A stretch of DNA of 64,000 nucleotides from Arthrobacter sp. MYb229 (GTDB taxonomy: Bacteria; Actinomycetota; Actinomycetes; Actinomycetales; Micrococcaceae): assembly GCF_002975405.1 (NCBI RefSeq), contig NZ_PCPS01000002.1:62001-126000 (forward strand). Direction: 5' to 3'. Within the stretch, counting starts at the first letter, position 1, and each line of letters opens with the position of its first letter. The notes beneath the pieces were generated by a model that made no database searches, was not told the origin of the DNA, and was given only the letters and a program-made list of their open reading frames with translations. The position numbers and the translations under genes were made by a program. Shown piece after piece: positions 1 through 64,000 of this stretch.

Positions 1-1
1 G

Positions 2-1549
2 CCTTGGGCCGGCCACCGAGTCCTGGATGGCATCCACATTGCCGACGGGGTCATCACCAATCCGCTGGCCCACGCGGTGATGAGTGCCCTGCACATTGCC
101 GGGGCACGCCGAGCCGAGGATGTCGCCGCACTTTCCACCGAGCTTTACCACGCCCATGATATCGAAGCCGATGACACCTCGGTGCTCTGCCTGCGCACGG
201 TGAAGGGGATCCCGGTGACTGCCGCGTTAACCGTGTGCGCGGCCGAGCAACGCGACCCGTGGGTCACCGTCTACGGGACCGAAGGTCAAGCAACCCTGTA
301 CTACACACGAGACGAGCTGGTGGTTCGCCCCAACCCGGATCTCGGCGGTGAAGAATATATCCGCAGCTTCGGTCGAGTTAACCTGCTCGAAAATCTTGTG
401 GATGTGCGAAGCGGCGCAGCGCCAAAACTGCTGTGCCCCTTGGAAAATGCCGGAGCGTTCATGAAAGTCCTCGAACAGGTGCGGACCTCACCCGATCCGC
501 AAGCGATCTGCCGCAGCGAGGTTTATGGCGTAGGCGAAGATGGAGAATATCATCCGGTGGTTCCAGACATCGAAAGGTTCATTGACCGCGCGGTGGCCGC
601 GCAAACTGCGTTCTCTTCCCTAGGAGCCCCGTGGGCCAAGCCGGCACCCACTAGCGGAACTCTCCAGATCGCCCATCCGATCAGTGGCGATCCCGTGGAG
701 GTTGCGCGGCTACGCACCGGAACGGACATTGCCCCGACAAACTCACCACGCCCATTCCTTGATCAGCTGCGCACGCTCGACGGTGTCACCGTCAGTGACC
801 AGCAACCCCTGGACCACACCTGGCATCTCGGTCTGGGAGTCGCGCTGCAGGATGTCAATGGAACCAATTTCTGGGGCGGACGAACCTACACGCGCTCAGC
901 TGGGCGTTATCTCTGGAAAGCTGACCATGGGCACATTCGCGCCGTCTGCGAGGAATTCAACGAATCCAATTCCGCTGTCACTTCGCATCTTGAATGGGTT
1001 GACCACCATGGACAAGTGCTCCTTGATGAATACCGTACCGTTCGAGCGGAGGCTTTTGAACGGTTGCAAATCCGAGGCTGGTCATTGGACTTTGAGTTTG
1101 CCCTGCAAGCGCGCGACCAGCAGGTATCGCTGGGGTCTCCTGGTTCCAACGGGCGGGACCAGGGCGGCTATGGCGGATTCTTCTGGCGCCTGCCGGCCGT
1201 GCATCGGGGCGAAATCTATACAGCAAATGCCTCCGGTGAATCGGCCGTGCATGGCTCCACCAGTGATTGGCTGGCATTTAGCGCAGTTTTTTCCGCCGAT
1301 TCGGTGGGATTGAATTCCCGCGACCTGGGCCATGGGGCCGCAACGCTCATCTTCTGTTCCACAGCGCATGACCCATGGTTTGTTCGGTACTCGGGATATC
1401 CCGGCATCGGCGCATCGCTGGCGTGGGATAGCCCGGTGATTCTGGAGCCAAGCGCCTTGGCCAGCCGCAAGGTTCGGATTCTGGTCGTTGACGGAGCACT
1501 CTCCAAGCAGCAAAGTGCCCAGCTGGCCGAAACGTTCAATCAAGAATAA
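2..1549 (+). CDS. Gfo/Idh/MocA-type oxidoreductase with PmoA-like (DUF6807) C-terminus, 5'-truncated by window edge
   Basis: The frame is open from the first bases through to a TAA, so the start and the NAD-binding Rossmann part lie outside the window. The visible N-terminal part (NPLAHAVMSALH onward) looks like the C-terminal half of a Gfo/Idh/MocA dehydrogenase. From about residue 220 it reads as the beta-rich PmoA-like domain (LDHTWHLGLGVAL, then a GGRTYTR segment). Such two-domain proteins occur in sugar-catabolic clusters, but the substrate is unknown. The M24-like gene follows after 28 bp on the same strand, probably in one operon. The domain call is by motif memory; the fusion itself is certain because the frame is continuous. 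Confidence 0.8.
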   Translation, partial: PWAGHRVLDGIHIADGVITNPLAHAVMSALHIAGARRAEDVAALSTELYHAHDIEADDTSVLCLRTVKGIPVTAALTVCAAEQRDPWVTVYGTEGQATLYYTRDELVVRPNPDLGGEEYIRSFGRVNLLENLVDVRSGAAPKLLCPLENAGAFMKVLEQVRTSPDPQAICRSEVYGVGEDGEYHPVVPDIERFIDRAVAAQTAFSSLGAPWAKPAPTSGTLQIAHPISGDPVEVARLRTGTDIAPTNSPRPFLDQLRTLDGVTVSDQQPLDHTWHLGLGVALQDVNGTNFWGGRTYTRSAGRYLWKADHGHIRAVCEEFNESNSAVTSHLEWVDHHGQVLLDEYRTVRAEAFERLQIRGWSLDFEFALQARDQQVSLGSPGSNGRDQGGYGGFFWRLPAVHRGEIYTANASGESAVHGSTSDWLAFSAVFSADSVGLNSRDLGHGAATLIFCSTAHDPWFVRYSGYPGIGASLAWDSPVILEPSALASRKVRILVVDGALSKQQSAQLAETFNQE

Positions 1550-1577
1550 CTTCCTACTCCATCTCGGCAGGAGAAGT

Positions 1578-2672
1578 ATGCCCCTCAATGAATATAACCT
1601 CAAGCATGCCCAGCTGGTGGATCTGCTCGACGAGCTGGGCGCGGACGCTATCTTGCTGTCCACCGCGGGGTCGCTGTCGTGGTACCTAGCCGGCGCTCGA
1701 ACCCATGTTTCGCTGGCGAGTCCTCCGGCACTGCGTGTGTTGGTGCACCGCGAAGGTTGTGAGATCGCCACGCCGCTGAGCGAAGCGGACCGCTTGCTTG
1801 CCGAAGAACTGCGCAAAGTCCCCGAGGCCCGGTTGCACATTCTGGACTGGTACGAGTCACTCGACGACTATGCGGCATGGTGCCCAGAGGTGCGTGGACT
1901 GGAGGTCTTGTCCGAGGCCCGAGTGGAGGTGCAGCTGCGAGGCTTGCGTACCGTTCTATGCGACGCCGAGGTCAGCAGGTACCGAGGTCTCTGTGTGGCT
2001 GTCGCCGGGATTTTCACGCAAGTGCTCGGTGAGGCGAGCCCCGAAGACTCCGAACGGGATATTGCTGCCAGGCTCAGTGCCGCAGCAATCAGCCTCGGCG
2101 GCGAAGTGCTGGTGGCATTGGTCTGCGGGGATTCTCGCTCGGCATTCCGCCACCCCCTGCCCACAAAGGCCCTGCTTGGGCGCAAAGCCATGGCGGTACT
2201 CTGCGTTCGCCGCGGTGGATTGATCGCCAATGTCACCCGGTGGGTCCGTTTTGGCGACCCGTTGCCCGGAGAGCTGGAAGCAGAGCACGCGATTCTTCAG
2301 GTGGAGCACGAGATTTTCAGATCCTTGCAACCGGGCACCGAACTAAGATCGATGCTCCCCGTCGTTCAGGCCGCGTATCCTCTGCATGGGTTCGATCCCC
2401 AAGAATGGCAGAACCATCATCAAGGTGGGATTGCCGGTTACAACGGCAGAGATCCTCGCCTGACCCCAGATGCTACCGACCTCATCCGCGCGAATCAGGC
2501 TTTCGCGTGGAATCCCAGTGCGGTACAGGACGCCATGACCTTTAAAGTTGAGGATACCGTCCTGCTCATCGAGCATGGCGGTAAGCCAACCGTGGAAGTA
2601 CTCAGCGTCGATCCCCGGTGGCCGGTGATTCGGGTAGGCAATTTGGATCGCCCCGCAGTGTTGGCGCGCTGA
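1578..2672 (+). CDS. M24 (aminopeptidase P/creatinase-fold) family protein, most metal ligands missing
   Basis: 364 aa from the ATG at 1578, which follows a GGAG ribosome site; a longer in-frame ATG at 1488 overlaps the previous gene and is less likely. The fold is recognisable: an N-terminal creatinase-like domain, then a pita-bread domain with HHQGGIAGYNGRD and FKVEDTVLLIE. In active M24 peptidases the metal ligands are D, D, H, E, E. Here the stretch RRGGLIANVTRW lacks both Asp, and FAWNPS replaces the usual EPG glutamate; only the His and the last Glu remain. It is therefore probably a non-metallo creatinase-like hydrolase or a non-catalytic member. It is likely co-transcribed with the upstream oxidoreductase. 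Confidence 0.75.
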   Translation: MPLNEYNLKHAQLVDLLDELGADAILLSTAGSLSWYLAGARTHVSLASPPALRVLVHREGCEIATPLSEADRLLAEELRKVPEARLHILDWYESLDDYAAWCPEVRGLEVLSEARVEVQLRGLRTVLCDAEVSRYRGLCVAVAGIFTQVLGEASPEDSERDIAARLSAAAISLGGEVLVALVCGDSRSAFRHPLPTKALLGRKAMAVLCVRRGGLIANVTRWVRFGDPLPGELEAEHAILQVEHEIFRSLQPGTELRSMLPVVQAAYPLHGFDPQEWQNHHQGGIAGYNGRDPRLTPDATDLIRANQAFAWNPSAVQDAMTFKVEDTVLLIEHGGKPTVEVLSVDPRWPVIRVGNLDRPAVLAR

Positions 2673-2708
2673 AACCGCAGAGCGAGAGGTGGGCTCCCGC
2701 AGGACCGG

Positions 2709-3617
2709 TTAGACCAGTTGTTTCAATTCGGTTCTCCAGCTGCGCTTTGGCTCCCAGCCGATGACGCTTCGAGCCTTCTCGATACTGAAAGCCGGAGAAT
2801 CCCCGGTCAGGTTGGCCGCCAGCTCCGCCAGCTCTGGATAGATTTCCGGGATGAGCTCCGACAATGGGGAGGTAGCCATGGCGTCCTTGGCCCCCACAAA
2901 GAAGACCGAACCATTCTCCACTCGGTCAAAGCGTTCCAGCAGCAAGAGCAGAAAATCCGTGACATCCCGGGCGTCCACGTAGTTGAACAACGCCGGAGCC
3001 GAAAGTTTAGGATCGGCCAAGCGTTCGGCCACGGTGTGCCCCTGCTGCGTTATGGCACCAGCCCATTCCTCTTCGGCAATGACATAGCAAGGCCGGAAGG
3101 AGGCGAACTTGACCGTGCTTGCTGGGCCCATCTTTGCGGCGAACATTGCCCCGATCTGTTCGGCAACGTATTTGGAAAGGCCGTACGCGTGCCACGGGCG
3201 CGGGGTTTCGGTCTCGTCCAGCGGCAGCTTGCCAGGCTTCCAGCCGCCCGGGGATCCGTAGCCCATGATCGATGGGCTGGAAGCCAGGACCACGCGGGTT
3301 GCCCCGGATTCCACGGCGGCTGAGGTGACGTTGTGAGCGATCGTTGCGTTGGTGCGCAGCAGCACTTCCTCCGGCGCCATAAAGGGCACCGCCATGGCCG
3401 CTAGGGAGACTACCGCCTGCGGGGTGGCTTCCTTGAACAATGCACAAGTGGCTGCGGCATCCAAGAGGTCCACGCTTCGGTAGTCGACACCGTCCAGAGG
3501 ATCCTCGGGAAGGGTTCGGTCCAAGGACACAACATGGTGCCCCGCGTGGGCAAATCCGGCTACGACAGCACGACCTAGACGGCCTGATCCGCCAGTGATA
3601 ATAACTTTCTCGCTCAT
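2709..3617 (-). CDS. NAD(P)-dependent epimerase/dehydratase (extended SDR)
   Basis: 302 aa. The nucleotide-binding TGGSGRLG lies at residues 8-15 and the catalytic YxxxK at Y145/K149 (YGLSK); SSPSIMGYG supplies the upstream Ser region. These are the hallmarks of extended short-chain dehydrogenases acting on nucleotide sugars or free sugars or lactones. It is the last gene of a leftward operon (two permeases, oxidoreductase, this gene), with only 8 bp to the oxidoreductase upstream. A role in processing the imported carbohydrate is inferred. The substrate cannot be told from sequence. Confidence 0.85.
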   Translation of the reverse strand: MSEKVIITGGSGRLGRAVVAGFAHAGHHVVSLDRTLPEDPLDGVDYRSVDLLDAAATCALFKEATPQAVVSLAAMAVPFMAPEEVLLRTNATIAHNVTSAAVESGATRVVLASSPSIMGYGSPGGWKPGKLPLDETETPRPWHAYGLSKYVAEQIGAMFAAKMGPASTVKFASFRPCYVIAEEEWAGAITQQGHTVAERLADPKLSAPALFNYVDARDVTDFLLLLLERFDRVENGSVFFVGAKDAMATSPLSELIPEIYPELAELAANLTGDSPAFSIEKARSVIGWEPKRSWRTELKQLV

Positions 3618-3625
3618 TTTTCCGA

Positions 3626-4981
3626 TTACACCTGAACCCGTTCCACGAGGGCTAAATTTACACCAAGTCCGGCTTGTTCTACGGCTACCGCTTGACCAGA
3701 TTCCAGGGATTGGTTGCCGCAGATTCCCACGGCGATAGCTCGCGCTCCATCGAGGAATCCGGCCTGCCGTGAATACCTGTCGACTGTGGTGCCGCGGAAG
3801 AGTTCCTCCAGCAGCAGTGCATCCCCGCCGCCGTGCGAACCTTCCCCGTTGATGATTTCCAGTTCCTCGGCCGGCCCCCAGTGGCGCTGGAGGACAAGCT
3901 TCTCCCCCTTGGAGCGCACCGCGGTATTCTGTCCGTCGTCCGAGAAGGACGGATCCACGGGATTTCCCCCTGCGGCAGGAAGCACCGCTGCTCGCTCGAC
4001 CACATCCAATTCCAGGCGTCCTGCGGTGCCGTTGACTGCCACCCGGTACCCCTCCCAGGGGCTGTGCGCATTCAGAGAGTAGGACAGCACCGGGCCGCCT
4101 TCGTACTCCACCGTCAACGCCAGATTATCCTCAATCCCGATCTCGCCTGCGAATACTCCTTGGTCGCGGCGGTATCCGTCATGATGTTCGCTATCCAAGT
4201 ACAGCTTCTCCAGGCGACGGTCGCTGCGTAGATCCAGGTCGAAGGGATCTGCCTCGCTGTGTTCGTGGGTTCCACGTTCACTGGCCTGCTGCCCGCGCCG
4301 TGCGGCATTATCCGGGCCGTAGAATTTCAACCCTCCGGCCGCAAAGACCCGTTGCGGGGTATCGGACAGCCACCAGTTCACAAGGTCGAAATGGTGACTT
4401 GATTTATGCACCAGCAGACCGCCGGAGTTCTCCTTGATCCGGTGCCAGCGGCGGAAATAGTCCGCACCATGCACGGTGTCGAGCACCCAACTGAAGTCGA
4501 TGGAGGTTACCTCGCCGATTAATCCGTCATCGATGGCCTTCTTCAACGCGGTATTGCGCGGTGAGTAGCGGTAGTTGAAGGTGACGATGACTTCTCGGCC
4601 GGTTTCCGCAACCGCCGCCGCGATACGCGTGGTGCTTGCAGCGTCGATGGTCAGCGGCTTTTCAACAATCACATCAGCACCGGCACGGAGCGCGGCGCAA
4701 ACGAGGTCTGCGTGGGTGTAGTCCGGACTGGTGATGATCACCCGGTTAATCTCGTGCTCGGCAACATAGTCGGCCAGTTGCGCCGGATCAAAGGCATCCA
4801 GGCGCTGCCCGAACGTCTGTTCCACAACGTCTTGGTAGTACTCGATCCGCCCGGGGTTTGGATCGGATAGTGCCACGAGCTCGGCGACGTCGCTGTGCTC
4901 GCCCAGGATCGCGGTGAGGTACATTTCGCAACGGTTTCCGGTGCCGATTAGTACGTACCGGGTACGGGTAGGTGCAGTCAT
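3626..4981 (-). CDS. Gfo/Idh/MocA family oxidoreductase
   Basis: 451 aa, longer than the usual 330-390. The N-terminal Rossmann motif is LIGTGNRCEMY (from residue 11) and the family-typical EKPLT is at residues 107-111. A conserved lysine/histidine region (HKSSHHFDLVNWW) follows, as in inositol- or sugar-dehydrogenase relatives. It sits between the ABC permease genes (72 bp upstream) and the epimerase. It probably oxidises or interconverts the sugar brought in by that transporter using NAD(P). The C-terminal extension suggests a subgroup acting on bulky glycosides or sugar acids, which is inference only. Confidence 0.85.
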   Translation of the reverse strand: MTAPTRTRYVLIGTGNRCEMYLTAILGEHSDVAELVALSDPNPGRIEYYQDVVEQTFGQRLDAFDPAQLADYVAEHEINRVIITSPDYTHADLVCAALRAGADVIVEKPLTIDAASTTRIAAAVAETGREVIVTFNYRYSPRNTALKKAIDDGLIGEVTSIDFSWVLDTVHGADYFRRWHRIKENSGGLLVHKSSHHFDLVNWWLSDTPQRVFAAGGLKFYGPDNAARRGQQASERGTHEHSEADPFDLDLRSDRRLEKLYLDSEHHDGYRRDQGVFAGEIGIEDNLALTVEYEGGPVLSYSLNAHSPWEGYRVAVNGTAGRLELDVVERAAVLPAAGGNPVDPSFSDDGQNTAVRSKGEKLVLQRHWGPAEELEIINGEGSHGGGDALLLEELFRGTTVDRYSRQAGFLDGARAIAVGICGNQSLESGQAVAVEQAGLGVNLALVERVQV

Positions 4982-5053
4982 CTGGGTGGGTCCTTAAGAA
5001 ATCGTTGACCAGCGGATGGGCTCGAACGTTTCAGCCGAGCCCACCCCTTGTGG

Positions 5054-6028
5054 TTATTTGATGCCGGTAGTGGCGATGCCCTTGATCAGGAACTTCTGGC
5101 CGAAGAGGAAGGCCAAGAAAACGGGCACGAGAGTAATGATCGACATTGCGAACAACGCTCCCCAGTTCGATTCGCCGGTCGAGTCGATGAAGGCATTCAA
5201 CGCCACCTGAACCGTGTAGTTACTTGGATTTGTCAGGTAGATCAGCGAGGTGAAGAAGTCGCTCCAGGTCCAGATGAAGGTGAAGATCGCGGTGGTAGCC
5301 AGTGCCGGCACCATCAATGGCAAGATGACCTGCAAGAAGATGCGTGGGTGGCCCGCGCCATCGATGCGCGCGGCTTCATCCATGTCCTTGGGAATGCCAC
5401 GGATGAACTGAATCATCAAGAAGATGAAAAATGCGTCCGTGGCTAGTAGTTTCGGAACGATGATAGGCCAGAAGGTGTTGACCCAACCGATCTGCGAGAA
5501 CATGATGTACTGGGGAACGATGATGACGTGAATGGGAAGCATGATGGTCATCAGCATGAGCACGAACATGATCTTCTTGAACTTAAACTCCAGGCGGGCG
5601 AAGGCATAGGCCGCCATCGAACAAGAAACCAGATTTCCTAGGATGCAACCGAGCACGACGATGGCCGAGTTCATCAGGTATTTGCTGAATGGTTCCGACA
5701 GTGCGCTCCAACCGTTGGGATAGTTCTCCCATTCCACGCTCGAGATCACCAGACCGGCTTCGCGGAAGATCAGATCGTTTGGCCTGAAGGAACTGGCAAT
5801 CATCCAGAGCAGCGGGTATATCATGATCAGCGCGGCCAGAATCAAAATGGTGTGCTTGATGATCGCACGTGCGCGGGTTCGTGCGCTGGGGCGGTGGCCC
5901 TTGACTTTTTTCCCCTTGGAATCGGTTCCGCCCACGGGAGGCCGACCCCCAAACAGCGCTTCTTCGTCAAGTGCCGTCAATTTATTCGCGTCTAGTTCCT
6001 CGCGCGAAGTTGAAGTCTGATTAGTCAT
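5054..6028 (-). CDS. Carbohydrate ABC transporter permease (MalG/CUT1 type)
   Basis: 324 aa integral membrane protein. An unusually long charged cytoplasmic N-terminus of about 55 residues precedes the first membrane helix (HTILILAALIMIYPLLW). The EAA loop that docks on the ATPase is clear (MDEAARIDGAGHPRIFLQV). It overlaps the upstream permease gene by 8 bp, so the two are translated together as the two halves of the channel. No ATPase is encoded nearby; CUT1 systems of actinobacteria commonly share a general MsiK-type ATPase encoded elsewhere. Confidence 0.92.
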   Translation of the reverse strand: MTNQTSTSREELDANKLTALDEEALFGGRPPVGGTDSKGKKVKGHRPSARTRARAIIKHTILILAALIMIYPLLWMIASSFRPNDLIFREAGLVISSVEWENYPNGWSALSEPFSKYLMNSAIVVLGCILGNLVSCSMAAYAFARLEFKFKKIMFVLMLMTIMLPIHVIIVPQYIMFSQIGWVNTFWPIIVPKLLATDAFFIFLMIQFIRGIPKDMDEAARIDGAGHPRIFLQVILPLMVPALATTAIFTFIWTWSDFFTSLIYLTNPSNYTVQVALNAFIDSTGESNWGALFAMSIITLVPVFLAFLFGQKFLIKGIATTGIK

Positions 6029-6947
6029 CGTAGAACACCCAATACTTAGAAACGAAGAAGTTCAGTGCTGTGAAACCACCGACGATCAGGACCAATAGCC
6101 AAGCCATCGCCGAGGCGTAGCCCATGTCAAACTGCTTGAAGCCCTGCTGGTAGAGGTACAAGGTAAAGAACATTGTTGAATCCGCCGGTCCGCCAGAACC
6201 ATTGGAGACGATGAATGCCTGAGTGAAGTTCTGGAAGGCTCCAATCACCTGCAGTACGAGGTTGAAGAAAATGATCGGGCTCAGCATCGGAAGAGTGATG
6301 CTGACAAATTGGCGCCATTTGGTGGCCCCGTCGATCGAAGCGGCTTCGTAGTACATCGCAGGGATCTGGCGCAGACCCGCCAGGAAGATCACCATCGGCG
6401 AGCCGAAGGTCCACACGTTGAGCAGAATGAGGCTGCTCAGTGACGTGCTCGGATCGGAGATCCAGCCCATGCCTTCGATGCCCACGAGTCCCAGGAGCTG
6501 GTTAACCAGCCCGGTAGTTCCAAAGATCTGCTTCCATAGCACCGCGATGGCTACGGATGAGCCGAGCATCGAGGGCAGGTAGAAGATCGAGCGGTAGAAG
6601 GACAACCCGCGCATTCCGCGATCCAACAGCATGGCGACGCCGAGCGCGACGCCGAGCTGGAGCGGAACGCCGACCAGTACATAGGTAAACGTCACGCGCA
6701 GCGAATTGTGCAGCCGCTCGTCGCTGAACATCCGTTCGATGTTGTCCATGCCGACGAATTCCGGGGCCTGCAAGAGGTTGTAGTCCGTAAATGACAAGTA
6801 CAGGGACATTGCCATCGGGCCCAGCGTGATCAGGAACAGCCCGATAGTCCACGGCAGCAAGAAGAGGTGGCCGGCCTTGTTGTCTTTGGCGGGAGCCTTG
6901 CGGCCTTTGGTCTTGCTAAGTCTTGATAATTCAGCAATGGCACTCAT
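6021..6947 (-). CDS. Carbohydrate ABC transporter permease (MalF/UgpA type)
   Basis: 308 aa with about six predicted membrane helices (first: LFLLPWTIGLFLITLGPM) and the EAA loop YEAASIDGATKWRQFVSI. It is the first gene of the leftward sugar operon. The substrate-binding lipoprotein normally placed before it is missing: upstream lies only a divergent promoter region with a LacI-type operator-like palindrome at 7059-7084. Basic residues near the N-terminus fit a cytoplasmic start. Partner permease follows with overlapping ends. Confidence 0.92.
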   Translation of the reverse strand: MSAIAELSRLSKTKGRKAPAKDNKAGHLFLLPWTIGLFLITLGPMAMSLYLSFTDYNLLQAPEFVGMDNIERMFSDERLHNSLRVTFTYVLVGVPLQLGVALGVAMLLDRGMRGLSFYRSIFYLPSMLGSSVAIAVLWKQIFGTTGLVNQLLGLVGIEGMGWISDPSTSLSSLILLNVWTFGSPMVIFLAGLRQIPAMYYEAASIDGATKWRQFVSITLPMLSPIIFFNLVLQVIGAFQNFTQAFIVSNGSGGPADSTMFFTLYLYQQGFKQFDMGYASAMAWLLVLIVGGFTALNFFVSKYWVFYDD

Positions 6948-7058
6948 TGACCAACGCCCTCGTTCGAAGGGGTGCGTTGGGACCCCTGGCGAGTGTGGAC
7001 CAACATGGCTGACTCCTCGGTTTGATGCTTCCTAGAGAAGCTGAATAACTAATAGTTA

Positions 7059-7084
7059 GGAATGCGCTTTCCAAAGCGTATTCC
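7059..7084. promoter_or_regulatory. LacI-type operator-like inverted repeat
   Basis: Arms GGAATGCGCTTT and AAAGCGTATTCC surround a central CC. The arms are complementary at 11 of 12 positions, and the CGCTTT..AAAGCG core is typical of LacI/GalR-family operators. It lies between the divergent permease operon and the enolase-superfamily gene, so one repressor could control both. A second small palindrome (aactaatagtt, 7047-7057) is adjacent. No regulator gene is next to it in this window. The rest of 6948-7250 holds no gene I can see. Confidence 0.6.
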
Positions 7085-7250
7085 CCCACGCTAAACTAAA
7101 AACCAACGTGAGGTCAACCACATTGAGCGCAGCAATTCAGTGAACGGTTCCACAATTCACCAAAGGCTCATGCCCCGCACCTTGCCAAGCCGGAAAATCC
7201 CCCAGAGAAAATGAAAGATTGATGCATTGACTCAAGTCAACGAGAACTTA

Positions 7251-8429
7251 ATGGATTACATTCAGTCTATTGAACTGCTTCTGATTTCCATGCCTTTCGA
7301 GGCCGGGCGCCAAGAACTCGAAGATTCCGATGTGGAATCAATCGATACGTTCAATGCATCGTCGCGAAATTTCACACACATGGAATCCCTGATGGTCAAG
7401 GTCAGTACCAAAAACGGGCTTACCGGATGGGGTGAAGCCTTTGGCCACAAATCGAACCCCGCCACATGGGCGGCGCTGCAAGAGATCGTCGGCCCATTTT
7501 TTATCGGCAGAGAAACCGGGATCGCCAATTCCATACCCGCGGCCGAGTATGCATTTCATGCCTTTGGGCGGACCGGACCGGTGCATTACGCGCTCTCGGC
7601 TATGGACATCGCGTTGTGGGACCTCGAGGCACAACAAGCCGGAGCGACCTTGCGTGAATACATTGAGCCCGGCGCGCGAGACCAGATCCGCGCCTACGCC
7701 TCCCTGGTGCATTACGCCGAAGATCCGGATGAAGTTTCATCCCACGTGAAGCAGGCGCAAAGCCTGGGATTTACGGCCTTCAAACTGCATGAATCCAGCC
7801 GCGAGGCCATCGCAGCAGCCCGCCAGAGCATTGGCAGCTCGGCGCTCATGGTCGACGTCAACTGCGCTTGGGATCAGGACGGTGCCGCGCAGGCCATCGC
7901 ACAGTTTGAAGCACTCGATCTGCTCTGGGTTGAGGAACCCGTCTTTCCTCCCGATTCCACGACGGCGCTTCGTGAGCTCAACGCCCGTTTCGCGAACATT
8001 TCCGCCGGGGAGAACCACTCGGGAGTTGCCGGGCTCATCTCAGCCATGGAGTCCAGTGCGCTCAGCTTTGCGCAACCGAGCGTCGGCAAAATCGGTGGCA
8101 TCTCGGGAATGCTTGAGATCCGCCAGGCGGGCAAGCGGCTCGGCGTTCCGGTGGTGCCGCACAACTTCTATTACGGGCCTGCGCTACTTGCGAGCGCTCA
8201 AATTCTGGCGCTCGATCCACCCCAGGTTCTCACCAACGGGACCCCGCTTCCAGAGTTGGAGATTCCGTTTGTGAGATGGGCGCATACCTTGCACCCGCTG
8301 CACGCTCCGCATCAATCAGCCATGAATGGGGACGGAGCGATCCAGCTGCCGCACGCCCCCGGCCTGGGCTTCGAACCAGATGCGCAGGTTCTGGAGAAGT
8401 ATCTGGTCAAACGCGTGTTGCTGAACTAA
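7251..8429 (+). CDS. Mandelate racemase/muconate lactonizing enzyme family protein (enolase superfamily)
   Basis: About 392 aa from ATG 7251; an in-frame TTG at 7227 is an alternative start with no better ribosome site. Enolase-superfamily landmarks are visible in order: FKLHES (the K-x-H variant of the KxK motif), VDVN (first metal Asp), WVEEP (Glu ligand), SAGEN (third ligand) and VVPHNF (candidate catalytic His). The family dehydrates or racemises sugar acids. With neighbouring dehydrogenases and sugar permeases, a sugar-acid dehydratase role is plausible. It is transcribed divergently from the permeases and overlaps the convergent GDPD gene by 4 bp. Confidence 0.88.
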   Translation: MDYIQSIELLLISMPFEAGRQELEDSDVESIDTFNASSRNFTHMESLMVKVSTKNGLTGWGEAFGHKSNPATWAALQEIVGPFFIGRETGIANSIPAAEYAFHAFGRTGPVHYALSAMDIALWDLEAQQAGATLREYIEPGARDQIRAYASLVHYAEDPDEVSSHVKQAQSLGFTAFKLHESSREAIAAARQSIGSSALMVDVNCAWDQDGAAQAIAQFEALDLLWVEEPVFPPDSTTALRELNARFANISAGENHSGVAGLISAMESSALSFAQPSVGKIGGISGMLEIRQAGKRLGVPVVPHNFYYGPALLASAQILALDPPQVLTNGTPLPELEIPFVRWAHTLHPLHAPHQSAMNGDGAIQLPHAPGLGFEPDAQVLEKYLVKRVLLN

Positions 8430-9142
8430 CCGAGCACTTTGACCAGCAGTTCGGCCTCGTCGCTAATAATTGCATCCACGTTCTTCTCGATCAGCATTCG
8501 CATGCTCGGCTCATCATTGATGACCCACACATGAACCTGCACCCGCGCGCCGTGGACCGCACGGATAAAACGCGAGGTAACCACCGGCAGAAATCCTTGT
8601 TTGAGGGGCACCTGCACGGCCCAGAAGTCCTTAATCAGCCGTTTAGGCACGCGGCCCAGAACCATGGCGCACAACCAGATCAACGCCGTCTCACGAATAC
8701 CGGGGGAACGTTTCATTTCCGTAGCAATGAGATGCTGCACCGCGGCACTGCGCGAGCTATCAAATGAGGCCAAGGCGATCTGCCGGTGGCAGCCCAGCTC
8801 TTCGATCAAAAGGGCAAGCGGCGCGATCACCGCCTCGTCCTTGACGTCGATATTCACCAACGCATCGGGAAAATTGCGCAATAATTCGGCGAGCGTGCAC
8901 AACGGCTGCCCGCCTGCACGCACCGAAGCAAGTTCTTCGTCGGTGCGCTCGCCCAGCGGCCCGGTCGCATCCGTCACCCGGTCCAGGTTCTGGTCGTGGA
9001 AGGCGTAAACGGTGCCGTCCTTGGAGGCTCGCACATCCGTTTCCAAGTGCGTAATGCCCAGGTCCCACGCGCGCTGGAAGGCGATCAGCGTATTCTCTTC
9101 GCCGTCTCGCCGGACGCCGCGGTGCGTGAAAGCGTAGGTCAT
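8426..9142 (-). CDS. Glycerophosphodiester phosphodiesterase family protein
   Basis: 238 aa, a single GDPD TIM barrel. Catalytic elements are near the N-terminus: THRGVRRDGEENT (His plus metal-binding Glu), ETDVRASKDG and AFHDQNLDRVT (second catalytic His). No signal peptide is evident, so it is probably cytosolic. It hydrolyses glycerophosphodiesters to glycerol-3-phosphate and an alcohol. The start codon overlaps the stop of the upstream HAD gene (ATGA), giving a tightly coupled operon of four genes: alpha/beta hydrolase, PfkB kinase, HAD phosphatase, GDPD. Confidence 0.93.
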   Translation of the reverse strand: MTYAFTHRGVRRDGEENTLIAFQRAWDLGITHLETDVRASKDGTVYAFHDQNLDRVTDATGPLGERTDEELASVRAGGQPLCTLAELLRNFPDALVNIDVKDEAVIAPLALLIEELGCHRQIALASFDSSRSAAVQHLIATEMKRSPGIRETALIWLCAMVLGRVPKRLIKDFWAVQVPLKQGFLPVVTSRFIRAVHGARVQVHVWVINDEPSMRMLIEKNVDAIISDEAELLVKVLG

Positions 9143-9933
9143 TTCAGCAGATCCTCGATGACCTGCGCGACTCCGTCTGCCTCGAGGGTATCCGCGGTGT
9201 GCTGCGCGGTGGCCAAGGCCAGCGGGTGGCCCGAGGCCATCGCATAACCGTGGCCTGCGTATTCGAGCATCTCGAGGTCGTTGGGCATATCCCCAAAGGC
9301 CATGACTTCATCGGCGGTAATGCCCAGCTCGCGGCAGTACACATCGAGAGTGGTGGCCTTGTGGATGTCGACGTGGGCCATTTCCAGCAGCGAAACATCG
9401 AATGCGGAGTGAGTGACCGAAAGAAGCTTTTCCAGTTCCGGGGCGACGGCAGCGTAGAACTCATCGATGGGCAGCGTTTTGGAGCGGGCCAAAAACTTCA
9501 CGATGCCTTCCTGGTCGATGGCTTCCGAGTCTAGCTCCAATACCGACTGGCTGCCAAGGGTCCGGTGGCGTTCGGCAAAATTTTCGCCCAGGTGCAATCC
9601 GCGAGTGGTCTCGGCCGCAAAGGCGGCGTCCGGTTCATGCTTCAGAATAATTTCGGCCGCCATTCTGGCGGTGGCCGAGCTGAGCGTGCGGGACCAGATC
9701 ACGCGGTCTTGCTCTAGGTCATAGAGCACGGCCCCATTGGAACAGATCACCGTCCCCATCCCGCCGAAGGCCTCGATGATGGGGGTGAGCCAGCGGAACG
9801 GCCGGCCGGTGACGAAGACGATATGAATTCCGGCCTCGCGGGCGTCCAAGAAGGCGCGACGGGTGCGGTCGCTGATGCTGCCATCGCGCGCCACGATGGT
9901 CCCGTCGAGATCCGAGGCGATCAGCTTGATCAT
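9139..9933 (-). CDS. Cof-type HAD-superfamily phosphatase
   Basis: 264 aa. Motif I SDLDGT (residues 7-12, nucleophile Asp), motif II FVTGRP, and motif IV with GDMPNDLEML mark a class II (C2B cap, Cof/YbiV) HAD hydrolase. These cytosolic enzymes remove phosphate from small sugar phosphates or cofactors. The gene is coupled by 4-bp overlaps on both sides with the PfkB kinase gene and the GDPD gene, so it probably belongs to the same sugar-phosphate metabolism. Confidence 0.92.
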   Translation of the reverse strand: MIKLIASDLDGTIVARDGSISDRTRRAFLDAREAGIHIVFVTGRPFRWLTPIIEAFGGMGTVICSNGAVLYDLEQDRVIWSRTLSSATARMAAEIILKHEPDAAFAAETTRGLHLGENFAERHRTLGSQSVLELDSEAIDQEGIVKFLARSKTLPIDEFYAAVAPELEKLLSVTHSAFDVSLLEMAHVDIHKATTLDVYCRELGITADEVMAFGDMPNDLEMLEYAGHGYAMASGHPLALATAQHTADTLEADGVAQVIEDLLK

Positions 9934-10835
9934 GAAAGCTCCTCGCGGCTCGGCGGGTTCGCGCCGGCGCGTCCCACGGTGACCGACGCCGCGCGGGCGG
10001 CAAAATCCAGGGCCTGGTTGAGCTGATCCACCGCAAGCCGGGCCAGCCTTTCACGGTTCGACGCGCCGATCAGCCCATGTTCGGCCAGCCAGCACAGCAG
10101 GGCGGCGGTGAAGGTGTCCCCGGCGCCCACGGTGTCCGTGACCTCGACGGCCTGTGCGGTGTGTTCCGATTCGCCCGCGCGCACCACTCCCCAGGAGCCG
10201 CGCGACCCGGCGGTTGCCACGACGATCGCCGGACCCATAGCCAACCAGGCGCGGGCCGACTCGTGCACCGTACGCATCGGGTAGAGCCATTTCAGGTCGA
10301 TCCCCGAAACCCGAACGACATCCGCCTGGCCCACGAATTGCTCCACCTCGGCAACAGTTTGGGCGTGGTTGGTCACCAGCGAGGGGCGCAGGTTCGGGTC
10401 ATAGCTGATGGTGGCGTGGCTCCGGGCGGCTGCCAGCAAGGGGAGCAGCTCGTCGGGGCTGAAGAGCGTGGCAATGGATCCGGTGTGCACCAGCTCGGAG
10501 TCCTGGGCCAGTTCGGGGCCGATGGTGGGCATCTGCCAGAAGGCGTTAAATGCGAAGGTCGCGCCGCCGGCGGGGTCCAGGATTCCGTGGGCGATCACCG
10601 TCGGCTCGTCGTCCGCGCCACCGAGGTACTTGACCTCGTTCTCCGCCAGGAAGCGTTCGATTTTTGCGCCCTTTTCGTCCTGCCCCCAGCGGGTGATCAG
10701 GGTGCCCGGGTAGCCTAGGCGGGCCAGTGAGACGGCAACGTTCAGCGGGCTTCCGCCCACAAATTCTTGCGCCGGGGCAATTCCGGAGGCCAATACGTCG
10801 ACCAGCGCCTCGCCTATGACCGTCGGGTTCATCAT
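9930..10835 (-). CDS. PfkB-family carbohydrate kinase (fructokinase-like)
   Basis: 301 aa starting at the ATG pair at 10835/10832, preceded by AAAGGAG; a longer upstream frame overlaps the hydrolase gene and is rejected. The N-terminal substrate motif is FVGGSPLNVAVSLARLG and the C-terminal ATP/anion-hole signature is DTVGAGDTFTAALL with its catalytic Asp. It phosphorylates a sugar, likely a ketose such as fructose, using ATP. The start overlaps the stop of the upstream hydrolase gene (ATGATGA). Confidence 0.92.
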   Translation of the reverse strand: MMNPTVIGEALVDVLASGIAPAQEFVGGSPLNVAVSLARLGYPGTLITRWGQDEKGAKIERFLAENEVKYLGGADDEPTVIAHGILDPAGGATFAFNAFWQMPTIGPELAQDSELVHTGSIATLFSPDELLPLLAAARSHATISYDPNLRPSLVTNHAQTVAEVEQFVGQADVVRVSGIDLKWLYPMRTVHESARAWLAMGPAIVVATAGSRGSWGVVRAGESEHTAQAVEVTDTVGAGDTFTAALLCWLAEHGLIGASNRERLARLAVDQLNQALDFAARAASVTVGRAGANPPSREELS

Positions 10836-11506
10836 GCTCCTTTGTAGTGCAGCGGGTACAGCGCCTTGACGCACGCCTCCCACTGATGGCTGGACGGATC
10901 GATCCAAGTGAAATGGTCGCCGTCGAAAATCCGCAAGGAGTGTTGTTGGCCGAGTGCCGCCGCATGATCGGCCGCGCGCCGGGCAATTTTCACCGGGACA
11001 TCCGCATCGGCCCGTCCATGAAAGATTACGACACGCGCCCCCGTCGGCCATAATTCCACGGGGTTCAGCGTGGACAGATCACAGTCGCCAAGCATTTCGT
11101 TGACCGCGTCGTTGCTCAGCCGCAGCGTCCGGGCAAGCTGCAGATCGAGCAGGCCGGCCTGCGAAATCACCTGGCTGACCCGCTCCTCATGGGCGGCGAG
11201 CAGGCAGGCGAGGTGCCCGCCGGCGGAATGCCCGATCAGGGTGATCGGGCCTTCCTCCTTGATCAATGCCAGCGCAAGCCGGGCATCGGCCAGCATTTTT
11301 GCCGCGCTGCCCGGCCCGCGCCGGTATTCGAGGTTGTAGGTGGGGAAACCGCGTGCTGCCAGATCCAAGGCCAGCGGTTCACCGAGCTGCGCGGTGTACT
11401 TTTCGCGCCAATATCCGCCGTGGATGATCATCACCGCACCGAGCGCGGTGGCCTCCTGCGGCGCGTAGAAGCGCAGCCATTGGTCCTGATGCGCCCCGTA
11501 GTGCAT
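10832..11506 (-). CDS. Alpha/beta hydrolase (esterase/kynurenine-formamidase-like)
   Basis: 224 aa. The oxyanion-hole motif HGGYW and nucleophile elbow GHSAGG are clear; FDGDHFTW near the C-terminus provides the catalytic His, with FHGRADADVP upstream for the acid. The HGG...GHSAGG layout matches the hormone-sensitive-lipase/BD-FAE/kynurenine formamidase group. Substrate unknown. It is the second gene of a leftward run beginning with the enoyl-CoA hydratase gene (2 bp gap). Confidence 0.88.
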   Translation of the reverse strand: MHYGAHQDQWLRFYAPQEATALGAVMIIHGGYWREKYTAQLGEPLALDLAARGFPTYNLEYRRGPGSAAKMLADARLALALIKEEGPITLIGHSAGGHLACLLAAHEERVSQVISQAGLLDLQLARTLRLSNDAVNEMLGDCDLSTLNPVELWPTGARVVIFHGRADADVPVKIARRAADHAAALGQQHSLRIFDGDHFTWIDPSSHQWEACVKALYPLHYKGA

Positions 11507-11508
11507 GG

Positions 11509-12297
11509 CTAGTTTCCGGGGAAGTTCGCGGCGCGTTTCTCAACGAAGGCCGCCCGGCCCTCTACGGAATCGGCGGTGTTAAAGGCCTCGTGGAAGCTCT
11601 GTGCCTCCAGCTCGAGAGCGTCATGGACGTTGACCGAGTCCATTTTGACCATGGCGCGCTTGGCGTTCGCCACGGCGGTCGGGGAAACCTTGGCCATCTC
11701 TTCGATGGTCGCGACGGCTTCGGTCAGCAGTTCTTCCGGGGCTACCAGGCGGTTAGCCAGGCCGATGCGCAGTGCCTCATCGGCCTTGATCCGGCGGCCG
11801 GTGAAGATCAATTCGCGGGCCATCGCATTGCCCACGCGGCGTGGCAGGCGTACCGATCCACCGAAGCCGGGCACCAGGCCGAGGGTGACCTCCGGCTGTC
11901 CGAAACTTGCCTTCTGCGAGGCGTAGATGAAGTCGCAGGCCAAGGCCAGTTCGCACCCGCCACCCAGGGCGAATCCGTTGACCGCGGCGATCACCGGCAA
12001 CTGCAGCGACTCGAGCCGCTCGGTGACCTGGTGCATGCGTCGGCCATAGGCCTCGGCCGCAGTCGCGTCCATCGTATTCATCTGCACGATATTTGCCCCG
12101 GCCACAAAGGCTTTCTCTCCCGCGCCGGTGATGACCACTCCGCGGTGCTTGAACCCGCTGGCTTCAAGGTAGTCGACGGCCCGCTCGAGGTCTGCAACGA
12201 CCTCCAGGGCCAGTGCGTTCATCGAGGCAGGCCGGTTGATGGTGATAATCAGGGCGCTGCCCTGGGTGCTCAGACTGAGGGTATCGAGTTGCTCCAT
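11509..12297 (-). CDS. Enoyl-CoA hydratase/isomerase family protein
   Basis: 262 aa crotonase fold. The CoA/oxyanion segment AGANIVQMN and the second oxyanion segment GFALGGGCELALACDF are present. Both catalytic glutamates of hydratases can be placed: the Glu in GGCELAL and the Glu in FGQPEVTLGLVPGFGG. It hydrates trans-2-enoyl-CoA in fatty-acid beta-oxidation. Start is an ATG at 12297. It leads the leftward run into the hydrolase and kinase genes, though a functional link is uncertain. Confidence 0.92.
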   Translation of the reverse strand: MEQLDTLSLSTQGSALIITINRPASMNALALEVVADLERAVDYLEASGFKHRGVVITGAGEKAFVAGANIVQMNTMDATAAEAYGRRMHQVTERLESLQLPVIAAVNGFALGGGCELALACDFIYASQKASFGQPEVTLGLVPGFGGSVRLPRRVGNAMARELIFTGRRIKADEALRIGLANRLVAPEELLTEAVATIEEMAKVSPTAVANAKRAMVKMDSVNVHDALELEAQSFHEAFNTADSVEGRAAFVEKRAANFPGN

Positions 12298-12339
12298 ATG
12301 GCCTACTCTCTCATGTCTCTAGCGTGGCTGACTAGGTTA

Positions 12340-13059
12340 TTATCGGCGCTTGCGGGATTTAGCCCCGCCCGAGCGCGCTTTGGCCTTAGTTTGTTTTTCC
12401 TGCTTTGCGCGCAGCTTCGCCTTTTCCTTGGCCGCCGCACGCAGCTTGTCATTGACCGCTTTGGCTTCTTGCTGGGTGCTGCGCACCGAGGCCTGGCGGG
12501 AGGAGTTTGCGCTGCGTCCGCGGACGATGCCGATGAATTCGTCGACCAGTTCGGTGTCGGCCAGCCCGGTGGGCCAGGCGATCCCGATTTGCGTTCTCGC
12601 TCCGCCCTCGATGAGGCGATAGACCACGTCTTTGCGCTGGTACAGCCGGGCGATGCTCTGCGGAACGCGCAGCACCTGCGCGCCGGAGGCGACAACTTCC
12701 ATCGCGATCGGGATCCCGCCGGCTTCTTCCGGGTACTCGGACAGGTCAAGCTGCGGGAATTTCGCCACTTCCTGCTCGTCGATGGTTTCCTCGTGGTATT
12801 CGACGTCGTGGTCTTTGGCCGCGCAGACGACCTCGAGCTCTTCGTAGAGCGGAATGAGATGCCGCGTGGCGTCCTTCGGCGAATCCCCGACGTAGCGCAC
12901 GAAGACGGCATCGGCCTGATCGGTTGCCAGCAGGCCGAGGATGTCCTCGCCGTCATAACGCGAAGCCTGGAATTCGACCTGCGGGTAGCGTTCGGTGAAG
13001 CGATCCATCCACTTGCCCGGGGTGACGCCTGCTACGTAGGAAACTCGAAGTTTTTGCAC
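12340..13059 (-). CDS. LysR-type substrate-binding-domain protein lacking the DNA-binding domain, with basic tail
   Basis: 239 aa from a GTG. The sequence begins directly with an effector-domain beta strand (LRVSYVAGVTPGKWMDRF) and continues like the C-terminal periplasmic-binding-like domain of LysR regulators. No N-terminal winged helix is present. From about residue 195 the protein turns into a Lys/Arg/Ala-rich helical tail ending KSRKRR. It may act as a small-molecule sensor or nucleic-acid-associated protein; function is unknown. It is isolated on the minus strand, 42 bp from the enoyl-CoA hydratase gene. Confidence 0.7.
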   Translation of the reverse strand: MQKLRVSYVAGVTPGKWMDRFTERYPQVEFQASRYDGEDILGLLATDQADAVFVRYVGDSPKDATRHLIPLYEELEVVCAAKDHDVEYHEETIDEQEVAKFPQLDLSEYPEEAGGIPIAMEVVASGAQVLRVPQSIARLYQRKDVVYRLIEGGARTQIGIAWPTGLADTELVDEFIGIVRGRSANSSRQASVRSTQQEAKAVNDKLRAAAKEKAKLRAKQEKQTKAKARSGGAKSRKRR

Positions 13060-13105
13060 GGTTAAAGCCTACTGGTCTTTTGCTGGGGTGCGGTGCGGTT
13101 AAAGC

Positions 13106-13143
13106 ACTGCGGCGGGCCGGGAAAGATCCGTGCCCGCCGCAGT
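13106..13143 (-). terminator. Hairpin downstream of universal stress protein gene
   Basis: 12-bp perfect GC-rich stem (ACTGCGGCGGGC with its complement) and a 14-nt loop, 11 bp past the stop codon. The trailing T run is weak (GCTTTAACC), so termination efficiency is uncertain. Confidence 0.6.
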
Positions 13144-13154
13144 TCAAGCTTCGC

Positions 13155-13586
13155 TTACTTGTCGGTCTTGACCACAAGCACGTCGCATGGTGCCGAGTGG
13201 GCTACCGAGGAGGCGACCGAGCCGAGCACGCGGCCCAGACCCTTCATGCCCACGTTGCCGACGACGATCATCGATGCGCCGCGGTCGGTTGCATCGGCGA
13301 TCAGGACGTCGCCTGGCTTGCCGTGGCCGGCAGCGGCGCTGATCTTCACGCCTGGCACCGCGTTGCGCACGTCATTTGCCACACGCTGGGCCAGCTTGCG
13401 AGCCTGCTCGGCGTCGTCGAGGATCCAGGTGTCGCTGCCGATGGAGACGACCTCGGTGTTGTCCGAGGCGTGAGCGGTGAGCACCACCAGATCGGCGTCG
13501 AGCTTCACGGCAAGTTCGGCGGCCCGGCGAGCTGCACGCTGAGCGGTTTCGGAACCGTCAACACCTACGAGGATGGTTTCAGACAT
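13155..13586 (-). CDS. Universal stress protein (UspA family)
   Basis: 143 aa from the ATG at 13586, chosen because AAGGAG precedes it; the longer frame adds 15 unlikely residues. It starts with the typical ILVGVDGSE, and the C-terminal ATP-binding signature GNVGMKGLGRVLGS fits the ATP-binding USP subgroup. Cytosolic stress-response protein of unknown target. It is monocistronic, with a terminator-like hairpin just after it. Confidence 0.92.
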   Translation of the reverse strand: MSETILVGVDGSETAQRAARRAAELAVKLDADLVVLTAHASDNTEVVSIGSDTWILDDAEQARKLAQRVANDVRNAVPGVKISAAAGHGKPGDVLIADATDRGASMIVVGNVGMKGLGRVLGSVASSVAHSAPCDVLVVKTDK

Positions 13587-13663
13587 TATTTCTCCTTGAG
13601 TTTTGGATTGCTTCGGAAGTATTCGAGGCATACACCAACTGTGATGCCTACCACTTTATGTGC

Positions 13664-14362
13664 TTAGTTGGCTTTTTGTCGCAAAAAGTCCACGGCGCGC
13701 TGCCAGGCGAGGTCCGCGAGCTGGGCGTCGTAATTGCCCGCCGGGTTCTCGTCGTTGTGGAATGCGTGCTTGGCGTCGTAGTAGAAGTACTGCACCTCGG
13801 CACCGGATTCACGGCGGATCCGTTCCTCCTGGGCCTTGGCCTCGGCGGCCGGGTAGGAGTCGTCGAAGTTCGCGTAGTGACCCTGGATTGCCGCGCGCAC
13901 GCCGCTGAATTCATTGGGCACACCCTGGCCGACACCGTAGAACGGAACCGCAGCGCCGATCTTTTCGCCCTGCTGAGCGGCCAGTTGCAAGACGAAACCG
14001 CCACCCATGCAGAATCCAATGGCTCCCAGCTTGCCGCTGGTGACATGGTCGCTGGCGAGCAGGTAGTCCACCGCACCAGAGAGGAGCTCTGCGCCCTTTT
14101 CCTCGGGCAGTTCGGACATCATCCTGCCGGCCTCGTCGCCATCATGGGTGATCGAGCCGCCGTAGAGATCCGGAGCCAAGGCGACAAAGCCCTGGTCGGC
14201 GAGCCGGTCTGCGATATCGCGAATATGGTCGGTGAGCCCCCACCATTCTTGGATCACGATGACGCCGGGGCCTTTACCGGACTCGGGAAGCGCAAGATAG
14301 CCGTGCGCCTGCGTTCCGGACGATTCGAAGGTTACGTTCTGGTGCGGGGTTTTGACTGCCAC
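13664..14362 (-). CDS. Dienelactone hydrolase family protein
   Basis: 232 aa from a GTG start. The Cys nucleophile elbow is GFCMGGG, with IQEWWGL near the N-terminus and KHAFHND carrying the catalytic His, as in carboxymethylenebutenolidase. Members hydrolyse dienelactone in chlorocatechol breakdown, but many housekeeping paralogues have unknown substrates. No aromatic-degradation genes are beside it, so a specific pathway is not assigned. Confidence 0.9.
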   Translation of the reverse strand: MAVKTPHQNVTFESSGTQAHGYLALPESGKGPGVIVIQEWWGLTDHIRDIADRLADQGFVALAPDLYGGSITHDGDEAGRMMSELPEEKGAELLSGAVDYLLASDHVTSGKLGAIGFCMGGGFVLQLAAQQGEKIGAAVPFYGVGQGVPNEFSGVRAAIQGHYANFDDSYPAAEAKAQEERIRRESGAEVQYFYYDAKHAFHNDENPAGNYDAQLADLAWQRAVDFLRQKAN

Positions 14363-14453
14363 TTCGCCTCCTGAGCTGTATTTATCTCCAGTCTATGCAT
14401 GGCGGTGCGCTTTGGCATTGACTGTCATCACAATTAGCTGGATTTTGCCGAAA

Positions 14454-15413
14454 CTACGCTGTTAGCTCGACCTCACCGATTCGCTCCAGGGCGTCGACAA
14501 CTAGATCCCAGAAGCGTTCGTGATCCAGATCCACGGCCACCGAGGTATGGCAGTCGGCCGAGGCCGGGGCACGGAAGTCAGCTACCGTCATCCCCAGGGT
14601 CAGTTCGCCGCGCAGTTCAACGCTGACCGGCGCGCGCAGGGTACGCACCACGGTTGGATCGATCACATATGCCACGGCGCAGGGATCATGCACCGGCGGG
14701 GCGTCGAAACCCTGGTGGTCATGATAGGCCTGAGCGAAGAAGTCCATAAGCTCGCGCACGAACTTCGCCGGGCCGGTGCCGATTTGCTCGATGCGCCGCA
14801 CGACGTCCTTGGTGGCCAGCGCCTGGTGCGTGAGATCCAAGCCCACCATGACCACCGGCCAGTTCTCATTGAAGACGATATGCGCCGCTTCGGGGTCGAT
14901 CTTGATGTTGAATTCGGCCACGGCGCTCCAGTTTCCGGTGTGGTAGCCGCCGCCCATCAGCACAACCTCGCGCACGCGCTCGACGATGCGTGGCTCGCGG
15001 CGCACCGCCAACGCGATATTGGTCAACGCTCCGGTAGGTACCAGCGTGATCTCGCCCGGTTCGTGCGACATGATCGTCTCGATGATCAGGTCCACCGCAT
15101 GGCGCTCGTCCAATTCGATGCGCGGCTTAGGCTGGGCCGGGCCGTCCATCCCGGAGTCACCATGCACCTGGGGAGCGGTTTCGATATTGCGCACCAGCGG
15201 GCGCGCGCACCCGGCAGCGAATGGCACCCCGGTGATCCCGGCGATGGTGCCCACCGCCAGTGCGTTGTCGGTGACTTTTTCCAGCGTCTGATTGCCGACG
15301 ACGGTAGTTACCGCAAGCAGCTCGATCTGCGGATTTCCGTGAGCCAACAGGATGGCGACCGCGTCGTCGTGCCCTGGGTCGCAGTCAAGGATGATCTTAC
15401 GTGGTGTGCTCAT
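14454..15413 (-). CDS. Inosine-uridine-preferring nucleoside hydrolase family protein
   Basis: 319 aa. The Ca2+/ribose site DCDPGHDDA lies at residues 10-18, with VLMGGGYHTGNW and the later HDPCAVAYV completing the IunH fold. It splits the N-glycosidic bond of nucleosides to give ribose and a base. It is divergent from a LacI-family regulator gene with an operator-like palindrome between them (15497-15510), which suggests local repression relieved by a nucleoside or ribose. Confidence 0.93.
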   Translation of the reverse strand: MSTPRKIILDCDPGHDDAVAILLAHGNPQIELLAVTTVVGNQTLEKVTDNALAVGTIAGITGVPFAAGCARPLVRNIETAPQVHGDSGMDGPAQPKPRIELDERHAVDLIIETIMSHEPGEITLVPTGALTNIALAVRREPRIVERVREVVLMGGGYHTGNWSAVAEFNIKIDPEAAHIVFNENWPVVMVGLDLTHQALATKDVVRRIEQIGTGPAKFVRELMDFFAQAYHDHQGFDAPPVHDPCAVAYVIDPTVVRTLRAPVSVELRGELTLGMTVADFRAPASADCHTSVAVDLDHERFWDLVVDALERIGEVELTA

Positions 15414-15496
15414 TTGCGCCCTTGATCCGCCCGATAGCCGGCTATCGGGAGTTCGATGTGTGGTTACCCTTGATTCTTCCTCGGATAACGCAAAGC

Positions 15497-15510
15497 GTCA
15501 AGCGCTTAAC
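15497..15510. promoter_or_regulatory. LacI-family operator-like palindrome
   Basis: GTCAAGCGCTTAAC is a near-perfect 14-bp palindrome with the AAGCGCTT core common to LacI/CcpA/PurR-type operators. It lies in the 139-bp divergent space between the nucleoside hydrolase and the LacI-family gene, so autoregulation plus control of the hydrolase is likely. Confidence 0.65.
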
Positions 15511-15552
15511 TCCCGACGTTGCGCACGCTCGACGGCGCACTAGGATGGAGCC

Positions 15553-16596
15553 ATGAACAATGGTGATTCGCCGAAGCAAACCCAGCCAGCGCGCAAGGTC
15601 ACCGCTGCCATGGTCGCGGCCCATGCTGGAGTTTCCACGGCAACTGTCTCGCTGGTGGCGAACGGCAAGTCCAGCGGCCGAGTCTCCAAAAGAAATGAAG
15701 CCCGAGTTCGCGAGTCGATTCGCGAACTCGGATACTACGTAGACAGCATCGGCAGCTCGCTGGCACGCGGGGTCAGCTCGCTGGTCATTCTGGTGGCCCC
15801 GGATATTTCAAACCCCTTCTTCGCCAAGCTCATCGCCGGAGTTCGCGGGGTCCTCGGGGAGGACTACCAGCTGCTGCTTTCGGTCACCGACGCCGGCCTA
15901 TCACCGAGCGCCGCCGAAACCCGGCGCCTGCTGGGCTTGCGCCCGGCCGGATTGCTCGTCCATGCACCTACACCTGAATTCCTTGCCGAGCTATCCAGCC
16001 CCCTGCCAATGATCGCCCTCGATGCACCGGATGCGCCAGAAAATGTTCCATCGGTAAATTTTGACGTGCTCCAAGGCGCACGGGACGTGGCGGCGCACCT
16101 CGCCGCACAGGGTCACCGCAAGGTTGGCTATCTGGACGCAAACACCGGAACCGCCACCCTGCGCATGCGGCGCGAAGCCTTTCTGAGCGCGGCGGCCGAA
16201 CACGGCATGGAAGTTCCGGCGGACGCAATCAGGTCCTCAACCATTGAAATGGGAGACGCGGCAGCGACCTTCTCCGCGAACTGGAAGCAGTGGAAACACG
16301 CGGGCATCACGGCGTTGGCCTGCGCCACAGATACGCACGCCTACGGCGTATTGCATGGAGCAAGCGTCGTGGGAGTGCGGATCCCCCAAGAGTTGGCGGT
16401 CACCGGCTTCGATGACCTGCCTTTTTCCGCCACCTCAAACCCTTCGCTGACCAGCGTTCGCCTCGACGCCCAAGCCGTAGGCATTGAGGCTGCCCAGGCA
16501 TTGCGCACCCTGATCGAGGGCAAGGACCTCGAGCGATTCCAATTGCTGCTTTCCAGCGAACTGATGGTTCGCGCCTCGAGCGGTGGGGCCCAATAA
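15553..16596 (+). CDS. LacI-family transcriptional regulator
   Basis: 347 aa. The N-terminal HTH is VTAAMVAAHAGVSTATVSLV, followed by the hinge (ELGYYVDSIGSSLARG) that inserts into the minor groove. The periplasmic-binding-like sensor domain (LVILVAPDISNPFFAKL, later VTGFDDLPFS) runs to the C-terminus. The probable targets are its own promoter and the divergent nucleoside hydrolase through the 15497-15510 site. The effector is presumably a nucleoside, ribose or purine, by neighbourhood only. Confidence 0.93.
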   Translation: MNNGDSPKQTQPARKVTAAMVAAHAGVSTATVSLVANGKSSGRVSKRNEARVRESIRELGYYVDSIGSSLARGVSSLVILVAPDISNPFFAKLIAGVRGVLGEDYQLLLSVTDAGLSPSAAETRRLLGLRPAGLLVHAPTPEFLAELSSPLPMIALDAPDAPENVPSVNFDVLQGARDVAAHLAAQGHRKVGYLDANTGTATLRMRREAFLSAAAEHGMEVPADAIRSSTIEMGDAAATFSANWKQWKHAGITALACATDTHAYGVLHGASVVGVRIPQELAVTGFDDLPFSATSNPSLTSVRLDAQAVGIEAAQALRTLIEGKDLERFQLLLSSELMVRASSGGAQ

Positions 16597-17112
16597 CTAC
16601 TCGATGAGCTTTCCGCTCTTGGCAACTTCCGGATCGGTGCAGGAAGACAGGTCAAAGCAGCAGGGGCGCCGTTTGCCGTCGCGCAGCTTGGAAATGCTGA
16701 CCTCCACCCGCCGCTGACGCGTCGCGGCGTTCTTCGTCGATTTGACCCACCGCGCCCATTCCCATCTGGCCATGGGGGTCAGCCCTTCCCAGGTGTCCTG
16801 CAGATCGCTCGCGTCCTCAAGGGCGCCGGCTAGATCTTCCGGGAGGGTTACCTCGGGCCACTGCTCGGCGATCGTCACCTGCAATATGGGTCTCTGCCCG
16901 AGTTCAAGACCAAGCTGTTCGGCAGGCAGCCAATGTCCACGCCGCCCATCTGGCTCCACGACGACACTTTGGTTTGAATCCACCAGCCGCACAGCCACCT
17001 GGCCGCGACTGGGAAGTTTTTGACTGGATTCTTGATCGAAGCGCAATACCAGTCGATCCTCGACTTGGTGCACAGTTCCGGCTAGTTCGATGCTTTGGTT
17101 AGTGCCTGCCAT
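16597..17112 (-). CDS. YdeI/OmpD-associated (OmdA) family protein with DUF1905-like N-terminus
   Basis: 171 aa from the ATG at 17112, preceded by a GGGGG stretch; a longer open frame upstream has different character and is not used. The C-terminal half has the OmdA landmarks (LTPMARWEWARWVKSTKN followed by an Arg-rich helix), and the N-terminal half resembles the DUF1905 beta domain. Family members are called bacteriocin-protection proteins, but the molecular role is unclear. Near the C-terminus is a Cys pair, RPCCFD. Confidence 0.75.
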   Translation of the reverse strand: MAGTNQSIELAGTVHQVEDRLVLRFDQESSQKLPSRGQVAVRLVDSNQSVVVEPDGRRGHWLPAEQLGLELGQRPILQVTIAEQWPEVTLPEDLAGALEDASDLQDTWEGLTPMARWEWARWVKSTKNAATRQRRVEVSISKLRDGKRRPCCFDLSSCTDPEVAKSGKLIE

Positions 17113-17383
17113 GATGCCCCCACCGTTTCGGTAATCCAATGAATCCGATTCTATGCGATGGGCGGTGAAGGAAATCTGTCCGGGCAGAAGGTCGGGAAAA
17201 GTGGTTCTTCCCACGCCCGGCGAATAATTTTTCTCGGTTCGGGAGAATGGCGCAGATAACGTGGAGCAAATCCGTGCGACGTTTTGCTCGGCTCGCTGGG
17301 AGTTGGGCATTCGCACCCCCAAGGAGCCTCCAGCTGCTATTTTGCGTCTTGAACCGAATCCAAGATCGCCCTGCGAGTTAACG
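17113..17383. other. Intergenic stretch without a recognisable gene
   Basis: Between the OmdA-like gene and the tRNA-Leu terminator I see no coding frame with a start and ribosome site, and no repeat. It probably holds the promoter of the OmdA-like gene. Confidence 0.6.
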
Positions 17384-17430
17384 AAAAGAACCCCTCACTT
17401 CGTCTTTTCAGACTAGTGAGAGGCTCTTTT
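17384..17430 (-). terminator. Terminator of tRNA-Leu
   Basis: 16-bp stem with two mismatches (AAAAGAACCCCTCACT pairing with AGTGAGAGGCTCTTTT) located 8 bp beyond the tRNA 3' end. On the minus strand it ends in a TTCTTTT run. A-rich and T-rich flanks on both sides make it potentially bidirectional. Confidence 0.75.
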
Positions 17431-17437
17431 TCTCATG

Positions 17438-17521
<84 letters not shown>

Positions 17522-17791
17522 ATGATTCCCGCTCTCGCGGCAACAAGAAATAGCTTACACGCACTTTTCGCCGTTCGCCTAATCAGAGGGCCCACATGTG
17601 CTTAGCGCCACATGAAACCTTTTGGGCCGTTGGGGCGTTGAATATGATGCCAGTCGTTCCTTCAAGGATATTTCCGGGAATTGCACAGCTGTAAACAGTA
17701 AGATCGATAATGAAGTTCTGTGTCTCGAAGGCATCAGACTAAGACCGCAAGGCCTTGAAACGCCGTGGACTACAGGAAAGGAGCACACGCA

Positions 17792-18616
17792 ATGAGCTTT
17801 CTCGACAACGTCGAACGAGGCTTAGAGAAGGTCGTCACCAGCTTCTTTCGTGGCACCAGCACCGCAGACATCAAGCCGGTTGAACTCACCAGCGCCCTGC
17901 GCAACGAAATGGATCGTGGAATTCTTGCGATCAGCGAGGGCCGCAGTCTTGCTCCGAACGATTTCATCGTCTCGTTGAGCGACAAGGATTTTGCAACGGC
18001 CAAGTCGTGGGGCTCACCCGTAGTCAACGAGATGGCTAAGGTGACCGCGGAACATGCCGTAAGCCAAGGCTATTCGGTCCAAGGAAACATCATGATTCAT
18101 TTCGTGAATTCCCAGGAGCTCAAGCCCGGCGAAATGGAAGTTTCCGGTTCCATCAAGGACTCCAGCGCTAACCCGGTAGCTTCGGCTCCGGTCAAGGCAA
18201 AGGCCCCCAAACCGCAGCAGGACCAGGGCGCCGCAGCTGCGGATCCCAAAACCACCGCACAACCACGCCCTACTCCCCCACCGGCGGCGCCAGCAGCCGC
18301 TCCGCTTCCCAAGCAGGCGGTTGTCGAGGTCAATGGGCAACGCTTCGCGCTTCATCACCATTCGATCGTGCTTGGGCGCTCGGCGAGCACCGACATCCCC
18401 GTGGATGACACCGGCGTTTCGCGGCAGCACGTCCGTTTCGAAACGAAGGGCAAAGGCGCTTATGCCGTCACCGATCTAGGTTCAACCAACGGCACCTATG
18501 TGGACGGTAAAAAGATTTCGGGCGAGACGCGTATATTGGACGGTTCGATCATCACTATCGGACAGACCAAGATAGTCTTTCGCCTAATTACGCCTAGCAA
18601 CGGAGGCCGTGCATGA
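17792..18616 (+). CDS. fhaA: FhaA: DUF3662 and FHA domain protein
   Basis: 274 aa from the ATG at 17792 after AAAGGAG. Residues 1 to about 115 are the DUF3662 domain (FLDNVERGLEKVVTSFF...). A Pro/Ala/Gln-rich linker follows, and from about 190 a C-terminal FHA domain binds phospho-threonine (LGRSASTDIPVDDTGVSRQH, then DLGSTNGTYVDG). In mycobacteria FhaA binds the pseudokinase domain of the MurJ-linked protein and tunes peptidoglycan synthesis; a pseudokinase-like gene beside murJ is present at 61999-63633. First gene of the seven-gene pkn operon; its stop overlaps the fhaB start by 4 bp. Confidence 0.95.
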   Translation: MSFLDNVERGLEKVVTSFFRGTSTADIKPVELTSALRNEMDRGILAISEGRSLAPNDFIVSLSDKDFATAKSWGSPVVNEMAKVTAEHAVSQGYSVQGNIMIHFVNSQELKPGEMEVSGSIKDSSANPVASAPVKAKAPKPQQDQGAAAADPKTTAQPRPTPPPAAPAAAPLPKQAVVEVNGQRFALHHHSIVLGRSASTDIPVDDTGVSRQHVRFETKGKGAYAVTDLGSTNGTYVDGKKISGETRILDGSIITIGQTKIVFRLITPSNGGRA

Positions 18617-19092
18617 ATGATCTGGTTCTCAACCTGTTCCGACTTGGCTTTCTTGTCTTGATTTGGCTGCTCGTGCTGAGCATCGTCGGTGCGATGCGCC
18701 GTGACTTGGTGATCGGCACGCGAGCTCGAACCGGAGCACCTAGCGCCCGGGCACTGAAAAAGAATCCAGAACTTGCCGAACCAGAGATCAGCACGCGCAA
18801 GGCAGTACATACCCTACAGATCGTTGAAGGCCCCCTGGCCGGGCGCAGTATCCCGTTGCAGGGCCAGCCGATCCTGTTCGGTCGCGCCCAGGATGCCACC
18901 GTGGTACTTGAAGACGACTATGCCTCGGGCCGCCATGCCCGACTTTTCCCACAGGGTTCGCGTTGGTTCATCGAAGACCTTGGCTCCACCAACGGCACCT
19001 TCGTAGGCGACAGCCAGCTCACCCGCGCGCAGCCGGTCGAACCGGGACAGCGCATCCGCATCGGGAAGACTGTCCTGGAATTGAAGGCCTAG
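18613..19092 (+). CDS. fhaB: FhaB/FipA-like membrane-anchored FHA protein
   Basis: 159 aa: one N-terminal membrane helix (FRLGFLVLIWLLVLSIVGAM), then a short linker and an FHA domain with FGRAQDATVVLEDDYASGRH and DLGSTNGTFVG. It should recruit phosphorylated division or elongation partners to the membrane. Start overlaps the fhaA stop, and pstP follows after 3 bp, so translation is coupled across the operon. Confidence 0.94.
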   Translation: MNDLVLNLFRLGFLVLIWLLVLSIVGAMRRDLVIGTRARTGAPSARALKKNPELAEPEISTRKAVHTLQIVEGPLAGRSIPLQGQPILFGRAQDATVVLEDDYASGRHARLFPQGSRWFIEDLGSTNGTFVGDSQLTRAQPVEPGQRIRIGKTVLELKA

Positions 19093-19095
19093 CCA

Positions 19096-20493
19096 ATGGC
19101 TTTAAAGTTTAAGTTCGCGGCGATGTCCGATGTCGGACGCGTGCGCAAAAAGAACGATGACTCCGCTTACGCGGGAGAATATCTTGCGGTACTCGCCGAC
19201 GGCATGGGCGGACACGTCGGTGGCGATGTGGCCTCGGCATCCACCGTGCTAGATCTGGTGCATCTTGACCATCGATACACGGCAGACCCGCAAAATGCGC
19301 TTCCCGATGAAATTCAGGCGGCTAATCTGGTTCTCAACGAACTAGTGGGCGCGAACCCGAAGCTTTCGGGAATGGGCACCACCGTCACCTCGCTGTTGCT
19401 CTCTGGCCAGACCCTGCACATGGCGCACATTGGCGACTCCCGCGCATACCGGCTGAAAAACAACGAGTTTGAACAGATCAGCCGTGACCACACGTTCGTG
19501 CAGCGGCTTGTCGAAGAGGGGCGCATTCAACCCCACGAGGCGGAGACCCACCCGCATAAGAACGTGCTGTTGCGCGTGCTCGGCGATTCGGATGCCTCCC
19601 CCGAACTGGATGTGCAACAGCTCGAGGCAACCGCCGGCGAACGCTGGCTGCTGTGCTCCGATGGGCTAACCGATGCGGTAGCCGTGCCCATTATCGAACA
19701 AATCGTGCGTGGCACCGCAGATATGGATGCGGCCGTCAATGAACTGGTGGCCACGACCTTGCGCAATGGCGCCCCGGATAACGTCACGGTGGTGCTCTTT
19801 GAGCTGGTCGAGGTCGATGAATCCGAAGATGCCGAACCCTCGGTTCTCGAGCCGGCCCCGGATACCGGACAGCTGACCATCGCCGCCGAAGGCGATGTTG
19901 AGGCGAGCGCGTCGGTCCTGCGCCATGAAATTTCCCAGCGCCCCCACCTCCTGGTCGGAGCCGCGCAGCTTGCCACACAGACCGGGCAGATACCAGTGGT
20001 CACCCAGCACACCGGTGAGCGTCGCGCCGCCGCGTTGCTGACGCACCGCTCCCCTGCTGCCGGCGAAATCCTCGATCCGCTCGAGTCGCGGGTGCCGCAC
20101 CGCCGTTGGATCATGCCATTGCTGCTGACCATGATCACCCTTTTGGTGATCGGGCTCGGGGTCTGGGGTTATCTGTGGACACAAACCCAGTTCTACGTTG
20201 GCGCTGTCGGAGATAAGGTCGCCATCTACAAGGGCGTACCGCAGGAGCTTGGCCCCATCTCACTATCCGAGGTTGATACGGTCAGCAATATCCCGCTCGA
20301 AGCCTTGCCAGAGTATTCGCGTCAACGAGTGGAATCTGCCATTCCGGCAGACAGCCTTGAACACGCAAGCATGATGATTCAAGAGTTGCTGGTGACAGCG
20401 AAACAGAATTGTCCGGTCTTGGCGCCAGGTACAGACGGTGCCAGCGACGACCTTCCACTTCCGCCAGCCTACTGTCAGGAGATCATGCGATGA
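19096..20493 (+). CDS. pstP: PP2C-family Ser/Thr protein phosphatase PstP
   Basis: 465 aa. The N-terminal PP2C domain carries the metal-binding aspartates in KKNDDSAY, LADGMGGHVGG, HIGDSRAYRL and CSDGLTD. A variable linker leads to a membrane helix near residues 340-365 (WIMPLLLTMITLLVIGLGVW) and a short extracellular tail. It reverses phosphorylation by PknA/PknB encoded downstream. The ATG of rodA overlaps its TGA. Confidence 0.96.
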   Translation: MALKFKFAAMSDVGRVRKKNDDSAYAGEYLAVLADGMGGHVGGDVASASTVLDLVHLDHRYTADPQNALPDEIQAANLVLNELVGANPKLSGMGTTVTSLLLSGQTLHMAHIGDSRAYRLKNNEFEQISRDHTFVQRLVEEGRIQPHEAETHPHKNVLLRVLGDSDASPELDVQQLEATAGERWLLCSDGLTDAVAVPIIEQIVRGTADMDAAVNELVATTLRNGAPDNVTVVLFELVEVDESEDAEPSVLEPAPDTGQLTIAAEGDVEASASVLRHEISQRPHLLVGAAQLATQTGQIPVVTQHTGERRAAALLTHRSPAAGEILDPLESRVPHRRWIMPLLLTMITLLVIGLGVWGYLWTQTQFYVGAVGDKVAIYKGVPQELGPISLSEVDTVSNIPLEALPEYSRQRVESAIPADSLEHASMMIQELLVTAKQNCPVLAPGTDGASDDLPLPPAYCQEIMR

Positions 20494-21878
20494 GCGAACT
20501 GCACACCGCACCGGTTCCACGGCGCAACCTTGAGCTGGTCCTGTTGCTGCTGGCCTTGAGCGTCGGCGCCGCTGCCTTCTTCCTCGTCGGAAGTTCCTCG
20601 GACAGCGACGACACTAAAGACTTCTTTGTGCAGACCGGGGTTTTGGCTGGACTCGCGCTGTTGCTGCACATCATGCTGCGCATCTTCGCTAAATATGCCG
20701 ATCCGGTAATACTTCCCATTACGGTGGCCTTGAACGCTCTTGGCCTGGCCATGATCCACCGTATTGACTTGGCCAAAACCACAAGTCAGTCGATGCGGCA
20801 GCTGCTTTGGACCGCCATCGCGGTCATCATCGCCGCCATCGTTCTGTGGGCGATTCGCGATCATCGAGTGCTTCGCCGATTCACCTATATCGCCTTGTTG
20901 GCATCCATCATCTTGCTGCTGCTGCCGATGATTCCCGGGTTCGGCGTGACCATTAACGGTGCCCGCATTTGGGTTCGGCTCGGCGCATTCTCGATGCAGC
21001 CCGGTGAGCTGGCAAAGATCACCTTGTCGATCTTCTTTGCCGGATATCTTTCCTCCAACCGAGATCTGATCTTGATGGCCGGGCGTAAAATCGGCCCGTT
21101 GCAATTGCCGCGCCGTCGCGATATGGCCCCGATGGTGGTGGCCTGGATCTTGTCCATCGGAGTGCTGGTGGTCCAGCGCGACCTAGGTTCCTCGATTCTC
21201 TTCTTCGGCCTGTTCATTGTGATGATCTATGTGGCTACCGCGCGCATCTCCTGGGTGCTGATCGGCTTGCTCATGGTCGCGGCCGGCGGTGTCTTCGCAG
21301 CCACCACGATGAGCCACGTGACCCGGCGCGTCGATGTTTGGCTAAATGCCTTCGACCCGGAGATCTACCAGGCCAGGGGCGGCAGCATGCAGATTGTCGA
21401 AGGGCTATTCGGCATGGCCGATGGTGGCCTCTTCGGCACCGGCTTAGGCGAGGGATCCCCATACCGGGTGCCGCTAGCGAACTCGGATATGATCATCGCT
21501 TCCTTCGGTGAAGAGCTCGGCCTGATCGGCCTGACGGCAATTATCCTGCTGTACATGCTGCTGATCAGCCGCGGTTTACGTGCCGCGTTGGGTTCGCGTG
21601 ATACCTTCGGCAAGCTGCTTGCGGCGGGGCTGTCCTTCACCCTGGGGCTGCAGTGCATCGTCATCATCGGCGGCGTAACACGTTTGATTCCACTGACCGG
21701 TCTGGCCACTCCATTTATGGCTGCCGGCGGCTCCTCCTTGCTCGCCAACTGGATCATCATCTCCTTGCTGCTGATGATTTCGCATAACTCGCGCCGACCG
21801 ATGACCGGCGGCGTGGGACCAACCGACGAGATTGCGACCCCGGGAGCCACGACCCCTAAGGCGGTGAAGAACGTATGA
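20490..21878 (+). CDS. rodA: SEDS-family peptidoglycan polymerase RodA/FtsW
   Basis: 462 aa polytopic membrane protein, start at the ATG overlapping the pstP stop. About ten helices are visible; conserved SEDS landmarks include NGARIWVRLG, QPGELAKI, and VQRDLGSSILFFG with the catalytic-site Asp. It polymerises glycan strands with the class B PBP encoded next to it, supporting cell elongation. Overlaps pbpA by 4 bp. Confidence 0.95.
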   Translation: MSELHTAPVPRRNLELVLLLLALSVGAAAFFLVGSSSDSDDTKDFFVQTGVLAGLALLLHIMLRIFAKYADPVILPITVALNALGLAMIHRIDLAKTTSQSMRQLLWTAIAVIIAAIVLWAIRDHRVLRRFTYIALLASIILLLLPMIPGFGVTINGARIWVRLGAFSMQPGELAKITLSIFFAGYLSSNRDLILMAGRKIGPLQLPRRRDMAPMVVAWILSIGVLVVQRDLGSSILFFGLFIVMIYVATARISWVLIGLLMVAAGGVFAATTMSHVTRRVDVWLNAFDPEIYQARGGSMQIVEGLFGMADGGLFGTGLGEGSPYRVPLANSDMIIASFGEELGLIGLTAIILLYMLLISRGLRAALGSRDTFGKLLAAGLSFTLGLQCIVIIGGVTRLIPLTGLATPFMAAGGSSLLANWIIISLLLMISHNSRRPMTGGVGPTDEIATPGATTPKAVKNV

Positions 21879-23335
21879 ATCAAGCCATTAAGCGCGTCTG
21901 GATCGCGCTGACCATGATGTTTGTAATTTGCCTGGCGGGATTGAGCTACATCCAGTTCTTCAGCTCCGAGAAACTTGCCGAGAACTCGTTGAATAAGCGT
22001 CAGCTCTTCCGCGAGTTCGACCTGCCGCGTGGTGCCATTTTGGTCGATGGCAAGCCCATTGCCGAATCGGTACCCACCGACGACGGTCAATTCACCTATC
22101 AGCGTCGGTACAACGACCCCCAGCAGTACGCTCACCTAACCGGTTACTACTCCTTGGCCAATGGCAGCACACACCTGGAGTCAGAGCTCAATGACTGGTT
22201 GACCGGCAGCAGTTCCGACCTCGTCTTTGACCGGCTCACCGCGATGTTCACCGGACAGACCGCGGAAGGCGCATCGGTCGAGTTGACCATCGACGGGGAA
22301 CTGCAAAAGCAGGCCTACGAGATGATTCCCGATGATTTAGAGGCCACTATTGTGGTGACAGATCCGAAAACCGGAGACATTCTGGCCATGGCTTCGAAGC
22401 CAAGCTACGATCCAAACGATCTGGCGGTGCATTCGACCTCTGCTGCGGCGGAGAACATGAAGGAGCTGACCAGCGTTTCAGGCCTCAGCCCTTACGTCAA
22501 CCCGGCGATTGATACGCCTATCTGGCCCGGTTCGACCTTCAAGATCCTCAACGTTGTGGCGGCCCTGGAGTCTGGGGAATACGATCGAACCACAGAACTA
22601 CAAAATCCGAATAGTCTCGACGTGGGCAGTGGACCACCGCTAACAAACTTCTCTGCGGGCATTTGCGATCGAAGGCCAACTGCCACACTGGACTTCATCT
22701 TCACGCAGAGCTGCAACACCCCGTTTGGTGCGATGCTTCTAGATCTCGGCGAGAAGCCGTTTTCCGACGTAGCCGAACGCTTTGGCTTTGGCCAGCAGCT
22801 TGAAATTCCGCTCTCCGTTCGCCCGAGCACATTCCCGGAAAACCGCACAAAGGATCAGTTTGCACGTGCTGTCATTGGCCAAGATGATACCAAGGCAACG
22901 CCCTTGGAAATGAACATGGTTGCCATGGCAATCGCAAATGACGGCGTCATCATGCAGCCAAATTTGGTCAAGAAAGTGGTTGCTCCTGATTTGCGTGTAA
23001 TCGAAGAACCCAAACCGAAGGCGTTCTCGACGGCGACGACGCCCGAAATCGCTAACGAAGTTGCGGACATGATGGCCGGGCCGGTTGCTTCCGGCACGGC
23101 AATGAATGCACGCGTTCCGGGGGTCGATCTGCGCGCCAAGACCGGTACCGCGCAGACCGGGCGTGAAGACGCCAACGGAACTGCGTTGTTCAATTCTTGG
23201 ATGACCGGCTTTGCCCCGGGAGACGATCCGCAGGTAGCGATCACTATCGCAATTCACGATGTACCTTACAACACCGGCCACAACACGGCCGGGTCACTGA
23301 TGAAGAAGATGACAGAGGCGGTGTTCAACAAGTGA
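21875..23335 (+). CDS. pbpA: Penicillin-binding protein PbpA (class B transpeptidase)
   Basis: 486 aa with an N-terminal membrane anchor ([19 protein letters not shown]). The active-site triad of motifs is complete: STFK (GSTFKILN, acylated Ser), SCN (TQSCNTPF) and KTGTAQ. It cross-links peptidoglycan as partner of the adjacent RodA. Its stop codon overlaps the GTG start of pknA, so kinase and synthase are translationally coupled. Confidence 0.96.
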
Positions 23336-25128
23336 GGCCAGTAACGGGCACCACCTTGGGCGGTCGATACAAGCTGACCGACCGCATCGCGATCGGTGGC
23401 ATGGGCGAGGTCTGGAAGGCACGAGACCAGGTTCTCGGGCGTCTAGTAGCGATCAAGATCCTTAAAGAGGAGTACACGGACAACGAGAGTTTTTTGACTC
23501 GTTTCCGCGTCGAAGCGCGCCACACGGCGCTGCTGAACCACTCGGGCATCGCCGGAGTCTTCGACTACGGCGAGGAGCAAGGCTCCGCCTACCTGGTCAT
23601 GGAACTCGTTCCGGGCCCGCCGCTTTCGACGATCATCGAACGCGAGCGGAAGCTCGACGTGGACCGCACCTTGTCGCTGATCGCTCAAACCGCGCGTGCC
23701 TTGGCCGCAGCCCACGAGCACGGCTTGGTTCACCGCGACGTGAAGCCGGGAAATATCCTGGTCATGCCTACCGGCGTGGTGAAGATTACCGACTTCGGCA
23801 TCGCACGTCTGGCCGACCAGGTCCCGCTGACCGCCACCGGACAGGTAATGGGCACCGCCCAGTATCTGGCCCCCGAGCAGGCTACCGGGCAGATCGCCAC
23901 CGGCAGCTCGGATATCTACGCGCTGGGCGTCATCGGTTACGAATGCCTTGCAGGGCGTCGCCCTTTCACCGGTGAATCACAGATCGCCATCGCCTTGGCC
24001 CAGGTCAACGACGCGCCTCCGGCCTTGCCGGATTCGCTTCCGGCGCCAGTGCGCCAGCTGATCATGTCGATGCTCGCCAAGAACCCGGCAGACCGTCCGG
24101 CGAACGCCAACGCGTTGGCCGACGCCGCCGAAGCGCTGCGCAAGGGGGACACCAACACCGCGACCATCTCCGTGCCCGGCATGCTGATCACCGGTGTGCA
24201 AGATGATGCCACCCAGGCGCTGAACATCGATGATGACGCCACCCGCGCGGTGACCCCGGTCGAAACCGCTCCGCCAATGACCGACGCCATGCCGACCGTA
24301 GTGGCACCGGCCGAAGCCGGGCTAGCCGCCGCAGGCTATGATGACGAAGGCTTCGACGAGCAACAGATAGACCGTCAAGACGACTATGCCGAGGAGAAGC
24401 GCAACCCGTGGATCATTCCATTGGTGGTTGTCATCGTCCTGGCCGCGCTCATCGCCCTCGGCGCTTGGCTGATTCCCAAGATCAATTCTTCAAATGAGGA
24501 GCCGACCGTTCCGCCGGCTAGTACCACGGCCTCTGTGGAAAGCTCCGAGCCGAGCGAGGAAACCACCGCGCCAAGCGACGAGACCAGCGAACCTAGCGAG
24601 GAGACCACCGAGTCAAGCGAAACAGCCCAGTTCGTCACAGTGCCCTCCGGATTGGTCGGTCAGGACATCGACACGGTGACCAGCGAGTTGAATTCGCTCG
24701 GATTGGAAGTAGCTGCCACGGCCACGGAAACTTCCGAAGCCGAGCCGGGCGAAGTCTTGTCGGTTTCCCCGACCGGCAGCGTTGAACCAGGTTCCACCAT
24801 CAACGTCAGCTATGCCAAGGCTCCCGAAATGACCGAGGTTCCCGCGGTAACCGGCATGAGCTATGAGGCAGCGCAGAAGCTGTTGCAGGACTCCGGACTC
24901 GCCGTGACTAAGGGCGGGGAAGAGTACGACTCCTCCGTAGCGGGCACGGTGCTGAAGCAGACCCCTGTCGAAGGCACCCAGGTCACCCCAGGTTCGCGTG
25001 TCTCCTTGGTACTTTCCTTGGGCCCAGAGCCTGAGGAAACCCCCTCGTCGACGCCTAGCACCACACCAACGTCAAGCCCCACCGATTCACCAGCACCAGA
25101 AGAAACAGGCACAAGCGAAGCACCATGA
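23332..25128 (+). CDS. pknA: Ser/Thr protein kinase PknA with two PASTA domains
   Basis: 598 aa from a GTG at 23332 that overlaps the pbpA TGA; the longer upstream frame is an artefact. The kinase domain shows [30 protein letters not shown] and APEQ. A juxtamembrane linker leads to a membrane helix ([20 protein letters not shown]), then an S/T/E-rich stretch of near-repeats (EPSEET), two PASTA domains and a Pro/Ser/Thr tail. In mycobacteria PknA lacks PASTA domains, so their presence here is a lineage difference. It phosphorylates division and cell-wall proteins. Confidence 0.95.
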
Positions 25129-27041
25129 GTGAATTTGATGCATTGCCGCCAGGCTTGCCCCGGCTGATCGCCGACCGCTACGAAATTCACTCGTTGATCG
25201 GCCGTGGAGGCATGGCCGACGTTTATTTGGCCACCGATCATACGCTCGCGCGTAAGATCGCGGTGAAGGTCCTGCGGCACGACACAGCGGATAATCCGAT
25301 GGTGGTCAATAGATTCCGTCGCGAGGCGAAATCGGTAGCCGGGCTGAGCCACCCAAATATCGTCGCAGTGTATGACACCGGTGAACTGCCGGCTACCGAA
25401 CGCAGCAATTCCACCTCTCCGTATATCGTCATGGAATATGTTTCCGGACGAACCTTGAAGCAGGTACTGAGCGAAGAGCAAGTCGACGAACAGTATGCGG
25501 TCGAACTAATTCGCGGCGTATGCGATGCGCTAGATCATTCGCATATGAAAAATGTGGTGCACCGCGATATCAAACCGGCCAACATCATGTTGACCGATGA
25601 GGGCCACGTGAAACTCATGGACTTCGGGATCGCCCGAGCCATGGACACCTCAGCGACGATGACGCAGACCGCCGCGGTGGTTGGCACCGCGCAGTACTTC
25701 TCTCCCGAACAAGCGCGTGGTGAGTTGGTGGACTACCGTTCGGATATTTACTCCGCCGGTTGCCTCTTCTACGAGTTGATCACCCATCAGCCTCCTTTCA
25801 CCGGGGACTCCCCAGTTTCAGTCGCCTACCAACATGTCGGCGAGAGCCCCGTTCCGCCGAGTGAGGTCAACAGCTCCCTGCCGGAAATCTATGACCCGGT
25901 GGTGCTCAAATCCCTGGCCAAGGAACGGGATCAACGCTTCCAGTCCGCCGGAGCCTTTGCCGCGGCCCTGGAAGATGCGCAAAACGGAATTGAATACCGA
26001 GATGAGTCGGCCACGATTCTCGCCGCTACCGTGCCCTTCTACGAGCGTGCAGAAGACAGTTCCCCACCTCGACACCCGGTCACCAGCGAGCACCCGGTCT
26101 TTTCCTCCCGTTCAGATGCTAGGGAGACCGAGCCCCGGGAGCATCGGTCGAATCGTGGCTTGATTTGGTTGTTGACCATCATCGCCTTGATCGCCGTGGG
26201 CATCGCCAGTTTCCTGGTCATTCGATCCCTGCAGGCGGAGGCAGAACAGCGCGCGCCAGTGGCAGTTCCCGAGGTTAAGAACCTCTCCGAGGAGGATGCG
26301 ACGCGATTGCTGAATGATGCGACCTTCAAGGTGAACGTCGAACATGAATTCAGCGACGACATTGACGAGAATAAGGCCACGCGCACCGACCCGAATGACG
26401 GGACGGATCTTCCCAAGGACTCCACCGTGAAGCTTTTCATCTCCGATGGATCCGAGGATCGGGTTATCCCTGAGTCCTTGGAGAACCAATCCGAGGTAGC
26501 TGCCCGCGATGCAATCCGCGAAGCAGGGCTGGTCGTAGGCGAAGTTAGCCGTGAAAACCACCCGAGCATCCCTACCGACTGGGCGATTGGTACCAGCCCT
26601 GAACTCGGCTCGAAGGTCAAGGCGGGCTCGACCGTTGACCTGATTCTTTCAACGGGTATGGTCAAGGTTCCAGACGTCACCGGGATGAGCCGCGATGAAG
26701 CGGAAAAGGCACTGACATCAGATGACGTCGGACTGCGCGCACAGTTCGTTGAAGTCGAAAGCGATGAAGAGCCAGGCACCCTCTTCTTGCAAGATCCTGT
26801 CGCCGGAACGGACGCCCCCCAGGGATCGCTAGTGAAGGTATCAGAAGCGATTAAACGAGCCGAGCCCACTCCCAGTGAAACTCCTACGTCTTCGGAACCT
26901 ACCGATGATTCGGAAGAATCCGAGGAAACTGACGAGCCAGAAGAAGCTACTTCTCCGACGCCGGAATCTTCAAAGCCTCCTCAGTCCACACGTGGACCGG
27001 GGAATGGAAATGGCCGAGGCAGAGGAAACCAAGAGGGGTAA
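25125..27041 (+). CDS. pknB: Ser/Thr protein kinase PknB with three PASTA domains
   Basis: 638 aa, ATGA overlap with pknA. Kinase motifs: [34 protein letters not shown] and SPEQ. The membrane helix is [20 protein letters not shown], followed by about three extracellular PASTA units (for example [18 protein letters not shown]) that sense muropeptide or lipid II, and an acidic S/T/P tail ending in Gly/Asn/Arg. Last gene of the seven-gene rightward operon; it converges on the amidotransferase gene with no space between stops. Confidence 0.95.
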
Positions 27042-27686
27042 CTACTCGCCGCTAAATAGTGGACTAAGGGTTGCGGCTTTGCCGGCCGCGCCCTGCAGAC
27101 CTACGAACTCCAACCAGTTGCCGAGCATCTGGTAGCCCTGTTCGGTGAGCACGGATTCGGGATGGTACTGCAGCCCCCACAGCGGCGCGCTGCGATGCGC
27201 CAACCCCATGATGACTCCCCCGGCGGTCTGCGCGATAATTTCCAAAGACTCCGGGATGCTCTCGCGTATGGCAGCGAGCGAATGGTAGCGCGTGGCGGTA
27301 AATGGATTAGCCACGTCCTTGAAAACCGGATGGTTTTCATGGCTGACCAATGAGGTCTTTCCATGCATCAGCTCTTCGGCATGCGTAACCGTGCCTCCAT
27401 AGGCTTCGGCTAGGGCCTGGTGGCCCAAGCAGACGCCGAGCATCGGCTTGGCGTGCGTACCGCACCATTTGATCAGGTCGATGCTCACTCCAGCTCCAGC
27501 AGGATCCCCTGGTCCGGGAGAAATCAGTACACCGTCGTACTCGGAAGCAAGTTCGGTCGCCTGCTCGAGGCTGATCATGTCATTGCGGTACACGGTGGTT
27601 TCCGCGCCGAGCTCTTGAAGATAACCGACGAGGGTGTAGACGAAGCTATCGTAATTGTCGATTACGAGGATCTTGATGGTACTCAC
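27042..27686 (-). CDS. Class I glutamine amidotransferase, aminodeoxychorismate/anthranilate synthase component II
   Basis: 214 aa from a GTG at 27686 that overlaps the stop of the small upstream gene; the family N-terminus ILVIDNYDSF follows at once. The catalytic triad is visible: Cys in GVCLGHQALAE, and His and Glu in QYHPESVL. It supplies ammonia from glutamine for 4-amino-4-deoxychorismate (folate) or anthranilate (tryptophan) synthesis. The two cannot be separated by sequence, so pabA or trpG is left open. Located beside the sortase gene, as in many actinobacteria. Confidence 0.92.
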   Translation of the reverse strand: MSTIKILVIDNYDSFVYTLVGYLQELGAETTVYRNDMISLEQATELASEYDGVLISPGPGDPAGAGVSIDLIKWCGTHAKPMLGVCLGHQALAEAYGGTVTHAEELMHGKTSLVSHENHPVFKDVANPFTATRYHSLAAIRESIPESLEIIAQTAGGVIMGLAHRSAPLWGLQYHPESVLTEQGYQMLGNWLEFVGLQGAAGKAATLSPLFSGE

Positions 27687-27850
27687 AGGGTTATCTGGCC
27701 AATCGTAGAGTCGGTAAACGGGCTGTATTGCGACAGCCATGGGAAAACATACACCATCAGCAACAACACGACCGCGGCGATCAGGATCAATGCCTCAATA
27801 ATGCGTAACCACACCGGTCCTGGCAGATTTCGAAAAATCCATGCGTACAT
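27683..27850 (-). CDS. Small membrane protein between sortase and amidotransferase genes
   Basis: 55 aa, ATG at 27850 preceded by GGGAGAAAT. One hydrophobic helix (ALILIAAVVLLLMVYVFPWL) follows a short basic N-terminus (MYAWIFRNLPGPVWLR). Its TGA overlaps the GTG of the amidotransferase gene, which argues that it is really translated. It starts 9 bp after the sortase stop. Function unknown; a sortase-associated membrane role is only a guess. Confidence 0.75.
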   Translation of the reverse strand: MYAWIFRNLPGPVWLRIIEALILIAAVVLLLMVYVFPWLSQYSPFTDSTIGQITL

Positions 27851-27859
27851 TATTTCTCC

Positions 27860-28636
27860 CTAGCTTGTGGCGTCTGCAACGAGTTCCCGAATTTCCTTGG
27901 GCGGGCCGGCATCTAGTGGGCGCCAATCGGTCAGCTCGGAATAGGCAATGATGCGTTCACGAGTGCTAAATGGTGGGTGGCAGCTGGTCATCGTGAGAAT
28001 TGATTCCGTGGGCTCAACGCCCCACTGATGGGGCGTTGGAAGCAGAACGTCGCCATTGGACGGAGCAACGATTTCAGTGTCAAACCAGGTGTAGGTGTAA
28101 TAGCCTTCCTTGGTTTGCAAGTAGACATGGTCCCCATTATCCAATTTATCGATATCCCAAAAGACCTGCCCGTGGGTTTGGCGATGAGCGGCGACCGCAA
28201 AATTTCCTTTTTCTCCCGGCAACTGGGTATTCGGATAGTATCCGATTCCGAGATTATCGATCACGGAGCTCTGCACACCGTAGCTCACCGGATGGTGAGT
28301 CCCGTCTTTACCGAAGGTTGGGAAGTACATGATCCCGAAGGTGTCCCCCGGAGCAGCTTCGGCCGTCGGCGCTGGACCGTAATCGATATCCTCTTCTTCT
28401 TCGACGCCTTCTTCGGGAATCACCACATCGCCTAGGTCTTGAACTAGGTTTTGTGTGACTTCTTTCTGGGCATTTGCAGAATCGATATTCGTCCACCAGA
28501 GTTCCCAGACGACATATAGCATCAGGACGATGCCCAAGGTAATGAGCAGTTCACCGAGGAATCCAGTGACCCTGCCTCCGACAGTTTGCTTTTCACGGGC
28601 CATTCTTCGCCCGGGCGCGGACGCTACACGATTCAC
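27860..28636 (-). CDS. Class E sortase
   Basis: 258 aa from a GTG; AAAGGAG lies about 11 nt upstream. An N-terminal membrane helix (LGELLITLGIVLMLYVVWEL) and an acidic linker precede the sortase barrel. Catalytic His is in AVAAHRQTHG, Cys in TMTSCHPPF and Arg in STRERIIAY. Class E enzymes anchor surface proteins, often at LAXTG motifs, to peptidoglycan or pili. An in-frame ATG 11 codons later is an alternative start. It heads a leftward operon with the small membrane protein and the amidotransferase. Confidence 0.93.
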   Translation of the reverse strand: MNRVASAPGRRMAREKQTVGGRVTGFLGELLITLGIVLMLYVVWELWWTNIDSANAQKEVTQNLVQDLGDVVIPEEGVEEEEDIDYGPAPTAEAAPGDTFGIMYFPTFGKDGTHHPVSYGVQSSVIDNLGIGYYPNTQLPGEKGNFAVAAHRQTHGQVFWDIDKLDNGDHVYLQTKEGYYTYTWFDTEIVAPSNGDVLLPTPHQWGVEPTESILTMTSCHPPFSTRERIIAYSELTDWRPLDAGPPKEIRELVADATS

Positions 28637-28849
28637 TACGGTGATGCTCCTTTGGGCGATCGGGCACTAAAAGTCGGGTGAACTTCCGTGAACCGTAAAT
28701 CAATGGACAACGCACATTACGGCTAGTATGGAATCTACGCAGGAAATCGATGCGATCGTTCGTTCATTACCTGCCCCAAGCCTACCGGGAAGACCTGAGA
28801 GTCTCCCACATTTACTACACTATGCGGATGAAGCCGAGGGAGCGTTCTA

Positions 28850-29107
28850 GTGCCAGAGTCTAAGCCACGACGCAAGAACAAAACACAGTCCCAGCAGACA
28901 GCACAAGGCGCCCATGCGGTGGATAAGCCCATGCCTAGCTGGTACAAGCCAGTGATGTTCGGCTTGATGCTGCTGGGATTGGTTTGGATTATTGTTTATT
29001 ACATTTCGCAGACACTATTCCCAATCCCTAGCATTGGCGGTTGGAACATTGTCATCGGCTTTGGCATTGCCATGGTCGGCTTTTTCATGACGACTGGCTG
29101 GAAATAG
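28850..29107 (+). CDS. crgA: Cell division protein CrgA
   Basis: 85 aa from a GTG after GAGGGA. A basic cytoplasmic N-terminus (KPRRKNKTQ) precedes two membrane helices (VMFGLMLLGLVWIIVYYI and IVIGFGIAMVGFFMTTGW) joined by a short FPIPSIGGWN loop, the classic CrgA layout. It coordinates FtsZ-ring and PBP activity in actinobacteria. Divergent from the sortase gene, convergent with the SMR exporter gene. Confidence 0.95.
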   Translation: MPESKPRRKNKTQSQQTAQGAHAVDKPMPSWYKPVMFGLMLLGLVWIIVYYISQTLFPIPSIGGWNIVIGFGIAMVGFFMTTGWK

Positions 29108-29110
29108 CAT

Positions 29111-29428
29111 TTAGTGACTGACGGTTTTTAGGCCGATTACGCAGCCGATCAGCCCGACAATAAAGAACACTTTCAGCGCTGAGAATGCTTCTTGACCGGT
29201 CGCTATTGAATAGATGACAGTCAGAGAAGCCCCAATCCCCACCCAGACCGCATAAGCGGTTCCGGTGGGGATTTCTTTCATTGAGTAGGCTAGCCCGCCC
29301 ATTGAAATCACTAGCGCAGTGAAAAAGATAATTGTTGGGACGAGTTTTGTGAGCCCGGAGCTCATCCCCAATGCTGTAGCCCAAACCGCTTCAAAAAGCC
29401 CCGAGATCACGAGAATTAGCCAATACAT
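29111..29428 (-). CDS. SMR-family exporter, guanidinium-exporter (Gdx/SugE) type
   Basis: 105 aa, four membrane helices; the essential membrane Glu is at residue 13 (SGLFEAVWATALG). The TM4 and WVGIGA segments fit the SugE/Gdx branch more than QacE. The guanidine-III riboswitch directly upstream strongly supports guanidinium export as the function. SMR proteins work as dual-topology dimers by proton antiport. The ATG follows immediately after an SD-containing hairpin. Confidence 0.92.
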   Translation of the reverse strand: MYWLILVISGLFEAVWATALGMSSGLTKLVPTIIFFTALVISMGGLAYSMKEIPTGTAYAVWVGIGASLTVIYSIATGQEAFSALKVFFIVGLIGCVIGLKTVSH

Positions 29429-29446
29429 GCCAGTTACCTTACTGGC
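29429..29446 (-). promoter_or_regulatory. SD-sequestering hairpin before SMR exporter
   Basis: Read on the minus strand, GCCAGT-AAGGTA-ACTGGC forms a 6-bp perfect stem whose loop carries the only plausible ribosome site (AAGG), with ATG as the next bases. Its 5' arm shares bases with the 3' strand of the riboswitch pseudoknot (ACGGCC), so the two structures compete. Confidence 0.6.
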
Positions 29447-29486
29447 CGTCTTAGCTGTCGTTCCGGGTACGGCTCCCTCGTCCGGG
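29444..29486 (-). ncRNA. Guanidine-III (ykkC-III) riboswitch
   Basis: The 43-nt minus-strand sequence reads CCCGGACGAGGGAGCCGTAC then CCGGAACGACAGCTAAGACG and GCC. It matches the class III consensus: CCGGACGAG, a GCCGTACCCGG block, then AAGACGGC. P1 is CCGG/CCGG and the pseudoknot pairs GCCGT with ACGGC. It is placed immediately before an SMR exporter start codon, the classic context. Likely mechanism is translational, by releasing the SD hairpin when guanidinium binds (inference). Confidence 0.85.
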
Positions 29487-29510
29487 AGTGGGCTTGCTGC
29501 CGACTCCCCC

Positions 29511-30395
29511 TCAGATTAGCAAATCGAGCCTGTTTTGCTCTGCGGCGTTGAGCAATATGGACCCGAGCCGGTCAAGCGCAGGTGAATCCACCGACCAGCG
29601 CTGCCAGTACAAGGGGACGTCGATGAACCAACTATCGTCGAGTACCTTCAGCTCCGGCGCTAAGCACAATTGTTGCTCAGGCACCATTCCCCAACCCATG
29701 CCGGCGCGTATTGCATGGACAAACTGCGAAGAATCCGGGACGTAATAAATAGTTCCAGTAGGTCGCTTCTTTGAGCTGTCAATACGCTCAAGCATTTGGT
29801 GCTGGAGCGGGTCTTCTCGATCAAAAAGTACTATCGGCATTTGCGACAGATCCTGGGCAGTCCACGTGCTCAGTAAGTTTGGCGCGGCGACCGCACGGTA
29901 TCGCATAGCCCCCAGTCGTTGGACGGAACATCCCTGCGCTACTTCCGGGCTGTTAGTCACCACGCCACTGACCCGTCCGGTGCGTAGAAGTTCCATGGTG
30001 AGATTTTCATCGGTGCGTAGAATCTCGCAGCTAAGTTGCGGCCACCGAGTCAGTTCGGTGAATACGGGAGCAAACCAGGTCGCAAGAGAATCGGAATTTA
30101 CGCCGATCGAGAGCGTTATTTTGCCCTGTAGCGCCTCGTCTCGCATGAGTTCGTGGCTGAACTCTGTGCCCAACAAGGAAATCTGTCTAGCGTAGCGCAG
30201 AACTCTTGCGCCCTTCTCCGTTGGTTTCACTGGCCGACTGCGCACCAGCAATATTGAACCGAGTCGACTTTCCAAGGCTTTTATACGTTGGCTGATTGCG
30301 GACGGCGTCACACCAAGGTCGATAGAAGCATCGTCAAAGCTGCCTGAATCCACCACCGCAAGCAGAGTATCTAGGTGCTCGAGATCAAGATTCAC
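29511..30395 (-). CDS. lysG: LysR-family regulator of the LysG/ArgP type
   Basis: 294 aa from a GTG. The HTH is DDASIDLGVTPSAISQRIKAL, and the effector domain has the ArgP/LysG pattern (SIGVNSDSLATWFAPV, LRTDENLTMELLRTG). It is divergent from a lysE-type exporter, the conserved arrangement in which LysG with bound lysine or arginine activates lysE. A 15-bp ATTAG-N5-CTAAT palindrome at 30396-30410 abuts its start and is a candidate binding site. Confidence 0.9.
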   Translation of the reverse strand: MNLDLEHLDTLLAVVDSGSFDDASIDLGVTPSAISQRIKALESRLGSILLVRSRPVKPTEKGARVLRYARQISLLGTEFSHELMRDEALQGKITLSIGVNSDSLATWFAPVFTELTRWPQLSCEILRTDENLTMELLRTGRVSGVVTNSPEVAQGCSVQRLGAMRYRAVAAPNLLSTWTAQDLSQMPIVLFDREDPLQHQMLERIDSSKKRPTGTIYYVPDSSQFVHAIRAGMGWGMVPEQQLCLAPELKVLDDSWFIDVPLYWQRWSVDSPALDRLGSILLNAAEQNRLDLLI

Positions 30396-30410
30396 ATTAG
30401 AAATACTAAT
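30396..30410. promoter_or_regulatory. Candidate LysG binding palindrome
   Basis: ATTAG-AAATA-CTAAT, a perfect 5-bp inverted repeat with 5-bp spacer (fits the T-N11-A LysR box), in the 71-bp lysG-lysE divergent space. A T-rich tract follows toward lysE. Confidence 0.45.
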
Positions 30411-30466
30411 GCAGCATCAGTTTTTTAAGTTCGACAGCGAAGAAGAGTTTCTTTTACGGTTACCCC

Positions 30467-31081
30467 ATGATCCACACGTCAGCAATCCTCGGCTTCTCCA
30501 CAGGGCTTTCGCTAATCATTGCCATCGGAGCGCAGAACGCCTTTCTTCTTCGCCAAGGAATCAGACGAGAACACGTACTACTGACGGTATGCATCTTCGC
30601 TCTGTCAGACATTTTGTTGATCCTTGCAGGCGTGTCCGGAATCGGGGCCATCATTGAGCGCGCACCATGGATTCTCACTTATGCGAGGGTAGGAGGGTTC
30701 ATCTTCCTTGCTTGCTATGCAATTTTCGCGTTGCGTCGGGCAATTTCTCCGGGTGTTCTGAGTACATCGAACTCATCGGAGCCGACCGCCAGGATTTCCG
30801 TCGCACTAGCCACGTTGGCGTTGACTTGGCTTAATCCGCATGTCTATGTGGATACCGTGCTGCTGCTAGGCTCGGTGGCGGTAACGCAGGCCGAAGGGAA
30901 ATGGCACTTCGCCGGTGGTGCGATAGCCGCCAGCATTACCTGGTTCGTCGCGCTTGGCTACGCCTCAAGGTTCTTAGCGCGAGTGTTCTCCAGCGCCAAG
31001 TCTTGGCGCGTTCTTGACGGGATCATCTGCGTTTTCATGGCCATTTTTGCCGTCTTGCTAGTACTACCGCTTTTTGGCTAG
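30467..31081 (+). CDS. lysE: LysE/ArgO-family amino acid exporter
   Basis: 204 aa, about six membrane helices. The family signature is at the N-terminus: FSTGLSLIIAIGAQNAFLLR, then RREHVLL and a central LTWLNPHVYVDTVLLLGS. It exports L-lysine/L-arginine to prevent toxic accumulation. The adjacent divergent lysG supports inducer-dependent expression. It is followed by a 494-bp convergent intergenic region packed with DnaA boxes. Confidence 0.94.
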   Translation: MIHTSAILGFSTGLSLIIAIGAQNAFLLRQGIRREHVLLTVCIFALSDILLILAGVSGIGAIIERAPWILTYARVGGFIFLACYAIFALRRAISPGVLSTSNSSEPTARISVALATLALTWLNPHVYVDTVLLLGSVAVTQAEGKWHFAGGAIAASITWFVALGYASRFLARVFSSAKSWRVLDGIICVFMAIFAVLLVLPLFG

Positions 31082-31575
31082 GCACGTCAGATATCCACAG
31101 TATTAACAGCTTATCCACACACCCTGTGGAGAACAGTCACGCTTACTTGTTCACAACTTTATCCACAGGTGGGGATAACACTGCGACTACATGTACAAAT
31201 CAAGGAAAAGGCCTACTCATGGCCGAATAAAGACTGTGGAATCACATGCTTGTAAGTTATTAACACTGTGGATTACTCGTGTGGACATCTTGCCCGTATC
31301 GGCAATGTCCCCAAAATTGGCCGATTCGCTTAAAGATTCGAACAAGCGATCGCACCCCCTATGCACCTTCGTAATATTGCTATCTACAGGCCCTGTTTAA
31401 AAGTTATCCACAAATGTGGGTAAAGCTGTGCGTATTCAATACCTCGGATGGCATATCCGCGGAAGTTCAGTGGTTTCGGGGGAGGGGGATTGACCTCTAA
31501 GGGTGAGTTACACGGGTGTAAGTTATTAACAGTGTGGATAAATTGTGTGGATAACTCGGGTCTAGAGAATTCGAA
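31082..31575. other. DnaA-box cluster in a convergent intergenic region (secondary origin or DnaA-titration site)
   Basis: No gene. Five perfect TTATCCACA boxes: 31111-31119, 31159-31167 and 31404-31412 on +, 31533-31541 and 31546-31554 on -. One-mismatch boxes: 31091-31099, 31125-31133, 31170-31178, 31267-31275 and 31415-31423. Several A/T-rich runs (TTATTAACA) are interspersed. Both flanking genes end here, so promoter control is not an obvious explanation. It has more perfect boxes than the dnaA-dnaN or dnaA-rpmH gaps. Roles to consider are a datA/DARS-like DnaA reservoir or a part of a split origin. Confidence 0.75.
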
Positions 31576-32430
31576 CTAGCCCATCGGCCATTTGACCGCT
31601 GCCGCGGAAAGATATATCGCCAAGGCAACAAGTATCGTCATAATCCCCAACAACGTGAACTGAATCTTCGAACGTTGTGGATTACGAGGCACCAGAACGA
31701 TGCAGGCGGCAGCTAGCGCGCCAATCACGGCGCCACCTAAGTGTCCTTGCCAGGAGATCCCCGATACGACGAAGCCGAGCACAACATTTAGCGCCAGCAC
31801 GATACCCATTTGGCGCAGGACTTGCTTGTTGGTACGGAAGACGACGAAGAGAGAAAGGAAAAGTCCCGCCAATGCGCCCGAAGCACCCAAGGTGGCACTC
31901 AGCGCGGGGCTAAGCAACAAGATCCCCAGTGAGCCGCCTAAAGCGCTGAGCAGATACAACCAGCCGAAGCGGGCCCGCCCCAAGCGAGGCTCTAGGAATA
32001 CACCACAGAGGTAAACTCCGTACATGTTCATTGCTAGGTGGAAAATGGAACCAGTTGAGTGAGCAAATGCGCTAGTGATCAGGCGCCAGGGTTCCCAACC
32101 AGCCAGCGCCGGCACCAGCACCATACTCTCGGTGGTTCCCGGGATGACCCACTGGGCAATATAGGCCACGACGTTGAGTGCGATCAACGAATAAGTGATA
32201 ATCGGGGCGCCTTGGCGTGCTCGTGCGCCGAATTCGGTGCGCTGTGTAGGAATGTTCCTGTTTGCTTCGTTGACGCATTCCACGCACTGTACTCCGACCG
32301 GCGCAGGAACCTGACAGCGTGGGCACACCGGGCGACCACAGCGGGTGCATGACACATATGAGATCGTTTCGGGGTGCCTAAAACAGGTGGGGGCGGTTTG
32401 GCCCGCGGGAGTCACTTGACCGTAAGACAT
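31576..32430 (-). CDS. Rhomboid-family intramembrane serine protease with N-terminal zinc-ribbon-like segment
   Basis: 284 aa. Residues about 15-55 contain four or more Cys (CFRHPET, CTRCGRPVCPRC, CVEC), a B-box/zinc-finger-like module. Then six to seven helices with catalytic Ser in LGASGALAG and His in WQGHLGGAV; the HLAMNMYGVYLCG loop is the rhomboid GxxxN region. Cleaves membrane proteins within the bilayer. It lies between ppiA and the origin-type repeat cluster. Confidence 0.94.
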   Translation of the reverse strand: MSYGQVTPAGQTAPTCFRHPETISYVSCTRCGRPVCPRCQVPAPVGVQCVECVNEANRNIPTQRTEFGARARQGAPIITYSLIALNVVAYIAQWVIPGTTESMVLVPALAGWEPWRLITSAFAHSTGSIFHLAMNMYGVYLCGVFLEPRLGRARFGWLYLLSALGGSLGILLLSPALSATLGASGALAGLFLSLFVVFRTNKQVLRQMGIVLALNVVLGFVVSGISWQGHLGGAVIGALAAACIVLVPRNPQRSKIQFTLLGIMTILVALAIYLSAAAVKWPMG

Positions 32431-32472
32431 CTATTTCAACCTTGATCTCATTAGCGCGTTTATCTGTTAAAT

Positions 32473-32517
32473 ACGTCGGCTCCGGCGACTCCACTAGGGA
32501 ATCACCGGAGCCGACGT
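32473..32517 (-). terminator. Terminator after cyclophilin gene
   Basis: 13-bp perfect stem (ACGTCGGCTCCGG and complement) 14 bp past the stop. On the minus strand it continues TATTTAAC, a moderate U tract. Confidence 0.7.
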
Positions 32518-32531
32518 CGGTAAAGAGGGTG

Positions 32532-33077
32532 TTACAGGGTCTCGATATCTACCGAGTTGATAACAACATCTTCCGCTGGCTTGTCACGGCCGTCAGTGGC
32601 AACTGCGTTCAGCGCGTCGACGATCTTGCGTGATTCGGCTTCGGTCACTTCACCGAAAATGGTGTGCTTGCCCTGCAACCATGCGGTTGGGACGGTGGTG
32701 ATGAAGAACTGGGAACCGTTGGTTCCACGGCCCATGCGGATACCGGCATTTGCCATGGCTAGCTTGTATGGCTCGTTGAAGTTCAGTTCTGGGTGGATCT
32801 CGTCATCGAACTGGTAGCCTGGGCCGCCGAAGCCCTGACCCAGTGGGTCGCCACCCTGAATCATGAAGTCCGAGATGATGCGGTGGAAGATGGTCCCGCT
32901 GTATAGCGGGGTGTTGGTCTTCTTGTCACCGGATTCTGGATGTACCCATTCCTGCTCACCGGTCGACAAGCCAACGAAGTTCTTTACGGTCTTCGGGGCG
33001 TGGTTGCCGAAAAGATCGACGACGATGTCGCCCAAAGTAGTGTGAATCGTGGCTTTATGCGTTGCGTTTGCGGTCAT
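32532..33077 (-). CDS. ppiA: Peptidyl-prolyl cis-trans isomerase, cyclophilin type
   Basis: 181 aa. The cyclophilin core is complete: FHRIISDFMIQGGDP (catalytic Arg in FHR), GTNGSQFFIT, and LQGKHTIFGEV with the cyclosporin-site Trp replaced by Leu or absent. No signal peptide, so cytosolic. This gene between rhomboid and the gyrA region is conserved across actinobacteria. Start ATG at 33077. Confidence 0.95.
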   Translation of the reverse strand: MTANATHKATIHTTLGDIVVDLFGNHAPKTVKNFVGLSTGEQEWVHPESGDKKTNTPLYSGTIFHRIISDFMIQGGDPLGQGFGGPGYQFDDEIHPELNFNEPYKLAMANAGIRMGRGTNGSQFFITTVPTAWLQGKHTIFGEVTEAESRKIVDALNAVATDGRDKPAEDVVINSVDIETL

Positions 33078-33245
33078 GGCTTTATTCTCCCATGAGTAGG
33101 GGCGAGGCCGCCAAAGCTGGGGTACGCGTTGAGTGAAACATTTGCGCGATTATCCGAGCGCGTCTGTTGAACACTGGCCTCGCATCAGCTAACTGCCTAG
33201 TCTGGACGTAGCTGGTAACGAAAATTGATTCATTAGGGAGTAACC

Positions 33246-33449
33246 ATGAGCAAGAAAAGTGCAGCAGGAAAACTTTTGGCATTCGGCGTGTTCGTCGGAC
33301 TCGTGGCCTTAGGCGTAGCCATGTGGAAGGCTTCAAGGCCGGTTGAGGACCCTTGGGAAAACGAACCAAAAATCGCAGAGCCGCAGCAACCTGTTGAATC
33401 TCGCGAAGCGAATGTCGCCGAAGTCCAAAATCTTATCTCCGAGGACTAA
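33246..33449 (+). CDS. Small single-pass membrane protein, unknown function
   Basis: 67 aa from an ATG preceded by TTAGGGAG. Basic N-terminus (MSKKSAAGK), one helix (LLAFGVFVGLVALGVAMW), then an acidic, Pro/Gln-rich exterior or cytoplasmic tail. The size and position near ppiA recall the small membrane proteins (CwsA-like) of this locus, but I see no sequence support for that. It overlaps the convergent transporter gene by 4 bp. Confidence 0.7.
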   Translation: MSKKSAAGKLLAFGVFVGLVALGVAMWKASRPVEDPWENEPKIAEPQQPVESREANVAEVQNLISED

Positions 33450-34315
33450 ACCTCAAGTTTGGGCTTCGCCTGCCCACGCACTACTAGAACAAGTCCCACC
33501 AGAATAATCCCTAAACCCAGATAGGTCCCGACAGGAACCACCTGACCTAGGAGCAAAGCCGCGAGCAGGGCAGCGCCTGGAATCTCCAACAAGATCAAGG
33601 TCGAAACCGTCAACGGACCGAGAACACTCAACAAATGGTTCATCGCTGTATGCCCAAATAACTGTGCGCACACCGTCAGCAAGATGATCCCCAGCCAACC
33701 CCAGGCATCAAATCCCCAGAGCGGTTGGCCTGTAAACAAGCACATCAGTAGCAGCAAGATCGCGGTGACCGCATAGCAGATCGAGGTGTACCTGGACGTC
33801 GTCATGGTGCGCCGTGCCGCTGCGCCGGCGAAGGTATAAATAGCTGCAAGGATGCCACCGGCCAGTGCTAAGAGGTCTCCGAAGAATGCGGTGCGCCCCT
33901 GCCCCAAGTCGAATCCGGTGATCGTCACTACTCCTAGAATCGCGACGCTCATACCGATAATTACCGGGGAGCGGTAGCGAACTCCGCGCAGGGATTGAAA
34001 CAAAGCTATCCAAACGCCCTGAATGCAAACTAGGGCGGTTGCCGCTGCGACGCTGGTCATTCGGACGGCAAACATGAAACACACAAAGTGCAGGGCAAGC
34101 GCGCCGCCGGCCACGAGAAGATAAAACCATTCGCGGCGAGTGAATTGCAGGTACGCCCGAGGATTCTTCCTGATGGAAGGTGCGGCAAGAATGAGGGCCG
34201 CTGCCGCATTGCGCCAGAAGGCCATGGACATCACCGGGACGCTGGGAAATGCCGCGATGATGGGGCCAGATGCTGAAATGCCGAGTATTCCCACCGCGGC
34301 CAATAAGAACGTCAC
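33446..34315 (-). CDS. DMT-superfamily (EamA) transporter
   Basis: 289 aa from a GTG, about ten membrane helices in two EamA repeats. The first helix starts near the N-terminus (LLAAVGILGISASGPIIAAF), and the second repeat includes FGHTAMNHLLSVLGPLTVST followed by LLEIPGAALLAALLLGQ. Probable exporter of small metabolites; substrate unknown. Confidence 0.9.
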   Translation of the reverse strand: MTFLLAAVGILGISASGPIIAAFPSVPVMSMAFWRNAAAALILAAPSIRKNPRAYLQFTRREWFYLLVAGGALALHFVCFMFAVRMTSVAAATALVCIQGVWIALFQSLRGVRYRSPVIIGMSVAILGVVTITGFDLGQGRTAFFGDLLALAGGILAAIYTFAGAAARRTMTTSRYTSICYAVTAILLLLMCLFTGQPLWGFDAWGWLGIILLTVCAQLFGHTAMNHLLSVLGPLTVSTLILLEIPGAALLAALLLGQVVPVGTYLGLGIILVGLVLVVRGQAKPKLEV

Positions 34316-34439
34316 CCGGCTAAGTTTACAAGTTTGGGGTCACTGCCTTGAACCGTGACTGAAGCCAGCCCGCAATGATTCGTATTCATATATACGGATT
34401 TATGCATACACGCAAATCAAATGCCCATATATCGATTTA

Positions 34440-35165
34440 TTCGCCCCTCATAAGAAGCAAATATGCCGCCATCGAAGACCCAATAATTTGCGCCACACTG
34501 AAAATACCGCGCCGGGAATTCTGGATTCCAAGGCGGTAGTCGGACTGATTGCTTCGGGTCCCTCTAGCAATTCAGCAATCCCTTAGCCAACGGCCAGCCC
34601 CAAGCAGTTGTGCACAATCCCCGTGAACAAGACTAATAAGCCAGCGACTCGGATAGGTCCAGCACATAGGGCGACGATAATCGGGGCGGCAAAGGAAATG
34701 GCGAAACATGAAATCCGTGGCAAGCGGGCAGCCTCACTGGAACTGGCTTATGCAAGAACATCCGAAGCAGCAGGCCGAAGGTCACCGGGATCGGTACGAT
34801 CCTAACGACGGTTCTGGCCATCATGCCAGGGACTACCGGCAGGTGCTGTCCGGCGAACCAGCTGGCTACATTTGTCATCGCCACCGGCCAACCAAGCAAT
34901 GGCACCACCGGAAGCGGCGATTCGAATTCCAAAGCGAAGTCAGGAAGTGACAAGGAGCGACCCTGCGGAACATGTTGGCCATGAGCAGCGGATTGATCCA
35001 CAAATTCAATTCGAGCAAGCACCCGGGGAAACCGGCCGCCTAAGCCGCCATGCCGAAGGAGTATCGGGAAACGCGAAACCGCGAGTCGAGAGTCTCGAGC
35101 TACTTTCTGTTCACCTCCAGGATCCATGTTCGGCGGCTGCTTAGGTAGAGACACCTTCGATATTT
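34440..35165 (-). pseudogene. Decayed BASS-family (bile acid:sodium symporter-like) transporter gene
   Basis: Minus-strand fragments in several frames line up in order with the BASS/SBF family: GRSLSLPDFALEF (the GLTLTxxDF region), AMTNVASWFAGQHLPV, VVRIVPIPVTFGLLLRMF (family PVxxGLLLR), VLFTGIVHNCLGLAVG followed by a stop (HNxLG motif), YRLGIQNS (GMQNS motif), GAVFSVW and then IIGSSMAAYL in another frame (FSxWHNxxGSxxA). At least one in-frame stop and several frameshifts break it, and the usual N-terminal helices are not recognisable. Found by eye; no alignment was run. Confidence 0.72.
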
Positions 35166-35210
35166 TTTCGGGGATATGACTCCCTGGCGAATGGCCGAAG
35201 CTAGAAGTTA

Positions 35211-36410
35211 ATGAACGCTGTAGGGCACGTTAAGCTCGGCGTTACCCCGAAACCGCAGTATGGAGATGTGAAGGTTGCTATCGTTGCTGAATCGTTCCTG
35301 CCCCACGTCAATGGGGTCACCAACTCGGTCCTAAGGACCCTCGATCATTTGGCCCTCACCGGCCATAGCGCGGTGGTTATCACCCCGGCGGGCTCACTGT
35401 CCGGTGAGCTCAAGGGCCATAGCGTGCCACGGACGTACAAGGGATTTCCGGTAATCACCGTCCCTTCAGTAGCCATGGTCAGATATCCAGAAGTGCGCTT
35501 AGCCGCCGGAGGCTCAGGCCGGCTCAAGAAAATTCTGGCCAAGGAAGCTCCCGACGTAGTTCACCTGGCAAGTCCTTTCCTCCTGGGCTGGCGTGCTTTG
35601 CGCGCCGCGCAGGAATTGGATATCCCGACGCTGGCGATGTATCAAACCGAAGTGCCGACCTACGCGGCTCGTTATAAGATGCCATGGCTCACCGAGAGGC
35701 TCTGGGAACACGTCAGAGCCATTCACACGGCCGCGGACCTCACGCTGGTGCCAAGTTCCTTTTCTCGGCGTCAGCTCGAATCTCTGGGCGTCACACGGCT
35801 CGCGTGGGGGCGCAGGGGAGTAGACACCGTTCAGTTCACACCAGAGCGTCGCGATATTAAGTTCCGTACGGCTATCGCACCCAATGGTGAACGCATCATT
35901 GGCTATGTGGGTCGCCTGGCCGCAGAGAAGCAGGTGGCAGATCTTCGAGTGCTCAATTCGCTGCCGAACACCCGAATCGTGGTGGTTGGTTCCGGGCCTT
36001 TGGAAGACGAACTACGCAACGCGTTGCCCGATGCCCACTTCACCGGCTTCCTCTCGGGTACCCGTTTAGCGGAAGTCATTGCATCCTTTGATGTGTTCGT
36101 TCATCCGGGCGCCTCGGAAACTTTCTGCCAAACCATCCAAGAAGCCATGGCTTGCGCTGTGCCGGTCGTAGCGGTGGGCAGGGGAGGGCCACTGGATTTA
36201 GTGGATTCCTCGCGCACAGGGTGGCTTTACGCCCCGGGAGATCTCAATGAGCTTCGCGCCCGGGTGAGCGACCTGATTTACGATGATGCCAAGCGGCTGG
36301 CATTTGCTCGAACCGCCTATCTGAGCGTGCAAGAGCGCACGTGGTTCAGTATCGGTGAACAATTGCTCGGCCATTACAAGAATGTGATGCGTGCTCGCGT
36401 CAGCCAGTAG
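35211..36410 (+). CDS. GT4-family glycosyltransferase (GDP-mannose-dependent type)
   Basis: 399 aa. The N-terminal domain begins VAIVAESFLPHVNGVTNSVL (acceptor loop GVTNS), and the C-terminal GT-B domain has YVGRLAAEKQ, the VHPGASETFCQTIQEAMACA nucleotide-sugar site (EX7E) and VAVGRGGPLDLV. It resembles the PimB/MgtA mannosyltransferases that build phosphatidylinositol mannosides or glycolipids in actinobacteria. A GTG at 35268, after GGAG, is an alternative start removing 19 residues. Monocistronic, with a strong hairpin behind it. Confidence 0.9.
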   Translation: MNAVGHVKLGVTPKPQYGDVKVAIVAESFLPHVNGVTNSVLRTLDHLALTGHSAVVITPAGSLSGELKGHSVPRTYKGFPVITVPSVAMVRYPEVRLAAGGSGRLKKILAKEAPDVVHLASPFLLGWRALRAAQELDIPTLAMYQTEVPTYAARYKMPWLTERLWEHVRAIHTAADLTLVPSSFSRRQLESLGVTRLAWGRRGVDTVQFTPERRDIKFRTAIAPNGERIIGYVGRLAAEKQVADLRVLNSLPNTRIVVVGSGPLEDELRNALPDAHFTGFLSGTRLAEVIASFDVFVHPGASETFCQTIQEAMACAVPVVAVGRGGPLDLVDSSRTGWLYAPGDLNELRARVSDLIYDDAKRLAFARTAYLSVQERTWFSIGEQLLGHYKNVMRARVSQ

Positions 36411-36445
36411 TCGCATCGTTTGTTTCGTGGCTCTTGGGTAAAGCG

Positions 36446-36478
36446 AAAGGGCGGAAAGCTGATTGCTTTCCGCCCTTT
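36446..36478. terminator. Bidirectional terminator between glycosyltransferase and tRNA-Ala
   Basis: Perfect 14-bp stem (AAAGGGCGGAAAGC and complement), 5-nt loop, T run on the plus side and A run (T on minus) on the other. It serves the glycosyltransferase gene on + and the first tRNA-Ala on -. Confidence 0.85.
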
Positions 36479-36486
36479 TCATTCTG

Positions 36487-36559
36487 TGGAGCCTAGGAGA
36501 TTCGAACTCCTGACATCCTGCTTGCAAAGCAGGCGCTCTACCAACTGAGCTAAGGCCCC
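36487..36559 (-). tRNA. tRNA-Ala (anticodon TGC), copy 1
   Basis: 73 nt. Acceptor GGGGCCT pairs with AGGCTCC, including the G3:U70 identity pair of tRNA-Ala. The anticodon loop is TTTGCAA and the T loop GTTCGAATC. Identical in sequence to the copy at 36659-36731. CCA not encoded. Confidence 0.95.
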
Positions 36560-36620
36560 GTATTCTATTATCGAAAGATTTTCACTTTCCGAGGAATCCA
36601 CACCTCGTCTTTGGAAAAGA

Positions 36621-36650
36621 ATTGGCGGAAAGCTTCTGCTTTCCGCCAAT
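36621..36650 (-). terminator. Terminator between the two tRNA-Ala genes
   Basis: Perfect 13-bp stem (ATTGGCGGAAAGC and complement) with a 4-nt TTCT loop, followed on the minus strand by TCTTTT. The stem shares GGCGGAAAGC with the hairpin at 36446-36478, indicating that a tRNA-plus-terminator unit was duplicated. Confidence 0.85.
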
Positions 36651-36658
36651 CTAACCTG

Positions 36659-36731
36659 TGGAGCCTAGGAGATTCGAACTCCTGACATCCTGCTTGCAAA
36701 GCAGGCGCTCTACCAACTGAGCTAAGGCCCC
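36659..36731 (-). tRNA. tRNA-Ala (anticodon TGC), copy 2
   Basis: Same 73-nt sequence as copy 1, with the G3:U70 pair and TGC anticodon. The two lie 99 bp apart, head to tail, on the minus strand, downstream of the DLW-39 gene and tRNA-Ile. Confidence 0.95.
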
Positions 36732-36739
36732 GAAAAGCG

Positions 36740-36859
36740 TTAGGAAACCTTGTCGGTTACCTGTTGCCAGGTTTCCTTGATTTCCGAAGAATCCTTGACC
36801 TTCTTGATTAGGACTACCGCAGCAGCCGCAATCGTCCCGAGAATCAGGAGCTTTTTCAT
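36740..36859 (-). CDS. DLW-39 family micro-protein
   Basis: 39 aa from an ATG after GAGGGTAGA. Sequence MKKLLILGTIAAAAVVLIKK is a membrane or signal-like helix with flanking lysines, followed by a short charged tail ending WQQVTDKVS. The length of exactly 39 residues and the position between tRNA-Ile and tRNA-Ala near gyrA match the actinobacterial DLW-39 family, although the D-L-W signature here reads E-T-W. Function unknown. Confidence 0.8.
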   Translation of the reverse strand: MKKLLILGTIAAAAVVLIKKVKDSSEIKETWQQVTDKVS

Positions 36860-36890
36860 TCTACCCTCTTTCTCGCCGGTAAGGATTCCG

Positions 36891-36964
36891 TGGGCGTACC
36901 TGGACTTGAACCAGGGACCTCTTCGTTATCAGCGAAGCGCTCTAACCGCCTGAGCTATACGCCC
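36891..36964 (-). tRNA. tRNA-Ile (anticodon GAT)
   Basis: 74 nt. Acceptor GGGCGTA pairs with TACGCCC; anticodon stem-loop TTCGC-TGATAAC-GAA; T arm CCTGGTTCAAGTCCAGG. Anticodon at 36928-36930. It stands just downstream of the gyrase operon, a conserved actinobacterial placement. Confidence 0.95.
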
Positions 36965-37028
36965 TTACCTTTTTCATTCCCTTCGGAACGAAATAAAACT
37001 TTACCGGGGTTTGCAAGAAGATACAAAT

Positions 37029-37070
37029 CGAGCCCGGGTGTCATGCATCACAGCACGAAACCCGGGCTCG
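37029..37070 (-). terminator. Terminator of gyrase/DUF3566 operon
   Basis: Perfect 11-bp stem (CGAGCCCGGGT and complement) with a 20-nt loop, 12 bp after the DUF3566 stop. On the minus strand ATTTGTATCTT follows. Confidence 0.8.
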
Positions 37071-37082
37071 ACTAGCACGTTC

Positions 37083-37697
37083 TTAGTCGTCCGTGAGGGT
37101 AACTCCGACGCCGCCAACGAGCGAGGAGGCAATGTTGTACAACACCGCTCCGAGCATCGAGAGCACGGAGATCACCACGACGTTGATCACCGCGATGATC
37201 GTTGCGTACGAGGCTACCTGGCCCAGCGAGACGACATCTCGCAGGTCGAAGGTTCCCTCGGCACCGATTGCGTCACGCATCAGCTGATTGAAGGAATCGA
37301 AGGTTCCGGTCAAATCCAGCAGTGCCCAGATTGCCACGGATGCCACCACGGTGATCACACCGAAGGCTACCGATAGCAGGAAGGCAAGTTTGAGTACCGA
37401 GAACGGTTCAACCTTCGAAGCTAGCAGCCGCGCCTTGCGCACCTTTGCCTTCGGTGCCGGGCGGACGAGGCGTTCCTGCGACTGGGTTGGGCGCTGCTGA
37501 CCGGTTCCCGGACGCGGTGCCCCGGCGGCTGGGCGCGGTGCTCCGGCAGCTGGGCGCTGCTGGCCGGTCGGCGCCGGGCGGGCGCCGGTCGGCCGGTTGC
37601 CATTCGAGGTTGGCGCTGGGCGCTTTACCTGGGTAGGTCGCGGCGCTGCGCTCTTCGGGGCGCTGCCACTTGGGCGAGGCGTCGAGGGCGTGCTCAT
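37083..37697 (-). CDS. DUF3566 transmembrane protein
   Basis: 204 aa. The first 100 residues are Pro/Ala/Arg/Thr-rich and disordered, with near-repeats such as AAGAPRP. The DUF3566 domain follows with two helices ([20 protein letters not shown] and [20 protein letters not shown]) separated by a loop. It begins 4 bp inside the gyrA end (overlap), so it is cotranscribed with gyrase. It is universally next to gyrA in actinobacteria; function unresolved. Confidence 0.92.
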
Positions 37698-40321
37698 GCG
37701 TTACCTCCGTTATCGGTGTCATCGCTCTGTGCGTCCGAAGCGATTTCAGGCACAGCAGATGACTCATCTGTCATGTTTTCTGAATTCAACGTTACGGCAT
37801 CTTCCTCCAAGTTCTCTTCGAGCTCCGTCTCAGAGTTCTTGGCAACCGCAATAATATGGTCCTTCTTATCTGGCTTCGCAAAGATCACGCCCATGGTGTC
37901 GCGGCCCTTGGAAGGGACCTGCGAAACTGCCGAGCGGACGACCTTGCCCGAGGCCATCACCACGAGCACCTCATCGCTGTTGTCAACGATCAACGCACCG
38001 ACCAATTCGCCGCGTTCCTCGTTGAGTTTAGCGACCTTAATGCCCAAACCACCGCGTGATTGCACACGATATTCTTCGACCGTGGTGCGCTTCGCATAGC
38101 CCTCGTTGGTGACGGTGAAGACGAAGGAGTCCTCGCGGACCACCTCGGCGGCGAGCAGTTCGTCGTGCTCGCGGAACTTCATTCCGGTCACCCCGGAGGT
38201 GGCGCGGCCCATCGGACGCAGCGCCGTATCGGTCGCGGTGAAGCGCACCGACTGGCCCTTGCGTGAGACGAGCATCACGTCATCTGATTCGCTAACGAGC
38301 TGCGCGGAGACCAATTCGTCATCCTCGCGCAGGTTGATGGCGATCACACCGGCGGTGCGGTTGGTGTCGTAATCCTCCAGCCGGGTCTTCTTCACCAGGC
38401 CGTTGCGGGTGGCGAGCATCAGGTACTCGGCATCCTGGTAGGTGCGCAGATCCAGCACCTGGGCGATGTGCTCGTCGGGCTGGAAGGCCATCACGTTGGC
38501 CACGTGCTGCCCCTTCGCGTCGCGTCCTGCTTCGGCCAATTCGTAGCACTTGGTGCGGTACACCCGGCCATGGTTGGTGAAGAACAGCAGGTAGTTGTGC
38601 GTGGAGGTCACGAAGAAGTGCTCCACCACGTCGTCCCCGCGCAGGTTGGCACCCTTGATGCCCTTGCCGCCGCGCTGCTGCGAACGGTAGTTGTCGATAC
38701 GGGTGCGCTTCACGTAGCCGCCGCGGGTGATGGTGACGACCATTTCCTCTTCGGGAATCAGGTCTTCGACGTTCATATCACCGTCGAATCCCATGAGCAC
38801 CTTGGTGCGGCGGTCATCGCCGTGCTTGTCCACGATCTCGGCAAGTTCTTCCGAGACGATGGTGCGCTGGCGCTGCGGATCGCCGATGATCTGCTTGAAC
38901 TCGGTGATCATCGTTTCCAGTTCGGCGTGGCGATCCTGGATTTTCTGGCGTTCCAGGGCGGCCAGCCGGCGCAGCTGCATGTCGAGGATGGCCCGGGACT
39001 GGGCCTCGTCGATGTCCAGCAGTTCCATCAGCCCGTCGCGGGCTGCCTCGGTGGTGGAGGACCGGCGGATCAACGCGATCACCTCGTCCAAGGCATCCAG
39101 GGCTTTGAGCAGGCCGCGCAGGATGTGGGCCTCTTCTTCGGCCTTCTTCAGCCGGTACTTGGTGCGGCGCACGATCACTTCGATCTGGTGGGTCACCCAG
39201 TGGCGGATGAAGCCATCCAGCGGCAGGGTGCGCGGCACCCCGTCGACGATCGCGAGCATATTCGCGGAGAAGTTCGACTGCAGCTCGGTGTGCTTGTAGA
39301 GGTTGTTCAGCACCACCTTGGCCACGGCGTCGCGCTTGAGCACGATCACCAGGCGCTGGCCGGTGCGGCCGGAGGTCTCGTCGCGCATATCGGCGATGCC
39401 GGCGATCTTGCCGTCGCGGACCAGCTCGGCGATCTTCACCGCGAGGTTATCCGGGTTCGCCATATACGGCAGTTCGGTGACAACCAGGCAGGCGCGCCCC
39501 TGGATTTCCTCGACGTTGACCACGGCGCGCATGGTGATCGAGCCGCGGCCGGTGCGGTAGGCATCCGAAATGCCCTTGGTGCCCAGGATCATCGCGCCGG
39601 ATGGGAAGTCCGGGCCCTTCACCCGCTGCATCAGCGCGGCAAGCAGTTCTTCGCGGGTGACCTCGGGATTCTGCAGGTACCACTGCACGCCCTCGGCGAC
39701 CTCGCGCAGGTTATGCGGCGGAATGTTGGTGGCCATGCCGACCGCGATCCCCGAGGAGCCGTTGACCAGAAGGTTCGGGAACCGTGCCGGCAGCACCGTT
39801 GGTTCCTGGTTCTTGCCGTCGTAGTTGTCCTGGAAATCAACGGTGTCTTCGTTGATGTCGCGGACCATTTCCATGGCCAGCGGGGCCATTTTGGTTTCGG
39901 TGTAACGCTGGGCGGCGGCGCCATCGTTGCCCGGGGAACCGAAGTTGCCCTGGCCCAAAGCCAGCGGGTAGCGCATGACCCAGTCCTGGATCAGCCGGAC
40001 CAGCGCATCGTAGATCGCGGTGTCGCCGTGCGGGTGGTACTGGCCCATGACCTCGCCAACCACGCGGGCGCACTTGTTGTACGAACGCTCGGGGCGGTAG
40101 CCGCCGTCGTACATTGCGTACAGCACGCGGCGGTGCACCGGCTTCAGCCCGTCGCGCACGTCGGGCAGCGCACGGCCCACGATCACGGCCATCGCATAGT
40201 CAAGGTAGGACCGCTGCATTTCGGTCTGCAGATCGATCTGGTCGATCTTGTCGTGGCCCTCAAGTGCGGGCACGATTTCCCCGTCCAACGGTTCGTTCCC
40301 CGGGGTTTGCTCGTCGCTCAT
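37694..40321 (-). CDS. gyrA: DNA gyrase subunit A
   Basis: 875 aa. Catalytic Tyr is in [10 protein letters not shown] and the quinolone region reads [16 protein letters not shown] (Thr at the E. coli Ser83 position, Asp kept at 87). The C-terminal beta-pinwheel contains the GyrA box-like QQRGGKG. A roughly 60-residue acidic tail ([10 protein letters not shown]...DDTDNGG) extends the protein. With GyrB it introduces negative supercoils. It lies 60 bp downstream of gyrB on the minus strand. Confidence 0.97.
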
Positions 40322-40381
40322 TTCATCCCTTTACAAGTCAAAATTCGTTACTGGTTATCGTTTCGCTGCGCGGAGCGCGCG

Positions 40382-42439
40382 TTAGATATCCAGGAAGCGC
40401 ACGTCCTTGGCGTTCTGCTGAATGAAGTTGCGGCGGGACTCTACGTCCTCGCCCATCAGCACGGAGAAGACCTCGTCCGCGGCGGCCGCATCGTCCATGG
40501 CCACCTGGCGCAGAACACGATGGGCCGGATCCATGGTGGTGTCCCACAGCTCCGAGTAGTCCATCTCGCCCAGGCCCTTGTAGCGCTGGATGCCGTTTTC
40601 CTTCGGGATGCGCTTATTCGCGGCGGCGCCCTTGACCAGGGCGTCATCGCGTTCGCGGTCCGTGAAGACGTACTCGTGGGCCGCGTTGGTCCACTTGATG
40701 CGATACAGCGGCGGGCTGGCCAGGTACACGTAGCCGTGTTCGATCAGCGGGCGCATGAAGCGGAAGATCAGCGTCAGCAGCAGCGTGGTGATGTGCTGGC
40801 CGTCGACGTCGGCGTCGGCCATCAGCACGATCTTGTGATAGCGCAGCTTGGCCATGTCGAACTCTTCGCCGATGCCGGTGCCGAAGGCGGTGATCATCGC
40901 CTGCACCTCGGCGTTGCCCAGCGCGCGGTCCAGGCGGGCACGCTCGACGTTCAGGATCTTGCCGCGCAGCGGCAAGATGGCCTGGGTGTGCGGGTCGCGT
41001 CCACGCTTGGCCGAGCCGCCTGCGGAGTCACCCTCGACGATGAACACCTCGCACTCGGCGGGGTTCTTCGAGGAGCAGTCCGAGAGCTTGCCGGGCATGC
41101 CGAAGGATTCCATCGGCGACTTGCGGCGCGCATTGTCGCGCGCCTTGCGGGCCGCCATGCGGGCCTGGGAGGCGAGCTGGGCCTTGCGGATGATATCGCG
41201 GGCCACGTTCGGGTTGCGCTCGAACCAGTCGCCCAGTTCGTCGTTGACCACACCATGGACGAAGCCACGGGCCATCGAGTTGCCCAGCTTGGTTTTGGTC
41301 TGGCCTTCGAACTGCGGTTCGGAAAGCTTCACCGAAAGCACCGCCGTCAACCCTTCGCGGGCGTCATCCCCGGAGAGGTTGTCGTCTTTCTCGCGCAGGA
41401 TCTTGTTATCGCGGGCGTACCGGTTGAGCAGCCCGGTCAGCGCCGCGCGGAAGCCTTCTTCGTGAGTTCCGCCTTCATGGGTGTTGATGGTGTTCGCGTA
41501 GGTGTGCACCGATTCCGAGTAGGCGCTGGTCCACTGCATGGCGATTTCAACGCTGATGCCGCGGGCGGTGTCTTCGGCCTCGAAGGCGATGACCTCCTCG
41601 TGGACCAGCTCGACCTTCTTGGCGGAGTTCAGGTGCTTGACATAGTCCAGCAGGCCGTCCTTGTACAGGTAGTCGACCACGCGGGGCTTGACTACCTGGT
41701 TCTCACGCTCTTCCTCGACCTCTGCTTCGACCTCTTCGACGACGCGCTCGTCGGTCAGGCGGATACGCAATCCCTTATTCAGGAACGCCATCTGCTGGAA
41801 GCGGGCACGCAGGGTTTCGAAATCGAATTCTACGGTCTCGAAGATCTCCGGGTCCGGGTAGAACGTCTGGGTGGTGCCGGTGACGTCGGTTTCTTCGCCC
41901 TTGGTCAGCGGCTGCGTGGTGACCCCACCGTTGGCAAAGGAAATCCGCCAGGCATGGCCCTTCTGGCGAACCACGGTATCGACGCGGCGCGAGAGGGCGT
42001 TGACCACGGAAATGCCCACACCGTGCAAACCGCCGGAAACCGCGTAGCTGCCTCCGCCAAATTTGCCGCCGGCGTGCAGGATTGTCATGACGACCTCTAC
42101 GGCAGGTTTGCCTTCGGTTGGGTGCATGTCGGTGGGAATGCCACGTCCATTGTCCTCGACACGGACACCACCATCGTCCTGCAAGGTGATGTCGATGGTG
42201 TCGCAGTAGCCTGCCAATGCCTCATCGACGGAGTTATCGACGACCTCGTATACCAGGTGGTGCAGGCCTCGTGGACCGGTGGAACCGATGTACATGCCCG
42301 GACGTTTGCGTACCGCTTCGAGTCCTTCGAGGACGGTAATGTCCTGGGCGCCATAGGTGTGTTCGACTTTGGAAGTCATCGATTCCGCGGGTACTTGGCT
42401 TTCGGCCGGTTCCTGCGGTGAAGCGTTTTCGGTAGACAC
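40382..42439 (-). CDS. gyrB: DNA gyrase subunit B
   Basis: About 685 aa from a GTG at 42439; GAGGAG lies 12 nt upstream, and an ATG 20 codons later has no ribosome site. GHKL ATPase motifs: [22 protein letters not shown] and [13 protein letters not shown]. The TOPRIM domain has [14 protein letters not shown] and DADVDGQHI, with a C-terminal QRYKGLGEM. It powers gyrase by ATP hydrolysis. The 282 bp upstream (to 42721) presumably hold its promoter; I see no gene there. Confidence 0.95.
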
Positions 42440-42721
42440 TTGTGCTACGAACTCCTCGAATTTGGCGCGCGATTCCCTGCCGCTCCTGAGTGAGGTGCGT
42501 ATCAAGAAATCATGGTCGGGTGCAACGAGCGCAGGGCGTACCTGCACAACGCGCATTCACTACCGCTAATTCTACCGCGTTTAGCAAAATATATAGGGAT
42601 CCTGAAGCTCAAATCGGCTGTAGCAGCCACAGAACCGTCTCTCTGAGCGGTTGAGGGCGATCCGGTGAGGGGGGAGTCAGCCACCGGGTCCGTTAGAGCG
42701 CCATATGCCGTGCCAGCATTT

Positions 42722-43249
42722 TTAGCCGTAGGTGTCTCGCGGTCCACGTCCGGCGACCGAACGCATTCCGTGCCGCCACGATGGAGCGTTGGGCCCCAGA
42801 ACCTTGATGACAGTCACGATCCCAGGGCCTAGTTCGGCATCGATTTTCTTCAAAATTTGATGGCTGAGTAGGCGTAACTGCGTGGCCCAGGAAGTTGAAT
42901 CGCAGCGCACGACGACGACCGTATCTTCAAAGGATTCTGGTTTGCAGTGCGCCGCAACGTTTTCTCCGACAAGTTCTGCCCACCGGCCAAGTACCGAACC
43001 GACGGCGACTTGCGTATTCCAGCCACGGGATTTGGACATTCTGTTGACGATTTCGCCGATGGCATGCGGGTCACGGGCAGATCCTTCGCTTGCGGTGCCC
43101 TTGGGAGCGGCAAATCCGCGACGAGCGGCCTGCCGTTTCTTCACCCGCTCCATTCGGGCCGCATCGATTCTCGGCTCTCCGCGTTCCTCGGCAAGCTTGC
43201 GCATGCGATTGAGCAGCGCCTTGGCTGAGTCGAGCTCTTCCTCAGACAT
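42722..43249 (-). CDS. dciA: DciA/DUF721 family protein
   Basis: 175 aa. The C-terminal DUF721 domain shows WAELVGENVAAHCKPE and CDSTSWATQLRLLSHQIL, the KH-like fold of the ancestral helicase-loading protein DciA. A basic N-terminal region (RMERVKKRQAARRG) may bind DNA. Placed between recF and gyrB, overlapping recF by 8 bp, as usual in actinobacteria that lack DnaC. It presumably helps load DnaB at oriC. Confidence 0.92.
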   Translation of the reverse strand: MSEEELDSAKALLNRMRKLAEERGEPRIDAARMERVKKRQAARRGFAAPKGTASEGSARDPHAIGEIVNRMSKSRGWNTQVAVGSVLGRWAELVGENVAAHCKPESFEDTVVVVRCDSTSWATQLRLLSHQILKKIDAELGPGIVTVIKVLGPNAPSWRHGMRSVAGRGPRDTYG

Positions 43250-44405
43250 CGCTGACCTGGCCGGGGCTGACTTGGAAAAAATGCCCCTTCAAAGCTTCGG
43301 GGACATCGGCGGCAACCGCGGCCGTGACAAGAACTTGTTCGGCACCGGACACAATATGAGCCAGCCTGTCTCGTCGAGTCGCATCCAGCTCAGCAAAGAC
43401 ATCATCGAGGATCAGGATTGGACCCGAGCCGGTTCGCGGATCGTCATCGCCAAAGACTCGGTAGGCTGCCAAACGCAAAGCGAGCGCAAACGACCAGGTT
43501 TCGCCATGTGAGGCGTAGCCCTTCGCCGGGGTCGCCCCCAAGGTCAAGGTCAGATCGTCGCGATGCGGGCCGAAGAGAGAAATTCCGCGATCCAATTCAC
43601 GTGATCGGTTTGCCTCGATGGAATTCAGCAACAATTCCCGAATCTCGTCCTGGGCCATTGCCTCGAGATCGTTGGCGGGAAGCGAATTCTCATCGTTCTC
43701 TCCCTCGAGCGAGGAGCGATAGATTGCACCGGCGTGCTTCTTGCCATCGGCGAGGTCCGCATAGGCGGCCTCCATGTACGGACGCAGCAGCGCCAAGACG
43801 TTCAGCCGTCCCCGGATGAGGCGTGCCCCGCAGTTCGCAAGCTGCATGTCCCAAGCCTGCAGGGTACTTTCCTGCGAGGAATTCAATTTGGATTTCCCGC
43901 GGATCGATTTGAGCAACGCATTGCGCTGCTTCACGATTCGCTCGTAGTCGTTTTTGGTGCCGGCTTCGATGGGCCGCAGGGAGATGAGCATCTCGTCCAG
44001 GAAGCGGCGACGGTTCGAGGGGTCGCCCTTGATCAGGGCAAGGTCCTCGGGAGCAAACAGGACGGTTCGAACGAGTCCAAGAATTTCACGTGCTCGCACC
44101 GGATTGGCCCGATTGATTCGGGCACGGTTGATCTTGCCGCTGGTAATTTCGACCTCGAGCGAGGAGGTCTGGGAACCGCGGTGCAAGGTGCCGCGGATCA
44201 GTGCTCGTTCGGACCCGAATTGAATTAATGGGGCATCGCTACTGACCCGGTGCGAGGAAAGATTCGCTAGATAGCCGACGGCCTCAACAATGTTGGTTTT
44301 GCCCACACCGTTGGGGCCGACCAGTACATTAATGCCCGGGGCAAGTTGCACGTCGGCCTGCACGTACGAGCGAAAGCTCGTGAGGGAAAGCTGCGAGATA
44401 TACAC
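43242..44405 (-). CDS. recF: DNA replication/repair protein RecF
   Basis: About 387 aa from GTG 44405, preceded by CAGGA and matching the family N-terminus (VYISQLSLTSFRSY); an ATG 14 codons upstream (44447) is possible. Walker A is GPNGVGKTN and Walker B LILDDVFAELD, an SMC-like ABC ATPase that loads RecA on gapped DNA with RecO and RecR. Sits between dnaN and dciA. Confidence 0.94.
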   Translation of the reverse strand: MYISQLSLTSFRSYVQADVQLAPGINVLVGPNGVGKTNIVEAVGYLANLSSHRVSSDAPLIQFGSERALIRGTLHRGSQTSSLEVEITSGKINRARINRANPVRAREILGLVRTVLFAPEDLALIKGDPSNRRRFLDEMLISLRPIEAGTKNDYERIVKQRNALLKSIRGKSKLNSSQESTLQAWDMQLANCGARLIRGRLNVLALLRPYMEAAYADLADGKKHAGAIYRSSLEGENDENSLPANDLEAMAQDEIRELLLNSIEANRSRELDRGISLFGPHRDDLTLTLGATPAKGYASHGETWSFALALRLAAYRVFGDDDPRTGSGPILILDDVFAELDATRRDRLAHIVSGAEQVLVTAAVAADVPEALKGHFFQVSPGQVSDV

Positions 44406-44464
44406 CGAGAGTCCTGGAAGCTGCGAAGCGGTGGATGGCCAGGCCATCCACCGCGAGGTTGTTG

Positions 44465-45592
44465 CTAGTTCGAGTTTGGCAATCGAACTGGCATGACCAG
44501 GTACCGGTACTGGTCCTGATCGTCTTCGTCGATCTGCTTCTGACCGGTGATCATCGCAGGTTTAGGTGCGCTGGTGAAGGAGAACCGCACGTAGTCGGTA
44601 TTGAAGGAGCCTAGGCCCTCGCTCAGGAATGTGGGGTTGAACGCCACGGTGATGTCTTCACCCCGAAGCGAAGCAACGATCGCCTCTTCGGCCTGGGCAT
44701 CTTCGCCGGTTCCCGCATCCAGGGTCAGCTGACCATCGGTGAAAGCCATGCGAACCGGAGTATTACGTTCGGCAACCACCGAGACGCGGCGTACTGCTTC
44801 GATTAGATCGCTGGTACGAACGGTCGCATGGATGGGGGTGTTGTCCGGGAACAGCGAACGAATCTTTGGATAGTCGCCATTGATCAGCAGCGAGGTGGTT
44901 CGGCGATTGGCGCTTTCGAAACCAATCATTTCGCCGTTAGGGCTGATAGCCAGCTTCAAATCACCGGCGCTCGAAAGTGTTTTCGCGACTTCACTCAAGG
45001 TCTTCGCCTTGATCAAGAATGAGGTAGAAACTTCTGGCTGGTTAGGGGACCAGTTCAGTTCGCGCATCGCCAAGCGGTAACGGTCGGTAGCCAGGAAGGT
45101 AATGAGATCGTTTACGATTTCTACCTTGATGCCGGTAAGAACCGGAAGAGTATCATCTTTGGACGCAGCAACGATGACCTGCGATACGGCTTCGGAGAAA
45201 GCTTGTCCATTAATGGTTCCCGCAACTTCTGGAAGCGCAGGAAGCGTCGGGTATTCATCCACGGGCATGGTTGCCAAGTGGAAACGAGAACGGCCGCAGG
45301 AAACCGTAATCTTCGTGCCATCGGTTTCCAGCGTCACCGTTGAATTAGGCAAAGATCGGGTAATTTCTGCAAGAAGCTTGCCAGAAACCAGCACTTCACC
45401 CTGTTCTGCTATATCGGCAGGTATTTCAATATGGGATGAGATCTCGTAATCAAATCCCTCAAGGCGAACGATGCCCTCATGGGTAGTGATCAAAATGCCA
45501 GCAAGTACTGGAGATGGTGGACGCTGCGCTAGAGACCTTGCGGTCCAAGAAACGGCGTCTGCCAATACATCCTTTTCAACGCTGAACTTCAC
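44465..45592 (-). CDS. dnaN: DNA polymerase III beta sliding clamp
   Basis: 375 aa with three clamp domains. Recognisable segments are SGKLLAEITRSLP, LTGIKVEI and the C-terminal YRYLVMPVRLPN that forms the protein-binding cleft. It tethers polymerase to DNA. It is separated from dnaA by a 468-bp gap containing perfect DnaA boxes. ATG start at 45592. Confidence 0.97.
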   Translation of the reverse strand: MKFSVEKDVLADAVSWTARSLAQRPPSPVLAGILITTHEGIVRLEGFDYEISSHIEIPADIAEQGEVLVSGKLLAEITRSLPNSTVTLETDGTKITVSCGRSRFHLATMPVDEYPTLPALPEVAGTINGQAFSEAVSQVIVAASKDDTLPVLTGIKVEIVNDLITFLATDRYRLAMRELNWSPNQPEVSTSFLIKAKTLSEVAKTLSSAGDLKLAISPNGEMIGFESANRRTTSLLINGDYPKIRSLFPDNTPIHATVRTSDLIEAVRRVSVVAERNTPVRMAFTDGQLTLDAGTGEDAQAEEAIVASLRGEDITVAFNPTFLSEGLGSFNTDYVRFSFTSAPKPAMITGQKQIDEDDQDQYRYLVMPVRLPNSN

Positions 45593-46060
45593 GAAAAATC
45601 CGCCTTTCGGAACCCATAAGTCTTAAGTCAGGCCAAGAAGCTTGTTTCCCGCCAAGTTCTTAAGCATAGAGCAGGTAGCTACACGATATCTCCACTTAAT
45701 CTTGCCACGACTTTCCTCATGAAGCTTCATAGAAGATTCCGAGGTGTGCAGTGCAGCGAACTTATGAACAAAAAATCGTTCAAAACGGGTGTATCGGGGA
45801 GAGGTCTCGTTATTTGGATGAATAAGTGTTTAAAGGAAGTAGTGTTAATAACCCCTGTGGATACTGTGGATAACCGCCGCGATCCCATAGATTGAACCAA
45901 TTGTGCATGTGAACAATCTGTGACTGGGAGTGACACTCAGTTCCAGTGCCCTGTTGAAACTCAGTGTCACTCTTTTCGCAGTCCACACTCGAGGTGCTTG
46001 TTATGCGCAGGTTGTCTCCAACTACTCCACAGCCTTATCCACAGCTGTGGTTTTCGTGAA
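45593..46060. other. dnaA-dnaN intergenic region, candidate oriC element
   Basis: No gene seen. Perfect DnaA boxes: TGTGGATAA at 45865-45873 (minus) and TTATCCACA at 46035-46043 (plus). Near matches: 45856-45864 (TGTGGATAC) and 45908-45916 (TGTGAACAA). An A/T-rich tract lies around 45770-45850. This gap is oriC in many actinobacteria. Only a few boxes are perfect here compared with the 31.1-31.6 kb cluster. Confidence 0.6.
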
Positions 46061-47497
46061 TCAGTGCTCGCGCTGGCTTTGTTTGATGCGGTTTGTCAGT
46101 TCTGTCACCTGGTTGAAGATCGCACGACGTTCGGCCATCAGTTCACGAATCTTGCGATCGGCATGGATCACGGTGGTATGGTCACGTCCACCGAGTTCGG
46201 CACCGATCTTCGGCAGAGACATATCGGTCAATTCCCGCAGGAGGTACATCGCGATCTGACGTGCAGTGACCAGCGTTCGAGTACGTGACTTACTGTTGAG
46301 CTCATCAATGCTCAGTCCGAAGTATTCGGCGGTCTGCTTGATGATGGTTGAGGGCGTGATCTCCTGGGCACCGTCGGCGCTGATCAAATCCTTCAGAACG
46401 GTTTCGGCCAGGGCAAGGTCTACTTGCTGGTTATTCAATGAGGCGAAGGCCGTCACTCGAATGAGTGCACCCTCGAGCTCACGGATATTCGTAGAGATGC
46501 GTGAAGCAATGTATTCCATCACGTCGCCCGGGGCAGAAAGGTTCTCCGCATCCGCCTTCTTGCGCAAGATCGCAATTCGAGTTTCCAATTCAGGCGGCTG
46601 GATATCGGTAAGCAAACCCCATTCGAAGCGTGAACGCATTCGATCTTCAAAGCCCTGGAGCTGCTTCGGCGGCAAGTCGGAGGTGATCACTACCTGCTTG
46701 TTGTGATTATGCAGGGCATTGAAGGTGTGGAAGAACTCTTCTTGCGTCGCGTCCTTATTTGCCAAGAACTGAATATCGTCAATCAGCAGAATGTCGACGT
46801 TGCGGTAGGTCTGTTTGAAACTGGCACCCTCGTCATCACGGATGGAGTTGATGAAATCGTTGGTGAATTCTTCGGAATTCACGTAGCGAACACGAATGCC
46901 CTTGTAGAGGTGACGCGCGTAATGCCCAATCGCATGAAGTAGGTGCGTCTTACCCAAACCAGAATCGCCGTAGATGAATAGCGGGTTGTAGGCCTTCGCC
47001 GGCGCTTCGGCAACGGCAACGGCGGCCGCATGCGCAAATCGATTCGAAGAGCCGATCACGAAGGTATCGAATATGTACTTCGGATTCAGGCGACCGAACT
47101 CTTGGGAATTTGAGGGGGGAGTCGGCTGGGGCGCCGGCTGTGGGCGTGGGCCGGGAGTCTCCGGAACCGGGGCTGGGGTGGAAACAGGTGCTGGTTTTTC
47201 CTCGACCGGCTGTTCGACGTCTTCGGCCAGAGACAGGTCGACGCTTACCGCGCAACGAATATCGTCCTGGAAGACTTCGCGCAGTGCTTGATCCAGCGGC
47301 TCGCGTAGTTGAGTCTGCAGAATGTCACGGGTGAGGTCATTTGGCACTGCAACAAGAAGGGTACTTCCGATGAGACCCTGGGGCTTGGCTAAGGACACAA
47401 ACGGACGGTGGCGGGCTTTAACCCGATCGTCGTCTTCGATCTTGCGGATGACTTGACGCCAGGAGCTCCCAATACTATTGGTCTCGTCGCTACTCAC
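46061..47497 (-). CDS. dnaA: Chromosomal replication initiator DnaA
   Basis: 478 aa from a GTG at 47497 (SSDETNSIGSSWRQV); the longer open frame is non-homologous in character. Domain I is at the N-terminus, then a Pro-rich domain II (APVPETPGPRPQPAPQP). Domain III has Walker A GDSGLGKTH and Walker B LLIDDIQF, and domain IV carries the DnaA-box-reading signature GGRDHTTVIHAD. ATP-bound DnaA melts oriC. Transcribed leftward, away from rpmH. Confidence 0.96.
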   Translation of the reverse strand: MSSDETNSIGSSWRQVIRKIEDDDRVKARHRPFVSLAKPQGLIGSTLLVAVPNDLTRDILQTQLREPLDQALREVFQDDIRCAVSVDLSLAEDVEQPVEEKPAPVSTPAPVPETPGPRPQPAPQPTPPSNSQEFGRLNPKYIFDTFVIGSSNRFAHAAAVAVAEAPAKAYNPLFIYGDSGLGKTHLLHAIGHYARHLYKGIRVRYVNSEEFTNDFINSIRDDEGASFKQTYRNVDILLIDDIQFLANKDATQEEFFHTFNALHNHNKQVVITSDLPPKQLQGFEDRMRSRFEWGLLTDIQPPELETRIAILRKKADAENLSAPGDVMEYIASRISTNIRELEGALIRVTAFASLNNQQVDLALAETVLKDLISADGAQEITPSTIIKQTAEYFGLSIDELNSKSRTRTLVTARQIAMYLLRELTDMSLPKIGAELGGRDHTTVIHADRKIRELMAERRAIFNQVTELTNRIKQSQREH

Positions 47498-48010
47498 TAA
47501 GGGCGTCCCACTTCCATCATTTAATGCAATGTTGATCACACAAAACCCGATTTTCGGCTTTGTTTTCGCCATTCTGGCGACGCTATCACCACTGATTCTA
47601 TCCACTATCCACATGGTTATGCACAGTCTGGTGGAAAAAGTTAGCAGTTTGGCTGTGGAAAACGTCTTTTCCCTTGAAATCTAGGCTTTTGAGGGCCGCT
47701 TTGACGTGGTTTTTCGCGTCAGAATGTGAGGTGTCTTTCGTTGAAAGCTGTCGTAATCCACAAGTTTGGGGTAGATTATTCACAGGCAGCGCTCTGATAT
47801 TCACAGGGGCGCTGTTACCGCGCGCCAATTTGACCTACGGCTCAAATTTTCCTATCGTTATTCAGTCCTATGTGTGCGTTTTGTGACCTGCTCAGTTTTT
47901 AGAAGAGCCCGCGAAATCACACATTTTATAAAGAACGAGCGTCAGCCTGTTGTTATCCAGCTAGCTAGTAGCGGGTACGGCGCATCACTTAAAATTCTTG
48001 GAGTGTCACC
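47498..48010. other. dnaA-rpmH divergent intergenic region with degenerate DnaA boxes
   Basis: No gene. One-mismatch DnaA boxes: CTATCCACA 47605-47613, TTATGCACA 47617-47625, TGTGGAAAA 47654-47662, TAATCCACA 47754-47762 and TTATTCACA 47776-47784. Weaker ones include ATATTCACA at 47797-47805. It holds the divergent dnaA and rpmH promoters. Gene polarity switches here: the genes to the left run left and those to the right run right, which fits an origin in or near this gap. Confidence 0.6.
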
Positions 48011-48148
48011 GTGAGCAAGCGGACTTTTCAGCCAAACAACCGTCGTCGTGCTAAGAAGCACGGTTTCCGTCTTCGTATGCGTACCCGTGCGGGTCGCGCA
48101 ATTCTTTCGGCTCGTCGCGGCAAGAGCCGCACCGAGCTTTCCGCATAA
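48011..48148 (+). CDS. rpmH: 50S ribosomal protein L34
   Basis: 45 aa from a GTG. The conserved L34 body is intact: [20 protein letters not shown] then [20 protein letters not shown]. Very basic. First gene of the rightward cluster with rnpA, yidD and yidC, the standard order on this side of dnaA. Confidence 0.97.
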
Positions 48149-48212
48149 ATTTGTGGATCAGCTTTTGGCTGCATAGTTCTGATGGACTCAACTAGATCCG
48201 TCTAGGCCAAAA

Positions 48213-48563
48213 ATGTTGCCAAAGAATCAGCGATTGCGCTTAGCGCAAGACCTTACAGTCACTGTACGTTCCGGCGCCCGAAGCGGACGCCGGAACGTCG
48301 TGCTATATGCACGCCCTCGCCCCGAAGGGGTCATGGGGGACCGGTTTGGATTTATTGTCTCCAAGGCAGTGGGAATTGCGGTTAAGCGGAACCTGGCGAA
48401 ACGTCGCATGCGCGAAGTTGCCCACGAGCTTAGGCGCGTGGATGGAAACCTGGATATCGTCGTTCGTGCCCTGCCTGGAGCTGCTGAGCTCTCTTGGGAA
48501 GAGCTGCGATCACAGGTCAACACTGCTTTCGCATCCGTGCTTCGTAAAACAGAGGTCCGCTGA
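48213..48563 (+). CDS. rnpA: Ribonuclease P protein component
   Basis: 116 aa. The RNR signature is present ([18 protein letters not shown]), and the fold begins [13 protein letters not shown]. It binds the P RNA to process tRNA 5' ends. Last base shared with the yidD start, 64 bp after rpmH. Confidence 0.95.
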
Positions 48564-48940
48564 TGCGTAAGGACTTAACTTTCCGAACCGGACCTGTGTG
48601 GTTCATCATTGATATTCCACGCAATCTTCTTATCGGGTTTCTTAAGTTCTACCGAAAGATCATCTCGCCAATTTATGGCGATGTATGCCGATACTTTCCT
48701 AGCTGTTCTGCCTATGGGCTCGAAGCGGTGACTCAGCACGGTGCCGTCAAAGGTATCGTCTTGACTGCCTGGCGGGTTCTGAGGTGTAATCCATTTTCCC
48801 ACGGCGGCGTAGACCACGTTCCGGAGGGTCCACGGATTTGGCCCGAAGGTAAACTGCCGAGGATCATAGTTCTGAATCATCCTGTGATTCCCGACGATGA
48901 AGACGCCGCGGATAGCGGCCACAAGGAGCTTGACCGCTAA
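48563..48940 (+). CDS. yidD: Membrane protein insertion efficiency factor YidD
   Basis: 125 aa, longer than the usual 70-100 because of a C-terminal extension. Core motifs: [32 protein letters not shown] and [20 protein letters not shown]. It is peripheral on the membrane by an amphipathic N-terminal helix and aids YidC. Overlaps both neighbours by single bases. Confidence 0.94.
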
Positions 48941-49899
48941 TGAACTTTCTAGACACCATATTGACTCCGTTCACGTATTCCGTGTCGTGGGTCCTGTGGG
49001 CCTTCCACGAACTGTTCACCATCATGGGTATGGACGAGGGCTCGGGAGTGACCTGGACCTTGTCCATCATCTTCCTGGTTCTGCTCATCCGTACACTGCT
49101 GATTCCGGTCTTCGTCAAGCAGATCAAGAGCCAGCGTGCGATGCAGGCGCTGCAGCCCGACCTGCGCAAGCTCCAGGCGAAGTACAAGGGCAAGACCGAC
49201 CAGATGTCGCGTCAGGCCATGGTGCAAGAACAGCAGGCGCTGTTCAAGAAGCACAAGACCAACCCACTGTCTTCCTGCCTGCCTCTGCTCGTGCAGATGC
49301 CATTCTTCTTCGCCCTCTTCCGCGTGCTTAACGAAGCTTCCCGTGCCAGCGATGACGGCCGTTCAATCGGTGCCTTGTCCGCTGACCATATCCGCAGCTT
49401 CGACCAGTCCTCGATCCTCGGGGCACCGCTTTCCGAGACCTTCTTGGGCACCATCAATTCCGGTGCCATCAACTGGGCAGTAATCATCGTTGCGGTCATC
49501 ATGATCCTCGCGATGACCGCCTCGCAGTTCTTCACCCAGCGCCAGCTGATGACCAAGAACATGAGCCAGGAAGCCCTGCAGGGCCCGTTCATGCAGCAGC
49601 AGAAGATGATGCTCTACATCCTGCCTCTGGTCTTCGGCATCGGTGGTATTAACTTCCCAATCGGCGTGCTGATCTACTGGACCGCATCGAACCTTTGGAC
49701 CTTGGGACAGCAGTTCTGGGTCATTCGCAACAACCCAACTCCAGGCTCTGAGGCAGAACGCGAACTCAACGCTCGTCGCGCTGCCAAGGGTTTGCCTCCT
49801 GTGGGACAGAAGAAGCTGGATGAGTCCGAGACCCCAGCGATCGAAGAACCTAAGGGCCAGCGCGAGCAGCCAAAGCGTAAGAATCGCCGGAAGAAGTAG
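48940..49899 (+). CDS. yidC: Membrane protein insertase YidC
   Basis: 319 aa, Gram-positive-type YidC/Oxa1 with five helices. Landmarks: IFLVLLIRTLLIPVFVKQIK, the coiled region QPDLRKLQAKYKGK, and CLPLLVQMPFFFALFRVL (TM2). The C-terminal tail is basic (RKNRRKK) and may contact ribosomes. Inserts membrane proteins alone or with SecYEG. Confidence 0.96.
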   Translation: MNFLDTILTPFTYSVSWVLWAFHELFTIMGMDEGSGVTWTLSIIFLVLLIRTLLIPVFVKQIKSQRAMQALQPDLRKLQAKYKGKTDQMSRQAMVQEQQALFKKHKTNPLSSCLPLLVQMPFFFALFRVLNEASRASDDGRSIGALSADHIRSFDQSSILGAPLSETFLGTINSGAINWAVIIVAVIMILAMTASQFFTQRQLMTKNMSQEALQGPFMQQQKMMLYILPLVFGIGGINFPIGVLIYWTASNLWTLGQQFWVIRNNPTPGSEAERELNARRAAKGLPPVGQKKLDESETPAIEEPKGQREQPKRKNRRKK

Positions 49900-49901
49900 T
49901 C

Positions 49902-50429
49902 ATGACTGCAACTGAGAACACCGAAGTATCTGAGCTGACCGACCAGGTCGAGCAAAATGAAGAGGTAGTCGACGAAGGCGATGTTGCCGCGGACTACCTA
50001 GAGGAACTGTTGGATATTGCCGATCTCGATGGCGACATCGACATCGAAATCCGTGGCGGACGAACGTACATTTCCATCGTCGCCGAGGAAGCCACCACCG
50101 ACCTGAACAGCCTCGTAGGCAAGGACGGTGAGGTACTCGATGCACTGCAGGAGCTAACCCGCCTGGCTGTTCTCAATGCCACTGGCGAGCGTTCACGCTT
50201 AGTCTTGGACATTGCCGGGTATCGCTCAAACCGTGCCGAAGAACTGCAGCAGTTAGCCACGGAAGCCATCGCCGAGGCGCGAAAGTCGGGACAGCCAGTA
50301 CACCTCGAGCCGATGAGCGCGTACGAACGCAAACTTGTTCACGATGTCATTGCGGATGCTGGACTGCATTCGGAATCCGAAGGTGAATCCACCCGTCGCC
50401 ACATCGTCGTATCGACGCTGGATAACTAA
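49902..50429 (+). CDS. jag: Jag/KhpB-like R3H and KH domain RNA-binding protein
   Basis: 175 aa: an acidic N-terminus (VEQNEEVVDEGDVAADY), a KH-like domain around VGKDGEVLDALQEL, and a C-terminal R3H domain (PMSAYERKLVHDVIADAG, then ESTRRHIVV). Binds RNA and is tied to cell-wall growth control in Gram-positives. Two bp after yidC. Confidence 0.93.
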   Translation: MTATENTEVSELTDQVEQNEEVVDEGDVAADYLEELLDIADLDGDIDIEIRGGRTYISIVAEEATTDLNSLVGKDGEVLDALQELTRLAVLNATGERSRLVLDIAGYRSNRAEELQQLATEAIAEARKSGQPVHLEPMSAYERKLVHDVIADAGLHSESEGESTRRHIVVSTLDN

Positions 50430-50473
50430 GTAATTCGCACCGCGCGTTTTCAATCGTTCAAAGGAACTATGCA

Positions 50474-51115
50474 ATGACTGAGGACCTCAGCCTTACAGCA
50501 GCGGAGACCGTAGCTGCCGAAAAGATTTTCGGTGACCGACTGGATCTTGCTAAGCGCTACGTAGCGCACCTTGCTACGTCAGGCATTGAACGAGGGCTGC
50601 TTGGCCCGCGTGAAGTCCCTCGTCTGTGGTCCCGCCACGTGCTCAACTGCGCCGTGATCGAGTCGTTGATGGAGCGCGATGCTGAAGTAGCCGATGTAGG
50701 CAGCGGTGCGGGCCTTCCTGGCCTGTGCTTGGCCATCGCACGTCCGGATCTCAAGCTGACGCTGATTGAACCCTTAGAACGCCGTTGCATCTGGCTGACA
50801 GAAGTCATCGACGACCTCGGTCTGGACAATGTGACCGTGATGCGTGGACGCGCCGAGCAGATGACTGAGACCATCAATGCCCGTTACGTGACTGCCCGAG
50901 CGGTCTCGGCGTTGAGTAACCTCGCAGGCCTGACCATCCCACTGCTGCACGGGCAAGGTGACCTTATCGCCATCAAGGGACGTTCCGCCGCAGAAGAAAT
51001 TGATAAGGCGCAGAAGGTCATCCGCAAGCTTGGTGGCACCGAAACTAAGGTAGTCACTGTCGGTGAAGACATGCTGGAAGAAGTCACCACGGTGGTTCAA
51101 ATCAAGGTTGGCTAA
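50474..51115 (+). CDS. rsmG: 16S rRNA (guanine527-N7)-methyltransferase RsmG
   Basis: 213 aa. SAM-binding motif VADVGSGAGLPGLCLAIA, followed by RAVSALSNLAGLTIPLL and AIKG, typical of RsmG/GidB. Methylates G527 of 16S rRNA; losses give low-level streptomycin resistance. Preceded by AAAGGAACT. Upstream of parA by 134 bp. Confidence 0.95.
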   Translation: MTEDLSLTAAETVAAEKIFGDRLDLAKRYVAHLATSGIERGLLGPREVPRLWSRHVLNCAVIESLMERDAEVADVGSGAGLPGLCLAIARPDLKLTLIEPLERRCIWLTEVIDDLGLDNVTVMRGRAEQMTETINARYVTARAVSALSNLAGLTIPLLHGQGDLIAIKGRSAAEEIDKAQKVIRKLGGTETKVVTVGEDMLEEVTTVVQIKVG

Positions 51116-51219
51116 TACTTAGGCGTTAGTCTTTAAGTAGCTTTAGATGCGGAATAACCCAAGACCTGAGTATCTTTCGAGATTCAGCTTGAACGCATAC
51201 TAAGACGTTTGTTTTCGTG

Positions 51220-51235
51220 TGTTTCACGTGAAACA
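51220..51235. other. parS site 1 (upstream of parA)
   Basis: Perfect TGTTTCACGTGAAACA, 15 bp before the parA ATG, in the rsmG-parA gap. ParB bound here could also repress parA. Confidence 0.95.
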
Positions 51236-51249
51236 TCGTCGGTGGGTTC

Positions 51250-52221
51250 ATGGATTTTGAACGCATCAATTCACGAGGAGGAGTTTCACCTTTGTCCAAG
51301 GCTAAAGGTTCGTCGAGCAACGTTTTTGACTTTAATGATTCTTCTTCGCCGTTAGCTAGTCAGCTGGCCAATGAACATAGGCGCCGCGAAGCGATTTCGG
51401 AGCGAGAAGTCCCAACGCCGCCGAAGACTCGATACCTCACTATCTCCAACCAAAAGGGTGGAGTGGGCAAGACGACGACGGCAGTTAACCTTGCGGCGGG
51501 TTTGGCCAAGAGTGGTCTGAACGTTCTGGTAATCGATATCGACCCGCAGGGCAATGCATCGACAGCTCTAGGTATTGAGCATCATTCGGAAGTCGATAGC
51601 ATTTACGACGTACTTATCAATGATCTTCCTTTGGCAGATGTCATTGCGACTTGCCCTGAGCTACCCACATTGGAAGTGGCCCCGGCAACTATTCATCTTG
51701 CGGGTGCTGAAATTGAATTAGTTTCTTTGGTGGCCCGAGAGCAGCGGTTGCAGCGAGCATTGGATGACTATGCGCGCACTCGTCAACGCAAGGGACTTCC
51801 TCGTCTGGACTACGTATTCATAGACTGCCCGCCGAGCTTGGGCCTATTGACTGTCAACGCATTTGTGGCTGCCAGGGAAGTGCTCATCCCAATTCAGTGT
51901 GAGTACTACGCGTTGGAGGGTCTGAGCCAGCTTTTGAAGAATATTGAGATGATTCAAAAGCATTTGAATTCAAAATTAACTGTTTCCACGATACTGCTCA
52001 CCATGTATGACGGCCGGACCAATTTGGCGGCACAGGTAGCCAACGAAGTGCGGGAACATTTCCCAGAGCAAGTTCTCGGCGCCGTCATACCTCGATCTGT
52101 ACGCATCTCGGAAGCCCCGAGTTACCAGCAGACCGTAATTACTTACGACCCGAGCTCCACCGGCGCGTTGTCTTATATGGAGGCAGCCATAGAGATCGCC
52201 GAACGAGCGGTAAAATCCTAA
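51250..52221 (+). CDS. parA: Chromosome partitioning ATPase ParA
   Basis: 323 aa. Walker A deviant motif KGGVGKTTTAVNLAAGLA, A' IDIDPQGNASTALG and Walker B FIDCPPSLGLL. A start at TTG 51292 is a serious alternative because a strong GAGGAGGAG lies just before it, while ATG 51250 has only GGTGGG three bases away; the choice affects 14 residues. It forms nucleoid-bound dimers that pull ParB-parS complexes. A parS site sits in its promoter. Confidence 0.96.
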   Translation: MDFERINSRGGVSPLSKAKGSSSNVFDFNDSSSPLASQLANEHRRREAISEREVPTPPKTRYLTISNQKGGVGKTTTAVNLAAGLAKSGLNVLVIDIDPQGNASTALGIEHHSEVDSIYDVLINDLPLADVIATCPELPTLEVAPATIHLAGAEIELVSLVAREQRLQRALDDYARTRQRKGLPRLDYVFIDCPPSLGLLTVNAFVAAREVLIPIQCEYYALEGLSQLLKNIEMIQKHLNSKLTVSTILLTMYDGRTNLAAQVANEVREHFPEQVLGAVIPRSVRISEAPSYQQTVITYDPSSTGALSYMEAAIEIAERAVKS

Positions 52222-52405
52222 GACAGAACGTTCTAGACAACAAGATCTGGAATTCACTTGTTTTTCGTTGTTTTTAGGATAGAAGTTTCATCTTCAATAG
52301 ACCCATGACTCCCTAAAAGGAAAATTGTCAACATCCCCCTAGTTACTCACGTAAACAGTAGACTAGTCGTGGGTTGAGAATTTGGATGAAAAGGAGTGCC
52401 GCTAT

Positions 52406-53566
52406 ATGGCTGACAAGAAGCGTGGCTTAGGCAGAGGGCTTGGTGCGCTGATTTCCAGTTCGCCATCCGGGGCTGTGGCAGAGATTAAAGACGATGTTTC
52501 ACGTGAAACATCGATACCTACCTCCGACCAGAGCAAGACGAAGACAGCTCGTCCTGTAGACATGTTCTTTGAGCCGGGACGCAAGTCGGCTTCCTCTGCG
52601 CCGAAAGCGGCACCTGCAAAGAGTGCGAAGAAGCCTCGGGCGGCAATGCCTGGACTCAACACGACCGTCGCTCCGCGCAAGACCGAACCTGTCCCGCAGA
52701 GTAACGACCGGGGAGGGGTGCTGGAGGAGCCGGCAAATGGCTTGGTAGACGTACCGGGAGCTCGTTTTGCTGAACTCAACGTTGACCAGATTCATCCGAA
52801 CCGTAAGCAACCCCGAACGAATTTTGACCAGGAACACATGGATGAACTCATCCATTCGATTCGGGAAATTGGCCTGCTCCAGCCAATTGTTGTTCGTCCC
52901 TCGCGAGAAGACAACGATGCACCATATGAACTGGTCATGGGTGAACGTCGTTGGAGGGCGACTCAGGCCGCAGGACTGTCTACGATTCCGGCTATCGTCC
53001 GAGATACGCTGGATACCGACCTACTTCGTGATGCACTCCTTGAGAATCTTCACCGTTCGCAGCTCAACCCACTTGAAGAGGCCGCGGCTTACCAGCAGCT
53101 TCTTGAAGAATTCAATTGCACTCAGGAAGTACTTTCGGATCGTATTGGGCGATCACGCTCGCAGATTTCGAACACAATCCGGCTGATGAAACTGCCTGCC
53201 CTGGTGCAGCGACGAGTGGCCGCCGGCGTATTGTCGGCCGGGCATGCACGTGCACTGCTCGGTTTATCCAATGGAGAAGCAATTGAGCAACTTGCTCAAC
53301 GAATCGTCAATGAAGGATTGTCCGTTCGCGCTACGGAGGAGGCAGTGGCCCTTAGCGGCGACAAGCCAGCTAAGAAGACCGTTAAGGCACGTGAGAACCA
53401 GCGTAACGAGCGGCTGGATTTTTTGGCGACGTCGTTGGCTGATCGTTTGGACACTAGCGTCAAGATTCAATTGGGTACCAAAAAAGGTAAAGTCAGCATC
53501 GAGTTTGCCTCGGTGGAGGACCTAAATAGAATTATGGAAGTCCTAGATCCGGACTTGAAGAAGTAG
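52406..53566 (+). CDS. parB: Chromosome partitioning CTPase ParB
   Basis: 386 aa from the ATG at 52406 after AAGGAG. N-terminal KKRGLGRGLGALI (ParA-binding motif), a roughly 100-residue Ala/Lys/Pro linker, then the CTP-binding fold (VNQ-like ELNVDQIHPNRKQPR and VMGERRWRATQAAG). The HTH is CTQEVLSDRIGRSRSQISNT, and a C-terminal dimer domain follows. It loads at parS and slides as a CTP clamp. A parS site lies within its own coding sequence at 52495-52510. Confidence 0.97.
   Translation: MADKKRGLGRGLGALISSSPSGAVAEIKDDVSRETSIPTSDQSKTKTARPVDMFFEPGRKSASSAPKAAPAKSAKKPRAAMPGLNTTVAPRKTEPVPQSNDRGGVLEEPANGLVDVPGARFAELNVDQIHPNRKQPRTNFDQEHMDELIHSIREIGLLQPIVVRPSREDNDAPYELVMGERRWRATQAAGLSTIPAIVRDTLDTDLLRDALLENLHRSQLNPLEEAAAYQQLLEEFNCTQEVLSDRIGRSRSQISNTIRLMKLPALVQRRVAAGVLSAGHARALLGLSNGEAIEQLAQRIVNEGLSVRATEEAVALSGDKPAKKTVKARENQRNERLDFLATSLADRLDTSVKIQLGTKKGKVSIEFASVEDLNRIMEVLDPDLKK
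52495..52510. other. parS site 2 (inside parB coding sequence)
   Basis: Perfect TGTTTCACGTGAAACA within codons about 30-35 of parB, reading DVSRET, in the variable linker where the sequence is free to carry a DNA site. Confidence 0.95.
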
Positions 53567-53580
53567 CCACTTGCTCTTGC

Positions 53581-53628
53581 GGTGTCGGGTATGTTTCACG
53601 TGAAACATACCCGACACCATTTTTTTTA
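53581..53628 (+). terminator. parB terminator: perfect 38-bp palindrome containing a parS site, then T8
   Basis: Positions 53581-53618 form an uninterrupted palindrome of two 19-bp arms (GGTGTCGGGTATGTTTCAC and its exact complement), followed by ATTTTTTTTA. It begins 15 bp after the parB stop. The central 16 bp are parS site 3 (53592-53607). In RNA it would be a terminator hairpin; in duplex DNA it is an extended ParB site. Confidence 0.88.
53592..53607. other. parS site 3 (core of parB terminator)
   Basis: Perfect TGTTTCACGTGAAACA at the exact centre of the 38-bp terminator palindrome. Confidence 0.95.
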
Positions 53629-54650
53629 TCCGCCTACGCGCAGCAAGCCGGATACACCGAATGATCCTTGTAAGCGCTTCAGCCGGTCGAACTGACCAGA
53701 ATTGGAGGAGACCTCAGCCTAGGGCGTACATGGCTTCTGAGGGGCTGCGCACAGGCCATGCTGGGCACTTAGAAGGAAGGAGTCAACCAGACCAGAGATG
53801 CTGCAAGCATGTCAGTCGAGGAAACAGATCAGCGGTGACCCGTGAAAACACAAAAACGGAAAGGCGGAACACCGTGAACCGAATCAGTTCTTGCCCAGAA
53901 TGCGAGCGTCACCCAAACTTGACCTCATTGAACCAGTAGTGACTTTCCTAAACCGAAAACGGTCCGATGTAACTTATTTGATCTAGGAATCCTTGCAGCT
54001 GAATTCTCTTCTCATCCGGCGATGTTGAAACCGTTGATTTGATTCACGCAGATAATGGCTCAAGTGTTCAGCTTCGGATCTGACAGTAGCGTGCTCGTTG
54101 TTCGCGTAATTGTGGATATGCGAGAGCGGTACCTGCACCTCTGATTGAAGTAAGTTTCAGGGCCCAGAACTACTGCCATATCGAATGTCCTTGAACAAGG
54201 TCACCGGGCAGAAGGACCAGCGGTAACGAGCTCGGTTCTATGCCGACCAAGGTGCACTTGGAACAATCTGATGGTTGCTTCGGGCGTGAGCGCGTGGCGA
54301 TGGGAGAAGCAATGAGAGTTCAAATCGTTGTCTGCTCTAATTTGGCCATGTCTGATAGATGCAATGAAAGGGGAGGCGCCGACCATCTGGGTGGCGCATT
54401 GCCTTCATATAATGAGACGGTCATCAGCAGTACCTTTGTTGAAGGTGGTCGCTGATAAGACGGCGGGCTTTGATCATTCACTCAGCGAATGCGGTGGTTT
54501 ATTAGGATGTCGCATTAATTGTCCGCCAGTGGGCAATTTTCTGGCCGCACGTCGGCTGATCTCCATGCACGCCAACAGATTCCTGACGATTGAAGGCGTG
54601 CCAACGAATTGCCGGGCAAACGACGATCATGTTTTGAGAACTCGTTAGTG

Positions 54651-54725
54651 TTGAATATTAGTAGGTTTGGGGACCCCGCAACGTTGCCTATTGGAGCCAG
54701 CGTTATTGCCGTTGGGGACCAGCAG
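54651..54725 (+). repeat. 75-bp inverted repeat, left copy
   Basis: Matches the reverse complement of 58831-58905 at 67 of 75 positions with no gaps. Two invariant blocks: 54651-54675 (25 bp, ending GGTTTGGGGACC) and 54695-54725 (31 bp, containing TTATTGCCGTTGGGGACCAG). The 19 bp between them hold all 8 differences. GGGGACC occurs twice, 45 bp apart. A weaker relative, TAATAGCCGTTGGAGACGG, starts near 54842. Confidence 0.85.
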
Positions 54726-55472
54726 TCCCTTTGGAAAAGTAATTAGGGCTACGTAGTGAAAATATCTTGATTCGCGCTGGGGAAGTTTGCGGTTTATTGC
54801 CTTCGGGGTATCCCGTATTGTGAATTCGCCCGGTCGCGGTAATAGCCGTTGGAGACGGTTCCAGCAAGCTCGGGCAGGAACTAGCGGCACGATTGAATAC
54901 CGCAGGAATGAGGATAAGCCAGGGGGCAGACATTCACTACACTCGAATATTGTACCGATGCGTTCCTATCGGGGGAGGTACTATAGACTCCGTGATCCAG
55001 AGGATCCGTTGGTCTACTTTGCTTCATTGCCTAGAACCGTAAAATAACCAGCTGCACGTTGCCCTAAATACAGGCCTTAGGGGGCATAAAAACGTCATCC
55101 ACGCTGTGAGTGCCACCAGCCTTCGGAGTTGCGTATCCTGTGGTACCTCAGTGCTTTATCTATTCTGTACCGGCAACGGTTTACGGGCAGGATTTTTTGT
55201 GAACATGCCGAGTGATGATTGCAACAGCATTGTCTGTGGGCGGTGCTATTCATTTTCGTCGCATTGGGTATAGCTCTCCAAAGCGATTTTTCGAGTCCTA
55301 GAACAACTAGGTTCACAGATCTTCGACTAGCACCAGAGACGGAGCGACTGACAAGATTCCATTTGGCAGCGTTCAACAGAGGGCATGGGCATTCCCTCTG
55401 TTCCTCGGATGGTAGATAGCCGAAGGCATCTTCTTGGTGTAGAAGTAATCGAGGTGGGTTGGTCGGATAGTG

Positions 55473-55504
55473 TTGCTACCTTGCTACCTTGCTACCTTGC
55501 TACC
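55473..55504 (+). repeat. 8-bp tandem repeat, four copies
   Basis: TTGCTACC repeated four times exactly, followed by a partial TTGCCA. Sits in the gene-free segment inside the inverted-repeat bracket. Copy number probably varies by slippage. Confidence 0.9.
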
Positions 55505-55779
55505 TTGCCAGCTCCGACGCTTACCCTCGAATCTAGTGGTACGGATCGAAAGGCAATATTCGGTGACACTCAAGGCTCCGAATACTCATGTATTCACGCA
55601 TAGAATCATCGGCTTTCCAGTGGCGTCGAGGACGCTGATATTTGACCGTAGGTCCAAACTGAGCTCCGAATGCTCGAGCGTGTTCGGTTTAAAATTAGCT
55701 AGACGCGATCGGTGCTGGTCTCGCTAAAGCTCCGGTTCGTATTCAATAAATCAGAATATCTTGGATATGGGGCATGCTC

Positions 55780-55795
55780 TGTTTCACGTGAAACA
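55780..55795. other. parS site 4
   Basis: Perfect TGTTTCACGTGAAACA in the gene-free segment, 2.2 kb from parB. Confidence 0.95.
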
Positions 55796-57243
55796 TGGCG
55801 CCATGGATCGGCTGACATCGGAACTACATTGCGTGTCACCAATGTAGAAGGAACTAGCGGGCTGGATCGAATCCCAAAATCATAGAGTGATCATAGTAAG
55901 TACTGAGAACCGATGATGAGGATAATCTCTAGATGCTCTGCCAGGGGGCGCCTGCAGCGCATCTGATGTCCAACACCGACATCGAGATTACCTACGACAT
56001 CCAACACGCTGATTGAATTTCAGTTCAGACAAGTCGGATGGCAATATTTCTCAACCCTGCCGGCAACACTGTCAAAGCTGTAGCGGTCCGAGCTCAATCC
56101 TTAGATGATATCGATAGTTGGATCGGCATCACGACTAGATACAAGATACTTCTGAATGAATTTGGCACCGCCCAATCGATCACGGCGAATAATATCCTTG
56201 GAAGTCCAGTTGCATCATGGGAGTGCATGCTTCTGTCCTGCAGCAATTTCTAGTGATACCCATGTTGGCACCCCAGTCACGAAGAAGATCAGGGGAGTAG
56301 GGCGTATGTGAAATATCGGGACCTTTCAGCTCTTGAGCGCTGAACAAGTGTCCGATGTAGAGGTTACCAAGAAGAGGTAGACAGGTCCGACTGACGAGAT
56401 CATGGGCGTAGCAGACGGGATGTATACCTTCGGAATGATCGGTGATCTGATGTCACTGCGACAGTACGGCACACGCTTCGATTGAAGTTGCGTTCGGTAT
56501 TTTCGCGCGGTAGCTCCAAATCCCATACTCAATGAATACTGATCGAAAATCGGGAGGTATGGGAGCCTCCGGATATACCCTTCCATAGCCACCAATGTGC
56601 TTGTTGAGGGCCCGAACCTTTCGGGAGGCACCACGTAACCGCAACAACATCCTATAGCCTAGTCCAAGGACCTTTTCTCCCTCATGTTGTAGCTCGTAGT
56701 ATCGACTCAGATCGTATTTTGCCCGATCCGCTCCATGATCGCGTCCATGCAGGAATTTGAGTGTCACTCCGACTCTCGGGAATTGCTTAGACACCGTATT
56801 CCAGTCAGGCGGAGTGAACGAGCCCTAATGCTCCCCGAGGCCAGGGACTAAAAACTACCAAACAGGTTCCTATAGTTTGCCTGGGTTCCCGTTCCGGTGT
56901 TTTCGGTTTCTAATTCGGCATCTAGGACGTTGTATGCGTTGTTTCTGAAGATGTTTCGCGAGACGTCGATACTCCGCCCCGATATTCCTTCGACGGGAAG
57001 CAAGCGTGTCAGCTTCGCATTGTTTTATCGCACCAATTGCATTGCTCCCTCCAACAGATGTTGTCATATGGCGGAAGGATTCCAATTCATGGCTCTCAGG
57101 GGCGCCATTGGCGGTTCTGAGTGGCCATATTGGCGCTTTCAAATCGTCAAATATTCAACTGATCCGCTTCCCGAGCGATTTCACGATCGTATTTTTCTGA
57201 ACGTCTACTCCTGTGGCAACCGACGGTACTACGTGTGGGACTA

Positions 57244-57272
57244 TCCCAAAGAAACATGAATGTTCTCTTTGG
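57244..57272. repeat. Short inverted repeat in gene-free segment
   Basis: CCCAAAGAAACAT and ATGTTCTCTTTGGG face each other around GA, with one extra base in the right arm. No T run follows, so it is not a typical terminator. Confidence 0.5.
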
Positions 57273-58171
57273 GCACTGCCATAGGGTTCACCGGCATCGT
57301 TGGGATCTACGTTGCCGAAGGCTGCCCGACCCGACGAAAGAAGCCTGGCAGACTTCGCGAGAAGGATTCAATGGCTACGGTTACGTTCCACAAGTCCATA
57401 GCGATGAGAATAACGTCGCGATGGATGGAGTCTTGCCGGCATGTGCCAAGGAAAAATTGCTTCTGGTTCGGAACGTTGCTGCTTGGAGATATGCACGCCG
57501 CTGTTGTCGCTCAACGTTATCTTGTACTCAGTGTCTGGAGACTTAGTTACTCGGCATCGGCATCCGTTGCGAGATGAGATGGGCAGGCTCTTCCGCGGTA
57601 CCATCTGGAACGTTTTCGAAAGGTTCAGAATACTGGAGATCATCCGTGCTGTTGGGCATGGACATTCGCATTGGCGGCCGCTGTATCTCCGGCACAAGTA
57701 GGTACCGTCTCCCAACGGAAATATCGGTAGCATCCAGCATGTCGCGCAATCGGGACAGGTGCGAAATGAAGGGCTTATCCCAGATGTAGTGGGGGAGAGG
57801 TACTAGGCAAATATCGGCTGTCTGCATCTCGTTCTCGTTTGCCGGCGTTTGAGAGCTACTAGGAGTTCCGCTCAAAAACGATGACTGTGCACTTGTGATT
57901 TCTCGCTGAAAGCCAGTGTGGGACAAAAGGTCATCTATCCAGATTAGGCACCTGACGAATCGATGAGAACATCCGACCGAATCACTGGCTGCTCCCGCAG
58001 TGATTCTGGAACTCATTACGGGTAATCGGGATGTGGCGCCAGGTTCTACAATGGCGTCTGCGACGAAACGGTTTTTATAGTTCTTGCTACCGTCTAGGCG
58101 TAGTGCTGATATTTTTCACTACACTTGGGGCAGTTCGGTTCGCGGTCCTCCTGATACTCATCATCTGCGCG

Positions 58172-58187
58172 TGTTTCACGTGAAACA
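58172..58187. other. parS site 5
   Basis: Perfect TGTTTCACGTGAAACA in the gene-free segment, 261 bp from site 6. Confidence 0.95.
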
Positions 58188-58432
58188 TTCTTCACTCACT
58201 TAAAGGTTGGAATTACAGAATCCATGGTGTTGTATAGCTGGCGACGAGAAAAGCCGCTCCATGTCAGCACGGGACGCAAATATGTTCTTCGGGTACAGAA
58301 TTGTGCGCTACTGGTCCCTTCCATTATTGAAAACGGCGATCGTCGACGCGCGATTTCGAACGTCAATCAACGGAAGACAGAATGGAATCTAGCCCTTTCG
58401 AGGCCAGACCAGAAATGACGTTTGTTTCACGT

Positions 58433-58448
58433 GAAACAACGCTATTTG
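58433..58448. other. parS site 6
   Basis: Perfect TGTTTCACGTGAAACA, 383 bp inside the right inverted repeat. Sixth and last site found in the window. Confidence 0.95.
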
Positions 58449-58830
58449 CGAGACGACATGGTATTCACCGTTCGACGATCGGGGGCGGGCGGACCAGATT
58501 GTCTGATAAATGAGGTTCGGTCGATTTCAGAACTGATTGCGGCTGCGCCAACGAACATTCACTCTTAACGTCAAGTTTTCACTGGCAGATCTCGGGACCT
58601 AACTAACCACCAGAAGGTGGAACAGTTCCGGGAGCGACACGTGTATTGATCCTCTGACAACGAAGCCTCTGGCATCAGCGGCTTGGTTCTGGGGTGCATG
58701 CGGACGCGATTATGGATCGAATCATTCACAATACGACGTGGTGCGAAACCGGGACGTACAACATGCGTGAGCAGTTGAACCTCGTATAGAAAGGAATACC
58801 GTTGGCGGCCAGTGGCACCCTTCAGGGCAG

Positions 58831-58905
58831 CTGCTGGTCCCCAACGGCAATAACGCTGGCTTTCAAAGGCAATATTGGGTGGTCCCCAAACCTACTAATA
58901 TTCAA
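58831..58905 (-). repeat. 75-bp inverted repeat, right copy
   Basis: Reverse-complement partner of 54651-54725 (67/75 identical, same length). Just inside it, 58795-58815 (AATACCGTTGGCGGCCAG) pairs imperfectly with the CTGGTCCCCAACGGCAATAA end of the repeat, so this side could also form a local hairpin. No target-site duplication was seen outside the two copies. Confidence 0.85.
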
Positions 58906-60526
58906 CAACACCCTTGATCCGTAGCCATGAGGGTTGCACCTACATGTTGAAGTTGCCCGGCTCAACCCAGATCCTATGCTGAACAAACCGATCCAAGTTC
59001 GTATCCGCGTGAACCCCTGAATTGAACCTGGCAGGCCAGACAGATTGCTTGTAGTGAGTGCAGAGCCTGTTGCCGTCGAGCCATACGGGCGTTGCTTCGC
59101 TTTCTACGACATCCGCCGAAAGTCTCCCCATAGAGGGTCTGCTTATTCAGAGGTCTTCAAGGGCTCTAAGGGTGGCTCAGACGGAAGATTATCGTGTTTC
59201 GTTGGCAAGGCCGCTGGAAGGCATTATTGCTGCCTCACAATGAGTCAAATGCTCTACTTGGGGGAGGTGAATCTATTCTAGGAGGACGGATGGCAAACTA
59301 CCGTGGCATCATGCGTCCACTCGTTCGAGTACACAGACGCAGCGCTATCGTCAGACCCGGGAACTGTCCACCGTGGGCTGCCAACAACACTATGAAGGCC
59401 CCTGAACGACCAACTACTTACGACGACTATAGGTCACGTTGATAATCTCGGCGAGGTACAACTGGACCTGCGTTTTCCCAATAGATGACCCCAACAATAC
59501 GCGTGCTTCTAGGAGCCTGCTTTCTCACCAGTAATCGAATCAATGAAGACCGATCGGTTCTTCTCGTTGCCGCGTTCCCGAGAAAGCTCAGTGAGTTGCT
59601 AGTCAGCGCAAAAGAGAAACGGGTATCCGAGATAGCGCCTTATTAGCCGAACCGCGTCGATATCCACGACTTGGCATCGACGCTCTAACACGAGTGCAGC
59701 GACTGGACAGCGAAGGTAGTTCAGCGGTCACCAATTCTCAATAACTGGTACACCAGTACCGGTTACGTGGACCGGTCTCCTGGACTTGCTGTATCGAAGT
59801 AGAGTAGCGACACATGGTTGCGAACGTTCTGAGGTCCATCCGGTCCGTTCTCGCTCCATGCTTCTGGTCCTGATTACTTGACACATTCAGTGAGGAGAGA
59901 CGCTTGCCAGGTACGTCGTAGGGCGGGCCGTTACATTGAGAGACCCCCATCCAGCGTCTTCTTCTTTGAGCTCGCAAGGCACCGTTGCACGTCTTCTACT
60001 GCCGAATCTCGAAGGTAGTCTTTTTCCTGAATTTTCCTGGTCTATATCCCAAGCAACATAGGAATCAGGAACATGAAAATTTTAAAGATGAGTTCACTTC
60101 TGACTAGCACTACTGAGTTTCAAACGAGGATCGACTTGTGCATGGCAGCCTCGGGATTCATGACTGGTAAGAAGATTGGTGCCGCTAGCGGATGTCGTCA
60201 TCTATGCAAAGTAATCGCCGAAGATGCTCATGTTGGTAAGCGGCTATCGATATCTGGAAGGTGCTCTAAACTACTTTGCACGCTAACGGGTTGCTTCGAA
60301 GAAAGTTGAAGTAGCCAGAGATCGAAGCGCACGTGCTACCTGCAGCCGGTTGGGTGAGCGCCGTGTTTTCCGTCGATATGTTGAATCTGACCAACAAACA
60401 CACATGGAAATGAAATCTCCAATTTACTTGAGAGAAAACAAGCTATATTACTTGGTTAAATACGTCGTAGCTCTGAGGCGCGTTTTCTGAGCATAGCCAC
60501 CACGCCCTGACTAGCGGTAGGGACAA

Positions 60527-60562
60527 AAATAGGCGTTGAGCTCGAAATCTCAACGCCTATTT
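60527..60562 (-). terminator. Terminator of trxA
   Basis: 14-bp perfect stem (AAATAGGCGTTGAG and complement) with an 8-nt loop, 17 bp after the trxA stop, followed on the minus strand by TTTTTGTCCC. It marks the right edge of the gene-free segment. Confidence 0.88.
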
Positions 60563-60579
60563 TGACAACTACTTAGGAT

Positions 60580-60903
60580 CTACAGGTATTCTGCAAATTC
60601 CTTCTCAATGACAGCCTTTGGCTTAGCACCGAGCGAGGAGGCGACGTGCTCGCCATCCTTGAAAACGAACATTGCAGGAATGCTGGTGATGCCGTACTTC
60701 GCGGAAATCGCCTGGTTCTCATCGATGTTCAGCTTTACGATGGTGACCTTGTCTGCGTGCTCCTCAGCGATCTGATCCAGGATTGGGCTCAGCTGACGGC
60801 ATGGACCGCACCACTCTGCCCAGAAATCTACGATTACTGGCTTCTCGGACTCCAGAACTTCTGCCTGGAAGGTTGCTTCGGTTACTGCCTTAGCGTTACT
60901 CAT
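60580..60903 (-). CDS. trxA: Thioredoxin
   Basis: 107 aa with the redox motif WCGPC (DFWAEWCGPCRQLSP) and the cis-Pro region GITSIPAMFVFKDGE. Cytosolic disulfide reductant recycled by TrxB, whose gene lies 26 bp upstream in the same operon. ATG start. Confidence 0.97.
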   Translation of the reverse strand: MSNAKAVTEATFQAEVLESEKPVIVDFWAEWCGPCRQLSPILDQIAEEHADKVTIVKLNIDENQAISAKYGITSIPAMFVFKDGEHVASSLGAKPKAVIEKEFAEYL

Positions 60904-60929
60904 GTGAGTGAACCCCTTTCTGCGAATTA

Positions 60930-61898
60930 TTAGTTGGTTACCTTGGCCGGGGTCTTGACGTTGGCCAAGTAATGCTCGACGTCCTGAGCAGCGGCGCAGC
61001 CGGAAGCTGCGGCGGTGATTGCCTGACGGTAGTTTGAATCGATGACGTCGCCAGCTGCGTAAACACCAGGCAACGAAGTACGCGAAGAACGGCCGTCGAC
61101 GGCGATGGTGCCTTCTGCGGTTAGCTCCAGCTGATCCTTGACGAGATCCACGCGTGGATCATTGCCGATGGCTACGAAGATTCCGGTGACATCCAGGGTG
61201 GACTCTTCGCCGGTGTTGCGGTTCTTCACGACGAGGCCGTTGACCTTGTTTTCGCCGTTAATGCCGACAACCTCGGAGTCCCAGACGAATTCGATCTTTT
61301 CGTGTGCCAAGGCGCGATCCGCCATGATCTTCGACGCGCGAAGTTCGCTGCGGCGGTGCACCACGATGACCTTTGCCGCGAACTTGGTCAGGAAGAGAGC
61401 TTCTTCCATTGCGGAGTCGCCGCCGCCGATGACGGAGATCGTCTGGTCGCGGAAGAAGAAACCATCGCAGGTAGCACACCAGGAGACACCGTGGCCGGAG
61501 AGGCGTTTTTCGTCTGGAAGGCCCAGCTCGCGGTAGGCAGAGCCAGTGGAAACAATGACGGTGCGGGCGCGGTACACGGTACCGTCGGCCAACGACAGGG
61601 TCTTGATTTCGCCGTCGAGCTGCATCTCGGTGACATCATCGAAGAGCACCTCGGCGCCGAAGCGCTCGGCCTGCTTCTGCATGTTGTCCATCAGGTCAGG
61701 GCCCATGATGCCCTCGGGGAAGCCTGGGAAGTTTTCGACGTCCGTGGTGTTCATCAGTTCGCCACCGGCGGTGACTGAGCCGGCAATGACCAACGGGTTC
61801 AGGTTCGCACGCGCGGTGTAAATCGCAGCGGTATAACCCGACGGGCCGGAGCCGACGATGATTACGTCGCGGATTTCGTCGTTCTGTGCTGAAGTCAC
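60930..61898 (-). CDS. trxB: Thioredoxin reductase
   Basis: 322 aa from a GTG at 61898, with AAAGGG about 10 nt upstream; the longer frame is spurious. FAD motif VIIVGSGPSGYTAAIYTARA, redox-active CATC in WCATCDGFFF, NADPH motif VIGGGDSAMEEA, and C-terminal GVYAAGDV. Reduces TrxA with NADPH. Confidence 0.96.
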   Translation of the reverse strand: MTSAQNDEIRDVIIVGSGPSGYTAAIYTARANLNPLVIAGSVTAGGELMNTTDVENFPGFPEGIMGPDLMDNMQKQAERFGAEVLFDDVTEMQLDGEIKTLSLADGTVYRARTVIVSTGSAYRELGLPDEKRLSGHGVSWCATCDGFFFRDQTISVIGGGDSAMEEALFLTKFAAKVIVVHRRSELRASKIMADRALAHEKIEFVWDSEVVGINGENKVNGLVVKNRNTGEESTLDVTGIFVAIGNDPRVDLVKDQLELTAEGTIAVDGRSSRTSLPGVYAAGDVIDSNYRQAITAAASGCAAAQDVEHYLANVKTPAKVTN

Positions 61899-61998
61899 GA
61901 GGGTAGAACCCTTTCGTTCTAATAATGCGAAGTGGATAGCAAGGTCTAACCTCACTATCCACCTCAACGCATTGCTTTGGTAAAAAATTCCGCTTCTG

Positions 61999-63633
61999 TT
62001 ACTTGGCGGAGAACTCGCCGATCTGCAAGCCGAATGGACGGGAGGCATTGGCGCCCGAAGCACGGCGTGGCAGGTCAGTGACGTTGAGGAATACGTGCGT
62101 GCCTGCCATCTGATCGGAGTCATCGCCCTTGACCGGAACGGAGATCGATGGACCGGAGAACGAGCCCTTGGCCACAGACTTCGCATCGCCCAGATCATCT
62201 GAGGTACCTACGAGGATCTCGTAGTCGCCACCGGTGGCATTCAGGCCCTCGAGATTGATTTCGGAGATTCCCGATTCCTCTTCAAGCTCCAGGATGAAGA
62301 CCATATTCGAGGAGAAGCCACCGAAGTTGCTGGTGGTGTACGAGTAGGTCTTGTAGGTGCTCGAAGGATTGCCGTCGATCATGTCGCCGAGGGTGTTGTC
62401 GGTTTCCGCATTAAGCTGCTGGTTGCCTGGCACCAGACGCGAGACATCATCGACCTTTGGAGCCGGCAGTGAAGGCTCGCTTGGCGTTTCAGCCTCGTCC
62501 TGGGTCGGTGCGGCCGCGGTTTCGGACGGGGCGGTCGAAGGATCGGCAGTTGTGTCCTTACCTGCGCCACCCAAGAAGTTGAAGGCGAAAACGATGCCGA
62601 TGATCAGCACCGCGATCAGCACGGCGCCCACGAGCAGACGTACGCCCTTCGAGGTGCCTTCGTCTTCCTCTTCCTCCAGTGGCTCTGGAACGTCCTGTGC
62701 AGGAACGCCCTTGGCGGCTGCAGGGAAGGTAGAAGCCTTCGGTGCGGAAGCTGCGGCGATGCCGGCCATAGCTGCTGCCTTTTTCTGCGCAGGCTTCTTT
62801 GGCTCTTCTTTTTTCGGCTCCTCTTTCTTAGGAGCAGATCCCTTGGACTGGGCCGCAGCCGCGAGGGCGGCCGTTGCGGTGACATTGGGTTCCTCATCGT
62901 CGTCCAGACGGGTCACCTTGGGCTTAGGGGTCGCAGAAGCCTTGTTTGCCGGTGAGATCGGGGTTGCCACCGTGGGGGTGGTTACCTGGGCATTGGGTGC
63001 GGTCTGATCGTCGGTATTTTCTTCGACGTACTCGTCTTCATCGACGGATTCCGCGGCGGTGGCATTCTTGCGGCCAAAACGGTTCTTCAAACCGGCGAAC
63101 CCGCTGCTCAGCGCGTTGCCAACCTTGTTCTGTTCTTCAGGCTCGTCTTCGTAGCGCAGCTGTTCGTAGTATTCAGCATCGTCTTCGTAAGTCTCGGGTA
63201 CCGACTGACGGGACTCGCCGAATAGCTCGGTGCCCAGGGTATCAGTGAAGAACGGTTCGACGTACGGCGCGTCTTGTGCCTCGAGCACCAGATCCAGCAG
63301 GTCGGCTGAGCGGGCGACGTTCGCCACTAAGTAGCTTTGATTCGTTTCGGTGATCCCAAGGTCCAGTACCTGGACGTTGGCCTGACGCTCGCCCATGGCA
63401 ATTTCACGCGCGCTGGTGGCCAGCTGCGAGGAGTTGGCCGCGGAAGCGACCACGATGCTGACCGATCGGTTGAGCACCTGATCGATGCCGCCAAGCACCA
63501 GATCTCCCTCGGCTGTGGTCAGAACGGTTTCGGTGACCTGGTAGCGCCCGCTAAGGACAGAACCGACATCGATGGGCTGCGACACGTGCATCTCCAAGGT
63601 TTGATTGCTTCGAACGGCAGGCAGACCCACCAT
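61999..63633 (-). CDS. MurJ-linked pseudokinase-like membrane protein with extracytoplasmic beta domain
   Basis: Up to 544 aa; an ATG 14 codons in (63591) is an alternative start. N-terminal VGSVLSGRYQVTETVLTTAE is like a kinase N-lobe, but the ATP-binding and catalytic motifs (VAIK, HRD, DFG) are absent. A long acidic and Ala/Lys/Pro-rich middle follows (KKEEPKKEEPKK repeats), then a membrane helix (LLVGAVLIAVLIIGIVFAFN) and a C-terminal F5/8- or CBM-like domain (DNTLGDMIDGNPSSTYKTY). In mycobacteria a comparable pseudokinase is fused to MurJ and binds FhaA. Here it is a separate gene 50 bp after murJ. Confidence 0.8.
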   Translation of the reverse strand: MVGLPAVRSNQTLEMHVSQPIDVGSVLSGRYQVTETVLTTAEGDLVLGGIDQVLNRSVSIVVASAANSSQLATSAREIAMGERQANVQVLDLGITETNQSYLVANVARSADLLDLVLEAQDAPYVEPFFTDTLGTELFGESRQSVPETYEDDAEYYEQLRYEDEPEEQNKVGNALSSGFAGLKNRFGRKNATAAESVDEDEYVEENTDDQTAPNAQVTTPTVATPISPANKASATPKPKVTRLDDDEEPNVTATAALAAAAQSKGSAPKKEEPKKEEPKKPAQKKAAAMAGIAAASAPKASTFPAAAKGVPAQDVPEPLEEEEDEGTSKGVRLLVGAVLIAVLIIGIVFAFNFLGGAGKDTTADPSTAPSETAAAPTQDEAETPSEPSLPAPKVDDVSRLVPGNQQLNAETDNTLGDMIDGNPSSTYKTYSYTTSNFGGFSSNMVFILELEEESGISEINLEGLNATGGDYEILVGTSDDLGDAKSVAKGSFSGPSISVPVKGDDSDQMAGTHVFLNVTDLPRRASGANASRPFGLQIGEFSAK

Positions 63634-63683
63634 CCTTCATGTTACCTGCCCAAACCCGTCATTTGTTGGTCATTTGAGCAGAA

Positions 63684-64000
63684 TCACGGCTTGGAAAGGC
63701 GCGGAATTCTGCGCATAAGCGGGCCGAGGAATCCGGCGAGCTCCGGGACCTTGGTCCGATGCAACAACAACACAAAGCTTATGGCCATAACTAGGCCCAC
63801 AACACAGATCGTGACAGCGGCGCTGAACAGCGATTCATAAGCGAATCCGAAGCTGAAACCACCCAATAAAGCCAGGGGAATGCAGCCAATAATTGCAGAC
63901 AGGGTGGCCATCCAACCGATTCGTATATAGGTGTCGATGACCTTGGTGACGCCATAGTCGCCGTAGCGTCGTTTGATCAGATAATGCGTGATGACTGCCG
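63684..64000 (-). CDS. murJ: Lipid II flippase MurJ (MviN), C-terminal part, cut by window edge
   Basis: The frame is open to the last base; about 105 C-terminal residues are visible. They show the repeat-helix pattern with YLIKRRYGDYGVTKVIDTYI, IGCIPLALLGGFSFGFAY and a final helix VTICVVGLVMAISFVLLL, then a basic tail. Consistent with the MOP-superfamily lipid II flippase; placement before the pseudokinase-like gene and near trxB is standard for the phylum. Confidence 0.85.
   Translation of the reverse strand, partial: AVITHYLIKRRYGDYGVTKVIDTYIRIGWMATLSAIIGCIPLALLGGFSFGFAYESLFSAAVTICVVGLVMAISFVLLLHRTKVPELAGFLGPLMRRIPRLSKP

Follow-up and report, generated by a model that had tools for sequence, protein, structure and literature searches.

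The window, that is, the whole 64,000-nucleotide stretch of DNA analyzed here, contains adjacent parA and parB genes encoding a ParA-type ATPase and a protein with ParB_N and HTH_ParB domains, canonical parS palindromes clustered near these genes beyond chance, and an interval poor in open reading frames (ORFs), referred to below as the desert, on which parB and trxA converge (Table 1). The locus belongs to the origin domain, as the GC-skew minimum of the genome (G000) was found at window position 31410, within a cluster of DnaA boxes 21 kb from parB.

Table 1. Features of the par locus and the desert, with positions in the window.
Feature	Position	Strand	Remark
Perfect parS	51220..51235	.	gidB-parA gap
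parA	51250..52221	+	domains AAA_31, CbiA
parB	52382..53566	+	domains ParB_N, HTH_ParB, ParB_C
Perfect parS	52495..52510	.	within parB coding sequence
Gene desert	53567..60579	.	poor in ORFs, GC 0.506; flanked by the converging parB and trxA
Perfect inverted repeat of 38 nt followed by T-run, likely parB terminator	53581..53618	+	core is parS; covariation over 17/18 Glutamicibacter
Perfect parS	53592..53607	.	in desert, inside terminator hairpin
Perfect parS	55780..55795	.	in desert
Decayed IS21 istA-like fragments	56717..57036	-	desert positions 3151-3470
Perfect parS	58172..58187	.	in desert
Perfect parS	58423..58438	.	in desert
Decayed IS21 istB-like fragment	58670..58771	+
Second decayed istB-like fragment	58943..59062	-
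Inverted repeat with 15-nt arms and 8-nt loop, likely trxA terminator	60526..60563	-	trxA edge
trxA (thioredoxin)	60580..60903	-	converges on desert

When ORFs of at least 160 aa were counted, the ORF-free run at the desert extended over 7,363 bp and was the longest within 400 kb of the genome, the runner-up being 1,968 bp, so that the gene desert of about 7 kb noted in a preliminary description of this DNA is real. Its longest ORF, of 157 aa, is at the chance level for this DNA (order-1 Markov model: mean 156, 95% level 240). The base composition is shifted toward 50% GC, as had also been noted, with 0.506 in the desert versus 0.612 in the remainder of the 400 kb, and none of 393 7-kb windows in this region had a GC content below that of the desert. 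The statement that the desert holds no credible gene proved correct as far as tested, apart from decayed IS21 fragments. None of its 10 longest ORFs matched Pfam at the cut-off, and a codon-model caller, a crude one that also missed parA and parB, predicted no gene in it; the same caller reported ORFs in a single Glutamicibacter desert out of 18 (G013) and in two of the 29 others (L094 and L121). The codon phase of substitutions was below the 95% permutation level in all five alignable pairs of related deserts (the window's own desert aligns with none), as compared with control values of at least 0.80 for parB in four of the five. An Rfam search of the 50-64 kb region gave a single match at E <=1, far under the gathering score and outside the desert. 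Undetected genes were rejected on these four grounds. A phage origin (no match among 50,697 phage records), a plasmid origin (an istB-type fragment only, in 3 plasmid records) and an excess of stop codons that would point to selection against ORFs (stops are slightly rarer than in shuffled sequences) were also rejected. Promoter-like sites were mildly depleted (61 versus 74, sd 8.8; 26 versus 45, sd 6.3). The related desert of G253, with a GC content of 61%, is split by chance-length ORFs at the 160-aa criterion; even so, the two longest of the resulting pieces outrank every other ORF-free run in 200 kb.

A scan of the window allowing up to 3 mismatches confirmed the six perfect parS sites counted previously, as compared with a chance expectation of 0.25, and no other perfect site was found in the 4-Mb genome. 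Four of the six, rather than three as previously stated, lie in the desert. Across 18 Glutamicibacter genomes, all 86 perfect parS sites were at the par locus, where the desert contained 53 and the neighbouring parAB stretch the other 33. Among 10 genomes from groups g7 and g10, 63 of 66 sites (<=1 mismatch) lay 3' of parB within about 6.5 kb. Doublets spaced by 63-68 bp occur in 11/18 Glutamicibacter genomes and doublets spaced by 39-42 bp in 10/18. The most enriched 8-mers by far were parS words in both Glutamicibacter and Arthrobacter-type deserts; besides parS, no convincing motif was found in the former, and DnaA boxes were found in the latter. Two loci, L147 and L148, were considered as parS-less deserts, having no site at <=1 mismatch, yet each carries 10 sites at 2-3 mismatches, and this assignment was rejected.

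Hairpins with arms of at least 12 were present at 42/47 and 44/47 desert edges, as compared with 6 of 1,058 interior windows. In the stem of the hairpin next to parB, 13 of 18 pairs have changed on both sides, with a covariation of 0.498 versus 0.138 after shuffling. This hairpin, the likely terminator of parB, has a parS site built into it and covaries strongly.

In all 18 Glutamicibacter genomes, parB and trxA are separated by 3.5-8.2 kb of DNA that carries parS, the exceptions to its gene-free state being G013, which has IS ORFs, and G007, with one 257-aa ORF. In a tree of 91 loci, a sample that favoured large intervals, 54 of 74 clade rows had 3 kb or more of uninterrupted ORF-free DNA at parB-trxA, as against none of 17 others; 2 of the 20 clade rows lacking it were unmeasured. 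Some members of group g44 and others have long ORFs within the interval, and an apparently separate ORF of about 400 aa after parB in five g44 loci (L139-L143) turned out to be parB itself. A multi-kb block without genes is thus conserved in position across species. The block is found in Glutamicibacter and in many of its Arthrobacter relatives and holds most of their parS sites, which gives good support to the earlier view of a non-coding locus dedicated to a centromere-like role. Among the matches listed in the open PMC literature (titles and starts of abstracts), none described a parB-trxA region free of genes, or parS sites on the chromosomes of Arthrobacter or Glutamicibacter.

The sequence of the deserts, 18 from Glutamicibacter and 29 of Arthrobacter type (47 in total), has turned over extensively. 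Between species they are unalignable (median alignable fraction 0.000-0.010), where the parAB flanks are 70-86% identical, and profiling of five deserts showed that the internal blocks common to at least two others were only parS, the edges, DnaA boxes, an IS piece and one 95-bp segment of L107. The divergence of the desert exceeded the 4D divergence of nearby genes in 12/12 hand-picked pairs and was near the 4D rate in four pairs, values above about 0.4 being treated as forced alignments. We do not claim spacer evolution faster than neutral, as the G001-G009 profile points to recombination of the segment. Within two Arthrobacter-type subclades, the desert length is nearly constant (CV 3-3.5%) and parS positions are closer than random (202 versus 321 bp and 201 versus 336 bp), below all 300 null replicates, in spite of this turnover. 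Such constancy was not seen in a third subclade, whose parS positions (571 versus a null of 677, minimum 538) are not clearly below the null, nor in Glutamicibacter, where neither length (CV 0.27) nor absolute parS position (1571 versus 1373 bp null) is conserved and the subgroups are within the null (703 versus 781; 779 versus 1302, 2 pairs only). What persists is the position, the convergent genes with their edge hairpins, the parS-terminator, the parS arrays with their doublet spacings and, in Arthrobacter-type deserts, a cluster of DnaA boxes. The spacer sequence changes almost freely and parts of the layout persist; these data suggest that the centromere is maintained for how it is laid out and not for its exact sequence.

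From these sequence comparisons, we consider it probable that the desert is a gene-free platform for ParB loading and spreading and forms the body of the chromosomal centromere. ParB would load at the parS sites spread through the desert and at the one in parB's own terminator, and would then slide onto the flanking gene-free DNA to form a partition complex that hands SMC to the chromosome. Selection may keep the parS sites at particular spacings and keep genes and incoming transcription out, with the help of hairpin terminators at both convergent edges; in some Arthrobacter-type lineages, it may also hold the length roughly constant and retain a cluster of DnaA boxes. The spacer sequence would be unselected, and would drift, recombine and gather IS debris. 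A desert of this kind should be occupied by ParB and SMC and transcriptionally silent, bounded by active terminators and of selective advantage to the cell, in line with the earlier proposal that ParB or SMC land here and might profit from the absence of transcription. The hairpins at both edges and the mild depletion of promoter-like sites bear on such silence indirectly. Observations that count against a platform are that neither length nor parS position is kept in Glutamicibacter, that parS positions in a third Arthrobacter-type subclade are not clearly below the null, that 20/74 clade rows have no 3-kb stretch, that some intervals contain long ORFs, and that the depletion of promoters is mild. 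ParB is reportedly able to pass roadblocks (PMC9242446), and other bacteria can manage with one parS (PMC7022226), so that an empty track is not mandatory.

Other explanations for the desert were weighed against these data. It is extremely unlikely that undetected small genes or non-coding RNA occupy it: crude gene finders do overlook short or atypical genes, as the failure of our caller at parA and parB illustrates, but the codon signal is absent, the one weak Rfam match lies elsewhere, and the five profiled deserts have no blocks in common with two or more others beyond those listed above. We regard as highly improbable an origin-linked control region, in which the desert would mainly be a DnaA-binding locus (oriC or titration) and parS secondary. 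DnaA-box clusters are carried by 28 of 29 Arthrobacter-type deserts (L121 being the exception), with 4-7 boxes at <=1 mismatch, 4-6 of them inside 500 bp, against a whole-desert expectation of 0.1-1.6. However, the cluster is absent from all 18 Glutamicibacter deserts, the window's included (0-4 boxes, none exact), and the GC-skew minima lie outside the desert, 21 kb from parB in G000; in both G253 and G303, the minimum is >26 kb away from the desert and 3-6 kb away from the corresponding DnaA cluster. Recent pseudogenisation of a set of ordinary genes between parB and trxA also appears very unlikely. The preliminary description had named a recently decayed gene block as an outcome that would speak against its view; decay is indeed visible in the IS21 remnants, and an ORF of about 390-400 aa lies beside trxA in L119, L121, L122 and L130-L133, in and outside the clade, but the deserts showed no recognisable gene block in common. 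The gene-poor state is common to several genera, the alignable pairs have no codon periodicity, the longest ORFs of the window's desert have no Pfam match above the cut-off, and the IS21 pieces were the sole pseudogene-like DNA recognised in the desert, with none from chromosomal genes.

The main rival, which we regard as rather unlikely, is that the desert is junk passively tolerated within a zone covered by ParB. Dense ParB would silence the surroundings of parS, genes landing there would become useless and decay, IS elements would insert harmlessly and rot, and selection would act on parS only. Consistent with this, istA/istB-like pieces were found in 9/18 Glutamicibacter deserts (G000, G003, G004, G007, G009, G011, G012, G013 and G015; the pair in G013 looks intact), and the DNA around one istB-like fragment of the window (58670..58771) also matches copies in relatives besides the 3 plasmid records. 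The four fragments in the desert are the sole IS21-type fragments within 400 kb of G000 (at least one istB match lies outside those 400 kb). The highly variable desert length in Glutamicibacter and the four pairs diverging near the 4D rate point in the same direction. Neutral bacterial DNA tends toward deletion, however, and the desert persists through the turnover of its sequence. Moreover, two subclades have conserved the length and the spacing of parS but not the sequence, covarying hairpins stand at the desert edges, and queries from G013 gave an IS21 match in only 1/29 Arthrobacter-type deserts.

Returning to the gene-free platform for ParB, a stronger version can be put forward tentatively, with somewhat less than even confidence: the locus may be a bacterial regional centromere, in which kilobases are kept for length, emptiness and parS spacing alone and the spacer turns over at or above the neutral rate. 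Bacterial centromeres are usually seen as short sites scattered among genes. If this version is true, the locus would be a bacterial counterpart of the centromere paradox; the doublet spacings near 42 and 63 bp, which are whole helical turns, would set the geometry of ParB loading, and the parS-terminator would switch transcription off exactly where ParB spreading starts. A gene-free block across related genera, whose architecture outlives its sequence, offers a natural experiment on the amount of empty DNA that ParB clamps and SMC require, on whether transcription is harmful to them, and on whether fast-evolving centromeres exist in bacteria as well. These questions are directly testable, as soil bacteria of these genera can be cultured.

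The locus resembles the chromosomal ParABS systems of B. subtilis, C. crescentus, C. glutamicum, Streptomyces and Pseudomonas in its parAB operon near the origin, its canonical 16-bp parS palindromes clustered in the origin domain, and a ParB with the N-terminal, HTH and C-terminal domains. In other bacteria, parS sites are normally located within genes or in the gaps separating them, in many cases across a wide origin domain. Nearly all parS sites here, in contrast, lie within about 10 kb, mostly in one multi-kb gene-poor block with hairpins at both edges, as compared with sites reported across the origin domain elsewhere (PMC7022226). The DnaA-box clusters of Arthrobacter-type deserts lie outside the origin, as do the B. 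subtilis clusters and E. coli datA; they differ from these in being placed inside the parS array, and Glutamicibacter deserts do not have them. In eukaryotic regional centromeres, function and position are conserved while the DNA is poor in genes, changes fast and gathers mobile elements, the situation known as the centromere paradox. The desert is likewise gene-poor, fast-changing, kept in position and probable function, and host to mobile elements; unlike those centromeres, which it otherwise recalls, it has no satellite repeat array that we could see and no known epigenetic mark, and it retains the short, sequence-specific parS.

In the desert between parB and trxA, the longest ORF encodes 157 aa against a Markov mean of 156, and is thus no longer than expected by chance. 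When ORFs of 160 aa or more were scored over 400 kb of the contig holding the window, the desert formed the longest run without them (7,363 bp; runner-up, 1,968 bp). Its GC content was 0.506 as compared with 0.612, with 0 of 393 7-kb windows lower in the same 400 kb. These data bear out the preliminary description of about 7 kb without a credible gene and with a base composition shifted toward 50% GC. That description had also placed here three of the window's six perfect parS sites (0.25 expected), which are every perfect parS of the whole genome; the desert does hold sites from this set, but the number is four. With this correction, the observation stands.

Features of the desert and of the DnaA-box cluster in the window
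Feature	Position	Remarks
Gene desert	53567-60579	7,013 bp, between parB and convergent trxA
parS-hairpin	53581-53618	parB edge, then T-run
77-nt inverted repeats	54649-54725; 58831-58907	90% complementary, 4.1 kb apart
Tandem array, 8-bp unit TTGCTACC	55473-55512	about 4-5 copies, inside desert
Decayed IS21 istA/istB pieces	56717-57036; 58670-58771; 58943-59062	inside desert
DnaA-box cluster	30847-31554	5 exact boxes, between LysE-type gene and rhomboid gene

The MYb229 genome grouped with Glutamicibacter (e.g., G. ardleyensis, G. nicotianae, G. uratoxydans, G. soli, and G. protophormiae), a genus in which some members retain the name Arthrobacter sp. In 18/18 Glutamicibacter genomes, parB and trxA were separated by 3,487-8,194 bp containing parS. 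The interval ORFs were near chance except in G013, with ORFs of 520 and 248 aa forming an istA/istB-like pair (istB above the cut-off for PF01695), in G007, with one 257-aa ORF, and, slightly, in G001 (180 aa; 95% chance level, 176). In a FastTree tree of ParA, ParB, TrxA, and TrxB from 91 loci, Glutamicibacter, Arthrobacter, Pseudarthrobacter, and further relatives formed a 74-row group with a support of 93 and some internal forks open. With the boundary drawn after inspection of the tree, and unmeasurable rows (two inside, two outside) scored as lacking it, a stretch of ≥3 kb free of any 200-aa ORF was present in 54 of the 74 rows, which is not an unbiased prevalence because one 20-locus batch was picked largely for large intervals, and in none of the 17 remaining rows, including 7 whose intervals measured only 83-259 bp. 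In some clade members, including some from group g44, the interval does contain long ORFs. This comparison across relatives supports the earlier proposal that the desert may be a dedicated non-coding, centromere-like locus.

Turnover was examined in 47 deserts, 18 from Glutamicibacter and 29 from other loci with intervals >3 kb (Arthrobacter-type), leaving out the gene-filled L072 and L133 and the 20-locus batch. The median alignable fraction was 0.000-0.010 at a parAB flank identity of 70-86%, and 0.316 at 90-95%. Deserts diverged more than the fourfold sites of adjacent genes in 12/12 hand-chosen close pairs (from 0.330 versus 0.309 to 0.484 versus 0.159). Recombination probably accounts for part of this excess, given the profile between G001 and G009 (L073 and L074), in which distant DNA was 1-5% different (mostly 1%), the flanking 3-4 kb were 4-9% different, and the desert was 24-28% different in those parts that could be aligned. 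Divergence climbed toward the desert from both sides, suggesting a recombination hot spot or a replaced segment. Codon periodicity, named as a check in the preliminary description, was assessed in related deserts: substitutions showed no codon phase beyond permutation in 5/5 alignable desert pairs, where small indels were mostly not multiples of three (43/338 were), while the parB control showed strong phase in 4/5 pairs.

All 86 perfect parS of the 18 Glutamicibacter genomes lie in par stretches, 53 in deserts and 33 in the parAB stretch. In 10 hand-picked g7/g10 genomes, with one mismatch allowed, 63 of 66 sites mapped to the roughly 6.5 kb 3' of parB and the remaining three just upstream. 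Two deserts seemingly without parS (L147, L148) were ruled out as such, since each contains ten variants at 2-3 mismatches. In both groups, parS words exceeded all other 8-mers in enrichment by a wide margin, followed in the Arthrobacter group by DnaA-box words; a DnaA-box cluster was found in 28/29 Arthrobacter-type deserts and in no Glutamicibacter desert. In Arthrobacter-type deserts such as L101 (about 2.37-2.74 kb past parB), the boxes form two groups a few hundred bp apart, with the exact ones in a single orientation within the parS array. The cumulative GC-skew minimum of the 400 kb falls at window position 31410, within the tabulated DnaA-box cluster; the true oriC is thus likely to be this cluster and not dnaA-dnaN. 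In 12/12 other Glutamicibacter stretches, 8-11 boxes per 600 bp were found at matching distance from parB. Another dense cluster lies outside the window, about 47 kb beyond parB (L164 2957-3289; G000 C12:162957-163289; 10 boxes in 600 bp), and smaller ones occur in the genomes G253 (5 boxes, 54 kb beyond parB) and G303 (7 boxes, 73 kb).

parB and trxA point toward each other across the desert, and inverted repeats with arms of at least 12 nt occurred in the 110 nt that follow parB in 42/47 deserts and no more than 130 nt from trxA in 44/47, as compared with 6 of 1,058 interior 110-nt windows without parS. The parB-edge hairpin often has parS as its core. The 9-nt flanks of this parS were 94% complementary in Glutamicibacter (16 sites, 13 different left flanks) versus 26% for 65 other parS, and 80% in the other group (17 sites) versus 29% for 193 other parS. 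Among 17 aligned Glutamicibacter hairpins (omitting G007, whose hairpin lacks parS; structure assigned from the palindrome), 13/18 pairs varied on both sides, pairing was kept in 92.5% of cells (74.1% after shuffling, 35.9-52.9% after sliding), and covariation scored 0.498 versus 0.138. Not all species show a clear T-run after the hairpin. This anatomy suggests a single element that acts as parS at the DNA level and probably as a terminator in RNA.

Although desert sequence is not conserved, architecture appears to be partly so. In two Arthrobacter-type subclades, length varies by 3-3.5% (4,160-4,527 bp, n = 7; 5,008-5,589 bp, n = 8), and parS positions in pairs <12% alignable differed by 202 bp versus 321 bp under random placement (20 pairs) and 201 versus 336 bp (25 pairs), both under all 300 null replicates, with 11 and 12 pairs under the 5% level of their individual nulls. 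In a third subclade (571 versus 677 bp, 14 pairs), the difference was not clearly under the null. Since length and spacing are constant without sequence in two subclades and the edge hairpins covary, we lean toward a desert selected as a gene-free platform for ParB and SMC. The same two observations speak against the main rival, a passive refuge in which ParB silences the zone, so that nothing useful persists and debris accumulates.

The refuge is favoured by the variable length (CV 0.27) and the IS debris of Glutamicibacter deserts, in which absolute parS position is not constant overall either (1571 versus 1373 null). Using the two G013 proteins as queries, we found decayed IS21 istA/istB pieces in 9/18 Glutamicibacter deserts (including the intact-looking G013 pair) and in 1/29 others (L094). 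IS21-type fragments in 400 kb of the MYb229 genome occur in the desert only, although the genome has an istB match outside those 400 kb. The pieces account for part of the desert bulk, not for the shared pattern. The 77-nt repeats are possibly termini of decayed IS elements, as the right copy sits in DNA matching IS-like copies in relatives. What Glutamicibacter deserts do retain is a local arrangement. With parS scored at up to 2 mismatches, they have a proximal doublet 39-42 bp apart (10/18) and a distal one 63-68 bp apart (11/18; a pair 51-81 bp apart in 15/18), spacings that may represent whole helical turns. The distal spacers look unrelated by eye, save between closely related deserts like G004/G012. 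In 16/18, the final parS is 1.4-2.3 kb from trxA. Taken together, we regard the passive refuge as rather unlikely and prefer the selected platform.

We found no description of a gene-free parB-trxA centromere in the open-access literature searched, which is not proof of its absence. It is established that parS is where ParB clamps are loaded before sliding outward (PMC8299390, PMC7053999). In the mechanism we infer for the platform, clamps would load at the desert parS and slide outward, and a gene-free block beside parB, shielded from read-through, would provide free DNA for them. An empty track may not be necessary, since ParB reportedly bypasses roadblocks (PMC9242446) and a single parS is reported to suffice (PMC7022226). 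The same block may also offer a quiet loading place for SMC, which convergent transcription is reported to antagonise (PMC5583512).
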